A DNA stretch of 64,000 bases from Anaeromyxobacter diazotrophicus (GTDB lineage Bacteria; Myxococcota; Myxococcia; Myxococcales; Anaeromyxobacteraceae): NCBI RefSeq assembly GCF_013340205.1, contig NZ_BJTG01000003.1, forward strand, positions 124,001-188,000, written 5' to 3'. Shown here one piece after another: positions 1-64,000 of this stretch; position 1 is the stretch's first letter, and each line of letters opens with the position of its first letter. The position numbers and the translations under genes are program-made. The notes below the pieces were generated by a model that was given only the letters and a program-made list of their open reading frames with translations, was not told the DNA's origin and ran no database searches.

Positions 1-658
1 GCGCGCTCGGCGGAGGCGGCGGGGCCTGCGGGGTCGCCGGGACCGGAGGCGCGACGACGACCGCGGCGGCCGCCGGCGGCGCGGCCGCAGGCAGGTTCGC
101 GAAGGCTCGCTTCGCCAGGGGCCACGCCCCCGCGACGCAGGCCGCGACCGCCGCCACACCGACCGCGACCGGCAGCCACCTCGGGGAGGAGCGCGCGGAC
201 CGCTGCGCCGCGGAGGGCTCCGGGGGGCGAGGCGCCGCGCCTGGATCGTTCGGCTCCGGCTGGACGCGGTCGCGCAGCTCCCGCTCGAGCGCTCGCGCGA
301 CCGAGGCCGGGCAGCCCTCGCCGGCGAGGAACGCGACCACCACCTCCGGCGTCGCGCCGTTCAGGATCATGTCGGACGCGAGGTCGCTCAGGTACTCGAA
401 CAGGACCTTCGCCGCGTCGGTGGGCGGCACGCGCGCCGAGCCGTCGGGTCCGGCCGCCGGGCCGGGCTCCGGCGCGCCCGGGAGCGCCGGGTCGGAGAGG
501 GCCCGGTACGCCTCGGACACCGCGCGGAACGCGGCGACGTCGCCGCCGGCGCGGTCCGGGTGGGTGGCGAAGGCGCGCCGCCGGTAGGCGGTGCGGACCT
601 CCTCCGGGGTGGCCTCGGCCGAGAGCTCGAGGGTGGCGTACGCCAGGGCTCGATCCAC
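1..658 (-). CDS. J-domain (DnaJ-like) membrane protein, 3' end outside window
   Basis: The reading frame starts at a GTG preceded by GGAGGA at ideal spacing and runs off the left edge, so 219 codons are visible. Residues 1-60 form a J domain: the family's diagnostic HPD tripeptide is at 33-35 inside ATHPDRAGG. J domains stimulate the ATPase of Hsp70 (DnaK) partners. After a Pro/Ala-rich linker and a helical middle there is one hydrophobic segment at about 161-180 (WLPVAVGVAAVAACVAGAWP), then an Ala/Pro-rich tail. The layout is J domain inside, single membrane span, extended C-terminus. Only the J domain is recognisable; it lacks the Gly/Phe and zinc regions of true DnaJ, so it is a specialised co-chaperone or signalling adaptor of unknown client. 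Confidence 0.75.
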   Translation of the reverse strand, partial: MDRALAYATLELSAEATPEEVRTAYRRRAFATHPDRAGGDVAAFRAVSEAYRALSDPALPGAPEPGPAAGPDGSARVPPTDAAKVLFEYLSDLASDMILNGATPEVVVAFLAGEGCPASVARALERELRDRVQPEPNDPGAAPRPPEPSAAQRSARSSPRWLPVAVGVAAVAACVAGAWPLAKRAFANLPAAAPPAAAAVVVAPPVPATPQAPPPPPSA

Positions 659-756
659 GGTTCCTCCGCCGCCGGTGCCGCCGCGGCGACGCGCAGGCTC
701 TCATCGCAGGGCTGCGGCCGCAACGCCGACCATGTGCGCCGCGCGCGCACCTGCCG

Positions 757-1539
757 CTAGCCGTGCACGGCGCGCCCGAGCTCCCGCATGAACGTCAGCT
801 CCGCCTCGGAGAGCGGCCCCTTCTCCAGCGCCGCCAGGTTCTCCCGCAGCTCGGCCGCGTTCCGGGGGCCTGTCAGCACCACGTCGACGTGCGGGCTCGA
901 GAGGCAGAAGCGGTAGCAGTCGCCGGCGGTGGCGGCCGGGCCCTTCCAGCCGCGCGGCGGCCGGAGCAGCTTGCGCCAGGAGGTCGCCGTGTACGCGACG
1001 ACCGCCGGGCGGCGGCTCTGGAGGTGCGGGAAGACGTCGGTCTCGGCGCCGGGGTGCGCGGCGTTGTACCGGATCATGAGCAGGTCGAGGATCGAGCGCT
1101 CCGCGAGCTCGCCTGCCCGAGGGCGGTCGTGGATGGACGCGCCGAGCGCGCGGACCTTCCCCTCCTCGCGCAGCCGGGCGAGCTCCTCCTGGACCGGCCC
1201 CGTGAACGCGGACATCTTGCCCAGCCAGTAGAGCTGGAGGACGTCGAGGTAGTCGGTGCCGAGCGCCCGCAGCGCGCCCTCGGCCGCCTTCCGCACCGCA
1301 CCCGGGAAGTAGCCGAGGAGCGGCCCCGCGGAGACCGCGTACCGCTCGCGGTCGCGCCTCAGCGCGTCGCGCAGCGCCGGGGTGAGCGCCTTCATGCGCG
1401 GGCTCCAGAACACGTACTGCACGCGCTCGAGCGCCTCGCGGCAGCCCGCCTCGTCGAGGCCGAAGGTACCGGAGAGGCCCAGGCGAAAGAGGCGCTTGCG
1501 GAGCGCGGGAACCTCGCGGGCCACGAAGTCGGTCGCCAT
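757..1539 (-). CDS. Aldo/keto reductase family protein
   Basis: A 260-residue protein starting at ATG with GGGAGG ten bases upstream; an in-frame upstream ATG at 1575 lacks such a site. The C-terminal half has the AKR-barrel look: GTDYLDVLQLYWLGKM, the strand-helix EEGKVRALGASIHDR, and near the end DVVLTGPRNAAELRENLAALEKGPLSEAE, which matches the cofactor-binding end of the family (TG.RN..EL.EN..A). The family uses NADPH to reduce aldehydes and ketones. The protein is shorter than the usual 280-330 residues, and the N-terminal strand (GxGT) and the D/Y catalytic motif are not obvious, so activity is uncertain. It stands alone, downstream of a terminator-like hairpin. Confidence 0.75.
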   Translation of the reverse strand: MATDFVAREVPALRKRLFRLGLSGTFGLDEAGCREALERVQYVFWSPRMKALTPALRDALRRDRERYAVSAGPLLGYFPGAVRKAAEGALRALGTDYLDVLQLYWLGKMSAFTGPVQEELARLREEGKVRALGASIHDRPRAGELAERSILDLLMIRYNAAHPGAETDVFPHLQSRRPAVVAYTATSWRKLLRPPRGWKGPAATAGDCYRFCLSSPHVDVVLTGPRNAAELRENLAALEKGPLSEAELTFMRELGRAVHG

Positions 1540-1607
1540 GCGGGCGATCCTCCCGCCCCGCGGTCGGGGCGGCAAGCGCGTTCGTGGCGCACGCGCCCAT
1601 GAAGGAA

Positions 1608-1640
1608 GAGGGTGACCCCCGAGCTCCGGGGATCACCCTC
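1608..1640 (-). terminator. Rho-independent-type terminator of the cysteine-rich protein gene
   Basis: GAGGGTGACCCC and GGGGATCACCCTC pair as a twelve-base stem with one bulged A around a short GAGCTC-containing loop. On the minus strand the stem is followed by TTCCTTC. It lies 35 bases past the stop of the large minus-strand gene and before the aldo/keto reductase start. Confidence 0.65.
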
Positions 1641-1674
1641 CGAGCGATCGTGCCCTCGGGGTTCTATCGCCGCT

Positions 1675-3594
1675 CTACTGACAGACCGCCGCCGCGATGC
1701 AGAGGCTTCCGCTCTTCACGGTGCCGTCGGGGCACCCCGAGAGCTGGCAGCTGGAGGTGGCCGCGTCGAAGGCGGCTCCGGACGGGCACGGCGCGCCGGA
1801 GCAGCTCCCCGGGCCGGCGTCGAGCGCGAAGCCCGCCGGGCACGACCAGGGCCCCACGTACTGGAGCGTCTCGGTATCCCAGGTGAACCCCGGCAGCGCG
1901 CTGCCGGAGGTGCAGGCCTGCTCGTAGTGGCCGAAGCCCGAACCCGCCGGGCAGGCGGAGTTCAGCGCGCCGGCGCAGAAGCGACCATCGACGTCGAGGA
2001 TGAATCCCGGCGGGCACGTGGGGGCGGCGGCGCTGGCGACCGGCGGGAAGTCGCACTTGGCGTTGGAGGGGTTGTAGGTCTGGCCGGCGGCGCAGGCCGC
2101 GGAGGCGGTGGCTTCACATTTGGTGGTGTACGCGTTGATGGTCGTCCCCGCCGGGCAGCTGGCGGTCACCATGGGGCCGGCGCAGCTGCCGTTGGAGGTG
2201 TTGAGCGCGTAGGCCGGCGGACAGTACCAGGGCCCGACGTACTGACCGGTCTCCGTGTCCCAGCTGAAGCCCGGGAGCGCGGCGCCGGAGGTGCAGGTCT
2301 GCTCGTAGTTGCCCCAGGTGCCGCCGAACTGGAGGCAGGCGGAGCTGGCGCCCCCGGCGCAGCGGTTGCTGGCCGCGTCGAACGCGTAGCCGGTGGGGCA
2401 GCTGGCGGCCGGCGTCAGGGTGGCCGCGATCTCGCACTTGTTGGTGGACGAGTTGTACGTGTAGCCGCTCGGGCAGGGGCCGAGGTTCGCGGCCTCGCAC
2501 TTGCCGTTCCAGACGCCGAAGACGCTGCCGGTCGGGCAGACAAGCGTGGTGGCCACGGCGGGAGCAGGGGCTGCACAGGCCGAGGTGGCCGCGTCGTACA
2601 CCTGGCCCGCCGGGCACGGCGCGCCGGAGCAGCTCCCCGGGCCGGCGTCGAGGGCGAACCCCGCCGGGCACGACCAGGGCCCCACGTACTGGAGCGTCTC
2701 GGTATCCCAGCTGAACCCCGGCAGCGCGCTGCCGGAGGTGCAGGCCTGCTCGTAGTGGCCGAAGCCCGAGCCCGCCGGGCAGGCGGAGTTCACCGTACCG
2801 GCGCAGGTGTTCACGTCGGCGACCAACGTGTAGCTCGGCGGGCAGACCGACGCGGCCGCGCCGATCAGCGGCGGGAAGTCGCACTTGGCGTTGGAGGGGT
2901 TGTAGGTCTGGCCGGCGGCGCAGGCGGCGGAGGCGGTGGCTTCACACTTGGTGGTGTACGCGTTGATGGTCGTCCCCGCCGGGCAGCTGGCGGTCACCAT
3001 GGGGCCGGCGCAGCTGCCGTTGGAGGTGTTGAGCGCGTAGGCCGGCGGACAGTACCAGGGCCCGACGTACTGACCGGTCTCCGTGTCCCAGTTGAAGCCG
3101 GGGAGCGCGGCGCCCGAGGTGCAGGTCTGCTCGTAGTTGCCCCAGGTGCCGCCGAACTGGAGGCAGGCGGAGCTGGCGCCCCCGACGCAGCGGTTGCTGG
3201 CCGCGTCGAACGCGTAGCCGGTGGGGCAGCTGGCGGCCGGCGTCAGGGTGGCCGCGATCTCGCACTTGCTGGTGGACGAGTTGTACGTGTAGCCGCTCGG
3301 GCAGGGCGCGAGGTTCGCGGCCTCGCACTTGCCGCTCCAGACGCTGAAGCTGCTCCCACCGGGGCACGTCGCCGAGCTCGTCGTGGCGGGCGCGGAGACC
3401 TCGCAGCGGTTGGTGGCAGGGTCGTAGGCGTACCCCGGCAGGCAAGCGTTGAAGCTCGCCTGGCACCGACCGGCCGCGGCGCTGTAGGTCGTGCCGGGCG
3501 GGCAGGAGCACGAAGCGCTGGCCGCGCCTGGCTGCAGGGCGATGAAGCTGGCCAGCACGAGCGACATACCGGGGAAGACAAGCCGTCCGTTCAT
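1675..3594 (-). CDS. Secreted cysteine-rich repeat protein
   Basis: A 639-residue protein with a clear signal peptide (MNGRLVFPGMSLVLASFIALQPGAASA, cut near 27). The rest is a series of 30-50 residue modules of the form CP.G..YD.A...C, giving dozens of regularly spaced cysteines. Recurrent module types include YEQ.CTSG.ALPGF.WDTET.QYVGPW.CP and SGYTYNSST.KCE. It resembles extracellular disulfide-rich repeat proteins of myxobacteria, and no catalytic domain is visible. Two almost identical blocks of 276 residues repeat inside it. The start is an ATG with AGGAAAG upstream. Its own terminator follows and about 300 bases of non-coding DNA precede it, so it is probably a single-gene unit. A surface, matrix or adhesion role is inference only. 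Confidence 0.8.
   Translation of the reverse strand: MNGRLVFPGMSLVLASFIALQPGAASASCSCPPGTTYSAAAGRCQASFNACLPGYAYDPATNRCEVSAPATTSSATCPGGSSFSVWSGKCEAANLAPCPSGYTYNSSTSKCEIAATLTPAASCPTGYAFDAASNRCVGGASSACLQFGGTWGNYEQTCTSGAALPGFNWDTETGQYVGPWYCPPAYALNTSNGSCAGPMVTASCPAGTTINAYTTKCEATASAACAAGQTYNPSNAKCDFPPLIGAAASVCPPSYTLVADVNTCAGTVNSACPAGSGFGHYEQACTSGSALPGFSWDTETLQYVGPWSCPAGFALDAGPGSCSGAPCPAGQVYDAATSACAAPAPAVATTLVCPTGSVFGVWNGKCEAANLGPCPSGYTYNSSTNKCEIAATLTPAASCPTGYAFDAASNRCAGGASSACLQFGGTWGNYEQTCTSGAALPGFSWDTETGQYVGPWYCPPAYALNTSNGSCAGPMVTASCPAGTTINAYTTKCEATASAACAAGQTYNPSNAKCDFPPVASAAAPTCPPGFILDVDGRFCAGALNSACPAGSGFGHYEQACTSGSALPGFTWDTETLQYVGPWSCPAGFALDAGPGSCSGAPCPSGAAFDAATSSCQLSGCPDGTVKSGSLCIAAAVCQ
1784..3339. 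repeat. Internal tandem duplication with 828-bp period
   Basis: The stretch from about 1784 to 2511 is nearly identical to 2612-3339: for example the GGGCACGGCGCGCCGG motif at 1784 recurs at 2612, and GCGGGAAGTC at 2043 recurs at 2871, both offset by 828 bases (276 codons). The frame is preserved, so the duplication lengthens the cysteine-rich protein rather than breaking it. The near-identity points to recent duplication or ongoing gene conversion. Confidence 0.85.
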
Positions 3595-3890
3595 GGTTCA
3601 CTTTCCTGGACTGCGAGGCGCCGCACCGATCGCGGGCGCCGGCTGCGACGCCGTCCTCGGGGCGGCGACCCCCGTCCATGAGACGCGAGGATCTGCCGAG
3701 CTTTCGTCGAGTGCTGCCCAGGTGATGCGGCGAGAAAATCACTCCACGTATGACCTCGTCGAGGGGCAACGGCGGCTCGGGGCTGCGGCGAAATGCCGCG
3801 ATCGGGGTTGCGCCGCGCCGAGCGGCCGTGGTCAACTTCGGCCACCGGCGCCGTCTGGCGTGAAGCCCCGCGGCCGCGCGCGGACCTGAC

Positions 3891-5801
3891 ATGATCAAGC
3901 TCCTGGCCGTTTGCGCGTCGTTGCTGGCGCTCGCCGCGTGCGAGCACGCTCCGGCGTTCTACCGCGTGGACCATGACTCGCTCGCGCTCGTCCCGCCGAC
4001 GCGCGCCGACCGGCCCGTCGCGCCTTCGAGCCGGCCGTACGCCCGGCTCGAGTTCATGGCGCTCCCCTCCGCGCGCTCGTTCCTCGATCAGGGCATCGTC
4101 ACGGTGAAGGTGGTGAGCGGCGCCGTGGAGGTGAACCGGGCGTTCGCCGCCGCGCGCGCGCTCGCGCCCGACGCGAAGGAGCGCTGGTTCGCGAGCGTCG
4201 CCGTGCCGGTGTCCGAGACGGGCGCCGTGAAGGTCGCGATGACCGTCAGCCTGGTGAAGGGGGTCAACACCGCGGAGAAGATGACCCGCATCGCCGCGGC
4301 GAGCCAGGACCTCCTGGCGATGTTCCCGGTCGCGTACGGGGTCGCCACCACCGCCAAGGGCGCGGTCGAGCTCGCCGCTGCGATGTCCGGCGGGAGCGTC
4401 GAGGAGTCGTACGCGCAGACCTTCGACGTCGGCGTGGGGCCGAGCTGCGCCGAGGCGACGGCGGCCTGCCTCGACGCGCGCGGCGACGACACGTTCGTCG
4501 TGGTGTGGGGCGCCTCGAGCCCGGAGAAGGCGGCGAGGCTCAAGCTCGACGCCGGGGTGCTGCGCAACCGCGACGCCAGCGCGGCGCAGGAGCCCGGGCT
4601 GGCGGTGCGGGTGACCACGCCGTCCTTCCCCGCCGAGGTCTTCAGCCCCGAGGCGCGGGTCAGCCTGGAGGGCGCCGCGCCGCGCGACGGCGGGGCGATC
4701 CAGGAGGGCCAGCTCCACGAGGAGCTCGTGGCGCCCGCCCACCGGCCCGCGCTGCGCGAGCTCAGGACCGCCCTCAACGCGGCGCGGGCGAGCGGCGGCC
4801 CCGAGGACGCGATCGCGCTGGCGGTCGAGGACCTCGAGGCCTGGACGCAGCGCACCTGCGGGCGGGAGCTCGCGCCCGACGCCCTGCCGTGCACGGCCGC
4901 GTCGAGCGTCGTCGCCCGCCACCGGAGCGCCAGCCCGGCGCTGAAGCCGCTCGCCGCCGCCCTGAGGCGCTGGCGGGCCCTGTCGGCGCAGCTCGCCGGG
5001 CCGCCGCAGCGCGGCCGGGACGCCTGCCAGGCCCTCGACGACGACCGGAGCGCGTACGTGGCGGTGGACGCCGAGACCGACCACCTGCTCGCCGATCATC
5101 CGCAGCTCGCCGCGAAGGCCCCGGGGCTCGGCGCGGCGCGCCGCGAGGCGACGGCTGGCGTGCGCGACCTCGCCGACGCCTGCTTCGCGCTGCGGCTCGG
5201 CGTCGCCGGCCAGCAAGATCCGGCGGCGAACCCGGTGCTGGGGTCGATCGCTGCGGCGGACGTGAAGCGGGGCGCGTTCTACATCCCGAACCGCGCGGCG
5301 ATCGGCGCGCCGGGCCTGGAGCGCATCCGCGAGGCGGTGCGGTCGGCGCGCGCGGCCGTGGCGAAGCTCGCGCCGCCGAAGCTGGAGCTGCCGACCCTCG
5401 ACTGGTTCGTCACCGTCGCCGAGACGCAGTGCGCGGACGCCGCCGCGGTCGAGCGGATGCTGGAGCGGCGAGGGGACGCCATCGTCACCATCATCAGCTC
5501 GTACCTCGACGACGCCGTCGAGGCCGCGAGGCCGCACGCGTGCGAGCAGGACGTGGCCGCGCTGCTCCGGCAGGCGAAGGAGCTGGAGGCGGTGCCGGGC
5601 GACAAGGACGCGGTGGCCGACCTGGCGAAGAAGCTCAAGGGCACGCGCGACGCGCTCCTCGCCGCGGTGCGGAAGTCCGAGGAGCTCGAGCGGGCGCAGC
5701 CCGGGACCGCGGGCCGGTGCAGCGGCGCGAGCGCGGAGCCCGCGGCGGCGAAGCCGAGCGCGGGAGCGCCGAGCGGCGCGCAGGCCGCCTCTCGGTCGTG
5801 A
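3891..5801 (+). CDS. Large predicted lipoprotein of unknown function
   Basis: A 636-residue protein with a lipoprotein signal: MIKLLAVCASLLALAAC, lipobox LAAC with Cys17. The ribosome binding site is weak, so the start rests on the signal peptide. The body is Ala/Arg/Glu-rich and mostly helical, with no motif I recognise; Cys pairs at about 184/190 and 335-350 may form disulfides. The C-terminus is low-complexity (SAEPAAAKPSAGAPSGAQAAS). Its flanks are oppositely oriented, so it is monocistronic. Location would be the periplasmic face of a membrane. No function is proposed. Confidence 0.75.
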   Translation: MIKLLAVCASLLALAACEHAPAFYRVDHDSLALVPPTRADRPVAPSSRPYARLEFMALPSARSFLDQGIVTVKVVSGAVEVNRAFAAARALAPDAKERWFASVAVPVSETGAVKVAMTVSLVKGVNTAEKMTRIAAASQDLLAMFPVAYGVATTAKGAVELAAAMSGGSVEESYAQTFDVGVGPSCAEATAACLDARGDDTFVVVWGASSPEKAARLKLDAGVLRNRDASAAQEPGLAVRVTTPSFPAEVFSPEARVSLEGAAPRDGGAIQEGQLHEELVAPAHRPALRELRTALNAARASGGPEDAIALAVEDLEAWTQRTCGRELAPDALPCTAASSVVARHRSASPALKPLAAALRRWRALSAQLAGPPQRGRDACQALDDDRSAYVAVDAETDHLLADHPQLAAKAPGLGAARREATAGVRDLADACFALRLGVAGQQDPAANPVLGSIAAADVKRGAFYIPNRAAIGAPGLERIREAVRSARAAVAKLAPPKLELPTLDWFVTVAETQCADAAAVERMLERRGDAIVTIISSYLDDAVEAARPHACEQDVAALLRQAKELEAVPGDKDAVADLAKKLKGTRDALLAAVRKSEELERAQPGTAGRCSGASAEPAAAKPSAGAPSGAQAASRS

Positions 5802-5858
5802 GAACGCGACGAGCGCCCTGGCTCGGAGCGCGGCGCGGCGATCCCGCCGGTTCGCGGT

Positions 5859-6251
5859 TCAGAGGAGCTCGATCCGCGCGCGATGGCCGTGAGCCCGCGC
5901 CAGCTTCGCGTCGCGCGTGACGAGCGGGGCGTCCAGGGCCTCCGCCAGCGCGAGGTACATCGCGTCGTACGCGGTGACGGCGTGGCGCAGCTCCCAGGCG
6001 CGGTGCAGGAGGACGGCGTGTCCGTACCGCCTCAGCGGCAGATCGAGGAGGTCCGCCAGCGCGCGCTCTCCCTGGCGCGCCGACAGCTCTCCCGCCGCCG
6101 CGTATCGGCGGATGGCCTGGGTCACCTCGACGTCGACGAGGTGCGGCGCATGGAGGGTCTCGGTGGGGTCGAGCAGGCGGGCCGCGGCGCGAGGCGCCGC
6201 ATCGGTCCCGAGGAGCAGCTCGAGCAGGGCGGAGGCGTCCGCGACGATCAC
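5859..6251 (-). CDS. vapC: VapC-type PIN-domain toxin
   Basis: A 130-residue protein, the usual size for VapC. The four acidic residues of the PIN fold are in place: Asp5 (MIVADASALLELL), Glu42 (HLVDVEVTQAIRRY), Asp96 (HAVTAYDAMYLALAE) and Asp114 (LVTRDAKLARAHG). The family are Mg-dependent endoribonucleases that cut tRNA or rRNA and stop translation until bound by the cognate antitoxin. Its ATG overlaps the stop of the upstream antitoxin gene by four bases (ATGA), so the two are translationally coupled. All catalytic residues are present, so I expect an active toxin. Confidence 0.9.
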   Translation of the reverse strand: MIVADASALLELLLGTDAAPRAAARLLDPTETLHAPHLVDVEVTQAIRRYAAAGELSARQGERALADLLDLPLRRYGHAVLLHRAWELRHAVTAYDAMYLALAEALDAPLVTRDAKLARAHGHRARIELL

Positions 6252-6478
6252 GTGCGGTCGCGCTCCGCCCGGATGGCCGCCGCCGGCGAGACGCGGAGCT
6301 TGACCCGCGGTCGGGAGAGGAGCCGGTCACGCAGCTCCTCGAGCGTCGGCTGCTCGGCGACGCGGCGCGCCTCGCGGGCCAGCAGCTCGGACAGCGTGAC
6401 CCCCTCCTTGGCCGCCTTGATCTTGAGCCTCCGGTGGACCTCGTCGGGGACGTTCCGGATCTGGATCATGCGGGCCAT
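6248..6478 (-). CDS. vapB: VapB/FitA-type ribbon-helix-helix antitoxin
   Basis: A 76-residue protein starting at ATG 6478, chosen because AGGTGAG lies five bases upstream; GTG at 6487 and ATG at 6469 are alternatives. The N-terminus MIQIRNVPDEVHRRLKIKAAKEGVTLSELLAREA is a classic FitA/Arc-type ribbon-helix-helix: a beta strand followed by two helices that dimerise and bind DNA. The C-terminal half (TLEELRDRLLSRPRVKL) is the toxin-wrapping tail. It is the first gene of the pair and probably autorepresses through the direct repeats just upstream. Confidence 0.85.
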   Translation of the reverse strand: MARMIQIRNVPDEVHRRLKIKAAKEGVTLSELLAREARRVAEQPTLEELRDRLLSRPRVKLRVSPAAAIRAERDRT

Positions 6479-6491
6479 GCGGCTCACCTAG

Positions 6492-6510
6492 TCGCATGTG
6501 ACTCGCATGT
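6492..6510. promoter_or_regulatory. Direct-repeat operator of the vapBC-like pair
   Basis: TCGCATGT occurs at 6492-6499 and again at 6503-6510, exactly one helical turn (11 bases) apart, 14 bases before the antitoxin start. This is the expected geometry for two ribbon-helix-helix dimers bound side by side. The function is inferred from position and the antitoxin family. Confidence 0.55.
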
Positions 6511-6538
6511 CAACCGCACCAGGCTGCCGCGGGCGTGC

Positions 6539-7435
6539 TCAGCCCGGCTCGCCCGCGGGCGCCTTCCCGCGCTCCCCGAAGGCGATCGCGACCAGCACGC
6601 CCGAAGCCGTGATGACCGCGCCCACGTAGGTGAGCGGGCTCGCCCGGACGCGGTGCTCGAACAGCGCGTCCACGAGGAGCGCCATGACCGGCTCGACGAG
6701 CACGAGCGTCGTCACCGTGGCGAGGCTGACGTGGCGCACGAGGTAGAAGTAGGCGCCGAAGGTGACCACCGATCCGAACACGGCGAGGTAGAGCAGGGCG
6801 GCGGTGGGCGCGAGCGGCAGGGGCGACGGGACCGGGCGGCGCTCGACCGCCGCCGCGAGCAGCCACAGGGCCGCCGCGGTCGCCGGGAAGAACACCGCCG
6901 TGTTCGCGAGCGAGCTCGAGCCGGAGGCGTGCCGCTTCACGAGGACGGTGAAGGTCGAAGCGCATGCGACCGAGCCGAGGATGAGCCCGACCGCCAGGCC
7001 CTGGCCCGCCGAGACGGACATCCTGTCCCTGAAGATGACGGCGATGCCGGCGAGGCCGACGAGCGCGCCGGCGATGGCGCTCGGCCGCAGGCGCTCGGTC
7101 CCGGTGACGCGGGCGATGGCGGCGGTCACGAGCGGCATGGTGCCGTACAGGACCGCGGCGATGCCGCCCGGCACCTCCTCCTCGGCGCGGTAGACGAGCG
7201 CGTAGCCGGCCGCGTTGAGGAGACCGCTCACCGCGAGCCACCCCACGGCGCGGCGGCGCGGGCGAGGCTGGCCGAGGCCGAGCCCCAGCGCCACCGCGAG
7301 GATCCCGGCCGCGACGGTGAAGCGGAGGGCGGCGGAGAGGAAGGTCGGGTAGCCATCCGGACCGATGCAGACCCGGATGGCGTACCAGGTCGTTCCCCAG
7401 ACGAGGGCGCAGACGGCGTAGGCGAGCGCGGGCAC
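6539..7435 (-). CDS. EamA/DMT-family permease
   Basis: A 298-residue integral membrane protein with about ten hydrophobic helices in two homologous halves, as in the drug/metabolite transporter superfamily. Signature pieces are ALVWGTTWYAIRVCIG at residues 10-25 and the second-half counterpart GSVVTFGAYFYLVRHVSLATVTTLVLVEPVMALLVDALF, which carries the typical P-containing TM9. Members export amino acids, metabolites or drugs at the cytoplasmic membrane; the substrate cannot be told from sequence. The gene ends 61 bases upstream of the antitoxin start and reads the same way, but the intervening operator suggests separate transcription. Length is normal. Confidence 0.85.
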   Translation of the reverse strand: MPALAYAVCALVWGTTWYAIRVCIGPDGYPTFLSAALRFTVAAGILAVALGLGLGQPRPRRRAVGWLAVSGLLNAAGYALVYRAEEEVPGGIAAVLYGTMPLVTAAIARVTGTERLRPSAIAGALVGLAGIAVIFRDRMSVSAGQGLAVGLILGSVACASTFTVLVKRHASGSSSLANTAVFFPATAAALWLLAAAVERRPVPSPLPLAPTAALLYLAVFGSVVTFGAYFYLVRHVSLATVTTLVLVEPVMALLVDALFEHRVRASPLTYVGAVITASGVLVAIAFGERGKAPAGEPG

Positions 7436-7520
7436 GCGGGGTCCGTCGTATCAGCAGCGCGGGGCCGCGGCCAGGGTCGAGATCGCTGCCGCGCGCGCGG
7501 TGCGCGCTTAAAGGCACCTC

Positions 7521-8168
7521 ATGTCCAGGCTCCGCGTGCTGAGCTTCGCCGTCTCGCTCGACGGGTACGGCGCCGGGCCCGATCAGGATCTCCAGCATCC
7601 GCTCGGTGTCCGGGGCCCAGAGCTGATGGAGTGGTTCTTCGCCACCCGCGCCTGGCGCGCGATGCACGGGCAGGAGGGGGGAGAGACCGGGGTCGACAAC
7701 GGAATGGCGGAGAAGGCCTTCGAGGGGATCGGGGCCTGGATCCTCGGCCGCAACATGTTCGGCCCCGTCCGCGGCCCGTGGCCCGACGAGAGCTGGAAGG
7801 GGTGGTGGGGGGACGAACCGCCCTATCACACGCCCGTGTTCGTGCTCACCCATCACCCGCGCGCCCCGCTCCGGATGAAGGGCGGAACGGAGTTCCGGTT
7901 CGTGACCGAGGGGATCCACGCCGCCCTGAAGCAGGCGACGGAGGCCGCAGGCGGGCGCGACGTGCGCCTCGGCGGCGGCGTCTCCGCCGTCCGGCAGTAC
8001 CTGAGCGCAGGGCTCATCGACGAACTGCACCTCGCCGTGCGCCCCGTCCTGCTCGGCGCCGGAGAGCACCTCTGGCGCGACCTCGACCTGCATGCGCTCG
8101 GCTACGCCTGTGAGAAGGTCGTCGCAGGCGAGCGCGCGACGCACGTCTTCCTGCGCAGGAAGGCGTGA
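7521..8168 (+). CDS. RibD C-terminal/dihydrofolate-reductase-like protein
   Basis: A 215-residue protein of the DHFR-like (RibD_C) fold. Visible marks are MSRLRVLSFAVSLDGYGAGPDQ at the N-terminus, GIGAWILGRNMFGPVRGPW in the middle, RDVRLGGGVSAVRQYLSAGLIDELHLAVRPVLLGAGEHLW (the GG nucleotide-binding loop and the ELHL/P.LLG strand), and a basic end. The family binds NADPH and reduces small molecules; stand-alone members such as YyaP are mostly uncharacterised. It is divergent from the permease gene. A second member lies at 9224-9772. A 21-base stretch of this gene (7734-7754) recurs at 39824-39844. Confidence 0.85.
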   Translation: MSRLRVLSFAVSLDGYGAGPDQDLQHPLGVRGPELMEWFFATRAWRAMHGQEGGETGVDNGMAEKAFEGIGAWILGRNMFGPVRGPWPDESWKGWWGDEPPYHTPVFVLTHHPRAPLRMKGGTEFRFVTEGIHAALKQATEAAGGRDVRLGGGVSAVRQYLSAGLIDELHLAVRPVLLGAGEHLWRDLDLHALGYACEKVVAGERATHVFLRRKA

Positions 8169-8186
8169 GCGCGTGCGGCGGACGGA

Positions 8187-9023
8187 TCAGCGCCTCGCGC
8201 GCTGCTCGTCCGCGGGCAGATGGCAGTTCTTGTACTTCTTGCCGCTCCCGCAGTGGCACGGGGCGTTGCGCCCGGGCCGCGGGTCGCGCCGGGCGGGCGC
8301 GGTCACCGGGGCCGCGTCCTCGAACGGAACCCAGAGCCGCTCGGCGCGATCGAGCACCTCCTCCATCCGATCGCGCTGCTCCTCGCCGAGCGACCCGCCG
8401 AGGTAGCGGACTGCCCTCGCGATCGCGACGAGGTGCTCGCGGTTGCAGAGGTCGCAGTCGCCCACGGGCGCGGCGAGGAGGCGGTCCATGGCGCTCGAGA
8501 GCTGCGCGACGGCGCGCCACTCTCCCCGCTCGGCGAGGAGCCGGGCGGCGGTCGCCGGCTCGTCGTCCAGCAGGCGGAGGAGCGCGGCGCGGATGCGCGC
8601 GTCGTCGGACGGGAGGCGCGAGAGCGCCTCGGCGAGGCCCTCCCGCGCACGTCCCTCGGTCGAGCCGCAGCCATCGAGCGCGGCGAGGAGCGCGGCGAGT
8701 GAAGCAGCGCCGAAGCGTGGCAAGCCGGTCAGCGCGGCGAGCCGGAGCGGATGGATGCTGGGCAGCGCGAGGCATCGGACCAGCGCGGGGACGACGGGGG
8801 TGAGCTTCAGCTCGGCCGCGAGGTAGGCGGCCCGGACCGGATCGCCCGAGCCGGTCGGATGCGAGAGCTCCCGCAAGATGACCGAGCTCAGGACCTCAGC
8901 GGCGAGCTCCGCCCCGATCGAACGCGCCTCCTCGACCGCCGCGTCGTCGAGGCCCGAAGCACGGGTCGCGAGCAGGGCACGCAGGCGAGCCGCGCCGTGA
9001 GCTGGAATGGTCGGGTCGAGCAT
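8187..9023 (-). CDS. SEC-C motif protein with HEAT-like helical repeats
   Basis: A 278-residue protein. The start is ATG 9023 with a perfect GGGAGGACC upstream; the longer frame back to 9125 has no such site. The C-terminus carries the SEC-C zinc motif: RNAPCHCGSGKKYKNCH, Cys-x-Cys...Cys-His, the module that binds zinc at the tail of SecA and in many stand-alone proteins. The N-terminal 200 residues are paired Ala/Leu-rich helices (LRLAALTGLPRFGAASLAALLAAL) like HEAT repeats, plus a CDLCN pair at about 195. The role is unknown; the SEC-C tag often mediates contact with ribosomes or SecB. It converges on the preceding gene with an 18-base gap. Confidence 0.8.
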   Translation of the reverse strand: MLDPTIPAHGAARLRALLATRASGLDDAAVEEARSIGAELAAEVLSSVILRELSHPTGSGDPVRAAYLAAELKLTPVVPALVRCLALPSIHPLRLAALTGLPRFGAASLAALLAALDGCGSTEGRAREGLAEALSRLPSDDARIRAALLRLLDDEPATAARLLAERGEWRAVAQLSSAMDRLLAAPVGDCDLCNREHLVAIARAVRYLGGSLGEEQRDRMEEVLDRAERLWVPFEDAAPVTAPARRDPRPGRNAPCHCGSGKKYKNCHLPADEQRARR

Positions 9024-9223
9024 GAAAGGTCCTCCCGTCGGTAGGCGTGCGCGGACCGCGGCGCGTACCCAGGTCCGAAGCGCGGACCGGGGTGGAGGCC
9101 GAAGTCTCGAGCTGGGATGGGACACCCGCGCACGAGAGGGTGCATCTGCAACCCGCGTGCGCAGCGCAGGGGCGCCGGCGAGGGCGCGGGCGCGCGGCGG
9201 CGGAGGACTCTCGGCCCTGGCCG

Positions 9224-9772
9224 CTAGCGCCGGCGGTAGTGCAGGGCGACGATGCCCGACCGGAGCCGCTTCGCGGCCACGAACTCGAAGTGCAAGGAGG
9301 GCTGCAGGCCGGAGAACAAGTACGGACCGTGCCCGGCCACCACCGGGTGGACCACGAAGCGATACTCGTCCACGAGGCCCAGGCGCTGGAGCGCGGCCGA
9401 GAGCGTCGGGCTACCCACCAGCACTCCGCGCGGCGTGGCCTTCTTGAGCGCCTTCACCGCCCGGGCGAGGTCTCCGTCGAGGTGATGCGTGTTGTTCCAC
9501 GGAAAGTCGCGGCGCGTGGTCGAGACCACGTACTTGGGCTTGGCCTCGAGCTTCCTCGCCCAGGTCCGGCTCGCCTTTGCCGCCTTCGGATCCCGCGCCA
9601 CCTGGGGCCAGGCGTCCTCCATGAGCTCGTAGGTGTTGCGCCCGAAGAGCATCGCCCCCGCCGCGTCCATCACGCGCGTCCAGTAGCGGAGCATCTCGTC
9701 GTCGGCGACCCCCTCGCGGTGGTCGCAGCACCCGTCCAGCGTCACGTTGAGCGCGAAGGTCAGGAGGCCCAT
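9224..9772 (-). CDS. Dihydrofolate-reductase-like (RibD C-terminal) family protein
   Basis: A 182-residue protein with MGLLTFALNVTLDGCCDHR at the start, AMLFGRNTYELMEDAWPQV, KYVVSTTRRDFPWNNT, GVLVGSPTLSAALQRLGLVDEYRFVVHPVVAGHGPYLF, all standard for the YyaP/YwjB DHFR-like family. It probably binds NAD(P)H; the substrate is unknown. AGGT precedes the ATG. It reads alone, with about 200 bases of non-coding DNA on each side, and is divergent from the amylase gene. It differs clearly from the paralogue at 7521-8168, so this is an old family expansion rather than a recent duplication. Confidence 0.85.
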   Translation of the reverse strand: MGLLTFALNVTLDGCCDHREGVADDEMLRYWTRVMDAAGAMLFGRNTYELMEDAWPQVARDPKAAKASRTWARKLEAKPKYVVSTTRRDFPWNNTHHLDGDLARAVKALKKATPRGVLVGSPTLSAALQRLGLVDEYRFVVHPVVAGHGPYLFSGLQPSLHFEFVAAKRLRSGIVALHYRRR

Positions 9773-9958
9773 GGGGCTCTACCTGTCGCGGGGGGCGGGG
9801 CGCTTCAAGCAAGCGGATCCGAGGAGAGAGGCGCGGCGCGCCCTCCTCGTGACGGCTCGGGAGGACGCCTGCCCGCTCGGCCTCTCTCCACGCGGGGTGA
9901 GCCCGTCACGCCGCGGCCCTCGACCCCCTCAGCCACGAGCGGGGTGGGAGGAACGCGA

Positions 9959-11836
9959 ATGTCCACGCCTGAACTGCGCAGCGCCCGAGACATCGACTTC
10001 GCGGACCTGACCCGCGGCGCCGAGCCAGCCCTGTCGTCGCCGAGCGAGGCCCACCGCGGTCGCTTCACGCCCTCGCCCCGCGCCTGGGAGGACCTCGTCT
10101 TCTACTTCCTGCTCCCCGACCGCTTCTCCGACGCCAAGGAGACCGACTACCGGGGCAACGACGGCCTCGTGATCCGCGGCGCTGGCACCCCGAAGTACAC
10201 CCCGGCCTCGAACGGCAACGCGATCGGCACCGAGCAGGAGGCCGCGGCGTGGCGGGAGGCCGGCAAGGGCTGGTGCGGCGGGAACCTGCGCGGCCTCGCG
10301 AGCAAGGTCGGCTACCTGGCGCGGATGGGCGTGACGGCGATCTGGGTCGGCCCCGTCTTCAAGCAGGTCGCCGGCCTCGACACGTACCACGGCTACGCCA
10401 TCCAGAACTTTCTCCAGCTCGACCCCAGGTTCGGGGCGCCCGCCGACCTTCGCGAGCTGGTCGACACGGCGCACGCGCACGGCATCTACGTGGTGCTCGA
10501 CATCGTGATCAACCACACCGGCAACGTCTTCGCGTACACGGGCGACGCTCCCTATTCGGCCGGGCGGACGTATCCGGTGAAGGGCTTCTACGACCAGCAG
10601 CGCGCGGCGGCGCTGCCGTTCAGCGCGCTCCCGGCCGGAGCCTCGATCGAGGCGGCGGTCTGGCCCGCCGAGCTGCAGGCGGGGTCAGCCTTCCACCAGC
10701 GGGGCTACATCCAGCACTGGGATGACGACCCCGAGTTCCGCGACGGAGACTTCTTCGAGCTCAAGGACCTCGATCACGGCGCCGGGGACGTCGCGCAGTA
10801 CAACCCCTCGGCGGCCCTCGACGCGCTCTGCCGTTCGTACTGCTACTGGATCGCCTACGCCGATCTGGACGGGTTCCGCGTCGACACGGTGAAGCACGTC
10901 GACGACGGCGCGGCGCGCTACTTCGCGTCGTGGATCCACGAGTTCGCGCAACGCCTCGGGAAGGACGACTTCTACCTCGTCGCCGAGATCACCGGCAGCC
11001 GGCAGTTCGCGTTCGACAAGCTGGAGCTGACCGGCCTCGACGCGGCGCTCGGCATCGCGGACGTGCGCGAGGCGATGAGCGCCGTCGCCACGGGCGCCGC
11101 TGGACCCGCGGCCTACTTCGACCTGTTCCGCAACTCCAGGGAGCTGGGGAAGGACACGCACGCCTGGTTCCGCGACAAGGTCATCACGATGATCGACGAC
11201 CACGACAAGGTCGGCCAGGATCCGAAGGCGCGCTTCTGCGCGAGCGGCGACGGGCCCGCGCTCGTGCTCAACGCCCTCGCGCTCAACGTGACGACGCTCG
11301 GCATCCCCTGCATCTACTACGGGACCGAGCAGCGCTTCGACGGTCAGGGGAGCGGTGGCTTCGCGGATCGATACATCCGCGAGGCCATGTTCGGCGGGCC
11401 GTTCGGCGCGTTCCGGAGCCGCGGCTGCCACTTCTTCGACGAGGAGGCGCCGGTCTACGTCGAGCTGGCGAAGCTCCTGGCGAGGCGCCGGGAGCGGCCG
11501 GCCCTGCGGCGTGGGCGGCAATACCTGCGACCCATCTCCGGCGACGGCGTCTCGTTCGGATGGCCCACCCGGCTCGGCGGGCCGATCCGCGCGCTCGTCG
11601 CCTGGTCGCGCATCCTCGACGCCACCGAGATCCTGTGCGTCATGAACACCGACCCGGAACATCCGACCACGGCCTGGGTCACCGTGGACGACGGCCTTCA
11701 TCGCCCGGGCTCCACGCTGAGGTGCTTCTATTCGTCGGACGCCGCGGGGATCGGGCGCACCGTGACCGCGGCCGCCCGGAACGGCTCCGCGGTGCAGCTC
11801 GAGGTGCCCGCAGCCGGGTTCGCGATGTACGAGTAG
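9959..11836 (+). CDS. GH13 alpha-amylase family glycoside hydrolase
   Basis: A 625-residue enzyme starting at ATG with GGGAGGAA upstream. All four GH13 regions are present: region I DIVINH (191-196), region II DGFRVDTVKH with nucleophile Asp309 and Arg307, region III with acid/base Glu343 (LVAEITG), and region IV DDHD with Asp416 as the transition-state stabiliser. His in region IV is kept (H415). There is no signal peptide, so it acts in the cytoplasm. The N-terminus reads DLVFYFLLPDRFSDAKETDYRGN, like the maltogenic/cyclomaltodextrinase-type and glucanotransferase-related GH13 enzymes. A C-terminal beta domain follows residue 520. Expected activity is on stored alpha-glucan or maltodextrin; exact specificity is unknown. 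No other glycogen genes are nearby. Confidence 0.9.
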   Translation: MSTPELRSARDIDFADLTRGAEPALSSPSEAHRGRFTPSPRAWEDLVFYFLLPDRFSDAKETDYRGNDGLVIRGAGTPKYTPASNGNAIGTEQEAAAWREAGKGWCGGNLRGLASKVGYLARMGVTAIWVGPVFKQVAGLDTYHGYAIQNFLQLDPRFGAPADLRELVDTAHAHGIYVVLDIVINHTGNVFAYTGDAPYSAGRTYPVKGFYDQQRAAALPFSALPAGASIEAAVWPAELQAGSAFHQRGYIQHWDDDPEFRDGDFFELKDLDHGAGDVAQYNPSAALDALCRSYCYWIAYADLDGFRVDTVKHVDDGAARYFASWIHEFAQRLGKDDFYLVAEITGSRQFAFDKLELTGLDAALGIADVREAMSAVATGAAGPAAYFDLFRNSRELGKDTHAWFRDKVITMIDDHDKVGQDPKARFCASGDGPALVLNALALNVTTLGIPCIYYGTEQRFDGQGSGGFADRYIREAMFGGPFGAFRSRGCHFFDEEAPVYVELAKLLARRRERPALRRGRQYLRPISGDGVSFGWPTRLGGPIRALVAWSRILDATEILCVMNTDPEHPTTAWVTVDDGLHRPGSTLRCFYSSDAAGIGRTVTAAARNGSAVQLEVPAAGFAMYE

Positions 11837-12021
11837 GGTGGCCGCCGGCGACTGTCGGCCCCGCGACACCTGCCGGAAGTGGACACAGTCCCGTCGCCCC
11901 GTGGTCGAGCAGTCGCGGCCGGAGGAGGCCGTTTTCGCAGCGGAAACAGCCGTCGCGTCGCCTGGCCTGCCGCGTGCAAAACGAAGTGCGCATCGCTGCT
12001 AGCCGAGGGGACGGGACGCCG

Positions 12022-12660
12022 ATGAATGACAAGCTCATGAGGCGCAGTCTGCTGCTCGTAGGTGTTGGCCTGCTCCTGGGCGGCGGTCGCGCACGCGCGC
12101 AGGAGCTCGTCGCGACCCCGAGCAACAAGTTCGAGCTGCGCCTGGCCTCCGGGTACGGCCAGGGCCTCGGGCCGGTTGCTGCCGGCGTTCCGACGTTGCA
12201 GGAGCTCGGGAGCGCCGGAGGGACGTTGCTCGTCGACCTGGGTTACCGCCTCGACCCGCGCTGGGAGGTCGGCGTGTACGGGGAGTTCGGCCTGTTCGGC
12301 GCCGGCAAGCTCCCAGGCGGAGACCAGGCCTTCAGCCTCGGGGCAGGCCTCCAGGGACAGCTCCACCTCGCCCCTGCCGGCCGCTTCGATCCCTGGGTCG
12401 GCCTGGGCGTCGGCTGGCGAGGGTACTGGTCGGACCTCCACGGTGGCGCGTATGGCCTCCAGGGGCTCGACCTCGCGCGCTTCCAGGTCGGCCTCGACTA
12501 CCGCGTCGCGCCCACGTTCGCGGTGGGACCGGTGGCGGGCATCACGCTCACGAAGTTCCTCTCCGCGGAACCCCTGGGGGCCAACGGCTACAACGACACA
12601 CGCGATCGGAAGGTCAACGCGTTCGTCTTCGGCGGCGTCGGTGGTCGATTCGAGCTGTGA
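12022..12660 (+). CDS. Outer-membrane beta-barrel-like protein
   Basis: A 212-residue protein with a signal peptide (MNDKLMRRSLLLVGVGLLLGGGRARAQ) followed by alternating amphipathic strands with glycine/aromatic caps, for example LLVDLGYRLDPRWEVGVYGEFGLFG, FSLGAGLQGQLHL, FDPWVGLGVGWRGYW and a final strand ending GGVGGRFEL. That pattern and size fit an eight-stranded OmpA/OprF-like or OmpW-like barrel. The start ATG has GAGGGGACGG upstream. It follows the amylase by 185 bases and converges with the kinase gene. Function is unknown; assignment rests on the strand pattern only. Confidence 0.75.
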   Translation: MNDKLMRRSLLLVGVGLLLGGGRARAQELVATPSNKFELRLASGYGQGLGPVAAGVPTLQELGSAGGTLLVDLGYRLDPRWEVGVYGEFGLFGAGKLPGGDQAFSLGAGLQGQLHLAPAGRFDPWVGLGVGWRGYWSDLHGGAYGLQGLDLARFQVGLDYRVAPTFAVGPVAGITLTKFLSAEPLGANGYNDTRDRKVNAFVFGGVGGRFEL

Positions 12661-12685
12661 GGCCGGGTCCGGAGCCTTCCTGACG

Positions 12686-14290
12686 TCACGGGGGGAACGC
12701 GGCATCCTGCGCGACCAGCTCACGGCGCGGCAGGCGCACCGCGAAGCTCGTCCCGTCCTCCGCGGTGGAGTGCACGTCGATGTCGCCACCGTGCGCGGCC
12801 ACGATCTGCTTCACGATGTAGAGCCCGAGGCCGAGCCCGCGCCCGTGCGACGCGCCGCGCCGAAAGGGCTCGAAGAGGACCGAGAACAGCTCGGGCGGGA
12901 TCGGGGCGCCGGCGTTCCAGACCGTGAGGTGCAGCTGGTCCGCGCCGCCGTCGAGCGACACGCGGACCGGCTCGCCCGGGGAGCCATAGACGATGGCGTT
13001 CCCCACGAGGTTCGACACGACCTGCGCCATCCGCGCCGGATCCCACCGGCCTCGCGTATCGCCCTTCACCACGAGCGCGATCTGGCGCGCCGGGTTCGCG
13101 GCGAGGATCTCCTCCACCACGCCGCGGGTCACCTCGTGGAGGTCGGTCGGGACCCGCGAGATCGGCAGCGCGCCCTTGAAGCGGGTCTCGCTGAAATCGA
13201 GCAAGCTCGCGATCATCTCCAGCATGCGCTTTCCGGACCAATCGATCGCCGCGGCGAGCTCGCGCGTGTCGTCGTCCAGGCCCTCGCGACGCAGGAGCAG
13301 GGTCGCCGCGGTCCGCACCGCCGCGACCGGATTGCGCAGATCGTGGCCCAGGATGCCCAGCATGCGGTCGCGGAAGGCCAGCGCGTCGGCCAGCGCCTCC
13401 TGCACCCGCTTCTGATCGGTGACGTCGGTCGCGGCGCCGGTGACTCCGGTGACGTCGCCCGATGGGCCGCGTAGCGCCTCCATGTGGACGATGCAGTGGT
13501 GCGTGACCCCGTCGAGGGTGAGCCGGACCTCGTCGCGGCTCGGCGCGCCGCTCTCGAGCACCGCCCGCTTCCGCGCCTCGAAGTGCGCGGCCTCGTCGGG
13601 CCGGATGACCCCGGGCGAGACCTTGCCGACGAGGTCCTCGGCGCGGAGCCCGTACATGGGGTTGTAGATCCAGCTGTAGCGCAGGTCGCGGTCGGTCTCG
13701 AACACCGAGACGTGGGTGTGGGCCAGCGCGACCCGGAAGCGCTGCTCGCTCCGCTTGAGCTCCTGGTGAAGCCGGGCGTTCTCGACGACCGCGGCCGCCC
13801 GCTGGGCCAGCTCCTCGCCCAGCGCGAGGTCCTCCTCGGCGTAGCGGCGGCCCGAGTCCGACGTCATCACGAACGTCGACACTCCGACGACGGAGTCATG
13901 GACGACGAGCGGGACGATGAGGAGCGATCGCGTGCCGACCTCGCGCGCGAGCGCCCGCAGCGCCGGGGTCCAGCCATGCGCGATGGCCACCTCGTCCGTG
14001 TAATCGGCGAGGAGGAGCGACCGGCCCGCGAGCAGCGTCTGCCGCGACGGGTCGCCCGCAGGCGGGGCAGCTCGCCTCACTTGTTCCGCCATCGCGACCC
14101 AGATCGGATTGCGGTACGCCACCTCGACGCGGCGCAGGTCACCGCCCTCGACCACATCGACGACGCACCAGTCGGCGAACTCGGGGATGGACAGCCGCGC
14201 CACGGCCGCCAGCACCGCGTCATATTCGAGGGTGCCCGCGAGCGCGCCAACCTTCGATAGGAGTGCAATTCGCTTCGCCGAATCACTCAC
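12686..14290 (-). CDS. GAF-PAS sensor histidine kinase
   Basis: A 534-residue soluble kinase starting at GTG. Order: GAF domain about 15-170 (SLLIVPLVVHDSVVGVSTFVM), short coil, PAS domain about 180-300 (RFRVALAHTHVSVFETDRDLRYSWIYNPMYGLRAEDLVGK, ending in the PAC-like VTGAATDVTDQK), dimerisation/phosphoacceptor helix with His316 in ILGHDLRNPVAA, and an HATPase_c domain with N (LVGNAIVYG), G1 (LTVWNAGAPI) and G2 (GLGLGLYIVK) boxes. It autophosphorylates and passes phosphate to a response regulator. No membrane segments are present, so the signal is cytoplasmic. There is no adjacent receiver gene; it is an orphan, as is common in this group. Confidence 0.9.
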   Translation of the reverse strand: MSDSAKRIALLSKVGALAGTLEYDAVLAAVARLSIPEFADWCVVDVVEGGDLRRVEVAYRNPIWVAMAEQVRRAAPPAGDPSRQTLLAGRSLLLADYTDEVAIAHGWTPALRALAREVGTRSLLIVPLVVHDSVVGVSTFVMTSDSGRRYAEEDLALGEELAQRAAAVVENARLHQELKRSEQRFRVALAHTHVSVFETDRDLRYSWIYNPMYGLRAEDLVGKVSPGVIRPDEAAHFEARKRAVLESGAPSRDEVRLTLDGVTHHCIVHMEALRGPSGDVTGVTGAATDVTDQKRVQEALADALAFRDRMLGILGHDLRNPVAAVRTAATLLLRREGLDDDTRELAAAIDWSGKRMLEMIASLLDFSETRFKGALPISRVPTDLHEVTRGVVEEILAANPARQIALVVKGDTRGRWDPARMAQVVSNLVGNAIVYGSPGEPVRVSLDGGADQLHLTVWNAGAPIPPELFSVLFEPFRRGASHGRGLGLGLYIVKQIVAAHGGDIDVHSTAEDGTSFAVRLPRRELVAQDAAFPP

Positions 14291-14436
14291 GGGGTGCCAC
14301 GGGTCGGTGGAGCGCGATGATACAGGCGATGACGCGGGGCCGGCGACCGCCCCACACGGGGCGGCAAGCGGAGCGCTGCCCGATCATTGCGCCCCTTCCG
14401 TTCCGGTACCGCGAAGACGCTCATGACCCGAGATCC

Positions 14437-17400
14437 TCAGCCACCTAGCAGCCAGAAGAACGCCCCGTTCAGATCGGAAACGCCGATCGTGAAGAACAGG
14501 TCCCTGCCCCGGGCCGGGAACGCGTCGGTCCCCATCGAGATCGAGAAGCGCTGCTGGAATGCGCTCACGCGAAGCGCCGCGCCCAGGCTCGTCCCCCCGT
14601 CGGACCAGCCGACGGATCCTCTCGGCCCCGCGCCGATCGAGAGGCCGGACACGTGCAGCGTCGGCATCAGCGCAAGCGAGGACGAGAGCCGATTGCGGGC
14701 CGCCTCGTACGAGATGGGAGTGATCTCGGCCACGAGCGACGCGTGCCGCCCCAGCCAGAGCGCGGGGTCGAGCCAGGAGGCGGACACGCCTCCGCGTGCC
14801 ACGTCCAGCTCGAGCCGGTAGGGGACGAGGTGAGCGGCGAGTCGCCACCGGTCGAGCGAAGCGGACTGCCCTTTCGCAGGGATCGTGGAGCTGTCGAGCG
14901 CCAGCCTCGGGAAGGGCCCCGTGCTGGCGGGGCCACGCAGCCACAGCTCGCCGACGCGGTGCGCGAGCAGGACGGCCGGGGCGAGATCGGCCGAGGCGGG
15001 CCGCGCGAGCTCACGCTCGTACGACCGATCGAGGAGCCTTCGCAGCGTCCGCCGGGTCCACGCGTCGGGGTCCTCGACGAGGGCGCGCATCTGGAGGTCG
15101 TTCGGCTGGTAATGGCGGGCGCGGAGCGCGGAGAGGAACTCGTCGAACGAGAGCTCCCGGATGCAAGGCGAGGGCGCCTCTGGACCGCAGGCCACGCGCG
15201 CGGAGAGCAGGACCTCCGCCACGGTCACGACGGCGTCGTCCGGCGGCCCGTGCGTGGGCGTCGCCACCCACGCCCACGAGGGGTCGCCTTCCATCCCTCG
15301 CGCGCCCGCCTCGCCGAGCGACGCCTCGAGCTCGGCCCGCGCCAGCATGCGGACGACGTGGCCGGCGGTCGCGGAGCCGTCGACGTCGAGCTGCCGGAGC
15401 ACGCGCTCGAGCGCGACGCCCACGCAGCGCTGGGTCTCGGGCGCGTGGACGTCGAGCTCGCTGGAGGCGTTGTCGCGCGCCGCCCTCGGCGCACCGGTGA
15501 CCGCCTCCTCCTCGCAGAGGGCCAGCGCGATCGCGTGGGAGGCGTCGTAGACGCCGGCGGTGTAGTCGTACTCGCGGAACGGTCGATCCAGGAACGCTCC
15601 GAAGTTTCCGAGCTGCGAGCCCGTGATCGGCGCGAACCGCCTCGAAAGCATGAGCGTACGCTCCGTCCGGTTCTGCTGGAGTGCCTCCGCCTCGCGGCCG
15701 AGCCGGTTGAGCCGCACGATCTCCGCCTGGAGCGTCGGCGCGACGCGGACGATCTCGCGGAGCATGCGGAGGGCTCCCTCCGCCGCGGGTGCGCGCGCCG
15801 CGGCCTGCAGCACCGGGTGGAGCTCGTCCGGAACGAACAGGACGTCGGGGGACGCGAGGATCGTCGCGCTCGCCTGGGCCGCGGCCGCCCCGAGCGTGGG
15901 ATCGGCCCGGAGCGCGCCGAGCTGCTCGACCGCCGCGGCGTTCGAGAGGTGGGCCACCTCGACGCCCAGCGCGCGGCCCACCTGGATCGTGTCGAGGAGC
16001 GCGCCGCGGAACAGCTTCACCCTCGGCTCGGGAAGGGCGCCGCGCGCCACGCGCATCATCTCGTTCGCCAGGAACCTCATCCCCACCGCGCCGATGCGCA
16101 TCTCCCGCGCGAACATCTCCGGGTCGTGCGCGGATCCCGTGACATGATCCCGGAGCACCTCGCTCCCGGCGTGCCGCATGGCCTCGGCCAGGAGGACCAC
16201 CTCCTCCTCGCCCGGCGGAGAGCGAACGCCGGGTGGGTCGCGCCCCGCCACGACGTCGGCGAGCTCGCGCGCGCAGCTCCGCACCGAGGCGGGGTCGCGG
16301 CGGCGCGTCGCGAAGCAACGGAGCAGCGCGCGGCCGAGGGGGCCGCGTGCCGCCGGGCTCGGCTCGGCGTCGCCCAGCGGCGGCTCGGAGTCGGGCGTGG
16401 ACCGCCCCAGGGCGACGGCGGCGTCGCGTTCGACGGTCGCGAACGAGAGCAGGGATGAGGCGGTCTCGTAGAGGAGGCGCCGCGTCGTGACGTTCCACGA
16501 TCCGTTTCGCAGCGTGCGAGACAGGTCCTCGGTCCGGGCGGTGGCGACGAGCTCCGACGCGAGGCGCGCGGCCTCCTCCAGGTTCTGCGCCAGGGCCCGC
16601 GTCGGCGTCGGCGTCGATGGCGGCGGGGCGCCGTTCTCGGACGCGACGGGCCGCAGCCGGCGGAGATCCGGGTCGATGTAGACGTACGTCACGGGCTGGA
16701 GCGGCTGGGTCGTGGACAGGGACTGCGTCAGGTCCACGCCGAGGCCCACGGGCGTGTTGTCGAAGATGCCGCCGTCCACGTACTGGTGCGGACAGAGCGT
16801 GAGGGGCTCGCCCTCCGGCGATCGTGCCGGACAGCTCAGGTGCGTGATGGTCCCCAGCGGTCCCTCGCACGTCCCGGTCTTGACCTGGCTCGAGGGCGGG
16901 CAACGCGCCGCGCAGTCGCACAGCTCGCGGGCCCGGAAGGCGAGGGGGAACGCCGACGAGGCGAGCAACCCCTGCATGACCTGGGGCCACGAGAGCGCCG
17001 TCCCGAGCTCGCTCCGGTCCCGCCGCGCGATGTCGATCACGTCGGAGCGTGCCTCCGCGTCGGCGAGGCGCTGCGATACGACGTGGGGATCTCCCTCGGC
17101 GCCGACCTCGAGGCGCCACGGCAGCGCGAAGCGCTGCGTACGCAGCGTCAATCCTCCGACCTCGTGCTCCGCCGCCCTCGCGCGCGTGACGGTGAGCCCG
17201 ATCGGGAGGCGGCAGCCGGGCCGGAATCGTCGCCACGCGGCGGCGGCGCCCAGCCTGCGCTCGAACTGGCCGAACGCGTCCAGCAGCGGCCGGCTGGACA
17301 GCAGCGCGTCCCCGGGCAGATAGCCCGCGGCGTCGTCGGGGAGCAGCGCGTCGAGCCCGACGCCCATCCACAGGTCGTGCAGCAAGTTGTGATCGACCGC

Positions 17401-17709
17401 GTCCTCGTCGGAGCCGCCCTCGGAGCACCAGAGGGCCCCGCTCAGGAGCGCGTTGATGCTGCCGGCCGAGGCGCCCGTCACGGCCACGAGGCGAGGAGCA
17501 CCCCCGGCGGCGAGGGGGCGCGAGCTCGCGTCGCGCGAGAACCGCACGACCGCCCAGCTCAGCCCCGCCTCGTACGACCCGAGGCTCACGCCGCCGCTCA
17601 GCACCAGCGCGACGGGTATGTCCGTTCGCCGGAGCTGCTCGGGTGCCGCCGGGGCTGGCGCAGCCTGGGCGAGCACAAACGCGAGGATGGCGGGGGTGAC
17701 GGAATGCAT
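14437..17709 (-). CDS. Patatin-like phospholipase with C-terminal barrel-like region
   Basis: A 1090-residue protein. The start at ATG 17709, two bases after the upstream stop, gives a proper signal peptide (MHSVTPAILAFVLAQAAPAPA). The patatin domain has the oxyanion loop SGGVSLGSYEAG (38-49), the nucleophile elbow GASAGS with Ser81, and the catalytic Asp312 in YVDGGIFDNTP. This is the Ser-Asp dyad of lipid acyl hydrolases. Several Cys pairs (about 264-302) fit an extracytoplasmic location. A long helical middle follows, and the last 150 residues alternate strand-like segments and end in a short aromatic run (NGAFFWLLGG), suggesting an outer-membrane anchor. It is the last gene of the efflux operon, an unusual partner. 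Confidence 0.85.
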   Translation of the reverse strand: MHSVTPAILAFVLAQAAPAPAAPEQLRRTDIPVALVLSGGVSLGSYEAGLSWAVVRFSRDASSRPLAAGGAPRLVAVTGASAGSINALLSGALWCSEGGSDEDAVDHNLLHDLWMGVGLDALLPDDAAGYLPGDALLSSRPLLDAFGQFERRLGAAAAWRRFRPGCRLPIGLTVTRARAAEHEVGGLTLRTQRFALPWRLEVGAEGDPHVVSQRLADAEARSDVIDIARRDRSELGTALSWPQVMQGLLASSAFPLAFRARELCDCAARCPPSSQVKTGTCEGPLGTITHLSCPARSPEGEPLTLCPHQYVDGGIFDNTPVGLGVDLTQSLSTTQPLQPVTYVYIDPDLRRLRPVASENGAPPPSTPTPTRALAQNLEEAARLASELVATARTEDLSRTLRNGSWNVTTRRLLYETASSLLSFATVERDAAVALGRSTPDSEPPLGDAEPSPAARGPLGRALLRCFATRRRDPASVRSCARELADVVAGRDPPGVRSPPGEEEVVLLAEAMRHAGSEVLRDHVTGSAHDPEMFAREMRIGAVGMRFLANEMMRVARGALPEPRVKLFRGALLDTIQVGRALGVEVAHLSNAAAVEQLGALRADPTLGAAAAQASATILASPDVLFVPDELHPVLQAAARAPAAEGALRMLREIVRVAPTLQAEIVRLNRLGREAEALQQNRTERTLMLSRRFAPITGSQLGNFGAFLDRPFREYDYTAGVYDASHAIALALCEEEAVTGAPRAARDNASSELDVHAPETQRCVGVALERVLRQLDVDGSATAGHVVRMLARAELEASLGEAGARGMEGDPSWAWVATPTHGPPDDAVVTVAEVLLSARVACGPEAPSPCIRELSFDEFLSALRARHYQPNDLQMRALVEDPDAWTRRTLRRLLDRSYERELARPASADLAPAVLLAHRVGELWLRGPASTGPFPRLALDSSTIPAKGQSASLDRWRLAAHLVPYRLELDVARGGVSASWLDPALWLGRHASLVAEITPISYEAARNRLSSSLALMPTLHVSGLSIGAGPRGSVGWSDGGTSLGAALRVSAFQQRFSISMGTDAFPARGRDLFFTIGVSDLNGAFFWLLGG

Positions 17710-17711
17710 CG

Positions 17712-18374
17712 TCAGTGCGTGTGGAAGCCGCTGAACGTGGCAGACACCTCGGGAGCCGAGCCCGGCGAACAGGTCTCGCGCTCGAACGCGTCTCCCTTCC
17801 AGCATCCGCGATACGAAACGGAGACGTACAGCTGCTCTTCGTCGCCGACGACATAACGGGCGCCGTGGACCACCCGAGCGTAGCGATGAACCTGGGCCTC
17901 ACCGGAGTTCCAGTCCTCACCGGATGGGGCGCGCCATCCAGAGCTCCAGTATTCGACCGCTCGGGTTTGCCACCGTGGCATGAACCCGGGCGGCAACGCG
18001 GTGACTCCGCTCGGACCAGGAAAGGCGATCGCCTCCTGCCAGCCCTGCGTCTGGGTGGGAAACCATGGAAACGCGAAGACCTCCAGGTCGGTCAGGACGA
18101 ATGGACCGTGCGCCACGGCGAAGCACGTCCTGTTGGGCGCACCGCGCCCTGGCGAGCAGGGGATCGCGTTCTGGGTCGCGCCGGTGATCGCGCCCGTTTC
18201 GGCGTCGTTCGCGTTCCGTGCGTCATCGGGGAGGCCCTGCGCTGCGTCGCGCGTCGTCGCGACGGGTGAGCGATTGCGGGCGCTCGCAGAGTCGGCGGTT
18301 CGGCCTGAGCATGCAGCGGCCGCTGCCATCAGCACGGAGATCGCGACGCGGCGGATGGCGCTACCGAGTGTCAC
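17712..18374 (-). CDS. Predicted lipoprotein of unknown function
   Basis: A 220-residue protein starting at GTG with GGGAGGGG upstream and overlapping the end of the RND gene by 14 bases. The signal ends in AAAAACSG, with the lipidated Cys at 22, so it is membrane-anchored in the periplasm. The mature part has a low-complexity linker, then a compact domain rich in Trp and Tyr (VFAFPWFPTQTQGWQEAIAFPG, AVEYWSSGWRAPSGEDW) and four cysteines that could form two disulfides. I recognise no family. Being sandwiched between the pump and the patatin-like protein suggests a helper to one of them. Confidence 0.75.
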   Translation of the reverse strand: MTLGSAIRRVAISVLMAAAAACSGRTADSASARNRSPVATTRDAAQGLPDDARNANDAETGAITGATQNAIPCSPGRGAPNRTCFAVAHGPFVLTDLEVFAFPWFPTQTQGWQEAIAFPGPSGVTALPPGFMPRWQTRAVEYWSSGWRAPSGEDWNSGEAQVHRYARVVHGARYVVGDEEQLYVSVSYRGCWKGDAFERETCSPGSAPEVSATFSGFHTH

Positions 18375-21300
18375 GGCCCCTCCCGGTGAGCGCCGGCGGC
18401 TGGCCGGGGCCGGTCCCTGTCGGCGCGAGCGCCTCCTGCTCGGGCGCCGCCGCGTGCTCCCACTGGACGATCTTCAGGTCGCGCACGAAGACCGTGTAGA
18501 GGAGCGGCACGAGCCCGAGGGTGATGAACGTCGCGATGGTGAGGCCGCCGATCTGCGCGTAGCAGAGCGGCTCCCACAGCGGCCCTCCGTGCGCCGCGAG
18601 CGGGATGAGCCCGAGCACGGTCGCGCCCACCGTGATCATCACCGGACGGAGCCGCACGATGCCGGCCTCGATGAGCGCGTCCTCGAGCGCCGCGCCTCGG
18701 TGGTGCGCCTCCTCGATGAAGTCGAAGAGGACGATCACGTGGCTCACGATGACACCCACGAGGCTCGCGATCCCGAGGAAGGCCATGAAGCCGAAGCTCT
18801 GGCGCATGACCGCGAGCATGACGATCGCGCCGACCGCGCCGTAGGGGATGGCCGCGAACACGAGCAACGGCTTCACCGCGCTGTCGAACTGCAGGAGGAG
18901 CGCGAAGTAGATGAGGGCGCAAGACGCGGCCATGAGGACCGCCAGCTCGCCGAACCCCTTCTGCTGCTCGTCGAACTCCCCGCCGACCTGGAGGCGGTAG
19001 CCGGTCGGGAGGCGGGCCGTGATGGCGTCTATGGCCGGTCGGGCGGCCGAGAGGACCTCGGACGGCAGCGAGCCGGGGAGCGGGTAGGCGGAGACGGTGA
19101 TGGTCCGGACCTGGTTGCGGCGGAACATCTTGGACGGCCGCAGCTCGCGCTCGAGCCGGGCCACCTGCCGGATCGGCACGCTGTGCGGGCTCGTGCTGGA
19201 GAACGCGTACACGTTCGCCAGGTCGGAGAGGCGGGCCCGGTCCTCGACCCGCAGCCGGGCGACGATGGGGATGAGCCGGTCGCCCTCGCGGAACGAGCCG
19301 ACTGGGATCCCCGACACCGCCGCCGAGGCGGAGGCGGCCACGTCGAGGCGGCTCACCCCGGAGATGTTGGCGCGGTCGTCGTCGATCGCGAGGTGGGTGA
19401 GCAGCCCCGGCGGTCCCCAGTTGTCGCGCACGCGCGCCGACGTGGGCGCCGCGCGGAGCGCGTCGGAGACCTCGCCCGCGATCTTGCGCAGCGTGGCGAC
19501 GTCCTCGCCGGACACCCGGATCGACACCGGGATTCCGACGGGCTTGCCGGTCTCGAGCTGGCGGATGTCGCAGCGGGCCCCGGGGATCCGGGAGAGCGCC
19601 GCCTGGATGGGCGCCACGAGCTCGCGCGTGAAGTGCTTGTCCGTCACCTCGACGAGGATCTGGGCGTAGTTGAGCTGCTGCTGCTCCGGCTCGATCGAGA
19701 ACCAGAACCGCGGGCCGGCGCCACCCACGAAGGTGGTGAGCGTGCGCAGGACGTCCTCGTGGCCGTGGTGCTTGCCGAACTTCTCCGCCTCCTCGCGGAT
19801 GACGCGCTCCGCCTCGGCGGCGGCCGCGTTGGTGACCGAGAGCGGCGCGTCCTCGGGCACCCAGACGTCGACGTAGGACAGGTACTGCAGGTCGGTCGGG
19901 AAGAACCCGGTCTTCAGACGGGAGAAGACGAACCCTCCCGCCAGGAGGATGACGAGCGAGCCCGCGAGCACGAGCTTCCGGTGGCCGAGCGCGGCCAGGA
20001 TCGTCCGCGAGTACCACCCCGTGAACCCCGCCCGCCGCCGCTCCTCGATCGGCCGCTCGGCCTTCTTCGGGGCGTGCACGATCCCGAACGCGATCAGCGG
20101 GATGAACGTGAACGTGATGATGAGCGCCGCGACGAGGTTGACGGTCATCACGATCGGCAGCGAGTGCAGGAATCTCCCGGTGTCGCCCGAGAGGGCCAGG
20201 AACGGCAGGTACGCGACGATGTTCGTGAGCGTGGCGAAGAATATCGCGCGCACGAGCCGCGTCGGGCCGATCCAGGCGGCGGTCTCGCGCGGCGTGCCTT
20301 CGGCCAGCTCGCGCTGGATGGCGTCGCCCGCCACGACCGGCATGTCGACGAGGAGCCCGAGCGCGATGATGAGGGTGGCGATCGACACCTGCTGGAGGTC
20401 GACGCCCAGGAACAGCATCGCCCCGAAGGACATGGCGATGGTGAGCGGGATCGACGCCGCGATGAGGAGCGCCGTGCGCCAGCTCCAGAAGCCGAGCAGC
20501 GAGACGGCCACCACCAGCACGATCGCCTCGTAGAGGCTCACCATGAACAGGTCGATGTTCTCCTTCACCTGCCGGGGCTGATCGCTGGTCCGGGCGATGA
20601 TGAGGTCGGGCGGGAACTTGCGGCGCAGCTTCTGGAGCGCCTGGTCGACGGCGTCGCCGAACTGGCCGATCTGCTGGCCCGAGCGCATCTGGACGGCGAG
20701 GGTGATGGCCCGGTCGCGCTGCCAGTGCCCGTCGCGATCGCGCGCGACCAGGTAGTTGAGGTAACGGGGCGGGCTCTCGTAGCCGCGCGAGAGCGTCGTG
20801 AGGTCGCGGAGCCGCAGCGGCGTGCCCCCCGTCGAGCTGCCGAGCATGAGGTCGTCCATGTCGCGGAAGCTCCGGTCACGGACGTTCGGGTCGATGACGA
20901 CGTGCCGGTCGCCGGTGTCGAACGCGCCACCGGGCACGGTCAGGTTCCGGCCGACGAGCGCGGCCACGAGGTGCGACGGCTGGAGCTTCGCCTCGGCGAG
21001 TCGCTGCTGGGCGTAGTCGACGAAGATGCGCTCCGGGAGGACGCCGCTGCGGGTCACCTTGGCGACGATCGGGGTCCTGTCCACGGGCGAGACGAGGACG
21101 CTCTGCAGGTTGCGCTCGATCTCGTGCGAGAAGTCGTCGAGCTGTCGGTACGTGTAGAGGTCGCCCGCCACGGCCGCCAGGCGGTCGGGGGCGTGGGCCG
21201 GGTCGCGGACGAAGATGGGTCCCCAGGCGTCGGGGTGCATGTCGGTGTTGCCGAGGCGCTCGCGGACGAACGCGCCGGTGTACTCGCGGAGCTGCGCGTC

Positions 21301-22020
21301 CGTGCGCGCCGTCGCCAGGTCGAGGCCGATGCAGCCGGCCGCGGAGACGGGGCGCGCCTCGGCGGCCACGCCCTCGCGCAGCGCCTGGGCCGCGAAGAGC
21401 GACACCGGACGCTCGACCGTCGCCGCCGAGACCGTTGGCGGGAAGCAGTAGAGCGCGGTGACCCGCTCCGAGGCGGGGGCGCCGGCGCGCACCTGCTCGA
21501 TGGCCCTGCGCAGCGCGAGGCCCCGGATGCGGAGCTCGGCCTCGCCGACCTTCGGGCTCGCCACGGTGAGCATCAGCGCCGCCGTGTCGCCGAAGTCGCT
21601 CACCCAGGTCACCGGGCCGGCGCCGTTCGGCAGGTCCGTGAGGTGCGTCACGCGCTGGCCGATGTCCGCGAACTGCTCGACGGTGTCGCTCACGCTCTCG
21701 TCGAGGTGCACGAGGAGGACGGCCACGCCGTCGCGGGTGGTGGACTCGATCTTCTCGATCTTCGAGTTGCCGGAGACCGACTGCTCCATCTTGCGCGTGA
21801 CCAGCTCCTCGACCTTGTCCGCGGCGATGCCCGGCCAGGGGCAGATCGCCAGGCCGACCCGCACCGGGATGTCCGGGTCCTTGCGCTTCGGCATCTTCTG
21901 GTACCCGGCGACGCCGGACGCCAGCGTCAACACCAGGAGCGCCCAGGCCACCTGCCGGTGGCGTACGAAGAAGCGGGCGATGTTCGACCGCCCCTGCTCG
22001 TTCTGCGGTCCGTGCGTCAT
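18361..22020 (-). CDS. RND-family efflux permease, unusually long
   Basis: A 1219-residue inner-membrane transporter of the AcrB/CzcA superfamily, about 170 residues longer than usual. It has the N-terminal helix and porter-domain start (QKMPKRKDPDIPVRVGLAICPWPGIAADKVEELVTRKMEQ), two sets of TM helices (493-700 and roughly 1040-1190), and a second porter region. An insertion of about 80-100 residues lies near 200-300 (GCIGLDLATARTDAQLREYTGAFVRERLG). In TM4 the usual Asp-Asp pair is VDMPVVAGD, so Asp559 is followed by Met560. Its ATG overlaps the adaptor stop (ATGA). With the adaptor and TolC it forms a tripartite pump; the substrate is unknown. Confidence 0.9.
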   Translation of the reverse strand: MTHGPQNEQGRSNIARFFVRHRQVAWALLVLTLASGVAGYQKMPKRKDPDIPVRVGLAICPWPGIAADKVEELVTRKMEQSVSGNSKIEKIESTTRDGVAVLLVHLDESVSDTVEQFADIGQRVTHLTDLPNGAGPVTWVSDFGDTAALMLTVASPKVGEAELRIRGLALRRAIEQVRAGAPASERVTALYCFPPTVSAATVERPVSLFAAQALREGVAAEARPVSAAGCIGLDLATARTDAQLREYTGAFVRERLGNTDMHPDAWGPIFVRDPAHAPDRLAAVAGDLYTYRQLDDFSHEIERNLQSVLVSPVDRTPIVAKVTRSGVLPERIFVDYAQQRLAEAKLQPSHLVAALVGRNLTVPGGAFDTGDRHVVIDPNVRDRSFRDMDDLMLGSSTGGTPLRLRDLTTLSRGYESPPRYLNYLVARDRDGHWQRDRAITLAVQMRSGQQIGQFGDAVDQALQKLRRKFPPDLIIARTSDQPRQVKENIDLFMVSLYEAIVLVVAVSLLGFWSWRTALLIAASIPLTIAMSFGAMLFLGVDLQQVSIATLIIALGLLVDMPVVAGDAIQRELAEGTPRETAAWIGPTRLVRAIFFATLTNIVAYLPFLALSGDTGRFLHSLPIVMTVNLVAALIITFTFIPLIAFGIVHAPKKAERPIEERRRAGFTGWYSRTILAALGHRKLVLAGSLVILLAGGFVFSRLKTGFFPTDLQYLSYVDVWVPEDAPLSVTNAAAAEAERVIREEAEKFGKHHGHEDVLRTLTTFVGGAGPRFWFSIEPEQQQLNYAQILVEVTDKHFTRELVAPIQAALSRIPGARCDIRQLETGKPVGIPVSIRVSGEDVATLRKIAGEVSDALRAAPTSARVRDNWGPPGLLTHLAIDDDRANISGVSRLDVAASASAAVSGIPVGSFREGDRLIPIVARLRVEDRARLSDLANVYAFSSTSPHSVPIRQVARLERELRPSKMFRRNQVRTITVSAYPLPGSLPSEVLSAARPAIDAITARLPTGYRLQVGGEFDEQQKGFGELAVLMAASCALIYFALLLQFDSAVKPLLVFAAIPYGAVGAIVMLAVMRQSFGFMAFLGIASLVGVIVSHVIVLFDFIEEAHHRGAALEDALIEAGIVRLRPVMITVGATVLGLIPLAAHGGPLWEPLCYAQIGGLTIATFITLGLVPLLYTVFVRDLKIVQWEHAAAPEQEALAPTGTGPGQPPALTGRGRDTR

Positions 22021-23141
22021 GGCGCCTCCGTCGGCAGCACCTCGATGTGCTCGCCATCGACGACCATCGAGGCTCCGGTCGTCACCACCCGCTCGCCGCC
22101 GGCGAGGCCGGCCGTGACCGCGACGCGGTTCCCCACCACGTCGCCCACCTCGACCTGCCGCAGCTTCACGCGCTCATCCGGGCCGGCAGTCTCGACCACC
22201 ATGACCGCGAAGTGATCCCCCCCGCCCGCCCCTGGCACGAAGGCGGTGAGCGGCAGGAGCGCGACGGGATGCTGCCCGGCCGCGCCCGAGAGCTCGACCG
22301 AGGCGATCATGCCCGGCTTCCAGACGCGGTCGACGTTCGGGATCTCCACCTCCACGTCGAAGTTGCGCGTGACGGAATCGGCCACCGACGCGATCCGGCT
22401 CACCCGCGCCGTGAACGTCCGACCCGGCAGTGCGTCCGTGGTGACCGTGACCGGCAGCCCCGGCTTGACCGCCTGGAGCGCGACGTCCGGCAGGCCGAGG
22501 ACCACCTTCACGCTGCTGACGTCGCCCACCACGAAGGCCGGGATGCCCGGCCCCATGTAGGAGCCCGGCTCCGCGTTCTTCTTCAGCACCTCGCCGTCCA
22601 CGGGCACGACGAGCGCCGTGTCCCGCAGGCCGATGCGCGCCTCCTCCAGCGCCGCCTCCGCGGTCGCGAGCTGCGCCCGCGTCGCGTCGCGCTGGGCCGT
22701 CGCGGCCTCCATGTCGGTTCGCGCGATGCTCTGGGAGGCGAAGAGGCGGGTCGCCCGCTCGAAGTCCAGCCGCGCCTTCTCCGCCGCCGCCCGCGCCGCG
22801 GTGACCTGGCCCGTGGCCTGGCCCACCTTCTCGCGGTACTCGGCGTCACGGAGCCGGGCGACCACGTCGCCGCGCCGGACGCGATCGCCTTCCCCGAGGG
22901 CGCGCGACCCCCCGTCGCTCGTCCGGACGGTCATGAGGGTCGTCACGTAGCCGGGCCCTCGGAACGAGAGCGGCACCGTCGCCTTCGGCTGCGCGACCGC
23001 CGAGTACACCACCTTGCCGCTCGCGCCGGCCGCGGAGCTGACGACCTCGACCCGGACGGCGGGAATGGGCTTGGACGGCGCCCGCTGCGAGCAGCCCGCG
23101 AGCACGCAGGCGCAAGCCAGGAAGTAGCTAATCGTCTTCAT
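22017..23141 (-). CDS. RND periplasmic adaptor (membrane fusion protein)
   Basis: A 374-residue lipoprotein. ATG 23141 is chosen because it follows GAGAGGA and starts a lipobox signal (MKTISYFLACACVLAGC, Cys17); the longer frame back to 23249 begins in the upstream gene. Domain order is the adaptor standard: first half of the barrel-sandwich (GEGDRVRRGDVVARL), a coiled-coil hairpin (VTAARAAAEKARLDFERATRLFASQSIARTDMEAATAQRDATRAQLATAEAALEEA), lipoyl second half (VPVDGEVLKKNAEPGSYMGPG), beta-barrel and membrane-proximal domain. It bridges pump and TolC. It overlaps the upstream gene by 14 bases and the pump gene by four, so coupled translation is likely. Confidence 0.9.
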   Translation of the reverse strand: MKTISYFLACACVLAGCSQRAPSKPIPAVRVEVVSSAAGASGKVVYSAVAQPKATVPLSFRGPGYVTTLMTVRTSDGGSRALGEGDRVRRGDVVARLRDAEYREKVGQATGQVTAARAAAEKARLDFERATRLFASQSIARTDMEAATAQRDATRAQLATAEAALEEARIGLRDTALVVPVDGEVLKKNAEPGSYMGPGIPAFVVGDVSSVKVVLGLPDVALQAVKPGLPVTVTTDALPGRTFTARVSRIASVADSVTRNFDVEVEIPNVDRVWKPGMIASVELSGAAGQHPVALLPLTAFVPGAGGGDHFAVMVVETAGPDERVKLRQVEVGDVVGNRVAVTAGLAGGERVVTTGASMVVDGEHIEVLPTEAP

Positions 23142-24534
23142 TGCCGACGGTCCTCTCGAGTTCAGCGGCCGCCGACCAGTAGCCGGCGAGCGCATCGGTG
23201 AAGTCGTGCCGGGCGCCCGACAGCCGGGCCTCGGTGCGGAGGACGTCACGCAGGATGGCGGCGTTCTCCTTGTATCGGTTGCGATCCATGTCGAGGCTCG
23301 CGCTGGAGGCGTCCGCCTCGAGGCGGGTCGCCTCGAGCAGCGCAGCGGCGTCCTTCAGCGCCCGCCAGCGCTGGCCCACCTCGACGGCGATCTGCTCCTC
23401 CGCCTCCTCGCGGCCCTGGCGCGCCTGCTCTCGCTCGTGCGCGCGCTCGGCCGCCTCGTGGCCCTTGCGTCCCCAGTCGAACGGCTCCCACGAGAAGAGG
23501 ACCCCGACCGTGGCGACCTCATCCGGCAGCACGCGGGTGTTCTGCAGCCGGGCGTAGGACGCCGTGAGGGAGACGTCGGGGATCCAGCCTGCCCAGGCGA
23601 GCTTCCGCGCCGTCTCCGCCTGGACGGTCCGCAGCGCGGCCGCGCGGATCTCGGCGCGCGAGGCGTGGGCGCGCTCCCGGGCCGCGTCGAGGGTGAGCCC
23701 GGCCGCGGGGGCGGCGAGCTCCGAAGGGTGCGAGACCCGGAGCGGCGTCGTCACGTCTCGCCCCATGAGCTGGTTGAGGTGCTCGCGCTGTGTCGCCAGG
23801 CTGCTCTCCGCCTGCGCGAGCCGCTGGCGCTCGCGGGCGAGCCGCGCCTTCACCTCGAGCGCGTCCGGGCGGAGCACGACCCCCTCCGCGAGGTAGCGAT
23901 CGGTGACCGCGTCCAATTCCGCGACGGCGCGGACGAGGTCGCGGAGCGCCTCGATCCCCGCCTCCGTCGCCGAGAGCTGGTAGTAGGTCGTCCGCACCCC
24001 CGCCGCGACGCGCTGGCGCTCCCGCCGGACGTCCTCCCGGGCGATGCGGCCATCGAGCTGCAGCACCTCCAGGCCGAGGCCGATCCGGTACTGCTGCGTG
24101 AGCGGCTGGCTCGCGGTCGCCACCGCGACGAGGGAGTAGTCGCCCGGAACGGACGCCTTCGAGGCCGTGGGCGGGACCGGGCCGAGCTGCGGCAACGTCC
24201 CCAGGGAACCGGCCGGGAGGGTGAAGTCGAGCGAGTTCGAGCGTGAACCGAACGCGTCGAGGTGGAGCCCAGGGAGCCGGCGCGTGCGCAGCGCCGCCTC
24301 GCGCTCTCCGGCCTTGTCGACCTCGCGAGCGGTGCTCGCGAGGAGGTGGTTCTGACGCTCGGCCGTCGCGATGGCGTCGTCGAGCGTGAGGAGCGGCGCG
24401 GGCGCGGCGTCCTGGGCCGCGGCCGGGATTGCGGCCACCAGGACCGCGGCGAGCGCGGCGGAGCGAGGAAGGGAGATCGCGCGGCGTCCCTCCCCGCGGT
24501 GATGCCGTCGTAGATCCCGGTCGTGGACTGTCAT
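23128..24534 (-). CDS. TolC-family outer-membrane efflux protein
   Basis: A 468-residue protein starting at ATG 24534 with GAGGGTGA upstream (GTG 24558 is an alternative). After a basic N-region there is a signal peptide ending AAIPAAAQ. The mature protein shows the two-fold repeated OEP architecture: LTLDDAIATAERQNHLLASTAREVDKAGEREAALR as the first coiled helix pair, strands (GDYSLVAVATASQPLTQQYRIGLGLEVL), then a second half that begins LTLDAARERAHASRAEIRAAALRTVQAE and ends with a long helix (RNRYKENAAILRDVLRTEARL). Trimers make the outer-membrane channel of the pump. First structural gene of the operon; 200 bases separate it from the regulator gene upstream. Confidence 0.9.
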   Translation of the reverse strand: MTVHDRDLRRHHRGEGRRAISLPRSAALAAVLVAAIPAAAQDAAPAPLLTLDDAIATAERQNHLLASTAREVDKAGEREAALRTRRLPGLHLDAFGSRSNSLDFTLPAGSLGTLPQLGPVPPTASKASVPGDYSLVAVATASQPLTQQYRIGLGLEVLQLDGRIAREDVRRERQRVAAGVRTTYYQLSATEAGIEALRDLVRAVAELDAVTDRYLAEGVVLRPDALEVKARLARERQRLAQAESSLATQREHLNQLMGRDVTTPLRVSHPSELAAPAAGLTLDAARERAHASRAEIRAAALRTVQAETARKLAWAGWIPDVSLTASYARLQNTRVLPDEVATVGVLFSWEPFDWGRKGHEAAERAHEREQARQGREEAEEQIAVEVGQRWRALKDAAALLEATRLEADASSASLDMDRNRYKENAAILRDVLRTEARLSGARHDFTDALAGYWSAAAELERTVGNEDD

Positions 24535-24734
24535 CGGTTCGGTCACCCTCGAGCTCACCAGTTGGTGTGGCGTTCCGCGCGGACGCTCTGCAGCGGGCGG
24601 GCCAGGGCGAGGGCATGCGCCAAATTGCGCTGGATTGCTGACGCGCGGCGGCGGTGCTCACGCGCGCGCACCCGCATGGTGTCGGCGATCGAAGCAGAGA
24701 TGTCGCGGGGTCCGGCAGTGCCGCGAGCGGCGGG

Positions 24735-26078
24735 TCAGGCGAGCCCGTACTTCTTCAGCCGGTCGATGAGGGCGCTCCGGCTCAAGCCGAGGTTGCGCGC
24801 CGCCTTCGACTGGTTGCCGGCGACCTCCGCGAGCACGCTCGCGATCATGCTCCGCTCGATCGCGTCGAGGTGTTCCCGGAGCGTCAGCGTGCCGGACGGG
24901 GGCGCCTCGGTCTCGCCTTCCACCTCCGCCGGGCGAGGGTGCGTGAAGGCGCTCGCCGGGATCTCTCCGCCGCCGGACAGCGCGATCATCCGGGCGACGG
25001 CGTTCTCGAGCTCGCGGACGTTGCCGGGCCAGGGCGCGCGCTTCAGCTCCGAGATCAGCTCGGGCGAGAGCCGGACGTCGTGCATGCCGAAGCGCTCGGC
25101 GTAGCGCCGCCCGAACTCGGCGGCGAGCGCGGGGATGTCCTCGGGACGGTCCCGGAGCGGGGGGATGACGACCTCGACGACCGCCAGGCGGTAGTAGAGG
25201 TCCTCCCGGAACTGGCCGGCGCGCGCGCTCGCGGCGAGGTCGCGGTTCGTGCTGGCCACCACGCGCACGTCGACCCGCTCGACCCGGCCCGCACCCACGG
25301 GCTGGATCTCGCCCTCCTGCAGCGCCCTCAGCAGCTTCGCCTGGACGCTCGGCGGCAGCTCGCCGACCTCGTCGAGCACGAGCGTGCCGCCGTCCGCCTG
25401 GGCGAAGAACCCACGCCGCGCCTGGGTCGCCCCGGTGAACGCGCCGCGGGAGTGCCCGAAGAGCTCGGCCTCGGCCAGCTCGGGGGGAATCGCCGCGCAG
25501 TTGAAGCGCACGAGCGGGCCAGCCGCCCGGCGGCTCTGCGCGTGGAGGAGCGCTGCGACGAGCTCCTTCCCGGTCCCCGTCTCCCCGCGCACGAGGACGG
25601 TGATGTCCTTCGGCGCGAGCCGCTCGATGGCGGACAGCACGCCCTTCATCGCCTCCGACTCGCCGATGACGGCGCGCCCGAGGTTCCGCTCGGCGGCGAG
25701 CCGGCGGTTGCTCCGGCGGAGCGCCCGGGTCTCGAGGGCGCGCTCGAGCACCGCCCCGAGCTCGTCGACGTCGAACGGCTTCGTGACGTAATCGTAGGCG
25801 CCGGCCTTCATCGCGCGCACCGCGGTGCGCTCCGAGCCCTGGGCCGTCAGGAAGATCACCGGGAGCGAGTCGTCGCGGTGGCGGATCGCCTCGAGCAGCT
25901 CGAGCCCGTTCATCCCCGGCATGGCGTAGTCGGTGACGACCGCGTCGACCCCCTCGAGGAGCTCGAGCGCCTCGCCGCCGGAGCGCGCCAGGATGGGGTC
26001 GTGGCCCAGCGAGCGCGCGAGCTGCTTCAGCGCGACGAGGAGCGCCGGCTCGTCATCCACCAGCAGCAACTTGGACAT
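24735..26078 (-). CDS. NtrC-type sigma-54-dependent response regulator
   Basis: A 447-residue regulator starting at ATG 26078 (GGAG nine bases upstream), overlapping the kinase gene by 26 bases. The receiver domain has Asp8/Asp9, phospho-acceptor Asp50 (VVTDYAMPG), and Lys100 (VTKPFD). The AAA+ domain has Walker A GETGTGKE (165-172), the sigma-54 contact loop GAFTGA (212-217) intact, Walker B LVLDEVGELP and the arginine finger region PPLRDRPEDIP. A Fis-type HTH closes the protein (NQSKAARNLGLSRSALIDRLKKYGLA). It drives sigma-54 promoters on phosphorylation by the adjacent kinase. Position before the efflux operon suggests, but does not show, control of it. Confidence 0.95.
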   Translation of the reverse strand: MSKLLLVDDEPALLVALKQLARSLGHDPILARSGGEALELLEGVDAVVTDYAMPGMNGLELLEAIRHRDDSLPVIFLTAQGSERTAVRAMKAGAYDYVTKPFDVDELGAVLERALETRALRRSNRRLAAERNLGRAVIGESEAMKGVLSAIERLAPKDITVLVRGETGTGKELVAALLHAQSRRAAGPLVRFNCAAIPPELAEAELFGHSRGAFTGATQARRGFFAQADGGTLVLDEVGELPPSVQAKLLRALQEGEIQPVGAGRVERVDVRVVASTNRDLAASARAGQFREDLYYRLAVVEVVIPPLRDRPEDIPALAAEFGRRYAERFGMHDVRLSPELISELKRAPWPGNVRELENAVARMIALSGGGEIPASAFTHPRPAEVEGETEAPPSGTLTLREHLDAIERSMIASVLAEVAGNQSKAARNLGLSRSALIDRLKKYGLA

Positions 26079-27414
26079 GGTCGTCACTCCGGGTGCTGGG
26101 CGCGGCGCGGAGGGTGGCGATCGCGGTCGTCCCCTTCCCGGGCGCGCTCTCGTAGCGCAACCCGCCTCCGTGCTGGGTGAATATCGCGCGCGCGAGCAGC
26201 ACGCCCAGCCCCGTGCCCTCCTCGCGCGTCGTGAAGAAGGGGGTGCCGACGCGCTCGAGGACGTCGCCCGGCATGCCCTTCCCCGTGTCGCGGACGGCGA
26301 TGACGACGGCGTCCCTGTCGCGCGAGAGCGCGACGTCCACGCTGCCCCCGGAAGGGGTGGCCTCGATCGCGTTCGCGACCAGGTTGAGCAGGGCCTCCTT
26401 CAGCCGCCGCGGGTCGGCCACGAGGTCGGCGTCCCCGGTCCGCCGCAGCGCGAGTCCGGCTTCCTCGGCCCGCCCCGACATCACTGCGAGGGCCTCGTCG
26501 GTCAAGGAGCCGAGCGAGAGCGGCTCGGCCCGGATCTTGTCGAGCGGCCGCGAGAACGAGAGGTACTCGTCGAGGACGTCGCGCATCCGCTCCGCCTCCG
26601 CCTCGACGGTCTGGAGGTTCTCGCGCGCCTCGGGATCGGCGGTGGAGCGCGACGAGAGCTGCACGAGCGCCTTGATCGCGGCGAGCGGGTTCTTGAGCTC
26701 GTGCGAGAGGCGGGCGCCGAGGTGCTCGAGCTCGCGCGTGCGTGCCAGCGCCTGCTCAGCCACCTGCTCTCGAGCGCGGAGCGCATCCCAGATGCTCTCC
26801 TCGACGGTCCTCGACAGGAACACGATGTAATGCGCCGTCATCGTAGCGCTCGTGATGAGCGTGAGCGCGGCGATGGCCGCGAAGGTCGCGGGCGGGAGCG
26901 TGGGCCCGAACCAGGCGGCCGGGACGCAGCCCATCATGAACACGGCGACCCAGATGGCGGCGACGTATCCCCGGGTTCCCCGCGCCCAGCCACCCGAGGC
27001 GATGCGAGACGGTAGCGCCGTGAGGATCGCCACGAGCAGCGGGCTCCTCAGTCCTCCGAGCACCGCGATCGCGCCGATCATGGACGCGAAGCGAACGTCC
27101 TCGACGTGAGCGCGAGGGACCCGCCAGACCGTCTGGGGAGGCCGCAGGAGCACGAGCGACGAGCCGAGATAGCCGAGCAGGAAGCCCGCGGCGAGGACCG
27201 CGCGCGGGCGCGAGTAATCCGAGACCCAGACGAGCACGATGATGCCCGCCACGACAGCCGAGAGAACGGCGCCGACCCACGCTCGGCCGGGCCCGCCCCA
27301 GCGCGCGTCGGCGGCGGCGAGGTGTTCCCGCAGGGAACGCTCGAACTGGCGTCGGACGCGCACATCGGTCCCCCTTGCGAGAGGGGTGCCGGGCTCGTGC
27401 GAGGCTGAAGCCAT
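26053..27414 (-). CDS. Membrane sensor histidine kinase, partner of the NtrC-type regulator
   Basis: A 453-residue kinase. ATG 27414 is chosen as the first Met with plausible length; no good ribosome binding site is visible, so the start is uncertain. About six hydrophobic helices span 46-200, without a sizeable periplasmic domain, so the sensor is probably the membrane segment itself. A coiled linker leads to His238 in LSHELKNPLAAIKAL, then an HATPase_c domain with N box (LLNLVANAIEATPSG), G1 (DTGKGMPG), F (FFTTREEGTGLGV) and G2 motifs. It overlaps the response regulator gene by 26 bases, which makes the pair's partnership secure. The signal is unknown. Confidence 0.9.
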   Translation of the reverse strand: MASASHEPGTPLARGTDVRVRRQFERSLREHLAAADARWGGPGRAWVGAVLSAVVAGIIVLVWVSDYSRPRAVLAAGFLLGYLGSSLVLLRPPQTVWRVPRAHVEDVRFASMIGAIAVLGGLRSPLLVAILTALPSRIASGGWARGTRGYVAAIWVAVFMMGCVPAAWFGPTLPPATFAAIAALTLITSATMTAHYIVFLSRTVEESIWDALRAREQVAEQALARTRELEHLGARLSHELKNPLAAIKALVQLSSRSTADPEARENLQTVEAEAERMRDVLDEYLSFSRPLDKIRAEPLSLGSLTDEALAVMSGRAEEAGLALRRTGDADLVADPRRLKEALLNLVANAIEATPSGGSVDVALSRDRDAVVIAVRDTGKGMPGDVLERVGTPFFTTREEGTGLGVLLARAIFTQHGGGLRYESAPGKGTTAIATLRAAPSTRSDDHVQVAAGG

Positions 27415-27617
27415 GGGAATACAGCGTGCCCGGGGCTCCACGACGGGCGCCGGTGACGGAAAGCCGAACACACCTGTATGCCGGTCCGGCGAACCGAGTC
27501 GGAGCCCCGAACGGGGCTCGTGGCGAGGGCGCACGCCCAGAGCAGCTTCTTAGAGTGTGGGTGGCAGGGGCCCGCGGTGGCAGGAAGCGTCGCCGCGGTC
27601 GCCGAGCAGGTGGGAAC

Positions 27618-28007
27618 ATGGATGGACCGGTGCTGCTGCTGGATGACGACGCCGATCTGAGGTTCGTTCTCTCGGAGTTCGTCGAGCTGCAGTGCGGTCG
27701 CCGGTGTCTCACGGTCGGTAGCTACCAGGAGCTGGTGGCCGCGGCGGACGCGGTCTCGAGGTGTTCGGTGGCGCTGCTCGACGTCAACCTCGGGGCGGGC
27801 CAGCCCACCGGGATCGACGCCTATCGCTGGCTGGTGGGCCAGGCCTTCGGCGGCCGACTGTACTTCTTCACCGGGCACGCTCGGAGCCATCCGCTGCTGG
27901 CGGAGATCGAGAAGCTCGGCGGCGTCCAGGTCCTGTCCAAGCCGCTCGACTCCGACAAGCTGATGGAGGTGCTCGCATGCCCGACGCCCCAGGTCTCGTC
28001 TCGGTAG
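27618..28007 (+). CDS. Stand-alone receiver-domain response regulator
   Basis: A 129-residue protein consisting of one receiver domain and nothing else. Acidic pocket residues Asp9-Asp11 (LLLDDDADLR), phospho-acceptor Asp55 (VALLDVNLGAG), Thr/Ser in FFTGHAR and the conserved Lys in VLSKPLD are all present. The start is ATG with GGTGGGAA upstream. It overlaps the following membrane gene by 31 bases, so the two are co-translated. Such CheY-like proteins pass phosphate on or act by binding another protein; no output domain is present. It is divergent from the membrane kinase gene. Confidence 0.85.
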   Translation: MDGPVLLLDDDADLRFVLSEFVELQCGRRCLTVGSYQELVAAADAVSRCSVALLDVNLGAGQPTGIDAYRWLVGQAFGGRLYFFTGHARSHPLLAEIEKLGGVQVLSKPLDSDKLMEVLACPTPQVSSR

Positions 28008-28843
28008 GCGGCGGTCCGCACGCTGGCTCGGTTCCGGCTGCGAAGACGCTCTCGGCGCTGGCGGCGCTGGGCTGCGCGGTGGCGGCGGTGAGGTTCCTGT
28101 TGCTCGACGACGCCCACCTGCACCGCGTCGGGTTGGGGTGGCTGATCGACGCCGTGGTCTGCGCCGTCGTCTTCGCGTCGCTCGTGCTGCGCCGCGGCTG
28201 GAGCGCGCTGCAGGCCGAGGCCGTCTCCTTGCTGCTGATCGGCACCACGCTGGTGGCGCAGGTCCACGCGGACTGGAACAGCGCGCTCTCCTCGGTGCGG
28301 TTCGCGCCGTTCGAGGGGTTCAAGATCGTGGCGCTGGTGGTCGCGACGGTGGTGCCCTTCCGCCCGGCGGTGGCCTACGCGCTGGTGGGGATCTGCGCGG
28401 TCATGCCGGTGGTGCTGTATGCCCTGATGCCCGCGCAGATGCGGGCGGAGCTGCCCATCGAGGCGCCCTGGACCACGGTGATCTACCCGCTGATCGCCAC
28501 CGGGATCCTCGTTCACCGCGTGCGGGCCCTGCGGATGGAGCGAGAGATGATGCGCGCGTCGGCGCAGCGGGAGGGCCTGGAGCGGTTCGCCAGGGTGTCG
28601 CTGGCCTACCGCGACCTCACCAACTCACCGCTGCAGGTCATCGAGCTGCTGCGCGCCGAGCTGTCCAGGAAGCACCCCGAGTCCAAGGTGCTCCTGGATC
28701 ACCTGCAGCGGAGCCTCGGGCGGCTGCGGGGCACGGGCGAGATGCTCTCGCACGCCGAGCACCAGGTGATCTGGACCTCGAAGGAGGAGGGGTTCGACGC
28801 CGCGCACGTGATCGACGAGTACCACCGCGCCGCGGCACGCTGA
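27977..28843 (+). CDS. Membrane protein with degenerate histidine-kinase dimerisation helix
   Basis: A 288-residue protein beginning inside the receiver gene. About six hydrophobic segments lie between residues 22 and 185 (LSALAALGCAVAAVRFLLL, WLIDAVVCAVVFASLVL, AVSLLLIGTTLVAQV, IVALVVATVVPF, AVAYALVGICAVMPVVLYALM, TTVIYPLIATGILV). The C-terminal 100 residues look like a kinase DHp helix pair (RFARVSLAYRDLTNSPLQVIELLRAEL...LLDHLQRSLGRLRGTGEML), but the His expected before the DL.N.PL motif is replaced and no ATP-binding domain follows. So it cannot be a normal histidine kinase; it may be a membrane docking partner or phosphatase for the overlapping receiver. Confidence 0.75.
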   Translation: MPDAPGLVSVGGGPHAGSVPAAKTLSALAALGCAVAAVRFLLLDDAHLHRVGLGWLIDAVVCAVVFASLVLRRGWSALQAEAVSLLLIGTTLVAQVHADWNSALSSVRFAPFEGFKIVALVVATVVPFRPAVAYALVGICAVMPVVLYALMPAQMRAELPIEAPWTTVIYPLIATGILVHRVRALRMEREMMRASAQREGLERFARVSLAYRDLTNSPLQVIELLRAELSRKHPESKVLLDHLQRSLGRLRGTGEMLSHAEHQVIWTSKEEGFDAAHVIDEYHRAAAR

Positions 28844-28921
28844 TCGCCCGCCGCGGGGCTCGGTTACATCCAGCCCTCCCGTCAGGTGGTCGACCTCACC
28901 GAGGCCCCTCGCGCCCAGCGA

Positions 28922-29353
28922 TCAGCGGGTACCCGCCGCGCGTCCGCGCGGCGGCTCGCCTGGGACCTCGCGCGCAGGCCAGCTGCGACGCCCGCTCCGC
29001 GCTGCGGCGAACGCGCAGGCGATCGCGTCGGTCAGCTGCGCCAGCTCGAAGGGCTTCGCGAGGCACCGGTAGGCGCCTGCGTTCGTGGCGAGCTCGAAGA
29101 GGCGCTCCGAGCAGTGCCCCGTCACCAGGATGACCGGCAGCGCGTCGTCGCGCTCACGGATCGCGCCCAGCAGCTCGAGGCCATCCATGCCAGGCATGGA
29201 GAAGTCGGTCACGACCACGTCGGCGCGGTCCATCCGCGACAGCGCTTCCGGGCCGGAGCGTGCGAGGAGCGCCTCCCACCCGCGGCTGGAGACTATCTTC
29301 GCGAGCAGGCGCAGGATCGTCGGGTCGTCATCCACGAGCAGTACGCGGGACAT
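28922..29353 (-). CDS. Stand-alone receiver-domain response regulator
   Basis: A 143-residue single receiver domain. The start ATG at 29353 has CTGGAGGG upstream; the frame extends to 29464 but without a site. Asp8-Asp10 (LLVDDDP), Asp50 (VVVTDFSMPGMDGLELL), Thr in ILVTGH and Lys100 (CLAKPFE) make a complete phosphorylation site. Closest in style to the receiver of the NtrC-type regulator in this window (shared VVTD.(A/S)MPGM.GLELL.AIR.RDD.LPVI). The tail is basic, Arg/Pro-rich and probably disordered. It converges with the previous membrane gene. A sigma-54-like promoter lies about 116 bases upstream. Confidence 0.85.
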   Translation of the reverse strand: MSRVLLVDDDPTILRLLAKIVSSRGWEALLARSGPEALSRMDRADVVVTDFSMPGMDGLELLGAIRERDDALPVILVTGHCSERLFELATNAGAYRCLAKPFELAQLTDAIACAFAAARSGRRSWPAREVPGEPPRGRAAGTR

Positions 29354-29720
29354 ACCAGCCCTCCAGGAATGGGGCGAGGGCGCGCTGACGCTGCGGGGGG
29401 AATTGCGGGCGCGCCCCCGCCCCGAGGACTCACGTGCTGCCTCGTGTGAACCCTCGCTTGGCACTCAAGCGAAAACGGTGCCAATCCGCGGCGGACGCCG
29501 GATCGCTCGCATTGGTGCCGAGTCGCTTGCCCGCACGCTGGGCTTTCGCACGTCGTAGGCCCGGCAGGTGTCGCTCGATCCGGCACGTGCCCGGTGGACG
29601 AGGGCGCGGCCGTGCCGGCGCTGCGGGGTCGGAAGTCCGCACAGCGCCGTCATTCCCGCGTGGCGCGGTCCCTGGCGCGCACCCTGCATGCGTCCGGCCC
29701 GCGCGAACGGAGGTGTACGG
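29354..29720. other. Non-coding divergent region between receiver gene and ppk2
   Basis: No supportable gene. The notable sequence is TTGGCAC (29458-29464) facing GTGCCAA (29478-29484) across 13 bases, and a third GGTGCC 35 bases further. On the minus strand part of this reads as a sigma-54-type promoter. The rest shows nothing I can interpret. Confidence 0.5.
29469..29484 (-). promoter_or_regulatory. Candidate sigma-54 (-24/-12) promoter
   Basis: On the minus strand the sequence is TTGGCAC-N5-TTCGC style: a perfect TGGCAC -24 element followed at the correct distance by TCGC where consensus is TTGC (one mismatch; GG and GC exactly 12 bases apart). It points at the single-receiver gene starting at 29353, leaving a leader of about 100 bases. 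The NtrC-type regulator encoded 3 kb away would be a possible activator. Pattern match only. Confidence 0.35.
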
Positions 29721-30542
29721 ATGACGAGGAGCGGCGCTGCCGAGGAGCACGACGAGGCCGGGCCCGGCCGGCTGAGGGCGAAGGAGTACGCGAACGAGCT
29801 CCGGCAGCTCCACGTCGAGCTCGTGAAGCTCCAGGAGTGGGTGAAGCAGGAGGGGCTCAAGGTCTGCGTCGTCTTCGAGGGGCGCGACGGCGCGGGCAAG
29901 GGCGGGGTGATCAAGGCCATCACCGAGCGCGTCTCGCCGCGCGTGTTCCGGGTGGTCGCGCTACCCGCCCCGACCGACCGCGAGAAGTCGCAGATGCACG
30001 CGCAGCGCTACGTCGCCCACTTCCCCGCGGCGGGCGAGATCGTGATCTTCGATCGCAGCTGGTACAACCGCGCCGGCGTCGAGCGGGTGATGGGGTTCTG
30101 CACCGACAAGGAGGTACGGCACTTTCTCGAGATGGCGCCCGCCTTCGAGAAGGCGATGGTGGACTCCGGGATCCTCCTCGTGAAGTACTGGCTCGAGGTG
30201 AGCGAGGAGGAGCAGACCCGGCGGCTCCAGGAGCGGATCGACGACGGCCGGAAGCTCTGGAAGCTCTCGCCCATGGACCTCCTGTCGTACAGCCGGTGGT
30301 ACGACTACTCGCGGGCGCGCGACGAGATGTTCGCGGCGACGGACACGGAGTTCGCCCCGTGGTGGGTGGTGCGCTCGGACGACAAGCGCCGCGCGCGGCT
30401 CAACTGCATCCGCCACCTGCTCTCGCTGATCCCGTACCAGGACGTCACGCGGCCGGGGACGGTGAAGCTGCCGAAGCGGCAGGAGCCGGGCGGCTACCGC
30501 GAGCCGACGCACCCGTTCAGGCTCGTGCCGGAGAAGTACTGA
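29721..30542 (+). CDS. ppk2: Class I polyphosphate kinase 2
   Basis: A 273-residue cytoplasmic enzyme; ATG 29721 follows GGAGG. Walker A is FEGRDGAGKGG (Lys60), the lid and Walker B include IVIFDRSWYNRAGVERVMGFC, and the family signature continues with LKYWLEVSEEEQTRRLQERIDD-like text and WKLSPMDLLSYSRWYDYSRARDEMF. These are the PPK2 hallmarks, and the single P-loop domain of this length is class I, which phosphorylates nucleoside diphosphates with polyphosphate. The role is recovering GTP/ATP from stored polyphosphate. It stands alone and converges with the barrel gene over a hairpin. Confidence 0.95.
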   Translation: MTRSGAAEEHDEAGPGRLRAKEYANELRQLHVELVKLQEWVKQEGLKVCVVFEGRDGAGKGGVIKAITERVSPRVFRVVALPAPTDREKSQMHAQRYVAHFPAAGEIVIFDRSWYNRAGVERVMGFCTDKEVRHFLEMAPAFEKAMVDSGILLVKYWLEVSEEEQTRRLQERIDDGRKLWKLSPMDLLSYSRWYDYSRARDEMFAATDTEFAPWWVVRSDDKRRARLNCIRHLLSLIPYQDVTRPGTVKLPKRQEPGGYREPTHPFRLVPEKY

Positions 30543-30562
30543 GCGAGCCATCCGTGGACGTG

Positions 30563-30597
30563 TCGCCCGCCCCGGCGCGAAGCTCGCGGGCGGGCGA
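30563..30597. terminator. Hairpin between convergent ppk2 and barrel gene
   Basis: TCGCCCGCC (30563-30571) pairs with GGCGGGCGA (30589-30597) around a GC-rich loop that can itself fold. It sits 20 bases past the ppk2 stop and just past the stop of the minus-strand gene, so it could end transcription from both sides. There is no U-tract, so strength is uncertain. Confidence 0.5.
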
Positions 30598-30600
30598 TGC

Positions 30601-33195
30601 TCAGAACCCGAACACGCTCGAGAGGTAGAACCCGGTCCCCTCGTCCGAGCGGACGACGGTGAAGCTCATCGTCGTGTCGAGCTGCATGCCCGACGCTCCG
30701 GCGTGCAGGGCGAGCCAGGCGCCGCCGCCCGCGGCTGGGTGCCACTTGCGCGAGGTCTCGCCGGACACGAACACGCGGCCGACGTCCCCGAGCGCGAGGA
30801 GGCCGTACCTGAGCGGCACGATGGCCGAGTACCAGCCGAGCGGGATGCGCAGGTCGGCGTTGGCGACGATGGAGGCGTCGCCCGCGTACCTGTTCAGCGC
30901 GTAGCCGCGCAGCAGGTTACCGGTCGAGCCGCCGGCCAGGTCGAGCGGCGAAGGCAGCCCCGCGCCCCCGATCGACGCCGCCTCGAAGTACGGATGACGC
31001 CCCCACACCTTCTCTCCGGCCGCGCGGACGCTGAGGAGCGCGCTCGAGAGGACGGGGGAGCCGAACATCGCCCCCGCCTCGGCGCGCGCCTTCGTGAACC
31101 CGGCGGCGTTGTCGAGCCAGGGCGGGTAGTAGCGGGCGCTGACGTCGGCGTGGACGCCGCGCTTGCGCGTCAACGCGCCGGTGCGCGTGTCGAGACCGGC
31201 GCCCACCTCCACGCTGCCGAGCGTCATGTCGCCGGAGCCGTAGGCGCCCGTCGCGGGCCCGAGCGCGCTCCTGGCGGTGTTCGAGAAGTGCTCGAACCCG
31301 AACCCCGCCCGCGCGCGCAGCGGCCCGAGGAGGCTCGCCGTGACGAGCGGGCGCACGACGAGGCGGTGCTGGTCGACCCGGTAGAAATCGTGCGACGCGA
31401 GGGCGGAGTCACGCTGGGTCGCGTTCCCGAAGCCGTAGAAGTTCGCGAAGTCCACGCCGGAGTATCCGACGTACGCGAGCACGCCGAACGGCGACTGCGT
31501 CCGCAGGTCGAGCTGGTACTCGAGGCGCGGCTCGCCGAGGCCCGTCGACCACGCGGCGGCGAAGGTCATCTGGTCCGCGAACGGCTCGCGGCCGAAGCCG
31601 AAGTGCGTGCGCTGCAGGCGCGCGCCGGCGAAGAGCCCGCGCGTCCCGTCGTACGAGAGCTGCGGGAACACGAGGTGGTCGGTGCCCCAGTCGCGGAAGC
31701 GCTCGTACCGGAGGTGCAGCTCGTCCGGCACGGCGGGCGCCGAGTCGCCGGCTTCCTCGGACGGCGGAGCGGCCGCGCCCGTCCCGCGCTCGATCGAGGC
31801 CTTCGCGAGCGCGGCGGCGCCAGGGTCGTCGCGCACGACGCGGACGAGGATCGCGTCGTTCCTCTCGCCCGCCTCGACCACCGCGTCCGCGCCGCCGAGC
31901 AGGTAGAGGCGGATCTCCGAGGTCTCGCCGGGGCGGAACGAGCGGCGGAAATAGGGCGGTCCGAGCGGCTCGCCCGTCGCGGGGTCGCGCAGGCAGAGCG
32001 AGAGGTCGACGCCGCCGTCGCGCGACCGGCGGATCGTGGCCACGTCGGCCTGCACCGTCCCGTACACGTCCACGTCCTCGGCGAGCAGCCGGTAGAAGGC
32101 GTGCGAGGCGGCGGGGAGCGCCTCGCGCCGCGCGCGCAACGCCCGCTCGAGCGTGGCGCCGTCCCGCGCGTACAGCTCCGGCGGGAGGTGGCGGACCGCG
32201 CCGGAGATCGCCTCGTCCGTGAGACGCGCGACCACGTCCGAGGTGACGTCGCGCCAGTCGGCCTCCTCGAGCGGGACCAGGAAGCGCCGATCGGTGTAGC
32301 GCCCGGAGAACGTCAGCTTGTCGATCGCGGGGTACTCGTCCCCGAAGCTCGCGAACTGCTTGATGTAGTACTCGGCGATCGACGGGAAGGCGCCGCCGAA
32401 CCGGGCGAACGCCTGATCGCGATCGAGGGGCACGGGCCGCCACACGCGGCGGCCGCCCTCCTCGAAGCGCAGCCAGCGCCACTGGCTGGCGTGCCGGTCC
32501 CAGTCGCCGATGAAGACGTCCATGAGCCGCGCGCGCAGGTACGCGCGCGCGTCGAGCCGCTCGTCGGTCCGGGTGTCGAGGCGCGCGAACAGCTCGTACG
32601 TGTGCAGCGCCTTCTCGGCCCCGGCGAAGCCGCGGCCCGGGCGCTGCTCGATCGCGCCGAGCATGCCCGCGAACTCGCCCCGGAACGTCCCCAGGCGCGG
32701 ATCGTCCGGCATGACGAACAGCTCGGGGGTCGCGTGCAGGACGCCGGCGGCCTCGAGCAGCGGAGCGACCACCAGCGACGCCGTGGGATGCGCGGTGCTC
32801 GTGAGGTCGCGCATGACCTCGGCGAGCTGAGATTTGCGCGTCTCCTCGTCCATCGCCCGGCGCGGATCCTTGTCCACGGAGCGGAAGGACCACGCGTGGC
32901 CGTTCGCGCTCTTCAGGTGGAGGCTCGACGTCTGCTGGCCACCTCCCGTGCGCACGGGGCTGAGGCCGCCGTCGAACGTCGAGAGGTCGAGCTTGGGCAC
33001 CCGGAGCGGCGTCGTCCAGTCGTCTCTCCACGGTCCGCCGAAGAGGAGCCGGAACGGCCAGCTCGCGCGGTACTCCGGGCCTGGCGTGACGACGACGGGC
33101 TCCGACGGTCCCTGGTCGGCCGCCGCTGCCGGAGAGCACGTCGCCGCGATGATCGATGCCGACACGGCCATGGAACGGATGAGCACGATGACCAC
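30601..33195 (-). CDS. Two-part outer-membrane protein: kinase-like N-terminus and BamA-type barrel
   Basis: An 864-residue protein with a signal peptide (MVIVLIRSMAVSASIIAATCSPAAAAD). Residues 30-400 contain a region with ARLMDVFIGDWDRHASQWRW...WRPVPLDRDQAF, which looks like the catalytic and metal-binding loops (DRH, D.DQ) of the HipA/FAM20-like kinase fold. Residues from about 510 to the end are a beta-barrel with surface-antigen features (HYE-like strands, FGFGREPF, GGSTGNLLRGYALNRY, DLRIPL, ending SSVFGF with C-terminal Phe) as in the BamA/TamA bacterial surface antigen domain. It starts 10 bases after the metallophosphoesterase stop. The kinase-like reading is an inference from short motifs; the barrel is firmer. 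Confidence 0.75.
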   Translation of the reverse strand: MVIVLIRSMAVSASIIAATCSPAAAADQGPSEPVVVTPGPEYRASWPFRLLFGGPWRDDWTTPLRVPKLDLSTFDGGLSPVRTGGGQQTSSLHLKSANGHAWSFRSVDKDPRRAMDEETRKSQLAEVMRDLTSTAHPTASLVVAPLLEAAGVLHATPELFVMPDDPRLGTFRGEFAGMLGAIEQRPGRGFAGAEKALHTYELFARLDTRTDERLDARAYLRARLMDVFIGDWDRHASQWRWLRFEEGGRRVWRPVPLDRDQAFARFGGAFPSIAEYYIKQFASFGDEYPAIDKLTFSGRYTDRRFLVPLEEADWRDVTSDVVARLTDEAISGAVRHLPPELYARDGATLERALRARREALPAASHAFYRLLAEDVDVYGTVQADVATIRRSRDGGVDLSLCLRDPATGEPLGPPYFRRSFRPGETSEIRLYLLGGADAVVEAGERNDAILVRVVRDDPGAAALAKASIERGTGAAAPPSEEAGDSAPAVPDELHLRYERFRDWGTDHLVFPQLSYDGTRGLFAGARLQRTHFGFGREPFADQMTFAAAWSTGLGEPRLEYQLDLRTQSPFGVLAYVGYSGVDFANFYGFGNATQRDSALASHDFYRVDQHRLVVRPLVTASLLGPLRARAGFGFEHFSNTARSALGPATGAYGSGDMTLGSVEVGAGLDTRTGALTRKRGVHADVSARYYPPWLDNAAGFTKARAEAGAMFGSPVLSSALLSVRAAGEKVWGRHPYFEAASIGGAGLPSPLDLAGGSTGNLLRGYALNRYAGDASIVANADLRIPLGWYSAIVPLRYGLLALGDVGRVFVSGETSRKWHPAAGGGAWLALHAGASGMQLDTTMSFTVVRSDEGTGFYLSSVFGF

Positions 33196-33205
33196 TCCTT
33201 CCCGA

Positions 33206-34222
33206 CTAGCGCAGCTCGAGGGCTCGCGTGGCGCCGTCCGGGGTCTCGGCGCGGCAGGCGGGCGCGCCGCCGCGCGCCATCGCGAGGCCGTCCTCGCTCA
33301 GGATGTCGCGCACGTCGCAGCGGAGGAGCATCCCCCGTGTCGCCCTCAGCTTGAGCCCGGTGTCGAGCTTGATGAGCCACGCGTCGCGGTTCATCGCGAT
33401 CGCCCCCGCCGCGCCGAGCGCGTCGGGATCGTGGCCGAAGACGACGCCGTTGAGCCCGAGCTCGCGCAGCTGACGCCTCATCCGCGCGAGGCGCCGCTTG
33501 CTTCGCCACCAGCCGTGGTACTCGAGGATCGATCGGGGGTCGAGGAGCTCCGCGAAGGCGTCGCGATCCCGCCTGTGGATCGTCTCGTCCAGGTGGGCGA
33601 GCGCCGCGCGCGCGCCCGGCCCGTCGTCGTCGTCGATGTAGCCCGCGTGGGCGAAGAGCCAGCTGCCGACGAACGCAGCGATGGGCAGGGCTCGCAGGTA
33701 CTCGCCGAACGGCGTCGCCTGGAGGGCCCGCGGCGCGAACCGCTGCGGGAGCCCGAGCTCCGCGCGGTGGAGCGCGGCGCTCGCCATGAGCTCCGGCGTC
33801 GCCGACCGCGGATGCGCGAGGAGCTTGGCCTCGTGATTGCCCATGAGCGCGACGACGCGGCTGCCCGCGTCCGCCGCCTCGCGCTGCAACCGCTCGAGCA
33901 GGAGCACGACCCCGACGCTGTCCGGTCCGCCGTCGACGAGATCCCCCGCCACGACCAGGAGCATGCGGCCGCGCTGGGCGTTCCAGGCGACCGTCGGCCC
34001 TCGGCGGATCGCGAGGCGCGACGCCACGAGCAGGGCCCCGAGCTCCTTCAGCCGGCCGTGGACGTCGCTCACCGCCCACAGGGTGTCGTACCCGGCGGCG
34101 AGCTCGGCCGCCGAGATCTTCACCCAGGCGCGCGAGGGCGGCACGGGATCCGCCGGCGCCGCGCCCGCCGGGCTCGCCGACCAGAGCGCGACGGCGGCTG
34201 CGAGGGCGCGCGCGGTCCTCAT
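33206..34222 (-). CDS. Secreted metallophosphoesterase
   Basis: A 338-residue calcineurin-like phosphoesterase with a signal peptide (MRTARALAAAVALWSASPAGAA). The metal ligands are in order: DVHGR (first Asp and His), GDLVDGG, GNHE, HAGY and GHDPD, giving the full two-metal centre. The products are therefore likely hydrolysed in the periplasm. The start overlaps the upstream gene's stop by four bases (ATGA), and the downstream barrel gene starts 10 bases after its end, so the three are one operon. The family cleaves phosphomono- or diesters; the substrate is unknown. An insert YIDDDDGPGARAALAHLDETIHRRDRDAF separates the last two motifs. Confidence 0.9.
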   Translation of the reverse strand: MRTARALAAAVALWSASPAGAAPADPVPPSRAWVKISAAELAAGYDTLWAVSDVHGRLKELGALLVASRLAIRRGPTVAWNAQRGRMLLVVAGDLVDGGPDSVGVVLLLERLQREAADAGSRVVALMGNHEAKLLAHPRSATPELMASAALHRAELGLPQRFAPRALQATPFGEYLRALPIAAFVGSWLFAHAGYIDDDDGPGARAALAHLDETIHRRDRDAFAELLDPRSILEYHGWWRSKRRLARMRRQLRELGLNGVVFGHDPDALGAAGAIAMNRDAWLIKLDTGLKLRATRGMLLRCDVRDILSEDGLAMARGGAPACRAETPDGATRALELR

Positions 34223-35418
34223 CGCCGGGCCAGCACGATGAGGAAGCCGACGACCGCCAGCGTGATGCCGTAGATGAAGACGTGGTACGTGAGCCGCAGC
34301 GTCTGCCCGCGCGCGTTGATGATCTTCCGCGCGAAGTAGAGGTGCTCGATGACGCTGCGCTGGAACTGGGGCGGATCCGCGAGCAGCGCGCCCATCCGCG
34401 CGGTGTAGTCGGGGAGCGAGCTGGGCGTCTCGTTGAAGAACGAGATCAGGTTCGAGTCGCGCAGGCGCGCCTCCGCGGCGGGGAGCTTCTCCTTCGCGGC
34501 GCGCATCGAGTTGACCGAGAGGAGCACGACCACCAGGTTCACCAGCAGCAGAAAGGCGGCGGGGACCAGCAGATCGCGATCGGCGTGGATCCGGCGCCCC
34601 AGCAGCGCCAGCACGACCGAGATCATGATCGCGTTGACGTGGATCATCGTGCTCGTCCGGTGATCCGCGAGCCCGATGAGCCCCAGCTGGATGCGCGTGA
34701 CCTGGTAGTACAGCGTCTCGGCGCTCTTGCCGATGCGCTTCGCGACGTCGCTCTCGCCGTCGGCGCGCTCGCGCTCGACGTTCCGGAGCTGCTTCCTGAG
34801 CTGCCGCTGCAGGCGCGCCAGGTTGACGGCGCGGCCCGGACCCCAGGTGAGCTGGGCGAAGCGCGTGCGATAGGGATGGGCGCCGAAGAAGGCGATGCAG
34901 TGCTGGGTCCACTCGACGTCGGAGAACGTCTTCCCCGAGCGGCGATTGAGCTCGAAGCGCAGGAGCTCGATGCGCTCGACGTAGTCACTCGCCGCGAGGA
35001 CGGCGAGCCGCGCGTCGTGCAGGACGTCCGTGGGCGTCACGGCGTCGACGGGCGCTCCGTCGGCCGGCGCCGGCCGCTCGACGCCGTCGGGGCCGCCGAA
35101 GCAGGCGGCAACCTGCTCGCGCGAGGGGTGATGTGCCTGCTGCTGCTCCAGGAACTGGAGACACAGCTCGAGGCTCTTCGCGTGATCGTCGCTGCCCATC
35201 GCGTAGCAGGCGTCCTCGAACCAGGCGCACAGGACCGCGACCTGGCGGGCCTCGTCGGCGAGGTGGCTGCCCTTCGCGATCTCCTTGGACGCGTCGACGA
35301 TCTCGCGGGTCCGCGCGAAGTGATGGTACTCGAGGATGTCGCGCTCGGCCGCGGCCCGGAACAGCGCGAAGACGTGCTCGCGAGCGGCGCGCGCGACGTG
35401 GTTGTGTGGCTTGGCCAT
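34219..35418 (-). CDS. HD-domain protein with Pycsar-effector-like (PycTM/DUF5706) membrane module
   Basis: A 399-residue protein. Residues 1-200 are a divergent HD phosphohydrolase-like domain: YHHFARTREIVDASKEI and AWFEDACYAMGSDDHAKSLELC align with the H...HD...H pattern, but the key HD dipeptide is ED. The C-terminal half carries three hydrophobic segments: TMIHVNAIMISVVLALLG, LVPAAFLLLVNLVVVLLS and LTYHVFIYGITLAVVGFLIV, with the intervening R..N.ISFF and a YFARKIINARGQTLRLTYH-type stretch that marks the Pycsar effector transmembrane family. Known members are membrane effectors triggered by cyclic nucleotides; no cyclase gene is next to this one. First gene of a three-gene operon. Confidence 0.75.
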   Translation of the reverse strand: MAKPHNHVARAAREHVFALFRAAAERDILEYHHFARTREIVDASKEIAKGSHLADEARQVAVLCAWFEDACYAMGSDDHAKSLELCLQFLEQQQAHHPSREQVAACFGGPDGVERPAPADGAPVDAVTPTDVLHDARLAVLAASDYVERIELLRFELNRRSGKTFSDVEWTQHCIAFFGAHPYRTRFAQLTWGPGRAVNLARLQRQLRKQLRNVERERADGESDVAKRIGKSAETLYYQVTRIQLGLIGLADHRTSTMIHVNAIMISVVLALLGRRIHADRDLLVPAAFLLLVNLVVVLLSVNSMRAAKEKLPAAEARLRDSNLISFFNETPSSLPDYTARMGALLADPPQFQRSVIEHLYFARKIINARGQTLRLTYHVFIYGITLAVVGFLIVLARR

Positions 35419-35618
35419 GAGCCTCCTTCAGAGCCCGAATCCAGCTGCATTGCACTGAATGGGCCAGCCGCATGGCACTCGAGCCAGGCGAGCGACGACG
35501 CCGAGATCTCGCGGGGACCGAGCCATCCGACGGCGCCCGTGGCCGCGAAACCGGCGACAGCCTGTCGAGAATCCAACAGGCGCCGCCACGGCTGCATGTG
35601 GCAGGCGCCGCGACTCCG

Positions 35619-36449
35619 TCAGAACGTGCCCGCCACCCCCAGGGGAACCGGCGTCACGATGATCGTCGCGGAGCGCCCGTCCGGCTCGTGCGCCTTGCGG
35701 TGGAGGAGGAGGGGGACGCCCAGGCCGATGCCGGCCCCCAGCGCAGCGCCACTGAGGACGTCGGTGAGCCAGTGACGGTCGGCGGCCACGCGCAGGTAGG
35801 AGACGGTAGCCGCGCCGGTGAGACCCACGGCGTAGATGAGCGGCCAGCCCGGATAGTCGCGCAGCATCGCCACCGTCCCGAACGCCGCGGCGGCCGCGAA
35901 GGTGCCGGAGGCGTGGCCTGACAGGTACGAGTTGTCGTCCCCGAAGGACTTCCGGACGCCGGACGCCCACGCATTCGGACGTCGCCGGGCCACCCCGTAC
36001 TTGATCCCATCCGTGGCGACGGCGGTCACCGCGATGGCCTCGAGGCCGACCAGCACGTCCTCGCCGAAGCGGCGGGCGTCGCGATCCGCCAGGACGAAGT
36101 AGTCCACCGCGATGAGCGACGAGGGGATGCCGACGAGCAGCACGTCCGAGAGGGTGGCCGCGCGCGACGGGTCGCCCCAGCGAAGGTGGAGCCTGGCATT
36201 CCGATCGAAGCCGGGTGGATCGCACCAGCGGCAGGTCGCTGGGGTCAGCGTGCTTCCGGCCAGCTCGAGCCCGATGAAGAGGGCCGTGGCGCTGCCGGTC
36301 ACGGCCCCCGTCGCCCGGAGGTCTACGGAGAGCTCGTCGGCGCGAGGGATCGCCGGGGACAGGAGCACGAGCGAGAGCACGAGCGCGAGCGGCGTCCGCG
36401 TCTTCGCAGGGCGGTTCTCCTGGCGGTTGTGGGTGGTGCGTTTCGTCAC
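35619..36449 (-). CDS. PAP2-family membrane phosphatase
   Basis: A 276-residue protein starting at GTG with GGGGAG seven bases upstream. After a cleavable or anchoring hydrophobic N-terminus (LALVLSLVLLSPAIPRA), the three PAP2 motifs appear in order: KYGVARRRP (C1), YLSGHAS (C2, catalytic His) and YLRVAADRHWLTDV (C3, nucleophile His). PAP2 enzymes hydrolyse phosphatidate, undecaprenyl pyrophosphate or similar lipid phosphates at the membrane. It lies 200 bases upstream of the HD/Pycsar-like gene and reads the same way, so could share its operon, but a small hairpin (GCCTGT/ACAGGC, 35564-35585) lies between. It is divergent from the OLD-family gene. Confidence 0.9.
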   Translation of the reverse strand: MTKRTTHNRQENRPAKTRTPLALVLSLVLLSPAIPRADELSVDLRATGAVTGSATALFIGLELAGSTLTPATCRWCDPPGFDRNARLHLRWGDPSRAATLSDVLLVGIPSSLIAVDYFVLADRDARRFGEDVLVGLEAIAVTAVATDGIKYGVARRRPNAWASGVRKSFGDDNSYLSGHASGTFAAAAAFGTVAMLRDYPGWPLIYAVGLTGAATVSYLRVAADRHWLTDVLSGAALGAGIGLGVPLLLHRKAHEPDGRSATIIVTPVPLGVAGTF

Positions 36450-36522
36450 GAAGGCTCCCCAGCTCGGAGTGGACCGATCGGGCGGAAGCCAGCCTGGCCC
36501 ATGGCGTGCATCCGTGGCGGGT

Positions 36523-36549
36523 GGCCCGGCGCCCACCGGGCGCCGGGCC
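36523..36549. promoter_or_regulatory. Perfect 12-bp stem hairpin ahead of the OLD-family gene
   Basis: GGCCCGGCGCCC (36523-36534) is perfectly complementary to GGGCGCCGGGCC (36538-36549) with a 3-base loop, followed on the plus strand by GTTCTT. No plus-strand gene precedes it, so it is not an obvious terminator of anything. Lying between the divergent PAP2 and OLD-family genes and just before a short leader ORF, it could attenuate the OLD transcript or insulate the two units. Confidence 0.5.
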
Positions 36550-36597
36550 GTTCTTGCACGTCTCGCGCCCATTCCAACCTTCGAAGGAAGACCCCCC

Positions 36598-36630
36598 ATG
36601 ATCACGTACTGGCAGTCGAGGGTGCCGTGA
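36598..36630 (+). CDS. Ten-residue leader ORF overlapping the OLD-family start
   Basis: ATG at 36598 follows GAAGGAAG and opens MITYWQSRVP, ending in a TGA whose last four bases GTGA are shared with the GTG start of the next gene. The spacing fits translational coupling, so ribosomes finishing this peptide could restart on the nuclease gene. Whether the peptide itself matters is unknown. Too short to prove; it could be chance. Confidence 0.4.
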   Translation: MITYWQSRVP

Positions 36631-38402
36631 GATTGAGCCGTGTCCGGATCCGCAACTTCAGGTCCCTCTGGAGCGACGGCAGCGAGTACGCCGTCGATGT
36701 CGCCCTCGCGGACGCGGGCAACTACTTCGCCGGACCGAACAACGCCGGGAAGTCCAACGTGTTCCGGGCCCTCGAGCTCGCCCTCGCGACGGATCCCCCT
36801 CGGTTCGACGAGGCGAAGGACCGGCCTGACCACGAGGTCGGGTCGAATTGCAGCATCGTCCTCGACTTCGACATGGGCCAGGAGGCCCTGTCGAGCGGCG
36901 ACCTCGTGGGCACGCTCGCGCGGATGGCGCACGTCTACGAGCGGGCGGTCGGCGCCGGGCCGACGTTCGCCGAGGAGGGCCGGCTCGTCCACCACGTTCA
37001 GTTCAGCGCCGCGGGCGCTCGCGCCGAGAAGATCCTGGCGAAGGGCGCGGGAGCCAAGGCGAAGCGCGGCGACAAGCTCGACCAGCTGCTCGCCCAGTTT
37101 CATCGAGTCGTCCAGTTCGTGGACGTCAGAAGCGGGGAGAGCCTCGAGAGCATGATGAAGCGGGGCTTCCGGGAGATCCTGGGCAGCGTGCTCAAGGAGA
37201 AGTTCGCCTCGGCGCTCGCGAAGGCCGAGGTGAAGCAGAAGGAGTTCCGGGCCGAGCTCTCCGACGGAGTCCTGAAGCCGCTCGCGGAGGACATCAGGGA
37301 GAGGGTCGCGCGCTACATCCCCGATCTGAAGGCCGTCGAGCTCGTCCCGGCCGTCGGCACGGTGGACGAGGCAATCGTCGGGTCGAGCTACGAGTTGACC
37401 GACGCCGCGAAGACCGCGCTCGAGCAAAAGGGCACCGGCGTCCGAGGCGCGGTCCTGCTCACGCTCATGTCCCTCATTGCCGAGGCCTCGAGGCGAGCTG
37501 TCGTCTTCGCGATCGAGGAGCCGGAGAGCTTCCTGCACCCCGGCAGGCACCGGGCGCTCGGTCGGGCGCTGGAACAGTTCACGAAGCGCCCTGACGTCAC
37601 GCTCCTGGTGACGACGCACTCGCCCTTCATCTTCGCGGCCGATGCGAAGTCACGCGTGTTCTCGGTCAGCAAGACCGACGCTGGGCAGACTCGGATCCAG
37701 GCCGGTTCTCCGGACCAGCTCGCCGACCGAGCCCGGCGCCTCCTCATGGAGTCGCCACTGCCGAGCCTGCTCGATCTCGCCGGGTCGATCCCCGCCGATT
37801 CCCAGGCCCTGGTCGTCGAAGGCGAATCCGACAGGGCCTACGTCGAGCTCGCAGCGCGGAAGCTGGGCAAGCCGCTCCATGGCATCTCCGTCGTCGCGTG
37901 CGCGGGAGCGAGCGACGCGGCGCTCAAGGCGTTGTTGCTCGGGGATCTCATCGGCCGTGAGCGAGTGTTCGCGCTGCTCGACGCGGACGAGGCAGGCAAG
38001 AGCGCCAAGGCGATCCTGGTCGAGAAGCTCAAGACGGCAAAGTTCCAGGGGGGCCAGGTGCTTCTGTATTCGGAGACCGTCGGTGAAGACGGCGTCCCGG
38101 TCGAGGCGGAGGACCTGTTCCCGGAATCCTTGGTGCAGGGGTTCCTGAAGGTGAACCCTCAATGGATGGTCGAGTACCAGCGCGGCAAGAGGCGCGCCCA
38201 CATCGGGCTCTCGAAGGAGGGGAAGGCGCCGTTCTGCGCGTGGCTCGAGTCGAACGTCACCGTCGAGCAGCTGGGCCGGTGGAACGAGCTGATCGAGGAG
38301 CTGGTCGCGAGGGCCGCGGTCGCGCGCGAGAAGCGCAAGGCGGCCGCAGCGGAGGAGCTGCCGGGCGGAAGGGCACCGGATCGAAGCGGTCGTGGGTCAT
38401 GA
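36627..38402 (+). CDS. OLD-family ATPase with TOPRIM nuclease domain
   Basis: A 591-residue protein starting at GTG (GAGG upstream). The ABC-type ATPase has Walker A GPNNAGKS (36-43), Walker B AIEEPE (295-300) followed by SFLHP, and H-loop TTHS (His331). The TOPRIM domain follows: VVEGESD (Glu398, Glu400) and LLDADEAGKS (Asp452, Asp454), the metal-binding acidic set. This order is that of OLD (overcoming lysogenization defect) nucleases, which degrade DNA and act in phage defence. No UvrD-type helicase gene sits beside it, so it is a class 1, stand-alone type rather than Gabija. The C-terminal tail is Lys/Ala-rich. All key residues are present. Confidence 0.9.
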   Translation: MRLSRVRIRNFRSLWSDGSEYAVDVALADAGNYFAGPNNAGKSNVFRALELALATDPPRFDEAKDRPDHEVGSNCSIVLDFDMGQEALSSGDLVGTLARMAHVYERAVGAGPTFAEEGRLVHHVQFSAAGARAEKILAKGAGAKAKRGDKLDQLLAQFHRVVQFVDVRSGESLESMMKRGFREILGSVLKEKFASALAKAEVKQKEFRAELSDGVLKPLAEDIRERVARYIPDLKAVELVPAVGTVDEAIVGSSYELTDAAKTALEQKGTGVRGAVLLTLMSLIAEASRRAVVFAIEEPESFLHPGRHRALGRALEQFTKRPDVTLLVTTHSPFIFAADAKSRVFSVSKTDAGQTRIQAGSPDQLADRARRLLMESPLPSLLDLAGSIPADSQALVVEGESDRAYVELAARKLGKPLHGISVVACAGASDAALKALLLGDLIGRERVFALLDADEAGKSAKAILVEKLKTAKFQGGQVLLYSETVGEDGVPVEAEDLFPESLVQGFLKVNPQWMVEYQRGKRRAHIGLSKEGKAPFCAWLESNVTVEQLGRWNELIEELVARAAVAREKRKAAAAEELPGGRAPDRSGRGS

Positions 38403-38439
38403 CGAGCGCGGCCTGGAAGACCGGCGGCGCGCGGCTTCG

Positions 38440-39363
38440 CTACGGCGTGGTCACCGGCCCGGCCAGCACGAATTCGAAGTCGCTGCCGCGCAGCTTCTTC
38501 AGCGCGTCGAGGTCGCCGTCGTCCCAGCGCGTGTCCGGTGCGCCGGTCACGTACCAGCTGGAGCCGTTGTCCGCCAGGATCATCCCGTAGCGCTGGAGGG
38601 CGCGGGCCACCACCCGCGCCTGCGGCATCATCGCCGAGAGGTCCACCGTCGCCTTGAGCCTGGCGCGCGCGCCCATGGGCGGGACGTTCGGGTCGGTGAC
38701 GTTCGAGGCGGCGTGGCGCGCCGGGTCCACGTAGCCCATCTGCGTGCGAGCCGCGGTGAAGCGCAGGGCGTGGCGGATCTCGCCGGCGGCGGCCTCCTCG
38801 TACCGGGCCAGCCCCGGGAAGATGGGGAGGCCCGCGGCGTCGGCGCTGGTCCAGCCGGCCGGGCGCAGCGCGTTCGAGCGCAGGTCGAAGATCGCGCCCG
38901 ATCCGGCGTGCCAGGCCGAGGCCCCGGGCTGCGCGGCGAAGAGCTCGTAGAGCGTGCAGCTGGCGGTGTCGACGACGATCACGTGCGCGTCGCTCCCCTG
39001 CTCGACCGGCACGTCGGGAGGGATGGGGTAGGGGCCGGGGTCGCTCTCGCCGGCGTAGTCGAAGGTGACCGGAAACCTCGGGGTGGACGCGTCGGCCGCG
39101 GCGTACGGGATGCCGTACACCGAGCCGAAGTCGGGGTGGAACGCGGCGGCGCTGCCGACGGACGCGACCCAGGCGCCGGAGCGCGGGTCGAGCGGCGCCG
39201 CGGAGATGTCCGTGTTCCAGGCGTTGTCCGCCGGGAAGATCGGGCAGGCGCCGCTGATGCTGGGGCTGTGCGCGGGCGGGAGGTGACTGCCGCCGGTGGC
39301 GCCCGGCGTCCCGCCGCAGGCGGCGAGCAGCAGCGCGACGAGGAGGACGCTGACGCGGCTCAT
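38440..39363 (-). CDS. Predicted lipoprotein of unknown function
   Basis: A 307-residue protein with lipobox LLAAC (MSRVSVLLVALLLAACGG, Cys16). The mature region begins with a short linker, then CPIFPADNAWNTDISAAPLDPRS, a motif seen at the start of a widespread uncharacterised secreted family. It continues with strands, and SCTLYELFAAQPGASAWHAGSGAIFDLRSNALRPAGWTSADAAGLPIFPGL. A likely beta-rich extracellular domain; no catalytic motif can be pinned down. It converges on the OLD-family gene, which ends 38 bases away, and is divergent from ppnP. Function unknown. Confidence 0.8.
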   Translation of the reverse strand: MSRVSVLLVALLLAACGGTPGATGGSHLPPAHSPSISGACPIFPADNAWNTDISAAPLDPRSGAWVASVGSAAAFHPDFGSVYGIPYAAADASTPRFPVTFDYAGESDPGPYPIPPDVPVEQGSDAHVIVVDTASCTLYELFAAQPGASAWHAGSGAIFDLRSNALRPAGWTSADAAGLPIFPGLARYEEAAAGEIRHALRFTAARTQMGYVDPARHAASNVTDPNVPPMGARARLKATVDLSAMMPQARVVARALQRYGMILADNGSSWYVTGAPDTRWDDGDLDALKKLRGSDFEFVLAGPVTTP

Positions 39364-39446
39364 CCGGCGACTCTAGCGCGCCTCGCGGACTGGCGGCGGA
39401 GCGCGCCCTTTTGACGCGCCGCGCCCCCGCGTGCTTCGATGTGGTC

Positions 39447-39728
39447 ATGCTCGCGCACAAGACGTACTTCGAGGGGAAGGTCCAGAGCGTCGGCTTCGAG
39501 CGGAACGGGCGCCGCGCGACCGTAGGCGTCGTCGACGCCGGGGAGTTCCACTTCGGCACGGAGGCGGCGGAGCGGATGACGGTCGTCTCGGGCGAGCTCT
39601 GGGCGAAGCTGCCCGGGGAGAGCGCCTGGCGCGCGTTCCCGGCCGGCACGACGTTCGAGGTCCCCGCGAAGAGCGGGTTCGACGTGAAGGCCTCGGTGCC
39701 CGCCGCTTACCTCTGCGAGTTCCTGTAG
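39447..39728 (+). CDS. ppnP: Pyrimidine/purine nucleoside phosphorylase PpnP
   Basis: A 93-residue cupin protein, the same length as E. coli PpnP. Landmarks are YFEGKVQSVGF near the N-terminus, RRATVGVVDAGEFHF, AERMTVVSGELWAKLPG and the terminal FDVKASVPAAYLCEFL, which correspond to the E. coli protein's conserved blocks (MTVISG, YLC.(Y/F)L). The enzyme splits many nucleosides with phosphate to base and ribose 1-phosphate in the cytoplasm. The start ATG 39447 is chosen by family length; GTG 39441 is possible. It lies alone between divergent neighbours. Confidence 0.9.
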   Translation: MLAHKTYFEGKVQSVGFERNGRRATVGVVDAGEFHFGTEAAERMTVVSGELWAKLPGESAWRAFPAGTTFEVPAKSGFDVKASVPAAYLCEFL

Positions 39729-39929
39729 CTAGATCGGCTTCGAGCGCTGGGTCAACGACCGGGAGCCGCGCGATCTGGCGGGGCACATCCGCGCGGCGGT
39801 AGATGCGCTCCGGACGGTCGTTCGCCTGGATCCTCGGCCGCAACAAGTGACCGCCCGGCGCGGCGGAAGCCGCGGTGGAGCCGCCGGTCCATGGTGGCGA
39901 CGGTCTCCCAGTCCCGATACGAACGCCCC

Positions 39930-40463
39930 ATGGCGACCTACGCCCGCGCACGGATCGAGACCTGGCTCGGCGACATCACGCAGCTCGAGGTGGACGCCAT
40001 CGTGAACGCGGCCAACGCCAGCCTGCTGGGCGGGGGCGGCGTGGACGGCGCGATCCACGAGGCCGCAGGCCCGGGGTTGCTCGACGAGTGTCGTGGGCTG
40101 GGCGGTGCGCGCCCTGGCGAAGCGAAAGCGACCGGCGGATACGCGCTGCCGGCTCGGTACGTCATCCACACGGTAGGTCCCGTGTGGCACGGAGGCCACC
40201 AGGGGGAGGACGAGGTGCTGGCGCGCTGCTACCGCGAGAGCCTCAGGGTCGCATCGGGGCTGCGCCTCCGCTCGATCGCTTTCCCTGCCATCTCCACCGG
40301 AGCCTTTCGGTTCCCGCTCGAGCGAGCCACCGGCATCGCACTGACCGAGGCGCAGCGTGGGCTGGCGGCGCACCCGGATCTCCAGCGGATCGTCTTCTGC
40401 TGCTTCGGGCGCACCGATCTCGACGTGTACGATGCGGTCGCGCGGTCGCTCTTCGGGGAGTAG
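39930..40463 (+). CDS. Macro-domain protein (O-acetyl-ADP-ribose deacetylase-like)
   Basis: A 177-residue single macro domain, very close in style to the YmdB group: [42 protein letters not shown] (nucleotide-binding NAAN and GGGGVDGAI loops), [20 protein letters not shown], and [14 protein letters not shown]. Known members hydrolyse O-acetyl-ADP-ribose or remove ADP-ribose from proteins or DNA. The chosen start aligns with the family; an in-frame ATG at 39891 has GGAG upstream and would add 13 residues. It follows ppnP by about 200 bases, which hold fragments but no intact gene. Confidence 0.9.
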
Positions 40464-40586
40464 CGGGACGTTCTCCAGCGGGACGACGGCGCACTGGAGC
40501 GAGTGTGCGGCCGGCCCCGCGCTCCGAGGAGTGACGCGCGCCATCACGTCCCGACCGCCACAGCGACGACGCGGTCGAGCCGGTGG

Positions 40587-41793
40587 TCACGCGAGCCGCC
40601 GCAGCCCGTCCACCACCTCGACCATGGCGAGCGTGTCCTGGGCGCAGTAGGCCAGGAGCTGCTCCCGCAGCCGCGCCAGCTCCGCGCCCGAGGCGGCCTT
40701 CGGCCCGCCGAGCAGCAGGCCTTCGAGCACCGCCGAGGCGGTGCCGCCTTCGCCGATGGCGAGCCCGTCGTAGCTGAGGCCCGGCACGAGCGCAGGAGCG
40801 ACGGCCTTCATGCTGAAGCTGCCACCAAACTTCGGGTGGTAGACGTGGTCGCGGACGATGGGCAGGAGATCGACGAGGCGCCCCGCGATGCGCAGGAGCG
40901 CCTTCCGCCGCGCCGGCACGTGCTTCGAGCGCCGCGAGCGCGTCGGCCAGCCCGGGCCCGACGACCGTCCGCCCCGACTTCACCGCGCGCACCTGCCGCG
41001 CGGCGATCGCCGGCAGCTCGGCGCCGTCCGGGATGTCGCGGATGAGCTCGACGCCCGCTGCGAGCAGCGCCTCGGCGCGCTTGCCGCCCTTGTAGAGCGT
41101 CGAGACGTGGTGCTCGGGCAGCTCGGTCCAGCACCGCGCCAGGAACGGGCACTCGTAGGGCTCGCCGCAGCTCGGGCCGGGGGCGACGTCCGGCAACGGC
41201 CCGTCGAGCGCGCGCGTCATCCGGCGCAGGTGCTCCGGGATCTCCGGCAGGAACGCCTCCGCCGCGGCGGTGACGTCCTCGCGCACGAAGAGGTTGGAGA
41301 GACCCGGGTGCCGGCAGCCGCGGTCGAGGTGCATCACCTCCGCGCGGTGCACGGCGAGGCCGGCCGCGCGCAGGACGTGGAGCTGGATGGCCACGTCGGG
41401 GATGAACTGCTCCTTCACGTCGAGGGTGGACTTCACCTCGACGAGCGCGTGGCCCCCGCGCCGGCGCTCGAGCACGTCCACCGCGACGAAGACGCCGTCC
41501 GCGCTGAAGCTCGCCTCGTAGATGGCGCGCGCGCCCGCGCCGAGCGCCGCCGCGGTGTCGGCCACCTTCTTCGCGGTCTCGAAGTACTCGCCGCCGATGA
41601 GCACGCCGCCCGGGAACTCGGCCTGAGCGAGCTCGCCCACGCGGTGCCCGCGATCGAAGACCGCCTGGAGCGACGGCGGCGCGGCGAGCTCCGGCGCCTT
41701 CGGCTCGTGGACGCGCCACCAGAGCTGCTTCAGGCACTGGAGGCCGTAGCAGAAGCGCGACTTCGAGAGCGGGGTGGGGCCGCGCTGCGTCAC
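40587..41793 (-). pseudogene. Decayed DUF2779 nuclease gene, internal deletion with frameshift
   Basis: The N-terminal 290 codons are intact in one frame: SKSRFCYGLQCLKQLWWRVHEPKAPEL, then a RecB/Cas4-like nuclease core (VFVAVDVLERR...HALVEVKST) and a cysteine cluster CGEPYECPFLARC. At about 40925 the frame changes. The remaining sequence, in another frame, is the C-terminal end of the same family: GRLVDLLPIVRDHVYHPKFGGSFSMKAVAPALVPGLSYDGLAIGEGGTASAVLEGLLL...LLAYCAQDTLAMVEVVDGL. The middle DEDD exonuclease-type core (LDFET region, about 130 residues) is absent, so there is both a deletion and a frameshift. The product would be truncated. It overlaps the upstream gene by four bases. Confidence 0.75.
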
Positions 41794-42509
41794 GTGCGCC
41801 CCGCCTCGACCTCACCACGGTCGATCGAGCGGAGCAGCTTCGCCACGAGCGGCCAGAGCTCGCGGTCGGCCGGATCGACGCGCGCCTCCGGCATCGCGGC
41901 GAAGCCGGAGAGCGTGAGGAAGTGGTCGAGGGCGCGCCCCGCCTCGTCCTTCCAGCGCATCGCGCTCGCGGCCAGCGAGCTGGGGCCGAGGTACGCGACG
42001 AGGATGGGCGGCGACGCCTGGTCCGGCGCCGGCAGGCTCGCCTTCAGGGTCGCGTACTTGGCCTTCGGCGCCGAGGGACGCGAGCTGACGTACTGGAGGT
42101 CCTCCAGCAGGCGGCCCATGCCCCGCTCGCGAGCGACCAGGTACAGCGCCGCCTGGTCCCCGTCGAACGACCTCGCGTCGGTCTTGAGCTCGAGGAACAC
42201 CCACGCCGGCCCTCCGGTGGCCCGGTCGAGGCGAAGCAGGTAGTCCACGTTGACCGTGAGCGCCCTGCGCTTCTCCTCGGGGAGCGCCGGCTGGACCGGG
42301 ACCTGGCACTTCTTCGAAGGCCGCAGCGAGGCGAGGAGGGGGAACTCGGGCGCGAGGAGCTTCGCCGTCCCGCCGAGCTGGGCCCCCACGAACGCCTCGA
42401 GGAACGGCGTGAGGAAGATGTCGATGCGCCGCTCGAGCTGGTACTTCGGAAAGCCGGACCAGTCGGCGAGCCGCTGCATGATGGCGGTGAGCGAGTGCTC
42501 GAGGCTCAT
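41790..42509 (-). CDS. PD-(D/E)XK nuclease-like protein upstream of DUF2779 gene
   Basis: A 239-residue protein. The core VNVDYLLRLDRATGGPAWVFLELKTDARSFDGDQAALY has the D...ExK pattern of the PD-(D/E)XK fold (Asp91, Glu109, Lys111 by approximate count), followed by a Gln-containing helix as in Holliday junction resolvase or RecB-type nucleases. I do not recognise the exact family. Its stop overlaps the DUF2779 start by four bases (ATGA), so the two formed a unit before the downstream gene decayed. The function is not known; a DNA-cutting role is inferred from the motif. Confidence 0.7.
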   Translation of the reverse strand: MSLEHSLTAIMQRLADWSGFPKYQLERRIDIFLTPFLEAFVGAQLGGTAKLLAPEFPLLASLRPSKKCQVPVQPALPEEKRRALTVNVDYLLRLDRATGGPAWVFLELKTDARSFDGDQAALYLVARERGMGRLLEDLQYVSSRPSAPKAKYATLKASLPAPDQASPPILVAYLGPSSLAASAMRWKDEAGRALDHFLTLSGFAAMPEARVDPADRELWPLVAKLLRSIDRGEVEAGRT

Positions 42510-42618
42510 GCGCGGAGCGTAGCAAGTCGGACGGGCACCCGGTGTCGCGGGACGCGTGGCGACATGATCCCGCCGGGCAGGCGGAGTTCAAGGTGCGGGC
42601 GCAGGCGGTCCGGCGAAC

Positions 42619-42661
42619 TTGCGCCGCCCGGGGCGCCCGCTTATAGTTGAGTACGTACTCA
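42619..42661 (+). promoter_or_regulatory. tetR-type promoter with palindromic operator
   Basis: TTGCGC (42619-42624), 17 bases, TATAGT (42642-42647) form a plausible sigma-70 promoter. Immediately after is the perfect 14-base palindrome TGAGTACGTACTCA (42648-42661), covering the expected start of transcription, 18 bases before the TetR start codon. This is the standard layout for autorepression. Confidence 0.65.
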
Positions 42662-42678
42662 CGCACCTCTCCACGCTC

Positions 42679-43251
42679 ATGGCCCGCCCGCTCAGCGACG
42701 AAAAGCGAAGCGCCCTCCTCGCGGCAGCGATCGACCTCTTCTCGGAGAACGGGATCGACGCGACGCCGACGGCGGCCATCTCGAAGGCGGCGGGCGTCGC
42801 CGAGGGCTCGCTCTTCACCTACTTCAGATCCAAGGACGGCCTCGTCAACGCGCTCTACCTCGAGCTCAAGGCCGAGCTGGCGCAGGTGCTCATGCAGGGC
42901 TTTCCGCGCGACGGCTCGATCGCGAAGAAGCTGAAGCACCTGTGGGATCGCCACGTCGCCTGGTGCGCCGCGTCCCCGGAGAAGCTGAAGGCGCTGGACC
43001 GGCTGCTCCTCTCGAATCGCCTCGACGCCGCGTCGCGCGCGCAGGGCGCCGAGCCGTTCCGCGAGCTCGACGACGCCGTGCAGCGGGCGGTGGAGGACGG
43101 GACGCTGCGCGACCTCTCGCTGCCGTTCCTCCACCAGATCTTCGCGGCCATGGTGACGGCCACGCTGCAGATGATGGCGGCCGATCCGGCCGGGGCCGCG
43201 AGGTACCGCCGCGAGGGGTTCGAGATCCTCTGGAACGCCGTGCGGCGGTGA
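42679..43251 (+). CDS. TetR-family transcriptional regulator
   Basis: A 190-residue repressor. The N-terminal HTH is typical: KRSALLAAAIDLFSENGIDATPTAAISKAAGVAEGSLFTYFRSKDGLVNALYLELK, with the recognition helix in EGSLFTYF. The C-terminal domain is a helical ligand pocket with Trp/Met-rich helices. The palindrome at its promoter and a near-copy ahead of the next gene make it the likely regulator of both itself and the following reductase. The start is ATG 42679; the in-frame extension upstream would include its own operator, so it is rejected. Confidence 0.9.
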   Translation: MARPLSDEKRSALLAAAIDLFSENGIDATPTAAISKAAGVAEGSLFTYFRSKDGLVNALYLELKAELAQVLMQGFPRDGSIAKKLKHLWDRHVAWCAASPEKLKALDRLLLSNRLDAASRAQGAEPFRELDDAVQRAVEDGTLRDLSLPFLHQIFAAMVTATLQMMAADPAGAARYRREGFEILWNAVRR

Positions 43252-43268
43252 GTTTTGTGCGTAACTCA

Positions 43269-43282
43269 TGAGCGCGTGCTCA
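43269..43282 (+). promoter_or_regulatory. Second TetR-type operator, ahead of the SDR gene
   Basis: TGAGCGCGTGCTCA is a near-perfect palindrome that differs from the 42648-42661 operator only at one symmetric pair per arm, giving the shared consensus TGAGYRCGTRCTCA. It starts 18 bases after the TetR stop and ends 22 bases before the reductase ATG. The TetR protein should bind both. Confidence 0.6.
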
Positions 43283-43304
43283 CGCAACAAACGGAGGTGA
43301 GATC

Positions 43305-44219
43305 ATGGAACCCTGGAGCTTCGCCGACATCCCCGATCAGTCCGGCCGCACGGCGCTCGTCACCGGCGCGAACGCCGGCATCGGGCTCGAGACCGCCCGC
43401 ATGCTCGCGCTGAAGGGCGCGGACGTGGTGCTCGCCTGCCGCAACCTCGAGAAGGGGAGGGCCGCGGTCGAGCGCGTCCAGTCCGCACGCCCCCGCGGCA
43501 GCGCGACGCTCGCCGCCCTCGACCTGTCGGATCTCGACTCGGTGGCGGCGTTCGCGGCGAGCTTCGCCGCCTCGCACGAGCGCCTCGACCTCCTCGTCGC
43601 GAACGCGGGCGTCATGGTGCCGCCCTTCGGGCGCACGAAGCAGGGGTTCGAGCTGCAGCTCGGCACGAACCACCTCGGCCACTTCGCGCTGGTGGCGCGC
43701 CTGCTGCCGCTCGTGCTGCGCACGGCCGGCGCGCGGATCGTCGTGGTCTCGAGCACCGCCCAGAACTTCGGCCGGATCGACCGGGACGACCTGAACTGGG
43801 AGCGCCGCCCGTACCGGCCGTGGGCCGCCTACGGCCAGAGCAAGCTCGCGAACCAGCTCTTCGCGCTCGAGCTGCACCGGCGGCTGTCGGCGGCCGGGTC
43901 CCAGGTGCGCGTCACCTCCGCCCACCCCGGCTACACGGCCACCGACCTGCAGCGCACCTCGCCCGTCGCGCGCCTGTTCAACCCGATCTTCGGCATGAAG
44001 CCGCCGGACGGCGCGCTCCCGACGCTCCGGGCCGCGACCGATCCCGCGGCCGCGAGCGGCAGCTACTGGGGCCCGCGCGGCCTCTTCGAGCTGCGCGGCC
44101 CGCCCGCCCCGGCGCGCATCTCGGCGGCCGCGCAGGACCGGGCGACTGCGGCGTGGCTCTGGGGCGAGAGCGAGAAGCTCACGGGCGTGGCGTTCGAGCT
44201 CGCGCCGGCCGCGGCGTGA
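43305..44219 (+). CDS. Short-chain dehydrogenase/reductase
   Basis: A 304-residue classical/extended SDR with a perfect site (GGAGGTGAG) before the ATG. The Rossmann motif is TGANAGIG (20-27), the dinucleotide Asp in ACRNLEKG style (Arg at 46 suggests NADP), NAG at VANAGV, catalytic Ser in VVSSTAQN, and YGQSK for the Tyr-Lys pair. It resembles the retinol dehydrogenase-like/WW-domain oxidoreductase group: TNHLGHFALVARLLPLVL. Its likely substrate is a hydrophobic alcohol or ketone. Controlled by the upstream TetR. Its stop overlaps the next gene's GTG (GTGA). Confidence 0.9.
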   Translation: MEPWSFADIPDQSGRTALVTGANAGIGLETARMLALKGADVVLACRNLEKGRAAVERVQSARPRGSATLAALDLSDLDSVAAFAASFAASHERLDLLVANAGVMVPPFGRTKQGFELQLGTNHLGHFALVARLLPLVLRTAGARIVVVSSTAQNFGRIDRDDLNWERRPYRPWAAYGQSKLANQLFALELHRRLSAAGSQVRVTSAHPGYTATDLQRTSPVARLFNPIFGMKPPDGALPTLRAATDPAAASGSYWGPRGLFELRGPPAPARISAAAQDRATAAWLWGESEKLTGVAFELAPAAA

Positions 44220-45472
44220 CCGAGCCGGCCGTGAACCCCCGCCGCGCGCCGCGGGGCTGGAAGTCGACCCGGTGCTGGTTGGGAGCCCTCATGTCACTCT
44301 GTGTCGCAGGATACGCCGTCGACCGCGGCGCCGCCTTCGGCGCCAGCCCGGAGGGCGCGCGGCGCGCCCGGATGGAGCACTCGCCGCAGTGGAAGGGGGG
44401 TCGGTTCGAGAACCCACAGCCGCTCCACGACGACCTGTGGGGCGCGCTGCGCGACATCACCTTCCGCGGGAGCGCCCACCGCACGCCGAAGGGACCCGTC
44501 CCCGTGGAGGCGCTGGACCCGAAGCGCTTCCTCACCGCGCCGCACGGCGGGCTGCGCGTCACCTGGCTCGGCCACTCGACCCTGCTCGTCGAGCTGGATG
44601 GGCGCCGCGTGCTGGTGGACCCGGTCTGGGGCGAGCGGGCCTCCCCGGTCTCGTGGATGGGGCCCAGGCGCTTCTACGCCCCGCTCCTTCCGCTCGATCA
44701 GGTGCCGGCGGTGGACGCGGTGGTCATCTCGCACGACCACTACGACCACCTCGACGAGCCGACCATCCGCGCCATGCGCTCCTGGAGCACGGCCTTCGTC
44801 GTGCCGCTCGGGGTGGGCGCCCACCTCGCGGCCTGGGGCGTGCCGGAGGCGCGCATCGTGGAGCTCGACTGGTGGGAGTCGGCCCGGCTCGGCGATCTCG
44901 AGATCGTCGCGACGCCCGCGCGCCACGCCTCGGGTCGGTCACTCCTCTCGGGCCGGAACGCGACGCTCTGGGCCGGCTTCGCGCTCGTCGGGCCGCGCCA
45001 CCGCGTCTACTACTCGGGCGACACCGGCTTCTTCCCCGGCTTCGCCGACATCGGGCGCCGCCTCGGGCCCTTCGACCTGGCCATGATCGAGGCGGGCGCC
45101 TACGGCCGGTCGTGGCCGGACTGGCACCTGGGCCCGGAGCAGGCCGTGCGAGCGGCGGAGCTCGTGCGGGCGAAGGTGCTCCTCCCGGTGCACTGGGCGC
45201 TCTTCAACCTCGCCTACCACGGGTGGACCGAGCCCGCGGAGCGCGTCCTCGCCGCGGCGCGCGGGGCGGAGCTGCGCGTGACCCTCCCGAGACCCGGCCA
45301 GAGCGTCGAGCCGGACGCCCTGCCGGCGCTCGCGCGCTGGTGGCCCGAGGCGCCCTGGAAGACGGCCGAGGAGGATCCCATCGTCCCCACCGGGCTGGGC
45401 GGCGGCGGCGCGGTCTCGCTCGGCCCTTCATCTTCCGCGGAGCCGGGAGCGCGCCGCGGCGTGGGCCCTTGA
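44216..45472 (+). CDS. MBL-fold metallohydrolase (NAPE-PLD/UlaG-like)
   Basis: A 418-residue protein if started at GTG 44216, which overlaps the SDR stop by four bases; ATG 44291 is an alternative and would give a shorter leader. The N-terminus has a hydrophobic segment (CWLGALMSLCVAGYAV). The metallo-beta-lactamase core has GHSTLLVELDG, the zinc motif SHDHYDHLDE, PARHASGR, YSGDTGF and a C-terminal VHWALF, matching the NAPE-PLD-like branch (HxHxDH and later His/Asp ligands). Such enzymes cleave phosphodiesters or lactones. It is the third member of the tetR-sdr-mbl set, so they probably act on one compound. Confidence 0.85.
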   Translation: MTEPAVNPRRAPRGWKSTRCWLGALMSLCVAGYAVDRGAAFGASPEGARRARMEHSPQWKGGRFENPQPLHDDLWGALRDITFRGSAHRTPKGPVPVEALDPKRFLTAPHGGLRVTWLGHSTLLVELDGRRVLVDPVWGERASPVSWMGPRRFYAPLLPLDQVPAVDAVVISHDHYDHLDEPTIRAMRSWSTAFVVPLGVGAHLAAWGVPEARIVELDWWESARLGDLEIVATPARHASGRSLLSGRNATLWAGFALVGPRHRVYYSGDTGFFPGFADIGRRLGPFDLAMIEAGAYGRSWPDWHLGPEQAVRAAELVRAKVLLPVHWALFNLAYHGWTEPAERVLAAARGAELRVTLPRPGQSVEPDALPALARWWPEAPWKTAEEDPIVPTGLGGGGAVSLGPSSSAEPGARRGVGP

Positions 45473-45474
45473 CC

Positions 45475-45939
45475 TCAGTACTCGCCTTTGATCACGAAGA
45501 ACGAGCCGCGGATGGTGCCAGCGAGCTTCGACTTCTGCTTCGCGAATTTGAAGCGCGGCGCGAGCTCGGGCGGGACTTCCATCCCGTCGGAGAGCTTGAA
45601 GCCGACGGCGCGCTTCTTCTCGTCGTCGAGCGTGTACATCACGTTGATCGAGAGCCCGCTCTCGTAGAACACGTACGCGAAGCGGATGCCCTCGACCTGA
45701 AATTCCGTCGCCTCGAGTGGGCGGGACTGAATGACGAGGTCGCGCTCCTGCTTCAGAATCCGATGCACCCAGCCGATCGTCTTCTGAGCGTTCTCCGCGC
45801 GCTCGACCACGAAGACGTGGTCGTACTTGTTCTTGAAGTAGCGGGCCTCGTTGGCACGCAAGCCCGCGAGCGCGACGGCCACCGGTGACGACTCGAGCCC
45901 GATGGGGGATACGTTCGTGAAGTCCACCTCGTAGGCCAT
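45475..45939 (-). CDS. Hypothetical protein, unknown family
   Basis: A 154-residue soluble protein with no signal or membrane segment. It is mixed alpha/beta: ANEARYFKNKYDHVFVVERAENAQKTIGWVHRILKQERDLVIQSRPLEATEFQVEGIRFAYVFYE. No motif identifies it. The codon use looks less GC-biased than that of neighbours, which could mean a different history. It converges with the metallohydrolase gene, leaving two bases between stops. The start ATG 45939 lacks a strong site. Confidence 0.7.
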   Translation of the reverse strand: MAYEVDFTNVSPIGLESSPVAVALAGLRANEARYFKNKYDHVFVVERAENAQKTIGWVHRILKQERDLVIQSRPLEATEFQVEGIRFAYVFYESGLSINVMYTLDDEKKRAVGFKLSDGMEVPPELAPRFKFAKQKSKLAGTIRGSFFVIKGEY

Positions 45940-46091
45940 GTCCGCGATCTACCCTGGGGCGAACCAGAAGGCGAGTGCGTGTCGTTCGAAGTCGCCGCGA
46001 AGCGCAGCGCTCGCGTGCTCCGCCACTACCGAGTCAGTACTCCGCGCCGTTCGATGGGTGCGTTGCGGAAGTGCCGTTATCACTCCCGCCC

Positions 46092-47600
46092 ATGGACGAT
46101 CGCCAGGGCCCCGCCCTCGACCCGCGCTCCAGCCCGGCGCGGGACCCCCGCTCCAACCGCGGCACCCTCCAGTTCATCGCCCGTCAGGCGATGATCGACC
46201 ACGGCCTCGAGCCGGAGCCCCCGCCAGCCGCGCTGGAGCAGGCGCGCACCGCCGAGCCAGCCCGCGGCGCCGGCGTCGGCGTCCGGGACCTCCGGGGCCT
46301 CCTCTGGTCCTCGATCGACAACGACGACTCGATGGACCTGGACCAGATCGAGGTGGCCGAGCGGCTCCCCGGCGGCGCGGTCAAGGTCCTCATCGGCATC
46401 GCCGACGTCGACGCGCTGGTGCCGCGCGGCTCCCCGGTCGACCGGCACGCCGAGACCAACACCACCTCGGTGTACGCGGCGGGCCGCGTCTACCCGATGC
46501 TGCCCGAGCGGTTCTCCGCCGACCTCACCTCCCTCGGCCCGGACGTCGATCGGCTCGCGGTGGTCAGCGAGCTCACGGTGACGCCCCGGGGCGAGATCAC
46601 CGGCGCGGCCTTCTACCGGGCGCTGGTCCGCAACCGCTGCAAGCTGGCCTACCGCGCAGTGGCCGCCTGGCTCGACGGGAAGGCGGAGCTGCCGCCCGCC
46701 CTGGCGAAGGTCCCGGGCGTCGCCGAGCAGGTGAAGCTCCAGGACCAGGTGGCCGACGCGCTCCGCGCGGTGCGGCGCGATCAGGGCGCGCTGACGCTCC
46801 GGACCATCCAGAGCCACGCCGTGTTCGACGGCGACGCGCTGCGGGACCTCGTGGCCGACGACACCGACCAGGCCAAGGCGCTCATCGAGGACTTCATGAT
46901 CGCCGCCAACGGCGCCGTGGCCCGCTTCCTCGAGGCGAAGGGCTTCGCGACCATGCGGCGGGTGGTCAAGGTGCCGAAGTCCTGGGACCGGCTCGTGGCC
47001 CTGGCCGCCGAGCACGGCTTCACGCTCCCGGCCCAGGCCGACCCGCGGCCGCTCAACGCCTTCCTCGCGGAGCAGCAGCGCACCGACCCGCTCCGCTTCC
47101 CCGACCTCTCGCTCGCCGTGGTGAAGCTCATCGGGCCCGGGGAGTACGACGTCCACGTCCCCGGGCAGCCGCCCCCTGGCCACTTCGGCCTCGCGGTGCG
47201 CGACTACGCCCACTCCACGGCACCCAACCGACGCTATCCCGACATCGTCACCCAGCGGCTGCTCAAGGCGGCCATCGAAGGGCGCCCGTCGCCGTACGCG
47301 CTCGACGAGCTGCGCGCGCTGGCCGAGCACTGCACCGCGCAGGAGGACGAGGCCGCCAAGGTGGAGCGCCAGGTGGGCAAGTCGGCGGCGGCCATGCTGC
47401 TCCAGGGGCGGACCGGCCAGACGTTCGACGCCATCGTCACCGGCGCCTCGGAGAAGGGGACCTGGGTCCGCATCGCAGCGCCGCCGGTCGAGGGCAAGGT
47501 CGTGCGGAACGAACGCGGGCTCCAGGTCGGGCAGCGGGTGCGGGTGCGGCTGGCCCGGGCCGACGTGGCCCGCGGCTTCATCGACTTCGCCCGCGTGTGA
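46092..47600 (+). CDS. RNB-domain 3'-5' exoribonuclease (RNase II/R-like)
   Basis: A 502-residue enzyme. The RNB active site is at 75-84: SIDNDDSMDLDQIE, with Asp76, Asp78, Asp82 and Asp84 arranged as in RNase II and R. Near the end, FGLAVRDYAHSTAPNRRYPDIVTQRLLKA is the C-terminal RNB signature, followed by a short S1-like domain (GQTFDAIVTGASEKGTWVRIAAPPVEGKVVRNERGLQVGQRVRVRLARAD). It lacks the N-terminal cold-shock domains of full RNase R, so it is a short form. It degrades RNA processively from the 3' end. The LOG gene begins 11 bases after it, so they form an operon. Confidence 0.95.
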   Translation: MDDRQGPALDPRSSPARDPRSNRGTLQFIARQAMIDHGLEPEPPPAALEQARTAEPARGAGVGVRDLRGLLWSSIDNDDSMDLDQIEVAERLPGGAVKVLIGIADVDALVPRGSPVDRHAETNTTSVYAAGRVYPMLPERFSADLTSLGPDVDRLAVVSELTVTPRGEITGAAFYRALVRNRCKLAYRAVAAWLDGKAELPPALAKVPGVAEQVKLQDQVADALRAVRRDQGALTLRTIQSHAVFDGDALRDLVADDTDQAKALIEDFMIAANGAVARFLEAKGFATMRRVVKVPKSWDRLVALAAEHGFTLPAQADPRPLNAFLAEQQRTDPLRFPDLSLAVVKLIGPGEYDVHVPGQPPPGHFGLAVRDYAHSTAPNRRYPDIVTQRLLKAAIEGRPSPYALDELRALAEHCTAQEDEAAKVERQVGKSAAAMLLQGRTGQTFDAIVTGASEKGTWVRIAAPPVEGKVVRNERGLQVGQRVRVRLARADVARGFIDFARV

Positions 47601-47611
47601 GGGGGTACGCG

Positions 47612-48427
47612 ATGGACCCGACCGATCCGACCACTCCGCCCATCCCGCCCGCCGAGCCCGCCCCAGTCCCTTCGCCGCCGCTCGCCTACCTCGATCCGGC
47701 CTTCGTGAACGGGGACGACGGCCGCGCGCTCCGCATCCTCGCGGAGTACCTCCAGCCGCTGGAGCGCTTCCGCGAGGCGGGCGTCCAGGACACGGTGGTC
47801 TTCTTCGGCTCGGCTCGCCTCGGGCCGGACGGGCCGCTCGGCCGCTACTACCAGGCGGCTCGCGAGCTCGCCATGCTGGTGACCCGCTGGTCGAAGGCGC
47901 TTCAGCCGGGCTCCCACCGCTACGTGGTGTGCTCCGGCGGCGGCCCCGGTATCATGGAGGCCGCCAACCGCGGCGCCTCGGAGGCGGGCGGACTCTCCAT
48001 CGGGCTGAACATCAGCCTGCCCTTCGAGCAGCGCCCCAACCGCTACTCCACGCACCGGCTCAGCCTGGAGTTCCACTACTTCTTCATGCGGAAGCTGTGG
48101 TTCGCGCACCTGGCCCGGGCCCTGGTGGCCTTCCCCGGCGGCTTCGGCACGCTGGACGAGCTGTTCGAGATCCTCACCCTGGCGCAGACCCGCAAGCTGG
48201 AACGGCGGATCCCGGTCATCCTCTTCGGCCGGTCCTACTGGGAGGAGGTGCTCGACTTCGAGGCGCTGGTGCGGCATGGCACCGTGGCGCGGGAGGACCT
48301 GGAGCTGTTCAAGTACGCCGAGGAGCCGGTTGAGGCGCTCAGGCTGATCCAGGAGGGCATTGCGCCGGACGGCGCGGGCCGGGCGCCGTCGATCGCGCGG
48401 TCGCGGACCCAGCGTAGGGCACGGTGA
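47612..48427 (+). CDS. LOG-family nucleotide phosphoribohydrolase
   Basis: A 271-residue protein with GGGGGTACGC before the ATG. The diagnostic motif is FPGGFGTLDELFEIL (174-188), with Thr180 and Glu183 for catalysis and phosphate binding; upstream are VVFFGSARL and CSGGGPGIMEAANRGASEAGG. LOG proteins cleave the base from nucleoside 5'-monophosphates (cytokinin activation in plants, purine nucleotide turnover in bacteria). A Pro-rich N-terminal 25 residues are an extension. It is the second gene of the RNase pair, which suggests handling nucleotides released from RNA. Confidence 0.9.
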   Translation: MDPTDPTTPPIPPAEPAPVPSPPLAYLDPAFVNGDDGRALRILAEYLQPLERFREAGVQDTVVFFGSARLGPDGPLGRYYQAARELAMLVTRWSKALQPGSHRYVVCSGGGPGIMEAANRGASEAGGLSIGLNISLPFEQRPNRYSTHRLSLEFHYFFMRKLWFAHLARALVAFPGGFGTLDELFEILTLAQTRKLERRIPVILFGRSYWEEVLDFEALVRHGTVAREDLELFKYAEEPVEALRLIQEGIAPDGAGRAPSIARSRTQRRAR

Positions 48428-48679
48428 GGGGCGGGTGGGGTCCTGCACGCGTGGCCTCAGTGCCTGGGCCCTAAACCAGAGCCAAGTCGAGTGAGGCCTT
48501 CGTGTTCTGGCGCGCCCTAGAAGTGTGAACCTCTGGCCTTCGGGTTCGTAGTCCAAACTCTGGCCAATCCGGGGCGTATCAGCCGTTGCCAATCCTTCGC
48601 AACCACTCGAAATCTCAAAAGGTGGGGATCCCAGCCGTCACAGCCGTTCACGGGGTTTCGCAGGCAGTTTGTTACACCC
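48428..48679. other. Non-coding stretch at the edge of the accessory region
   Basis: No supportable gene. The sequence has lower GC than the DNA to the left and does not show a tRNA: T-loop-like text near 48525-48545 lacks the required TTC-R-A. It probably includes the left boundary of the island. Nothing else is assignable. Confidence 0.4.
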
Positions 48680-48687
48680 TTGTTACA
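48669..48687. repeat. TTGTTACA direct repeat
   Basis: TTGTTACA at 48669-48676 and at 48680-48687, 11 bases apart, immediately at the 5' end of the excisionase-like gene. Spacing of one helical turn suits a small DNA-binding protein. The second copy also sits within CCC-TTGTTACA-GGG. Confidence 0.4.
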
Positions 48688-48889
48688 GGGGAAACGGCGG
48701 AAAGCCGGCGTCGCGCCGAGGCTTCTCAGCGTTCGTGAGGCTGCGGAGGCCCTCTCTGTCAGTCCCGCAACGGTGTATGCGCTCTGCAAACGAGGAGAAA
48801 TGCCCCACGTCCGCGTTTCGAACGCGATCCGGATTCCAGCGCTCGTGCTCGAGCGAGTTCGCGCGAAGGCCCGGCCGCTGCGCGATTAG
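48680..48889 (+). CDS. Excisionase-like helix-turn-helix protein
   Basis: A 69-residue protein with the winged-helix excisionase/MerR-type motif LLSVREAAEALSVSPATVYALCKRGEMPHVRVSNAIRIPALVLERVRAKARP. These bind DNA as recombination directionality factors or small regulators in mobile elements. The start is a TTG at 48680; the true start could be slightly downstream since no good ribosome site is evident. It stands alone, with no integrase gene in this window. It marks the beginning of the foreign-looking region. Confidence 0.7.
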   Translation: MLQGKRRKAGVAPRLLSVREAAEALSVSPATVYALCKRGEMPHVRVSNAIRIPALVLERVRAKARPLRD

Positions 48890-48977
48890 CCCGTGAGGCG
48901 GTGCCGACGGCGCGCGGATGCGCGCTCGAGTCTCTGCTCATCTTCCCGCTCGGGACTGGGCGGTGTATGGCTGGCTG

Positions 48978-49469
48978 ATGAAGACGCTCACGGAGCTCAG
49001 TGGTTCTGTGATTCGAGTGGCTGCCGCAGCGGTCGCGGAGGCGATGCGCTCGCACCCGACCGGTGAACCGCCAGAGGCGTCGCCGCACTCCGCGGAGGAA
49101 GCGACCGGTCAGGGGACCTGCCGAGACGTCGGATGCCGCCGTCGACACCGCCAACGTGACGCGCCCGCCCTCGACGCCCGCGCGGCGGGGGCAGAGCGCC
49201 TTGCCAAGGAGGTCATCGAAGCGGCGGTCGCGAAGGCGACTGGTTTATCGGGCGACCGGCTCGCGATGCTCCATGGAGCCGTCGAGGCGGCAGGACTACG
49301 GATCGACGACGTGCGCCTCGTTCGCGTGTTCGGGGACGAGGCGCAGGTGCCCGGCGCGACGAAGGCGATTCACGCCTCGATCGCGTCGCGCAGCACGGCG
49401 CTCGCGTCCGGCCGCAGGGAGCCGCTCTCGCGATCCGGTTGGCGCCTCCTCGCGGAGCGCTCGATCTGA
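48978..49469 (+). CDS. Hypothetical protein
   Basis: A possible 163-residue protein starting MKTLTELSGSVIRVAAAAVAEAMRSHP. The N-terminal 45 residues and the C-terminal 90 (ERLAKEVIEAAVAKATGLSGDRLAMLHGAVEAAGLRIDDVRLVRVFGDEAQVPGATKAI) look like real protein. The middle (about 46-75) is Arg/Ala-rich and may reflect a frameshift. I recognise no domain. Whether this is one gene, two fragments or a spurious frame cannot be settled by eye. Confidence 0.4.
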   Translation: MKTLTELSGSVIRVAAAAVAEAMRSHPTGEPPEASPHSAEEATGQGTCRDVGCRRRHRQRDAPALDARAAGAERLAKEVIEAAVAKATGLSGDRLAMLHGAVEAAGLRIDDVRLVRVFGDEAQVPGATKAIHASIASRSTALASGRREPLSRSGWRLLAERSI

Positions 49470-49540
49470 CGCGAACGAGGAGCCGACCGCTCCTACTGTT
49501 TCGTCTCGCCCGCGTTCGTCCCCAGTGCTACCGTCACGGC

Positions 49541-50170
49541 GTGGATTCAGCTGCGGTTCCTGCATGGCTTCAGGTGTTCGTTGCGATCGCGGCCCTGCTG
49601 TCCGCGATCGGAACAGTCGCTGCGGGCGGAGCTGCAGTTGTTGCGCTGATCACATGGCAGCATCAGCGGCGCAGTGACCGCCGCAGCGACGTCGCTGTGC
49701 GAGCACTGGCGGCGTTGCACACCTGCTGCGAGTTGGTGGAGCGACTCCTGACGGTCTCTGAACTCTACGACTCCGAGGGGCTCGACTACGCGACAAGGCT
49801 GCCCAGCGTCATCGAGGAATATGACGCCATGCTCAGGCCCGTTGAGAAGGAACTTGAGCTGAGAGGCGTCGAACTTCGATTGCTCCGCGTGAGCGACGCT
49901 GGCGTGCTTATGGCGACGCGTGACTGTTCGCAGGAGGTCTACATCAACCTTCGCCAGTACTGCACGCAGCTCGACGACCTGAAGGACCTGGGGCTCATTC
50001 CTGAGCCAGCGCGACGCGATCTCAAGCGCGCGAGAGAACGTGCTGCGAGTTTCGAAGGTCTGCGCGCAAGAGCGGACCACGTCCTTGGCCCGGTTGCCCG
50101 GTACGAAGAAACGAGCCCTGTCGTGCTTTGGTGGCGCCGGATGCAAGAGGAGATCAAGAAAGGGCCGTAG
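49541..50170 (+). CDS. Single-pass membrane protein of unknown function
   Basis: A 209-residue protein starting at GTG 49541. One hydrophobic segment lies at about 8-34 (LQVFVAIAALLSAIGTVAAGGAAVVALITW) and the remaining 170 residues are soluble, helical and charged (YDAMLRPVEKELELRGVELRLLRVSDAGVLMATRDCSQEVYINLRQYCTQLDDLKDL). I know no family. It sits 200 bases before the Lit-type protease gene, same direction, lower GC; it might be a companion, but nothing shows this. Confidence 0.65.
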   Translation: MDSAAVPAWLQVFVAIAALLSAIGTVAAGGAAVVALITWQHQRRSDRRSDVAVRALAALHTCCELVERLLTVSELYDSEGLDYATRLPSVIEEYDAMLRPVEKELELRGVELRLLRVSDAGVLMATRDCSQEVYINLRQYCTQLDDLKDLGLIPEPARRDLKRARERAASFEGLRARADHVLGPVARYEETSPVVLWWRRMQEEIKKGP

Positions 50171-50368
50171 TGCGGGAGTTCCTCCCGATCCTCGCCGCGG
50201 TTCGCACAGAGCCGCGGGATCACCTCGAAGCGCGCGCAGCCCGCGTCCGGAAAATAATGGATGCCGATGACGCTCGACCTTAAGCGACGCGGCGCGATCG
50301 GCTTCTTCCTGTGGGTAAGATGCTCGTGGCTCTTGTCGAGGACGAGATCCTGCGCCCAATAATCAGGT

Positions 50369-51277
50369 ATGCGTATGCGGTGTCACATAGAGGTAGGCGT
50401 CTCGCCCGTCTTGGCGCTCGGGAGGGATGTCGCGCGCTCGATCATCCTCGTTGCGCCTGAGCGCGTCGAGCAGGTGCGAGCTCTCGTTCAGGACCTGACC
50501 CTGATCATCTCGAACGATGGCGCACCACGCTGTTCGATAGACCCAAAGGGCAAGACCATCACGGTGTCACGCAAAATGCTTGAGCACCTATGGTGTACGG
50601 CGCTGGCCTACTGGGTTCTCTACTCGCGCCATCTCGCGGGAAGAACGGTAACGAAGCGCGAGGAGCTGGATCTTACGGCAGATAAGCAGACGTATGCCGC
50701 CATGAAGCTGCTAAAATGGTCGATCGATACCGTCATCCGCTCAGTCGATAAGCCATGGCCTGAGGGGCTATATAGGCCCTGCGTTAATCCGGACCACGGA
50801 TCTGAGGTTCATGTTGCAAACGAGCTGCTCTTTACCGCGGTCGCGTTCTTGCTGCATCACGAGCTGAGTCACTATCGTCTTGCCCATTCGGCCGGAACGG
50901 AACGTGTCGATACGATCGACCAAGAGCGCGATGCCGACTACGAAGCGGCCAACTGGATGCTTGGTGCGTGCCGTGGCGAAGTGTTAGTTAAGCGCTCGAT
51001 CGGGGTCGCTACTGCATTCATGGCGATGGTTGCCCTCGATATTCACGCCCGTCGGTACGAGCCTGCACGGCACCCTCGGTCGATCGAGAGACTGATCAAC
51101 ACTCTCGACAGATATGTCACCGATCCGCACCACGTCGTGTGGGGGCTGACTGTCGGTTCTCTAAAGGTTCACCTTGATTTCATGAATGTGAAGGTCCACA
51201 ACCGCGCCTTCGAAAGCGCGAGGCAGGCGGCAGAGGAGTACGCTGAGGTGCTCTCCCGTCAGCCGGCGTCGGATTAA
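50369..51277 (+). CDS. Lit-type (peptidase U49) phage-exclusion protease
   Basis: A 302-residue protein with the zinc-protease motif HHELSH (His164-Glu165-x-x-His168) in AFLLHHELSHYRLAHSAG, followed by the downstream acidic DTIDQERDADYEAANWML, where a Glu (186) is a candidate third ligand, as in the U49 family. Lit of E. coli cleaves elongation factor Tu when triggered by a phage coat peptide and so aborts infection. Codon use and GC are plainly different from the left part of the window, suggesting recent transfer. The start is ATG 50369 or 50375. The target here cannot be known from sequence. Confidence 0.75.
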   Translation: MRMRCHIEVGVSPVLALGRDVARSIILVAPERVEQVRALVQDLTLIISNDGAPRCSIDPKGKTITVSRKMLEHLWCTALAYWVLYSRHLAGRTVTKREELDLTADKQTYAAMKLLKWSIDTVIRSVDKPWPEGLYRPCVNPDHGSEVHVANELLFTAVAFLLHHELSHYRLAHSAGTERVDTIDQERDADYEAANWMLGACRGEVLVKRSIGVATAFMAMVALDIHARRYEPARHPRSIERLINTLDRYVTDPHHVVWGLTVGSLKVHLDFMNVKVHNRAFESARQAAEEYAEVLSRQPASD

Positions 51278-51420
51278 GAGCATCTAACAAAACGAGTTTA
51301 GCCATCGCGCCGAGAGTAGCGCGCGAGGTCGCCAAACGGCGCTTCCCGAGACGGTCCTCCGGTCCGTGCCGGGCGGCGCGCCCATGGGCACAGGCAGCGG
51401 CCGGGAGCCCGTCTCGCGGG

Positions 51421-51609
51421 CTACTCGCCGTCCCCGAGCTTCCGGAGCGCGGCGAGGAACGCGCCCGCCTCGGCATCGCGGCACGTCGGGCACCCGCCCG
51501 CGCCGTAGACCTTCACCTCGTCCAGCCGCTTCGCGAGCAGACGGATGATCTCGAGCACCGTCGCGCGGTCGAGCGCGGGCGGCGCGGCGCGCCGGTCCCA
51601 AGGATTCAT
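51421..51609 (-). CDS. Small CxxC protein, probably leaderless
   Basis: A 62-residue protein: helical N-terminus (RATVLEIIRLLAKRLDEVKVYG) then a GCPTCRDAEAGAFLAALRKLGDGE zinc-type pair. No family known. The start ATG lies 7-12 bases below a good promoter (TTGCCA-17-TATATA), so transcription should begin at the A of the ATG itself, and no ribosome binding site is present or needed. Confidence 0.55.
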   Translation of the reverse strand: MNPWDRRAAPPALDRATVLEIIRLLAKRLDEVKVYGAGGCPTCRDAEAGAFLAALRKLGDGE

Positions 51610-51615
51610 GGCCGG

Positions 51616-51644
51616 TATATACTGAACCGATGAGCAGTTGGCAA
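51616..51644 (-). promoter_or_regulatory. Sigma-70-type promoter giving a leaderless message
   Basis: On the minus strand TTGCCA (51644-51639), a 17-base spacer and TATATA (51621-51616) form a good promoter. Start of transcription is predicted at about 51609, which is the first base of the small gene's ATG. The promoter lies directly after the stop of the HNH gene on the same strand. Confidence 0.55.
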
Positions 51645-51647
51645 CGC

Positions 51648-52142
51648 TTACCGCCACCCGCGGTTCGGGAGGAGCCGGTCGGGCACGGCGATCCAGGCCA
51701 ACGCCCGCTCCTTCGGCGTGGCATTCTGCATCTTCCGCTCCCAAGCGGCGACCCACCGCGGGGGAACGGGCCGGCCGTCGCGGCTTCGCCACTCGAATCG
51801 TGTCGGGCGGTGAGCTCGCGCGTGGCAACGGGCGCAGAGCGCCAGCAGGTTGTTCGGATCGAACGGGGCGCCGCCGTGCGAGAGCGGGATCACATGGTGG
51901 ACCTGCTTGGCGAGCGCGCGGCACTTTCGGTTCTGCGGCAACCGGCCCTCGCACGTGAGTCCGACGCTCGCGAGATACTCGCGACGCACCTTTCGCCACG
52001 TCGCGCGCGGAATGGTCTTCTCGCGGATGCGGGACAGTTCCTTCCAACGCTCGTTCAGCCACGCCTCGTACTCTGGGGTCGCGCTAGGGGGCGCGGGGTG
52101 GGCCAACTCCCACTCCATGAACTCTGGGGGAAGCACGTTCAT
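51648..52142 (-). CDS. HNH endonuclease
   Basis: A 164-residue protein with a complete HNH motif: QVHHVIPLSHGGAPFDPNNLLALCARCHARAH, where the HH, the N and the final H, plus a CxxC-like pair (CEG...C and CARC), form the metal and nuclease site. Residues 1-80 are a helical N-terminus ending in a basic run. Such small HNH proteins nick or cut DNA and are common in phages and mobile elements. ATG 52142 is taken; the frame continues to 52223 but without a site. It is divergent from the PD-(D/E)XK-like gene, 79 bases away. Confidence 0.85.
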   Translation of the reverse strand: MNVLPPEFMEWELAHPAPPSATPEYEAWLNERWKELSRIREKTIPRATWRKVRREYLASVGLTCEGRLPQNRKCRALAKQVHHVIPLSHGGAPFDPNNLLALCARCHARAHRPTRFEWRSRDGRPVPPRWVAAWERKMQNATPKERALAWIAVPDRLLPNRGWR

Positions 52143-52221
52143 GCGACCGAAGGCTACGCGCTCACGGCGACGCCCGGCAATCCTCGATATTCGGCCACCA
52201 GTCCCTGATACGATCAGTGCC

Positions 52222-52824
52222 ATGTCCTCCGACGCGATGGCGCCGCTACGCGACCCGACGCTCTCAAGCTACCGCGAGCAGTTGGTGGAGTACGTGTTCC
52301 TGTCCGAGCTTCTTCAGGACTGCTGGTTCCGGCGGCGGCAAAAAGTCGACGTGCTCCGCGCCGACGTGGACGGGGCAGGGTACGACCTCGTGCTCGACTG
52401 CCAGGGCGTGATCCGCCACGTCCAGCTCAAGAGCATGGTCGAGGGCGGGAAGCGGTCGCATGTCGACATCCAGCTCTCGCTCTGCTCGCAGGCGTCGGGA
52501 GCCGTCGTCATGGTCGTGCTCGAATCCGACCCGGCCCGGCTTGTCCGCCTCAGCTACCTCGCGCTGGGTGGCGCGCCGGGGAAGTCGCTCCCGGACATCT
52601 CCACGTTCAAGGTGACGAAGCACTCGAAGGGGAACGCCGAGGGCGTGAAGGCGGAGCGGCCGGGGCTGCGTTGCGTCCCGCTCTCCGGGTTCGCGCGCCT
52701 CTCTACGATGGCCGACCTCTCCGACTGGCTGTTCGGCCCGCCGAGGGCCGGATACGAGACCGCCCCTAGCGGCGACGAGGCCGAGGGGGCGGCGGAGGAC
52801 GACGGCGAGGGCGAGGCGGCCTAG
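52222..52824 (+). CDS. PD-(D/E)XK-like protein of mobile elements
   Basis: A 200-residue protein. The core VDGAGYDLVLDCQGVIRHVQLKSMVEGGKRSHVDIQL has the D...QxK form of the PD-(D/E)XK fold (Asp59, Gln68-Leu-Lys70 by approximate count, Q replacing E), as in some restriction nucleases and phage proteins. The start is ATG in TGCCATG. The tail is acidic and low-complexity (DEAEGAAEDDGEGEA). The stop overlaps the stop of the next, opposite gene. The exact family and activity are unknown. Confidence 0.7.
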   Translation: MSSDAMAPLRDPTLSSYREQLVEYVFLSELLQDCWFRRRQKVDVLRADVDGAGYDLVLDCQGVIRHVQLKSMVEGGKRSHVDIQLSLCSQASGAVVMVVLESDPARLVRLSYLALGGAPGKSLPDISTFKVTKHSKGNAEGVKAERPGLRCVPLSGFARLSTMADLSDWLFGPPRAGYETAPSGDEAEGAAEDDGEGEAA

Positions 52825-53219
52825 CCGACCTTGACGAGCCCGCGGCGGATGTCGCCGTGGAGGTAGCCCGGGTCCGCGTCGCGCCCGCGGCAGGCCTCGC
52901 GCCACTCGCCGACCGTCTTGGCGTTGAGGTAGAGCGCCCGCGTCCGGTAGGCGAGCGTGCCCGGGCGGCCGGGGACCTCCTTGAACAACACCGTCAGCTT
53001 GGCGTCATCGGGGATGACGTCGCGCTTTGCTTCCTTCGACTTCTTCGCCGCGGGCGCCTTCTTCGCCTCGGACGCGGCGGGGACGGCCGCGAGCTTCGCG
53101 GGCGGGGTTGGAGGCTCCCCGAGGAGCGGCGAGGCGGCGCGCGCCTTCACGGCGGCGGCCAGTTTCTCCTGCGTCTCCTTCGAGGACTTCTTGGCGGCCT
53201 GGGTCTTGGCGTTCGGCAT
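52821..53219 (-). CDS. Lys/Ala-rich tailed protein of unknown function
   Basis: A 132-residue protein. The first 70 residues are Lys/Ala/Pro-rich and repetitive (histone H1-like: AAKKSSKETQEKLAAAVKARA, KKAPAAKKSKEAKR), the last 60 form a compact domain (LTVLFKEVPGRPGTLAYRTRALYLNAKTVGEWREACRGRDADPGYLHGDIRRGLVKVG). I recognise no family; the basic tail suggests DNA binding. The start is ATG with GGAG upstream. It meets the PD-(D/E)XK-like gene tail to tail, sharing four bases. Confidence 0.65.
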   Translation of the reverse strand: MPNAKTQAAKKSSKETQEKLAAAVKARAASPLLGEPPTPPAKLAAVPAASEAKKAPAAKKSKEAKRDVIPDDAKLTVLFKEVPGRPGTLAYRTRALYLNAKTVGEWREACRGRDADPGYLHGDIRRGLVKVG

Positions 53220-53454
53220 TTCCACTCCGGTAGAGTGTAGCGTTGACTATTAGTCCGGTACGCACGCTCACCACTCTTAGGTAAAGTCGAAGCTTCTCGT
53301 GTCAGGGCCTCGGAAATTCACCAGAGTGCACCGATGCTTACCGTGGCCGAGGACACCGGTGGCGTTCAGGCAGGAACCTCGCGTGCCGCACTCGGCGTGA
53401 TACATTTCGCAGGCGCATCATGTCGTACGGAGTCCGTGCCTGCGAGGTCGCATC

Positions 53455-54387
53455 GTGCCTGAGCCACACCCGCTTCTCGGTCTGCCTCGCCATATCCTTG
53501 CGTCACGGGAGGCATACGATGCGTGTGTCGCCTCGTTGCCTGAGGTCTTCCCGGTCGGCTCAGCGTCCGCTTCAGCGCAGTTTCACTACCTGAAGCTCGA
53601 CGGAAACGGCCAGCCGAAGCTCGCCGCACTCGCCGAGTGTCTCGTCGACCACCTTGTCAACTACGCACTATCGGCGAAGCGTACCGCCGCCGCCGATTTC
53701 GCGGAGACCCGGGGGGCGCGCCAACGGCAGCACAGCCGGATCAACCGGGAAGCGCGTCGGCTCCTCCGAGAGTACCCGACCAGCGGCGAGAGCGGCGAAC
53801 TGCTCCTGTACTTGATCCTGGAGGTTGTACTTGGGGCGCCGCAAGCAGTCGCGAAGATGGAGCTTAAGACAAATCCCCGCGTAGAAGTCCATGGGTCAGA
53901 CGGAATTCATATGCGGTACGACGAGACTCTTGACTGCTTGGACGTGTTCTTCGGTGAATCCAAGCTTGAGCAGACCGTCTCCGGAGCCCTTCGCTCAGCG
54001 TTCCAGAGTATCGAGAATTTCCACGATCACGCGATGGCGCAGCACGAGTTTGGCCTCGTGACAAGTAACTTCAAGTACATGGATGAGCCGTTGCGGCAGG
54101 CTGTCGTTCGGTATCTCGATGGTCAGCAGTTACAAGCCTGCAGAGTCAATCACGCACTCCTGATCGGATATGACTCGCCCGATTATGCGACGTGCGTGGG
54201 TAACAGTTTTCGTGAAGCCGAGCAGGAGTTTCGACGCGTATATGCGGAGAGAGCGCCACGATGCGTCGAGCTGGCGATCGAGAGGCTTCGCGAGTTCAAG
54301 TACAGGCACTTGCGGTTCGAGGTATTCTTCATGCCCTTCACTACTGTCGAAGACTTTCGAGCGGCGTTCTATCGGGCCGTTGAATAG
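53455..54387 (+). CDS. hamA: Hachiman nuclease HamA (DUF1837)
   Basis: A 310-residue protein starting at GTG with GAGG upstream. The DUF1837 core is GESGELLLYLILEVVLGAPQAVAKMELKTNPRVEVHGSDGIHMRY...LDCLDVFFGESKLEQTVSGAL, where Glu115, the Asp149 region and Glu168-Ser-Lys170 form the PD-(D/E)XK-type site expected of HamA. It is followed 14 bases later by the helicase gene, the defining order of the Hachiman anti-phage system. In known systems HamB helicase activity on damaged or phage DNA releases HamA to cut DNA. All motif residues are present, so I expect a working system. Confidence 0.9.
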   Translation: MPEPHPLLGLPRHILASREAYDACVASLPEVFPVGSASASAQFHYLKLDGNGQPKLAALAECLVDHLVNYALSAKRTAAADFAETRGARQRQHSRINREARRLLREYPTSGESGELLLYLILEVVLGAPQAVAKMELKTNPRVEVHGSDGIHMRYDETLDCLDVFFGESKLEQTVSGALRSAFQSIENFHDHAMAQHEFGLVTSNFKYMDEPLRQAVVRYLDGQQLQACRVNHALLIGYDSPDYATCVGNSFREAEQEFRRVYAERAPRCVELAIERLREFKYRHLRFEVFFMPFTTVEDFRAAFYRAVE

Positions 54388-54401
54388 AAGGCAGGCAGAC
54401 G

Positions 54402-56930
54402 GTGCCCGAGAACGCAGCCATCGTAGAACTGTTTGAGGAGTTGCTCGTTGCCGCTGCTTCGCGCCGACTCCCAGGAGAGGGCCCTGTTGTCGCGCTCCCT
54501 GCTCGTGACAAGTGCTCACGCTTGGTCGCGTATGCTTCCGAACTCGCCCTGTCATCGCTGCCGGCAAACCGCACCGCAGCATACGAAATCGCGACACGCC
54601 TGGTAGAGTTGCTCGATGACGACGACGTAATTGTCGCCACCGCCGACTTCCTTTTGTCGCGGCTCGGGAATTTCCCGGGGCGGGGCCTGCTGCGGGCCCG
54701 ACATCCTGATCGGTCTCGGCCCTGGACGATCTCGCTCCTGCTCGAGCAAGTGGCTCGTGAGACGGAGAATTCGGTCGAGACGGGCGGCGGGCAATCAGAA
54801 CTCGTGACGGACTTCCAGCGCGCCTTCGCCGATGCGCTGCGGGCACGAGCGGCGCTTAGCGTGTCCGCTCCGACGTCTGCGGGTAAGTCGTTCGTCCTCT
54901 CAATGGAAATCGTACGCCGCGTCATCGCTGGTGCCGGCAGCGGGCGGCGCGAGGTTGTCGTCTACATCGTTCCGACGCGCGCACTCATTCGCCAGCTCAC
55001 GCTGAGGCTCGTGAAGCAATTCGCCGCGCACGAGCATCTGTCGATCCCAGTGCGAAATGTGCCGCTGCCTCCATCCGACCCGGAGAGCAGCATCGTATAT
55101 GTACTGACTCAGGAGCGGCTGCTGACGCTGCTGGAGTCGCCGGAAGGCTGCCCGCCGATCACGATGCTGGTGGTCGATGAAGCTCAGGGTGTTCGAGATG
55201 GGGCACGAGGCATTCTGCTGCAGTCATCCATCGAGCAGACACTGAGTCGGTACCCGGAGGCCAGTGTAGTATTTGCGTCGCCGCTCACCTGCAATCCCGA
55301 ATACCTGTTGGGACTTTTCGGTCGTGGCTCAGGCGCGCGCCTACTTGAAGAGCATTCGCCCGTGTCCCAGAACGTCTACCTCGTGTCTCCGGCGGACGGC
55401 GCTCCTGATGAAGTGATCGACGTCTCGCTGCTGCGCGGTTCGAAGCGCCTGCCGGTGGGCAGACGCACGCTCGACTTCCCGTATGGCGGTTCGGGCGTAG
55501 TAAAACGTCGCGCGCGATTCGCTGCGGCCGTCACCTCGGAGGCGGAAAGCACTCTCGTCTACTGTAATGGGCCGGCTGAGGCGGAGCGCGTTGCGCAGGA
55601 ACTTGCAGAACTCCAGACGGCGTCTCGCGCCCTCAGTCCCGCGCTCGAAGAGTTCATCGAATTCATTCAGGATCACGTCCATCCGGAGTACCCGCTGATC
55701 CCGGTGTTGAAGCGCCGGGTCGCATTTCACTACGGAGACATGCCTGCTCTCGTGCGGTCTCGCGTTGAAGACCTGTTCGGCGATGGCACTATCCGTTACG
55801 TAGCTTGCACGAGCACGCTGCTGCAGGGAGTGAATCTACCGGCTCGGCACGTCGTTCTTGAGTCGCCGAGGCGCGGGTCCAATGAACCGATGGCGCGAGC
55901 CGACTTCCTGAACATGGCCGGGCGCGCGGGCAGACTATTCAAGGAATTCCACGGTGAAGTGTGGTGTCTCTCGCCGGAACGGTGGCGCGACCCGTGCTAC
56001 GAAGGGGCAACGCTGCAGGAGATTCGGTCGGCTTTCGACGATGTGATCGCGTCGCATCCGAACGTCATGCTCGACGCGCTCGAAGGCTCCGCAAAGGGCG
56101 ACGCGCGTGAGCTCGGCGAGGCCGCCGTGGGAAAGGCTTTCGCAGACTACACCTCACGCGGAGTGCCGATCCCGTTTCGCCTCGACATGGAGCCGCAGAC
56201 CGTTGACGCGCTTGCCGCGGTTGACCGCAGGCTGTCCACGCTCGGCGTGCGACTCCCGCACAGCGTCATAGCGCGGAACGCCACGGTGATGCCTGACCGT
56301 CTACAGGCGTTGTATGACGACCTTGCGTCGCGTGACCTCGATGAGTGTCTGCCGCTCGTGCCTTACGAGGTCGGATGGTACGAGCGTCTCGAGTTCATCT
56401 TCACGCTGGTGGACGCAGTCTTGGATCGGCGCGCTGGTGAGCAGTACAAGTACCTAGCGTGGCTGGCAAGCCGATGGATTGTCGGAAAGCCTCTTTCCGA
56501 TATTCTCGCGTCGCAGGTCGGGCGGAAGCGTAATGAGCCTCGATACAAGGGCAATGTAAGCGCGATCATTCGCGAGGTACTGAAGGACATAGAATACGAG
56601 GTGCGGTTCTCCTACGTCAGGAAGGTGAAGGCTTATTGCGATGTGCTGGGTCACGTGTTGGTGGAGAGGCAGCGACCTGCGGATGCCCACTCCATAACGC
56701 CGCTTGCGTTGTACTTGGAGTGTGGAACTCACGAGCCGGTCGTGATGGCGCTTCTCTCGGCAGGCTTGTCGCGGACTACGAGCCTGCTCGTGCGTGATGT
56801 GATTCGCGTGCCGGAAGACGCCACGACCGAAGACTGCATTCGCGAACTCAGAACGCTTTCGCTCGATCGCACAACGCTGCCTTCGATGTGTGCACGGGAA
56901 ATCCGCGAGATGCTCGGGATTGACGCATGA
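54402..56930 (+). CDS. hamB: Hachiman helicase HamB
   Basis: An 842-residue superfamily 2 helicase starting at GTG. Motif I is APTSAGKS (157-163 region), motif II is VVDEAQ (257-262), a DEAQ rather than DEAH box, and motifs V/VI appear in STLLQGVNLPARHVVLESPRRG and NMAGRAGR. That lineup, together with a preceding DUF1837 gene, defines Hachiman. The N-terminal 140 residues are helical and the C-terminal 250 have no recognised domain. It senses and translocates on DNA and controls HamA. Low-GC codon use relative to the left of the window indicates transfer. Confidence 0.9.
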   Translation: MPENAAIVELFEELLVAAASRRLPGEGPVVALPARDKCSRLVAYASELALSSLPANRTAAYEIATRLVELLDDDDVIVATADFLLSRLGNFPGRGLLRARHPDRSRPWTISLLLEQVARETENSVETGGGQSELVTDFQRAFADALRARAALSVSAPTSAGKSFVLSMEIVRRVIAGAGSGRREVVVYIVPTRALIRQLTLRLVKQFAAHEHLSIPVRNVPLPPSDPESSIVYVLTQERLLTLLESPEGCPPITMLVVDEAQGVRDGARGILLQSSIEQTLSRYPEASVVFASPLTCNPEYLLGLFGRGSGARLLEEHSPVSQNVYLVSPADGAPDEVIDVSLLRGSKRLPVGRRTLDFPYGGSGVVKRRARFAAAVTSEAESTLVYCNGPAEAERVAQELAELQTASRALSPALEEFIEFIQDHVHPEYPLIPVLKRRVAFHYGDMPALVRSRVEDLFGDGTIRYVACTSTLLQGVNLPARHVVLESPRRGSNEPMARADFLNMAGRAGRLFKEFHGEVWCLSPERWRDPCYEGATLQEIRSAFDDVIASHPNVMLDALEGSAKGDARELGEAAVGKAFADYTSRGVPIPFRLDMEPQTVDALAAVDRRLSTLGVRLPHSVIARNATVMPDRLQALYDDLASRDLDECLPLVPYEVGWYERLEFIFTLVDAVLDRRAGEQYKYLAWLASRWIVGKPLSDILASQVGRKRNEPRYKGNVSAIIREVLKDIEYEVRFSYVRKVKAYCDVLGHVLVERQRPADAHSITPLALYLECGTHEPVVMALLSAGLSRTTSLLVRDVIRVPEDATTEDCIRELRTLSLDRTTLPSMCAREIREMLGIDA

Positions 56931-57243
56931 TGCTTAATTGCGTCCGCAAGCCTGCACGCCCGTATGCGCAGGCGAGCCATGGCGCGGGTCAGCGCTGGCC
57001 CGCTATTTGCGCTGTGAACCATCTCACGAGACGGCACTTGCTGAGATGCCAAGGGTGCCATTCCGTCGATTCACGAGCTTGGGTGCGAAGAAGACCTCGT
57101 CAGGTGACACTGCGAGGTGACTGGAGGAGTCCGGGGTGCGAAGCTAGCTCGATCTGAACTGTCGACCAGGACGGATCCACATATCTGTAGAGGAGCGTGC
57201 GGTTGGCCCAGGTCTGGCCGTAGTTATGCCACGCTGGCCTCGC
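56931..57243. other. Non-coding gap after hamB
   Basis: No gene is supported. A 76-codon frame overlaps the hamB stop, but it is Arg/Cys-rich with no domain and no plausible composition. Otherwise nothing is seen. Confidence 0.4.
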
Positions 57244-58026
57244 TCACTCAGGTGGCCAGAGCTTATGTTCGTGCTGCTTCATCAGGTTCATCTGCGTCGT
57301 ATCGGCGATGACAGCCCGCACCATTCCGCTGACTTCCTGAGCAGCGACTAGTACGGCCGCAAGAACTGCCCATTCAAATCCGACCAGCAGCTTGATCACG
57401 AACGGCAGTGCCCAGGCGGCATATCGAAACGCGCCCAGAAAACCTGGCTGCTTGATCCGCACCTCGCTGCGCAGTGTCTCCGCCGTAAGGCGCGGCGCCA
57501 CGTCGGATTCATGCTTCGGGCGCTCCCCAGCGTGAAAGAAGACCTGCCAAGACTCAACCGAAACCGTTGGATGTTCCCTGTTGCTCCAAAGCAGATGCCA
57601 CAGAGACGAGTCCGTCCGCTGGAGGTGCCTGATCGCATCCCCACGCGCCACGTCGACGCTGATCGCGTTGGGCGGCTGCCCAGCTTGCGCATTCGACCAG
57701 ACTTCATCGTACCGTTCTGAATCGAGCCACAGTGTCACGGTGACACTGGGTGGGGCTCCGTCTTCCTTGGTGTGAACTGTTAGTTCACCTGTGCCTTCTG
57801 TGCCAGGTAGTGCCCGAATCAGCCGGACTGTGCCCTTTGCACCCTCGAACGTTCCACCGGTCTCCAGATCCGGGCCGCTACCGAGACCGGTCTCGATGAA
57901 CCACTGGATGCTTGGCAAGAGCCAAGGCTTCGAGGGATCAGCGTCCGTCGACCGCGAGTTCCCGACGATTTTGCCTACGTATGTGCCCACTGTGTTGAAG
58001 AAGAACCCAGCGGTCCTGTCGTTCAT
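57244..58026 (-). CDS. Unknown protein with C-terminal membrane segment
   Basis: A 260-residue protein with AGGTGA eight bases before the ATG. Residues 1-190 are a soluble domain of unknown type (GGTFEGAKGTVRLIRALPGTEGTGELTVHTKEDGAPPSVTVTLWLDSE). The C-terminal region has a hydrophobic stretch (AWALPFVIKLLVGFEWAVLAAVLVAAQEVSG) that could span the membrane once or twice, ending in a basic tail. I know no family. It reads opposite to hamB and the same way as the next unknown gene, with 167 bases between them. Confidence 0.65.
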   Translation of the reverse strand: MNDRTAGFFFNTVGTYVGKIVGNSRSTDADPSKPWLLPSIQWFIETGLGSGPDLETGGTFEGAKGTVRLIRALPGTEGTGELTVHTKEDGAPPSVTVTLWLDSERYDEVWSNAQAGQPPNAISVDVARGDAIRHLQRTDSSLWHLLWSNREHPTVSVESWQVFFHAGERPKHESDVAPRLTAETLRSEVRIKQPGFLGAFRYAAWALPFVIKLLVGFEWAVLAAVLVAAQEVSGMVRAVIADTTQMNLMKQHEHKLWPPE

Positions 58027-58193
58027 GCGATCACCTGCTGATTACTGCGCGCATCGACGTCAATCCGGTCTACGCTCCCAGCGGCTGACGACCTAAAGTC
58101 GCGAACGCGACGCGCGTGGCCGAGATGGGCTCGGTGAGCGCCTCCCTTCGGCTGCCACGGGCTCGCTCCATAGGATAGAGGCCCACCTGGCGC

Positions 58194-58748
58194 TCAGATG
58201 CGACGCCTCAAAGTCTCTACGAGTGTCTCGCCATTCTTGATTCGGCCCATCGCCTTCCGGATATAGGAGTCATCCACGCCGCGTTCTATGCGGTGTGCAA
58301 GCTCCTCCATCTGCAGCGCGGTCTCGACCGAGAGATGCCCGTTGTCGTTCAACAAGCGAACCTCGTCGGCGAGTGCATGATATGCAGCGCCCTTACGTAC
58401 CCCGTCGTCCGGGCGCAGTGCGACAACCTCGCCATCAGCGGGGTTGAACGACCGTAACTCGGGCCAGAGCGCGGGCGGCTGTAATACTCGTCGCCCGGCC
58501 GCAACCGCCGCCCCGTGCAACCATGGCAGCCATTTGCTCAAGGGAAACAGTAGTGCAGCGACGGTGGACCACCAGCGAGTGGCAGAGTTGATCAGAAAGC
58601 GTTGCCATGCCCCAAGCGCCTTGAGTCGCCGGGCGGACTCGGCGGCGGTCTCTGCCGCCTCGTCCAACAACGCCTTCTGCCTCGCCGTCTGCCGCAGCTG
58701 GTCGATAAGGAGCAGCTGCTCCTGGCTGTATCCCGCGAAGATGTCCAC
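58194..58748 (-). CDS. Unknown protein with membrane-active helix
   Basis: A 184-residue protein. GTG 58748 is chosen because GGAGG lies five bases upstream. The N-terminal helices are amphipathic (QEQLLLIDQLRQTARQKALLDEAAETAAESARRLKALGAW), followed by a hydrophobic stretch (TVAALLFPLSKWLPWLHGAAVAAG), then a soluble helical tail (VALRPDDGVRKGAAYHALADEVRLLNDNGHLSVETALQMEELAHRIERG). No family is recognised. With 57244-58026 it may form a unit of two membrane-associated proteins. Confidence 0.6.
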   Translation of the reverse strand: MDIFAGYSQEQLLLIDQLRQTARQKALLDEAAETAAESARRLKALGAWQRFLINSATRWWSTVAALLFPLSKWLPWLHGAAVAAGRRVLQPPALWPELRSFNPADGEVVALRPDDGVRKGAAYHALADEVRLLNDNGHLSVETALQMEELAHRIERGVDDSYIRKAMGRIKNGETLVETLRRRI

Positions 58749-59079
58749 GCTGCCTCCTGTCGGTGTCCACGGCTGGTGGCGGGTCTGGTCATCGGCGGCA
58801 CGCACCGCCCTCAGCGTCTTCGTCGATTACTCCTACCACGGGTGTCGTGGAAGGCGGGACCGCCGCCCAGGTGGCTTGACTTCCGCACCGCGCTTCAATG
58901 GCGGTCGCTGGCCTTCACGCTCAACACGAACGTGGCGGGTACTCCGCCGAGACAGTAGCATTTGCGCTGCAGGTCTGCGTAACCGGAACGGCTCCGTCCG
59001 TTGCAACGGAATGGCGATGGCGAATGGTTGCGATTCGTATGGCGATGCGAATCCGGTTAGGCCGGGAACCGAAGGTGCG
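58749..59079. other. Non-coding region with palindromes downstream of the GIY-YIG operon
   Basis: No gene is supported. It contains the perfect 14-base palindrome TCCGTTGCAACGGA (58997-59010) and the hairpin GATTCG (59032-59037) / CGAATC (59048-59053). Both lie just past the stop of the minus-strand operon. Their role, terminator or binding site, is unknown. Confidence 0.4.
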
Positions 59080-59808
59080 TCACGGAAGCGACCTACCTGA
59101 GCCGACCCGTGCAAGGAGATCGAGAAACGAGGGCTCGTACTGCCCCTCGACGTGGCGGTTGTTCCAGAGGCCCGAACCTCGGACACGCTCGTGACCGCTG
59201 TGGTGTCCCAGCCAGCCAGATGATGGCGGGTCCACCGGGTCTTTCGCGAGGTTGCTCAGTAGGGCGATGGCGTTTCGCTCGATCACACTGCGCATGCTCT
59301 CTGGTCCGGGTGGGTCATCTACTCGGACGAACAGGAAGGGCATCGCACCGATGATGCCGCTCACGGCGACCTCGGTCGAACGCTCCACCTCGATGACCGT
59401 GCCGGGACTCAAATTGCGGGCGCGCGCCACGTCGCGAGGGCTCCCGCCGACGCCCCAGGTTTCGATGTGAGCCTGGTCGCGCCGCAAGAGCGCCTCTCCG
59501 ACGAGGAGCCGGAAGATCGAGCCGCGATGATTCCCTCCTCCGGACTTCGCTACCCCTCTGTGCTGGGAGAGGCGGTTCCAAAGCGTCCGGGTGGAGGTGG
59601 ACGTGAGCGCGTGAGTCCCGACTCTGACAACGCGTGGCCCGATCCCCGACGTGCTCCGCTCCTCGCCAGGCTCGAAGAAGAAGTAAACGCCTCTGGTCGG
59701 CCAGGTCATGCGCCCGTGGCAGCCTCGCAGGCTGAGCGGCCCCCCGAGGCGGTGCTGCACGTCCGCGAGGACCTCGTAGAGGCGCTGGATGTCCTGGAGC
59801 CTGCTCAC
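59080..59808 (-). CDS. GIY-YIG nuclease-like protein
   Basis: A 242-residue protein that starts at a GTG overlapping the DUF6884 stop by four bases. Near the N-terminus is TRGVYFFFEPGEERSTSGIGPRVVRVGTHAL...TRTLWNRLSQHRG, matching the GIY (GVY) and YIG (VRVG) strands and the conserved Arg of the helix. GNHRGSIFRLLVGEALL follows. The fold cuts DNA with one metal. The remaining 130 residues are unknown (a possible DNA-reading part). Last gene of a four-gene minus-strand operon. Confidence 0.75.
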   Translation of the reverse strand: MSRLQDIQRLYEVLADVQHRLGGPLSLRGCHGRMTWPTRGVYFFFEPGEERSTSGIGPRVVRVGTHALTSTSTRTLWNRLSQHRGVAKSGGGNHRGSIFRLLVGEALLRRDQAHIETWGVGGSPRDVARARNLSPGTVIEVERSTEVAVSGIIGAMPFLFVRVDDPPGPESMRSVIERNAIALLSNLAKDPVDPPSSGWLGHHSGHERVRGSGLWNNRHVEGQYEPSFLDLLARVGSGRSLP

Positions 59809-60284
59809 GGTCGGACCCCGGCGTGGATGTCGAACCAGTGAAGCTGCTTCCCGATGCCGAGGCCCTCCAGCGGCACCTCGACCCGGCAGACCGCGCTCAG
59901 GCGCGGGACCAGGAACTCGCGGTAGCGCATGCCGGCGAGCAGGACGATTTGCTGGACGCTTGCCAGGCGGGGCTCGAGCTGCTCCAAGACGCGGCGGGCC
60001 CACTCCCGGCGTTGCGCCACCGCCATCGTGTTCAGGGTGCGCTCGTAGGGCTCGACCTCGGCGTCAGGCTCCAGAAGGCCATACTGAGCGGAAAGGATGA
60101 ACCAGGGCATCCCGGTCCGCTCGATGTATCCGTGTGCTTTCACGAACCAGGGCGAGATGTACAGGTCCCGCGCCTTAGACCGGGCAGACCGCTTCTGCGA
60201 CACACAGGAGACGAGGAAGACCGAGGACGACTGCGGTGGCCCAGTTCCGGTGGCGTCCTGTCCCGCTCCACCATGCGCCTTCAT
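59805..60284 (-). CDS. DUF6884 protein
   Basis: A 159-residue protein matching DUF6884: FLVSCVSQKRSARSKARDLYISPWFVKAHGYIERTGMPWFILSAQYGLLEPDAEVEPYERTLNTM, and AGMRYREFLVPRL. The family is found near DNA modification and repair genes and resembles the accessory part of tRNA-guanine-transglycosylase-like base-exchange systems; its reaction is not known to me. It is in the middle of a four-gene operon and overlaps the GIY-YIG gene. The C-rich SCVSQKR segment may bind a metal or nucleotide. Confidence 0.75.
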   Translation of the reverse strand: MKAHGGAGQDATGTGPPQSSSVFLVSCVSQKRSARSKARDLYISPWFVKAHGYIERTGMPWFILSAQYGLLEPDAEVEPYERTLNTMAVAQRREWARRVLEQLEPRLASVQQIVLLAGMRYREFLVPRLSAVCRVEVPLEGLGIGKQLHWFDIHAGVRP

Positions 60285-60309
60285 CGTGACACCCCCGCCT
60301 GCTCGCGAC

Positions 60310-61092
60310 TCAGCGAGCGTGGCGCTGAGCAGCGCGCACCATTCGCGAAAGGTCCGTGCGCAGTCGTCCCGGGCAGGCCCGCTCCCCTTGCGGCTGTATG
60401 ATCACGTGGTCGCGCGCCAGCCACTTCGCGGCGACTGGCTCAAGGTGCCTCGCCAAGTCGTATCCAATGACCCAGACCTGGTTGAGCTTGTGGAAGCGCG
60501 ACAGGCGAGGTCCGATGAACTGCGTAAACGCGGACCGGACGAGATCGCGGTACCGGCTCCCAGTTACTGCGCGTCCGCCGCCTGGCGCGTAGAGTGCCAC
60601 GGGCGAAACGTCCAGCAACCAGATACCTCGCTCCTGGAGGCGCGCGAGGGTGTCGATCTTCCAATGGATGCGATCTCGCAAACCGTCGCGGTTGCGTGCC
60701 CGGGACCTGCGCGGCTGAACAGCATCAACTGAGCCGTACGCAAGCGCACCGAAGATATCCCAGTATTGGCGAGTGCCGGCGTTGCGTTTAGGGGGAGCGA
60801 AACATAGCTCCGGTTCGCCGTATCCGAGGCAGTAGACGAGTCGCACGAATCGATTCGGTAAGGTCACCGGACAAGCGTCATCGACGGCAGGTGGAAGAAC
60901 TACTCGTGTGGCTGAGTCTCCCGGTTGTTCTGCGACATGGCTCTCGGCCAGAACGACGAACCGGACAGCGGCATCTGGCGGTTTCCACGCCACGCGCCAT
61001 GCGTTGACCGCCTCAAGGTAGTGGGCCGATTCGGGAACGAGCCCCCAGCCTCGTGCGAAGGCGCGAGCCGCCATGGACGTGATCGCGGGCAT
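60310..61092 (-). CDS. Uncharacterised protein, possibly uracil-DNA-glycosylase-like fold
   Basis: A 260-residue protein. Segments RFVVLAESHVAEQPG, NRFVRLVYCLGYGEPELCFAPP, QYWDIFGALAYGS, LARLQERGIWLLDVSPVALYAPGG and KLNQVWVIGYDLARHLEPVAAKWLA are reminiscent of the uracil-DNA-glycosylase superfamily (early glycine/acidic strand and a late VI.G..A strand), but the match is loose and no catalytic motif is certain. The gene lies 21 bases after DUF6979 and 25 bases before DUF6884, so it is part of the operon. The call is tentative. Confidence 0.55.
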   Translation of the reverse strand: MPAITSMAARAFARGWGLVPESAHYLEAVNAWRVAWKPPDAAVRFVVLAESHVAEQPGDSATRVVLPPAVDDACPVTLPNRFVRLVYCLGYGEPELCFAPPKRNAGTRQYWDIFGALAYGSVDAVQPRRSRARNRDGLRDRIHWKIDTLARLQERGIWLLDVSPVALYAPGGGRAVTGSRYRDLVRSAFTQFIGPRLSRFHKLNQVWVIGYDLARHLEPVAAKWLARDHVIIQPQGERACPGRLRTDLSRMVRAAQRHAR

Positions 61093-61113
61093 TCTCGCTG
61101 GTCAGATTGGGGC

Positions 61114-61509
61114 TCAGCGGCGAATGTGGCCCGCATTCCACAGGCCAAGAACGACATCCATCTGGCCGTTCGGCTGCTTCCACTCGCCGCCCTGCACTTC
61201 AAGCCACAGAGTGACCGGAGTTGGAAGGACCGGCGAGGCTCTCCGCCGCAGGATATTCACCGCGGCGACCGCGTACTGCTTGTTCTTGACCGACCTCGTG
61301 TAGGTACCGGAAGGCGCGCCGGGCACCCCGACCACGAGGCCCTCCTCACAGAGGCCGAGGAATGCTCCCTGCGGGCATCCCTTCTCCTGGCTCGAGACGC
61401 TCTCGAACGTGCGCGCCACCGCTCTGCGCCACGCCTCGGGCGGCGCGAACCTCTCTAGCTTCACCAGATTCACAGCGGCGACGGCCGCCTCGCCGTATCC
61501 CCTTGCCAT
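61114..61509 (-). CDS. DUF6979 protein, first gene of the operon
   Basis: A 131-residue protein with GGGGGAC just before the ATG. ARGYGEAAVAAVNLVKLERFAPPEAWRRAVARTF and SSQEKGCPQGAFLGLCEEGLVVGVP...NKQYAVAAVNILRR...QMDVVLGLWNAGHIRR fit the DUF6979 family as I know it. Its biochemical function is unknown. It heads the minus-strand operon and diverges from the Nmad3-like gene across 366 bases. Confidence 0.65.
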   Translation of the reverse strand: MARGYGEAAVAAVNLVKLERFAPPEAWRRAVARTFESVSSQEKGCPQGAFLGLCEEGLVVGVPGAPSGTYTRSVKNKQYAVAAVNILRRRASPVLPTPVTLWLEVQGGEWKQPNGQMDVVLGLWNAGHIRR

Positions 61510-61875
61510 CTCGTCCCCCGATCACTGCCGAAACGACCGATGCGACCCCCGAAGCGAATCACGTCTTGCAGCAGCCGTCGATCCCAAAACCTGGGCAAGC
61601 CCCGCCGGCCGTGTGGCTGCGGAGCGTAGCGCGAGGTCGTCGGCCGCCGGCCGGCGTCACCTTGCTCGTCTTGGGAATGCGGCACGTCGAGGGTTGACCC
61701 CGATCAGCGCTTCTTTGCTCCCGGTCCTGGTAACGATCATCAGGGGGACGAGATCTGACCCATCACGCTGCCGGGACGCATCGAGCTTCTCGCGTTGGCC
61801 CCGAACGCGACATGGGATGAGCCGCGATGACTGGAGCCGCGTCATGACGCGCCTTGAAGCGAGGGCAGCGTGAGC
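61510..61875. other. Divergent promoter region between the two gene sets
   Basis: No gene is supported. Transcription of both the four-gene minus-strand set and the two-gene plus-strand set must start here, making it a good place for a shared regulator. I cannot point to clear promoter boxes or an operator. Confidence 0.4.
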
Positions 61876-62640
61876 ATGCGCGCGGCTTTGGTCCGGGTCG
61901 GCATCGACCAAGCCTTCGGGCGCTGGAACGCTCCTGTGGACCCCGCGACGAACGAGTTCGTCTACGTGCCGATCCCCGAGGAGCGAGACTGCGCGAAGGC
62001 GTTTGCGACGCCGTACTCGCAGAGCACGGTGGCGCTCCACGCCTTCGCGGCGGCACGTCCGGACCTTGATCCGACGGCGGTCAGTCTGCCGTCACCGCTG
62101 ACCGGGCGGAACACGCACCTCGACCCTGACTTCCGTCACATGACTTACGGTGACAGCGGCGCTCGGCGCGGGCGAGGGCTGTGCGAGTTCGAGCGGGGAG
62201 ACCTCGTGGTCTTCTACGCCAGCCTTCGTCCCGTGCGCCCGTGCGAGCATCGCCTCGTCTACGCGATCATCGGGCTCTTCCGCGTCGTGGAGGCCATTCG
62301 CTTGCGCGATGTGCCAAAGCACAGGTGGGCCGAGAACGCGCACACGCGACGGTTGGACCGAAAGGACACGGACATCATCGTCCGAGGCGATATCGCAACC
62401 AGCGGGAGGCTGCGCCACTGCATCCCTATCGGAGAGTGGCGCGAGCGGTCGTATCGCGTCCGCCGCGATCTCCTGGAGGTCTGGGGCGACATCTCGTGCC
62501 GCAACGGCTTCATCCAGCGCAGCGTCGTGCCCCCGACGTTCCGGGCCCCCGAGCGCTTCGTGGCGTGGTTCGACCGGCAGGACGCCGAACTCATCGCAGC
62601 GAACAATCCAGAGACCTCCGAGATGGCGAGGGCACGATGA
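61876..62640 (+). CDS. Nucleotide-modification-associated domain 3 (Nmad3-like) protein
   Basis: A 254-residue protein. ATG 61876 has GAGGGC 11 bases upstream (GTG 61870 is an alternative). The start RAALVRVGIDQAFGRWNAPVDPATNEFVYVPIPEE is typical of the Nmad3 domain, a family defined by its neighbourhood with DNA-base modification genes; a later part (GDLVVFYASLRP, LVYAIIGLFRVVE) continues the same fold. The reaction is unknown. The stop overlaps the start of the next gene (ATGA), so they are coupled. Confidence 0.7.
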   Translation: MRAALVRVGIDQAFGRWNAPVDPATNEFVYVPIPEERDCAKAFATPYSQSTVALHAFAAARPDLDPTAVSLPSPLTGRNTHLDPDFRHMTYGDSGARRGRGLCEFERGDLVVFYASLRPVRPCEHRLVYAIIGLFRVVEAIRLRDVPKHRWAENAHTRRLDRKDTDIIVRGDIATSGRLRHCIPIGEWRERSYRVRRDLLEVWGDISCRNGFIQRSVVPPTFRAPERFVAWFDRQDAELIAANNPETSEMARAR

Positions 62641-63347
62641 GGTTCTGGCTCTACAAGCTCACGTATGACAATGGCGGAGCGCCGTGCGCCTTCAGGTCCG
62701 TCTTGTCGCTCGCGATCTGCAAACCGCGCATCAGGGAGTGGGCGCGGCCCGGAGACTGGATCGTGGGGTTCGGGGGGCGGAGCAGGCCGCAGTTGCGCGG
62801 CGAGCGGCTCATCTACATGGCGGAGGTCGCGGAGAGGCTGACTCCTTGCCGCTACTACGAGGACGCCGCCTACGCCGGCAGGCCCGACTGCATCTACGAG
62901 AGAAAGGGAGATGGACTCGTCTGGAAGCCCGGCAGCCGCTTCCATCTCTACGGGTCGGGCGTCGCGAGAGACCTCGGACCCGAGCCGCACTACCCCAAGG
63001 CGAACGTGCTCCTTAGCACCAACTTCCGCTACCTCGGCGCGGCCGGGACCGAAGACTACAAGGCCAAGCACCCCGCTCTCGCAGCGGCCGTGGAGGCGAA
63101 GGGGGTGGGGCAGTCGGCATACGAGCCGGGCTCGACCATCGGCCGCGAGCTTGCCGCGCTTCAGCGCGAACTCTGGCGAGAGCACGCCGACCGCCGCGTT
63201 CTCGGCCATTCGACAGAGCCTCCCGAACAGGGCGGCGAGTACGTGGACGCTGGTGCGGAAGGTCAGGTTGCCACGCGGCGCGGCCCGGGCTGCTCAGGGC
63301 CCAGAACCATCGTGCGTGAGCACCGACGACGCGGGGCGAGTTGCTGA
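62637..63347 (+). CDS. Nucleotide-modification-associated domain 2 (Nmad2-like) protein
   Basis: A 236-residue protein beginning MRFWLYKLTYDNGGAPCAFRSVLSLAICKPRIREWARPGDWIVGFGGR and LIYMAEVAERLTPCRYYEDAAY, which match the Nmad2 layout (LAICKP.IR, GDWIVG, LIYM). Such proteins occur next to modified-base genes in phages and bacteria. The start overlaps the Nmad3-like stop by four bases. The C-terminal 60 residues are Arg/Gly-rich and unlike the rest; a frame change near the end is possible. Confidence 0.7.
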   Translation: MRFWLYKLTYDNGGAPCAFRSVLSLAICKPRIREWARPGDWIVGFGGRSRPQLRGERLIYMAEVAERLTPCRYYEDAAYAGRPDCIYERKGDGLVWKPGSRFHLYGSGVARDLGPEPHYPKANVLLSTNFRYLGAAGTEDYKAKHPALAAAVEAKGVGQSAYEPGSTIGRELAALQRELWREHADRRVLGHSTEPPEQGGEYVDAGAEGQVATRRGPGCSGPRTIVREHRRRGASC

Positions 63348-63614
63348 GACCCTTACAAATGTACGTTAGGACTGCCCACATTCCCCGACTTCCAGCGACT
63401 CGCTGAACAGCGCGCAACAGCCCAGAGTTCTGTAACCGCCCGGGAATTGACGGGTGGCAGCGGTAGGCAGCCTGCGTCATCTCCTCCGCGGTCTCATCGC
63501 GGAAAGAGCCGCGGACGACGACACAAGCCCACTGTGGACAGGCGACCACAGCGGGCGCCTGTGAGCTGGGTTCGCTACGAGCGAACAGACCTTCACGGCA
63601 CTACTTTCCGCCCA
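63348..63614. other. Non-coding gap before the right-edge gene
   Basis: Small stretch with no supported gene. I see no motif of interest, though both promoters and a terminator for the preceding pair must lie in or near it. Confidence 0.35.
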
Positions 63615-64000
63615 TGAAGCTGAGCGAATTCATACACGTCCATCAGAGTGAGATCGTTCAAGAGTGGGAGGCATTCGCTCAGACGTTGTTGCCCGCCGCC
63701 GCAGCCATGAGCAAGGCCGGGTTGCGCGATCACGCGTCCGAGATTCTCGCCGCGATCGAAGAAGACATCGAGACGCCGGAGGGCAGTGACGAGCAAGCGC
63801 GGAAGTCCAAGGGCCGGGGGCAGAGCGTACTGATGGGGACGGTCGGAAAGGTGCACGCGGTCCTTCGCATCGAGCATGGCTTCAGCATCGGTCAGCTTGT
63901 CGCCGAATACCGAGCCCTCCGTGCGAGCGTCCTCTGGCTGTACGAGCGTTCCGGCGGTCATGACGTGCGCGAGGTGACCCGGTTCAACGAATCGATCGAC
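63615..64000 (+). CDS. RsbR-type N-terminal sensor protein, 3' end outside window
   Basis: The first 128 codons of a gene beginning MKLSEFIHVHQSEIVQEWEAFAQTLLPAA and continuing SKAGLRDHASEILAAIEEDIE...HGFSIGQLVAEYRALRASVLWLYE, a helical four-helix-bundle domain related to the RsbRD N-terminal (sensor globin-like) domain that often leads into a histidine kinase. The rest is outside the window, so kinase activity cannot be verified. The start lacks a strong site but the Met fits family alignments. Probably resident chromosome again beyond the accessory region. Confidence 0.7.

What the first reader, a model, noticed from the sequence alone, without database searches (positions are those of the whole stretch)
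59080..63347. Candidate undescribed DNA-modification/recognition module: DUF6979, unknown, DUF6884, GIY-YIG facing Nmad3-Nmad2
Six genes read outward from one 366-base promoter region. The minus set is DUF6979, an unknown (loosely uracil-glycosylase-like), DUF6884 and a GIY-YIG nuclease, with 21-base, 25-base and 4-base-overlap junctions. The plus set is two nucleotide-modification-associated domains overlapping by 4. Combining proteins linked to modified bases with a nuclease suggests a system that makes, senses or cuts modified DNA. This is inference from domain company.
Basis: partly seen in the sequence, partly recalled or inferred. Interest (0 to 1): 0.85.

Follow-up and report, generated by a model that had tools for sequence, protein, structure and literature searches.

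The report
Two neighbouring candidate anti-phage gene pairs
The six genes are real but are not one new system: they are a widespread, still untested candidate defence pair (a DNA-base-handling protein plus a nuclease-like protein, already listed as PDC-M57), a second separate pair (Nmad3 and Nmad2), and two poorly connected genes, all sitting in a bacterial defence island.

Summary
The six ORFs, families and junctions are as described. The six-gene "module" is not conserved. The conserved unit on the minus strand is DUF6884 (59805-60284) plus the GIY-YIG-like gene (59080-59808), which PADLOC already lists as candidate defence system PDC-M57 (A and B). In 79 of 87 loci carrying the nuclease-like gene, from many bacterial phyla, a DUF6884-family partner lies next to it or is fused to it: 25 upstream as here, 49 downstream (a divergent DpdC-like subtype), 5 fused. 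P3 (60310-61092), Nmad3 and Nmad2 occur in none of the 80 genome loci outside this phylum, and DUF6979 is near one. The plus pair Nmad3-Nmad2 recurs in a relative without the minus set; ordinary Nmad2 belongs to a TIR-Nmad2-MazG(-UDG) operon. Hachiman (HamAB) and a Lit-type peptidase lie just upstream and G+C drops, so this is a defence island. Best mechanism: DUF6884 recognises or flips an abnormal base and its partner cuts the DNA. The nuclease call rests on motifs and fold topology only; Pfam, HHalign and Foldseek did not confirm it. The "uracil-glycosylase-like" reading of P3 has no statistical support.

The parts
59080..59808 (-). GIY-YIG-like putative endonuclease, PADLOC PDC-M57B (GTG start, overlaps DUF6884 stop by 4 bases)
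   Evidence: PADLOC M57B 5.3e-77; motifs GVY, RVGT, LxxRLxxH, ExNxI, LWN; AlphaFold2 pLDDT 94.5; no Pfam match and no significant fold match
59805..60284 (-). DUF6884 (YaaA/DpdC-like fold family), PADLOC PDC-M57A; CVSQK and LSAQYG motifs intact
   Evidence: Pfam PF21818 5.4e-50; PADLOC M57A 6.1e-42; motifs
60310..61092 (-). P3, unknown 260-aa protein, 25 bases upstream of DUF6884; not part of the conserved core
   Evidence: No family match; one relative found, in an unrelated genome without defence context
61114..61509 (-). DUF6979 protein; not part of the conserved core; homologues in prophages and lambdoid phages
   Evidence: Pfam PF22399 8.4e-42; viral homologues
61510..61875 (.). 366-base divergent intergenic region
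   Evidence: no sigma-70-like site
61876..62640 (+). Nmad3 protein (ORF from 61870; conserved start ATG 61876)
   Evidence: Pfam PF18754 1.3e-23; relatives 57-60% identical
62637..63347 (+). Divergent Nmad2 protein, ATGA overlap with Nmad3
   Evidence: Pfam PF18753 3.2e-24; same order in G037
53455..56930 (+). Hachiman HamA (53455-54387) and HamB (54402-56930): context, shows a defence island
   Evidence: PADLOC HamA 5.6e-83, HamB 9.6e-213

Best explanation
The locus is a stretch of a defence island holding two independent two-gene modules back to back. Module 1 (minus strand, core DUF6884 + GIY-YIG-like = PDC-M57) is a two-component DNA-targeting system: the DUF6884 protein binds DNA in its positively charged cleft and recognises, flips or chemically acts on an abnormal base (a phage base modification, an abasic site or a ribonucleotide), and the GIY-YIG-like protein, held in the same complex or polypeptide, cleaves that DNA. 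It would work like a compact modification- or lesion-dependent (type IV-like) restriction system. Module 2 (plus strand, Nmad3-Nmad2) is a separate pair. P3 and DUF6979 share the minus transcript but are accessory or passenger genes. Shown here: gene order, families, coupling and fusions of the M57 pair, intact motifs, island context. From papers: YaaA-like fold and lesion interaction of DUF6884; DpdC acting on a base in DNA. Inferred: nuclease activity, the substrate, and defence itself.
For: PADLOC M57A/M57B hits. A scan of about 85,000 genomes with the GIY-like alignment gave 196 relatives; of the 80 loci kept, 76 have a DUF6884-family gene adjacent or fused; with other loci 79 of 87: 25 upstream, 49 downstream, 5 fused; CxxxK kept in 75 and LSAxxG in 71 of 79. 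Fusion with 48% and 38% identity to the window proteins in relative G032. Adjacent pair on a Deinococcus plasmid and in 7 of 10 viral contigs. No third gene family recurs in more than a handful of loci. Ordered motif signature GxY / xVGT / LxxRxxxH / ExNxI in 47 of 56 family members and 0 of 20,000 shuffles; ordered beta-beta-alpha / alpha-beta-alpha elements in a pLDDT 94.5 model. DUF6884: cantaloupe fold, DNA cleft, YfjM binds abasic/RNA-base lesions (PMC11701544); DpdC is DUF6884/DUF328 and converts dPreQ0 to dADG in DNA (PMC11888242, PMC12839542). Hachiman and Lit next door and G+C falling from about 0.73 to 0.60-0.67 from 48 kb on.
Against: GIY-YIG membership failed every statistical test: Pfam PF01541 in 1 of 61 members at E 0.32, no PDB profile hit, HHalign probability at most 2%, Foldseek no hit at E<=0.001 in PDB or viral models. 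No defence activity has been reported for PDC-M57 in the papers searched; PDCs as a class are described as mostly unvalidated (PMC12988326). The pair could be a DNA-repair unit. Four haloarchaeal plasmid copies lack an adjacent DUF6884 gene. Neighbour genes include some defence genes, but no background control was run.
Confidence: 0.55

Rival explanations
1. The M57 pair is a DNA-repair unit rather than defence: DUF6884 recognises a lesion (abasic site or ribonucleotide) in the cell's own DNA and the GIY-YIG-like enzyme incises it, as UvrC does in excision repair.
For: B. subtilis YfjM (DUF6884) was found among proteins bound to abasic and RNA-base lesions (PMC11701544). E. coli YaaA is an oxidative-stress DNA-binding protein. 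The motif order resembles UvrC-type GIY-YIG.
Against: Patchy distribution (window genome and G032 are the only ones of the sampled family in which the pair was seen), presence on plasmids and viral contigs and placement beside Hachiman and Lit fit a mobile defence gene better than housekeeping repair.
Confidence: 0.25
2. All six genes form one make-sense-cut system for modified DNA; the combination is rare and only by chance absent from the sampled genomes.
For: Tight spacing, a shared divergent promoter region and all-nucleotide-related annotations.
Against: P3, Nmad3 and Nmad2 in none and DUF6979 in one of the 80 GIY-like loci; Nmad3-Nmad2 recurs alone in G037; DUF6979 occurs alone in G032, G025, prophages and lambdoid phages; the only P3 relative stands among unrelated genes.
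Confidence: 0.06
3. Nmad3 and Nmad2 are readers of modified bases (PUA/EVE-like) that work as a separate type IV-like or signalling module; in G037 a predicted PD-(D/E)XK/NERD-like nuclease gene follows them.
For: In G037 a 415-aa ORF with a sub-threshold NERD match (E 0.003) follows Nmad2 by about 75 bases. Nmad3 is followed by another small protein in G027 and faces one in G036, or carries a C-terminal extension in G157 and a viral contig. Ordinary Nmad2 lies in TIR(ThsB)-Nmad2-MazG_C(-UDG) operons, and NMAD/UDG/MazG genes are among predicted defence genes in PMC13092281.
Against: The PUA/EVE resemblance is by eye only and was not tested; no PDB profile match for Nmad3; the link between Nmad2 and the alternative partners is weak (HHalign 11% and below); the window itself has no nuclease after Nmad2.
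Confidence: 0.3

Closest known systems
PADLOC candidate system PDC-M57 (M57A + M57B)
   Same: Both proteins match the two M57 models strongly (6e-42 and 5e-77), adjacent and on one strand.
   Different: In the window two extra genes (P3, DUF6979) precede the pair. Most relatives elsewhere use a divergent partner downstream that matches M57A only at 5e-5.
DUF6884 family (PF21818), incl. B. subtilis YfjM and DpdC; distant kin of YaaA (PF03883)
   Same: 169.5 bits against a cut-off of 30, both signature motifs present.
   Different: Stand-alone 159-aa protein coupled to a nuclease-like gene; no Dpd genes were recognised next to it.
GIY-YIG endonucleases (UvrC N-terminus, URI family)
   Same: Order and spacing of GVY, xVG, LxxRLxxH and ExNxI motifs; beta-beta-alpha-(insert)-alpha-beta-alpha topology.
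   Different: The Tyr of YIG is replaced by an invariant Arg; a large conserved insert (GGGNHRGSIFR); no significant profile or fold match.
TIR (ThsB)-Nmad2-MazG_C(-UDG) operons
   Same: Share the Nmad2 domain.
   Different: The window's Nmad2 is a divergent member without TIR, MazG or UDG neighbours, paired with Nmad3 instead.

Membership tests
PDC-M57 (PADLOC candidate defence system) | Protein matching the M57A model | tested here: met
   6.1e-42, 141 bits
PDC-M57 (PADLOC candidate defence system) | Protein matching the M57B model, adjacent to M57A | tested here: met
   5.3e-77, 4-base overlap
PDC-M57 (PADLOC candidate defence system) | Anti-phage activity | not testable with these tools
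   No activity reported in the papers searched; PDCs mostly unvalidated (PMC12988326)
DUF6884 (PF21818) | Score above curated cut-off; CxxxK and LSAxxG motifs | tested here: met
   169.5 vs 30 bits; CVSQK, LSAQYG
GIY-YIG endonuclease | Match to PF01541 or a GIY-YIG profile | tested here: not met
   1 of 61 members at E 0.32; HHalign <= 2% against UvrC and URI types
GIY-YIG endonuclease | Ordered catalytic motifs GxY, YxG, R, E | tested here: inconclusive
   47 of 56 members have the ordered set, 0 of 20,000 shuffles; the YIG Tyr is Arg. The pattern was written from this family after seeing it, so it is not an independent test
GIY-YIG endonuclease | Fold | tested here: inconclusive
   Topology fits in a pLDDT 94.5 model but Foldseek gave nothing at E <= 0.001 in PDB or viral models
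Uracil-DNA glycosylase superfamily (for P3) | Match to PF03167 or a UDG profile | tested here: not met
   No Pfam hit; HHalign probability <= 0.3%; only two sequences and a pLDDT 34 model, so power is low
Dpd (7-deazaguanine in DNA) system | DpdA and DpdB with DpdC | not tested
   The whole genome was not searched for DpdA/DpdB; none recognised among the neighbours examined
Nmad3 (PF18754) / Nmad2 (PF18753) | Score above curated cut-off | tested here: met
   84.4 vs 27 bits and 86 vs 26.1 bits
TIR-Nmad2-MazG-UDG operon | TIR, MazG_C and UDG genes beside Nmad2 | tested here: not met
   None of the three found around the window's Nmad2
DUF6979 (PF22399) | Score above curated cut-off | tested here: met
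   142.7 vs 27 bits

The most novel reading that the evidence does not exclude
The M57 pair is a new two-component, modification- or lesion-dependent restriction system in which a YaaA/DpdC-fold protein flips and checks a base and a divergent, perhaps new-fold, nuclease partner cuts. It exists in two gene orders plus fusions across many bacterial phyla, and the commoner order (partner downstream) is probably missed by current defence-finding models.
Probability: 0.3. Interest if true: 0.7.

Novelty: new member of a known kind. Interest (0 to 1): 0.42.

Why it matters
It dissolves an apparent six-gene novelty into recognisable parts and shows where a real open question lies. The DUF6884 + GIY-like pair is nearly obligate, occurs fused, has a second gene order that PADLOC's M57A model scores only weakly, and still lacks any reported activity. 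Because DpdC and YfjM link the same fold to modified or damaged bases, the pair makes a concrete, testable prediction: cleavage that depends on an abnormal base.

Tried and rejected
P3: genome, viral, plasmid and phage searches found nothing at first; the G057 hit is spurious, lying at the end of an ABC-type gene's frame; one true relative in G330, no more with the two-sequence profile; the single-sequence AlphaFold2 model was useless (pLDDT 34) and its fold search meaningless. UDG hypothesis for P3: a first HHalign run used wrongly chosen ORFs, repeated with the matched segments, still nothing. GIY-YIG confirmation by PDB profile, Pfam, HHalign and Foldseek all failed. Nmad2, Nmad3 and P3 have no close relatives among the phage records searched. 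DUF6979 neighbours in viral contigs gave no link to the other families. A common third partner of the M57 pair was sought and not found. A search for the same island elsewhere in the family found no relative sharing the six-gene block at DNA level.

Full report
Observation. Pfam confirms DUF6979, DUF6884, Nmad3 and Nmad2 well above their cut-offs; nothing in Pfam, NCBIfam or PHROGs covers the "GIY-YIG" protein or the 260-aa unknown, here called P3. PADLOC-DB, however, recognises two of the genes: DUF6884 is PDC-M57A (6e-42) and the GIY-like protein is PDC-M57B (5e-77). So the heart of the minus set is already listed as a candidate defence pair.

Context. Just upstream lie Hachiman HamA and HamB (53455-56930) and a Lit-type peptidase (50369-51277). 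G+C falls from about 0.73 to 0.60-0.67 from about 48 kb on. No member of its sampled family shares the six-gene block at DNA level. The setting is a variable defence island.

Is it one module? The GIY-like protein was used as the probe because it gives enough relatives. A scan of about 85,000 genomes gave 196 relatives, of which 80 loci with up to 5 kb of flank were kept, from Alpha-, Beta- and Gammaproteobacteria, Acidobacteriota, Chloroflexota, Planctomycetes, Nitrospirota, Desulfo-groups and others. None holds P3, Nmad3 or Nmad2, and one (L123) has DUF6979 within 2 kb on the other strand. In the window's own phylum DUF6979, Nmad3 and Nmad2 occur apart from DUF6884. The six-gene module is therefore not a conserved unit.

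What is conserved. An iterated DUF6884 profile finds a DUF6884-family partner beside or fused to the GIY-like gene on the same strand in 79 of 87 loci: 25 upstream as in the window, 49 downstream, 3 with DUF6884 fused N-terminally and 2 C-terminally; 75 of 79 keep CxxxK and 71 keep LSAxxG. Most downstream partners overlap the GIY-like gene by 4 bases. The fusion in G032, a relative of the window's genome, is 48% and 38% identical to the two window proteins. The loci were chosen by the GIY-like gene alone, so this adjacency is not a product of the selection. The downstream partner matches DUF6884 at or below threshold (30.3 and 23 bits) and PADLOC's M57A only at 5e-5, with DpdC models slightly better; it is a distinct subtype that a standard PADLOC run would probably miss. 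No other gene family recurs in more than six loci. An unnamed domain of about 80 residues precedes DUF6884 in seven of these proteins and also occurs in the partner gene of L085.

Is the partner a nuclease? Its 56-member alignment keeps G-V-Y, R-V-G-T, L-x-x-R-L-x-x-H, E-x-N-x-I and LWN, in the order and spacing of GIY-YIG enzymes, with Arg in place of the YIG tyrosine; 47 of 56 carry the whole ordered set and none of 20,000 shuffled sequences does. The pattern was written after seeing the family, so this is suggestive only. AlphaFold2 gives a confident model (pLDDT 94.5) with the expected beta-beta-alpha, insert, alpha-beta-alpha order. Against this, Pfam, PDB profile search, HHalign and Foldseek (PDB and viral) gave no significant match. 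I treat it as a probable but unproven GIY-YIG relative with a large insert, or possibly a new fold.

How it may work. DUF6884 has the YaaA "cantaloupe" fold with a positive cleft; its member YfjM was found bound to abasic and RNA-base lesions and is modelled with a flipped base (PMC11701544). DpdC, also DUF6884, converts dPreQ0 to dADG in DNA (PMC11888242, PMC12839542). Coupled to a nuclease-like partner, the simplest reading is base recognition or flipping followed by cleavage: a compact modification- or lesion-dependent restriction system, with DNA repair as the main rival. Substrate, cleavage and defence are inferred, not shown.

The plus pair. Nmad3-Nmad2 recurs, in order, in G037 without the minus set, followed there by a 415-aa ORF with a weak NERD-nuclease match. 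In G027 Nmad3 is followed by a different small protein and in G036 faces one; in G157 and one viral contig it carries a C-terminal extension. Ordinary Nmad2 sits in TIR(ThsB)-Nmad2-MazG_C(-UDG) operons on plasmids and in other Myxococcota-like genomes; NMAD, UDG and MazG genes appear among predicted defence genes in PMC13092281. The window's Nmad2 is a divergent member outside that operon.

P3 and DUF6979. P3 has one detected relative (35-41% identical), in an unrelated genome and without defence neighbours. Both sequences share LAESHV, YCLGYGE and GIWLxD, but profile comparison with UDG families gives at most 0.3% probability, so the uracil-glycosylase idea is unsupported, with low power. DUF6979 occurs in prophages and near the right end of lambdoid phages.

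Verdict. Real genes in a real defence island; the six-gene system is not supported; the minus core is a member of an already listed but untested candidate system, for which this work adds the near-obligate pairing, fusions and a second gene order.

Noticed in passing
window 53455-56930 and 50369-51277: Hachiman HamA/HamB pair and a Lit-type (peptidase U49) gene upstream of the finding; together with the G+C drop they mark a defence island from about 48 kb on.
   Followed up: partly
L158, L159, L160, L161 (about 4500-7430); L185-L188: Conserved operon of ThsB-like TIR, Nmad2, MazG_C-type pyrophosphohydrolase and often uracil-DNA glycosylase, on plasmids and in Myxococcota-like genomes. It resembles predicted defence genes in PMC13092281.
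   Followed up: partly
L100:5001-6343, L081 and about 47 further loci: Second architecture of the M57 pair: the GIY-like gene first, then a roughly 217-aa DpdC/DUF6884-like gene overlapping by 4 bases. PADLOC's M57A model scores it only at 5e-5.
   Followed up: yes
L077, L084, L096, L104, L113, L123, L149 (N-terminal to DUF6884) and L085:5702-6697: A shared domain of about 80 residues, RAGD...NRxPxVCSAL...REGP, attached to DUF6884 partners. Pfam did not recognise it in the proteins scanned.
   Followed up: partly
window 57244-58026 and 58194-58805 (minus strand): Two genes between Hachiman and the finding with no Pfam or PADLOC match above threshold.
   Followed up: no
L051:11504-12751: A 415-aa ORF right after Nmad3-Nmad2 in G037, with VVVEVKL like a PD-(D/E)XK/NERD nuclease (NERD E 0.003).
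   Followed up: partly
L071, L072, L074 (haloarchaeal plasmids): GIY-like genes without an adjacent DUF6884 gene but regularly near a DUF6610 gene.
   Followed up: no
phage records LR595868.1, JX509734.1, LR595864.1: DUF6979 homologues near the right end of lambdoid phage genomes; function unknown.
   Followed up: no
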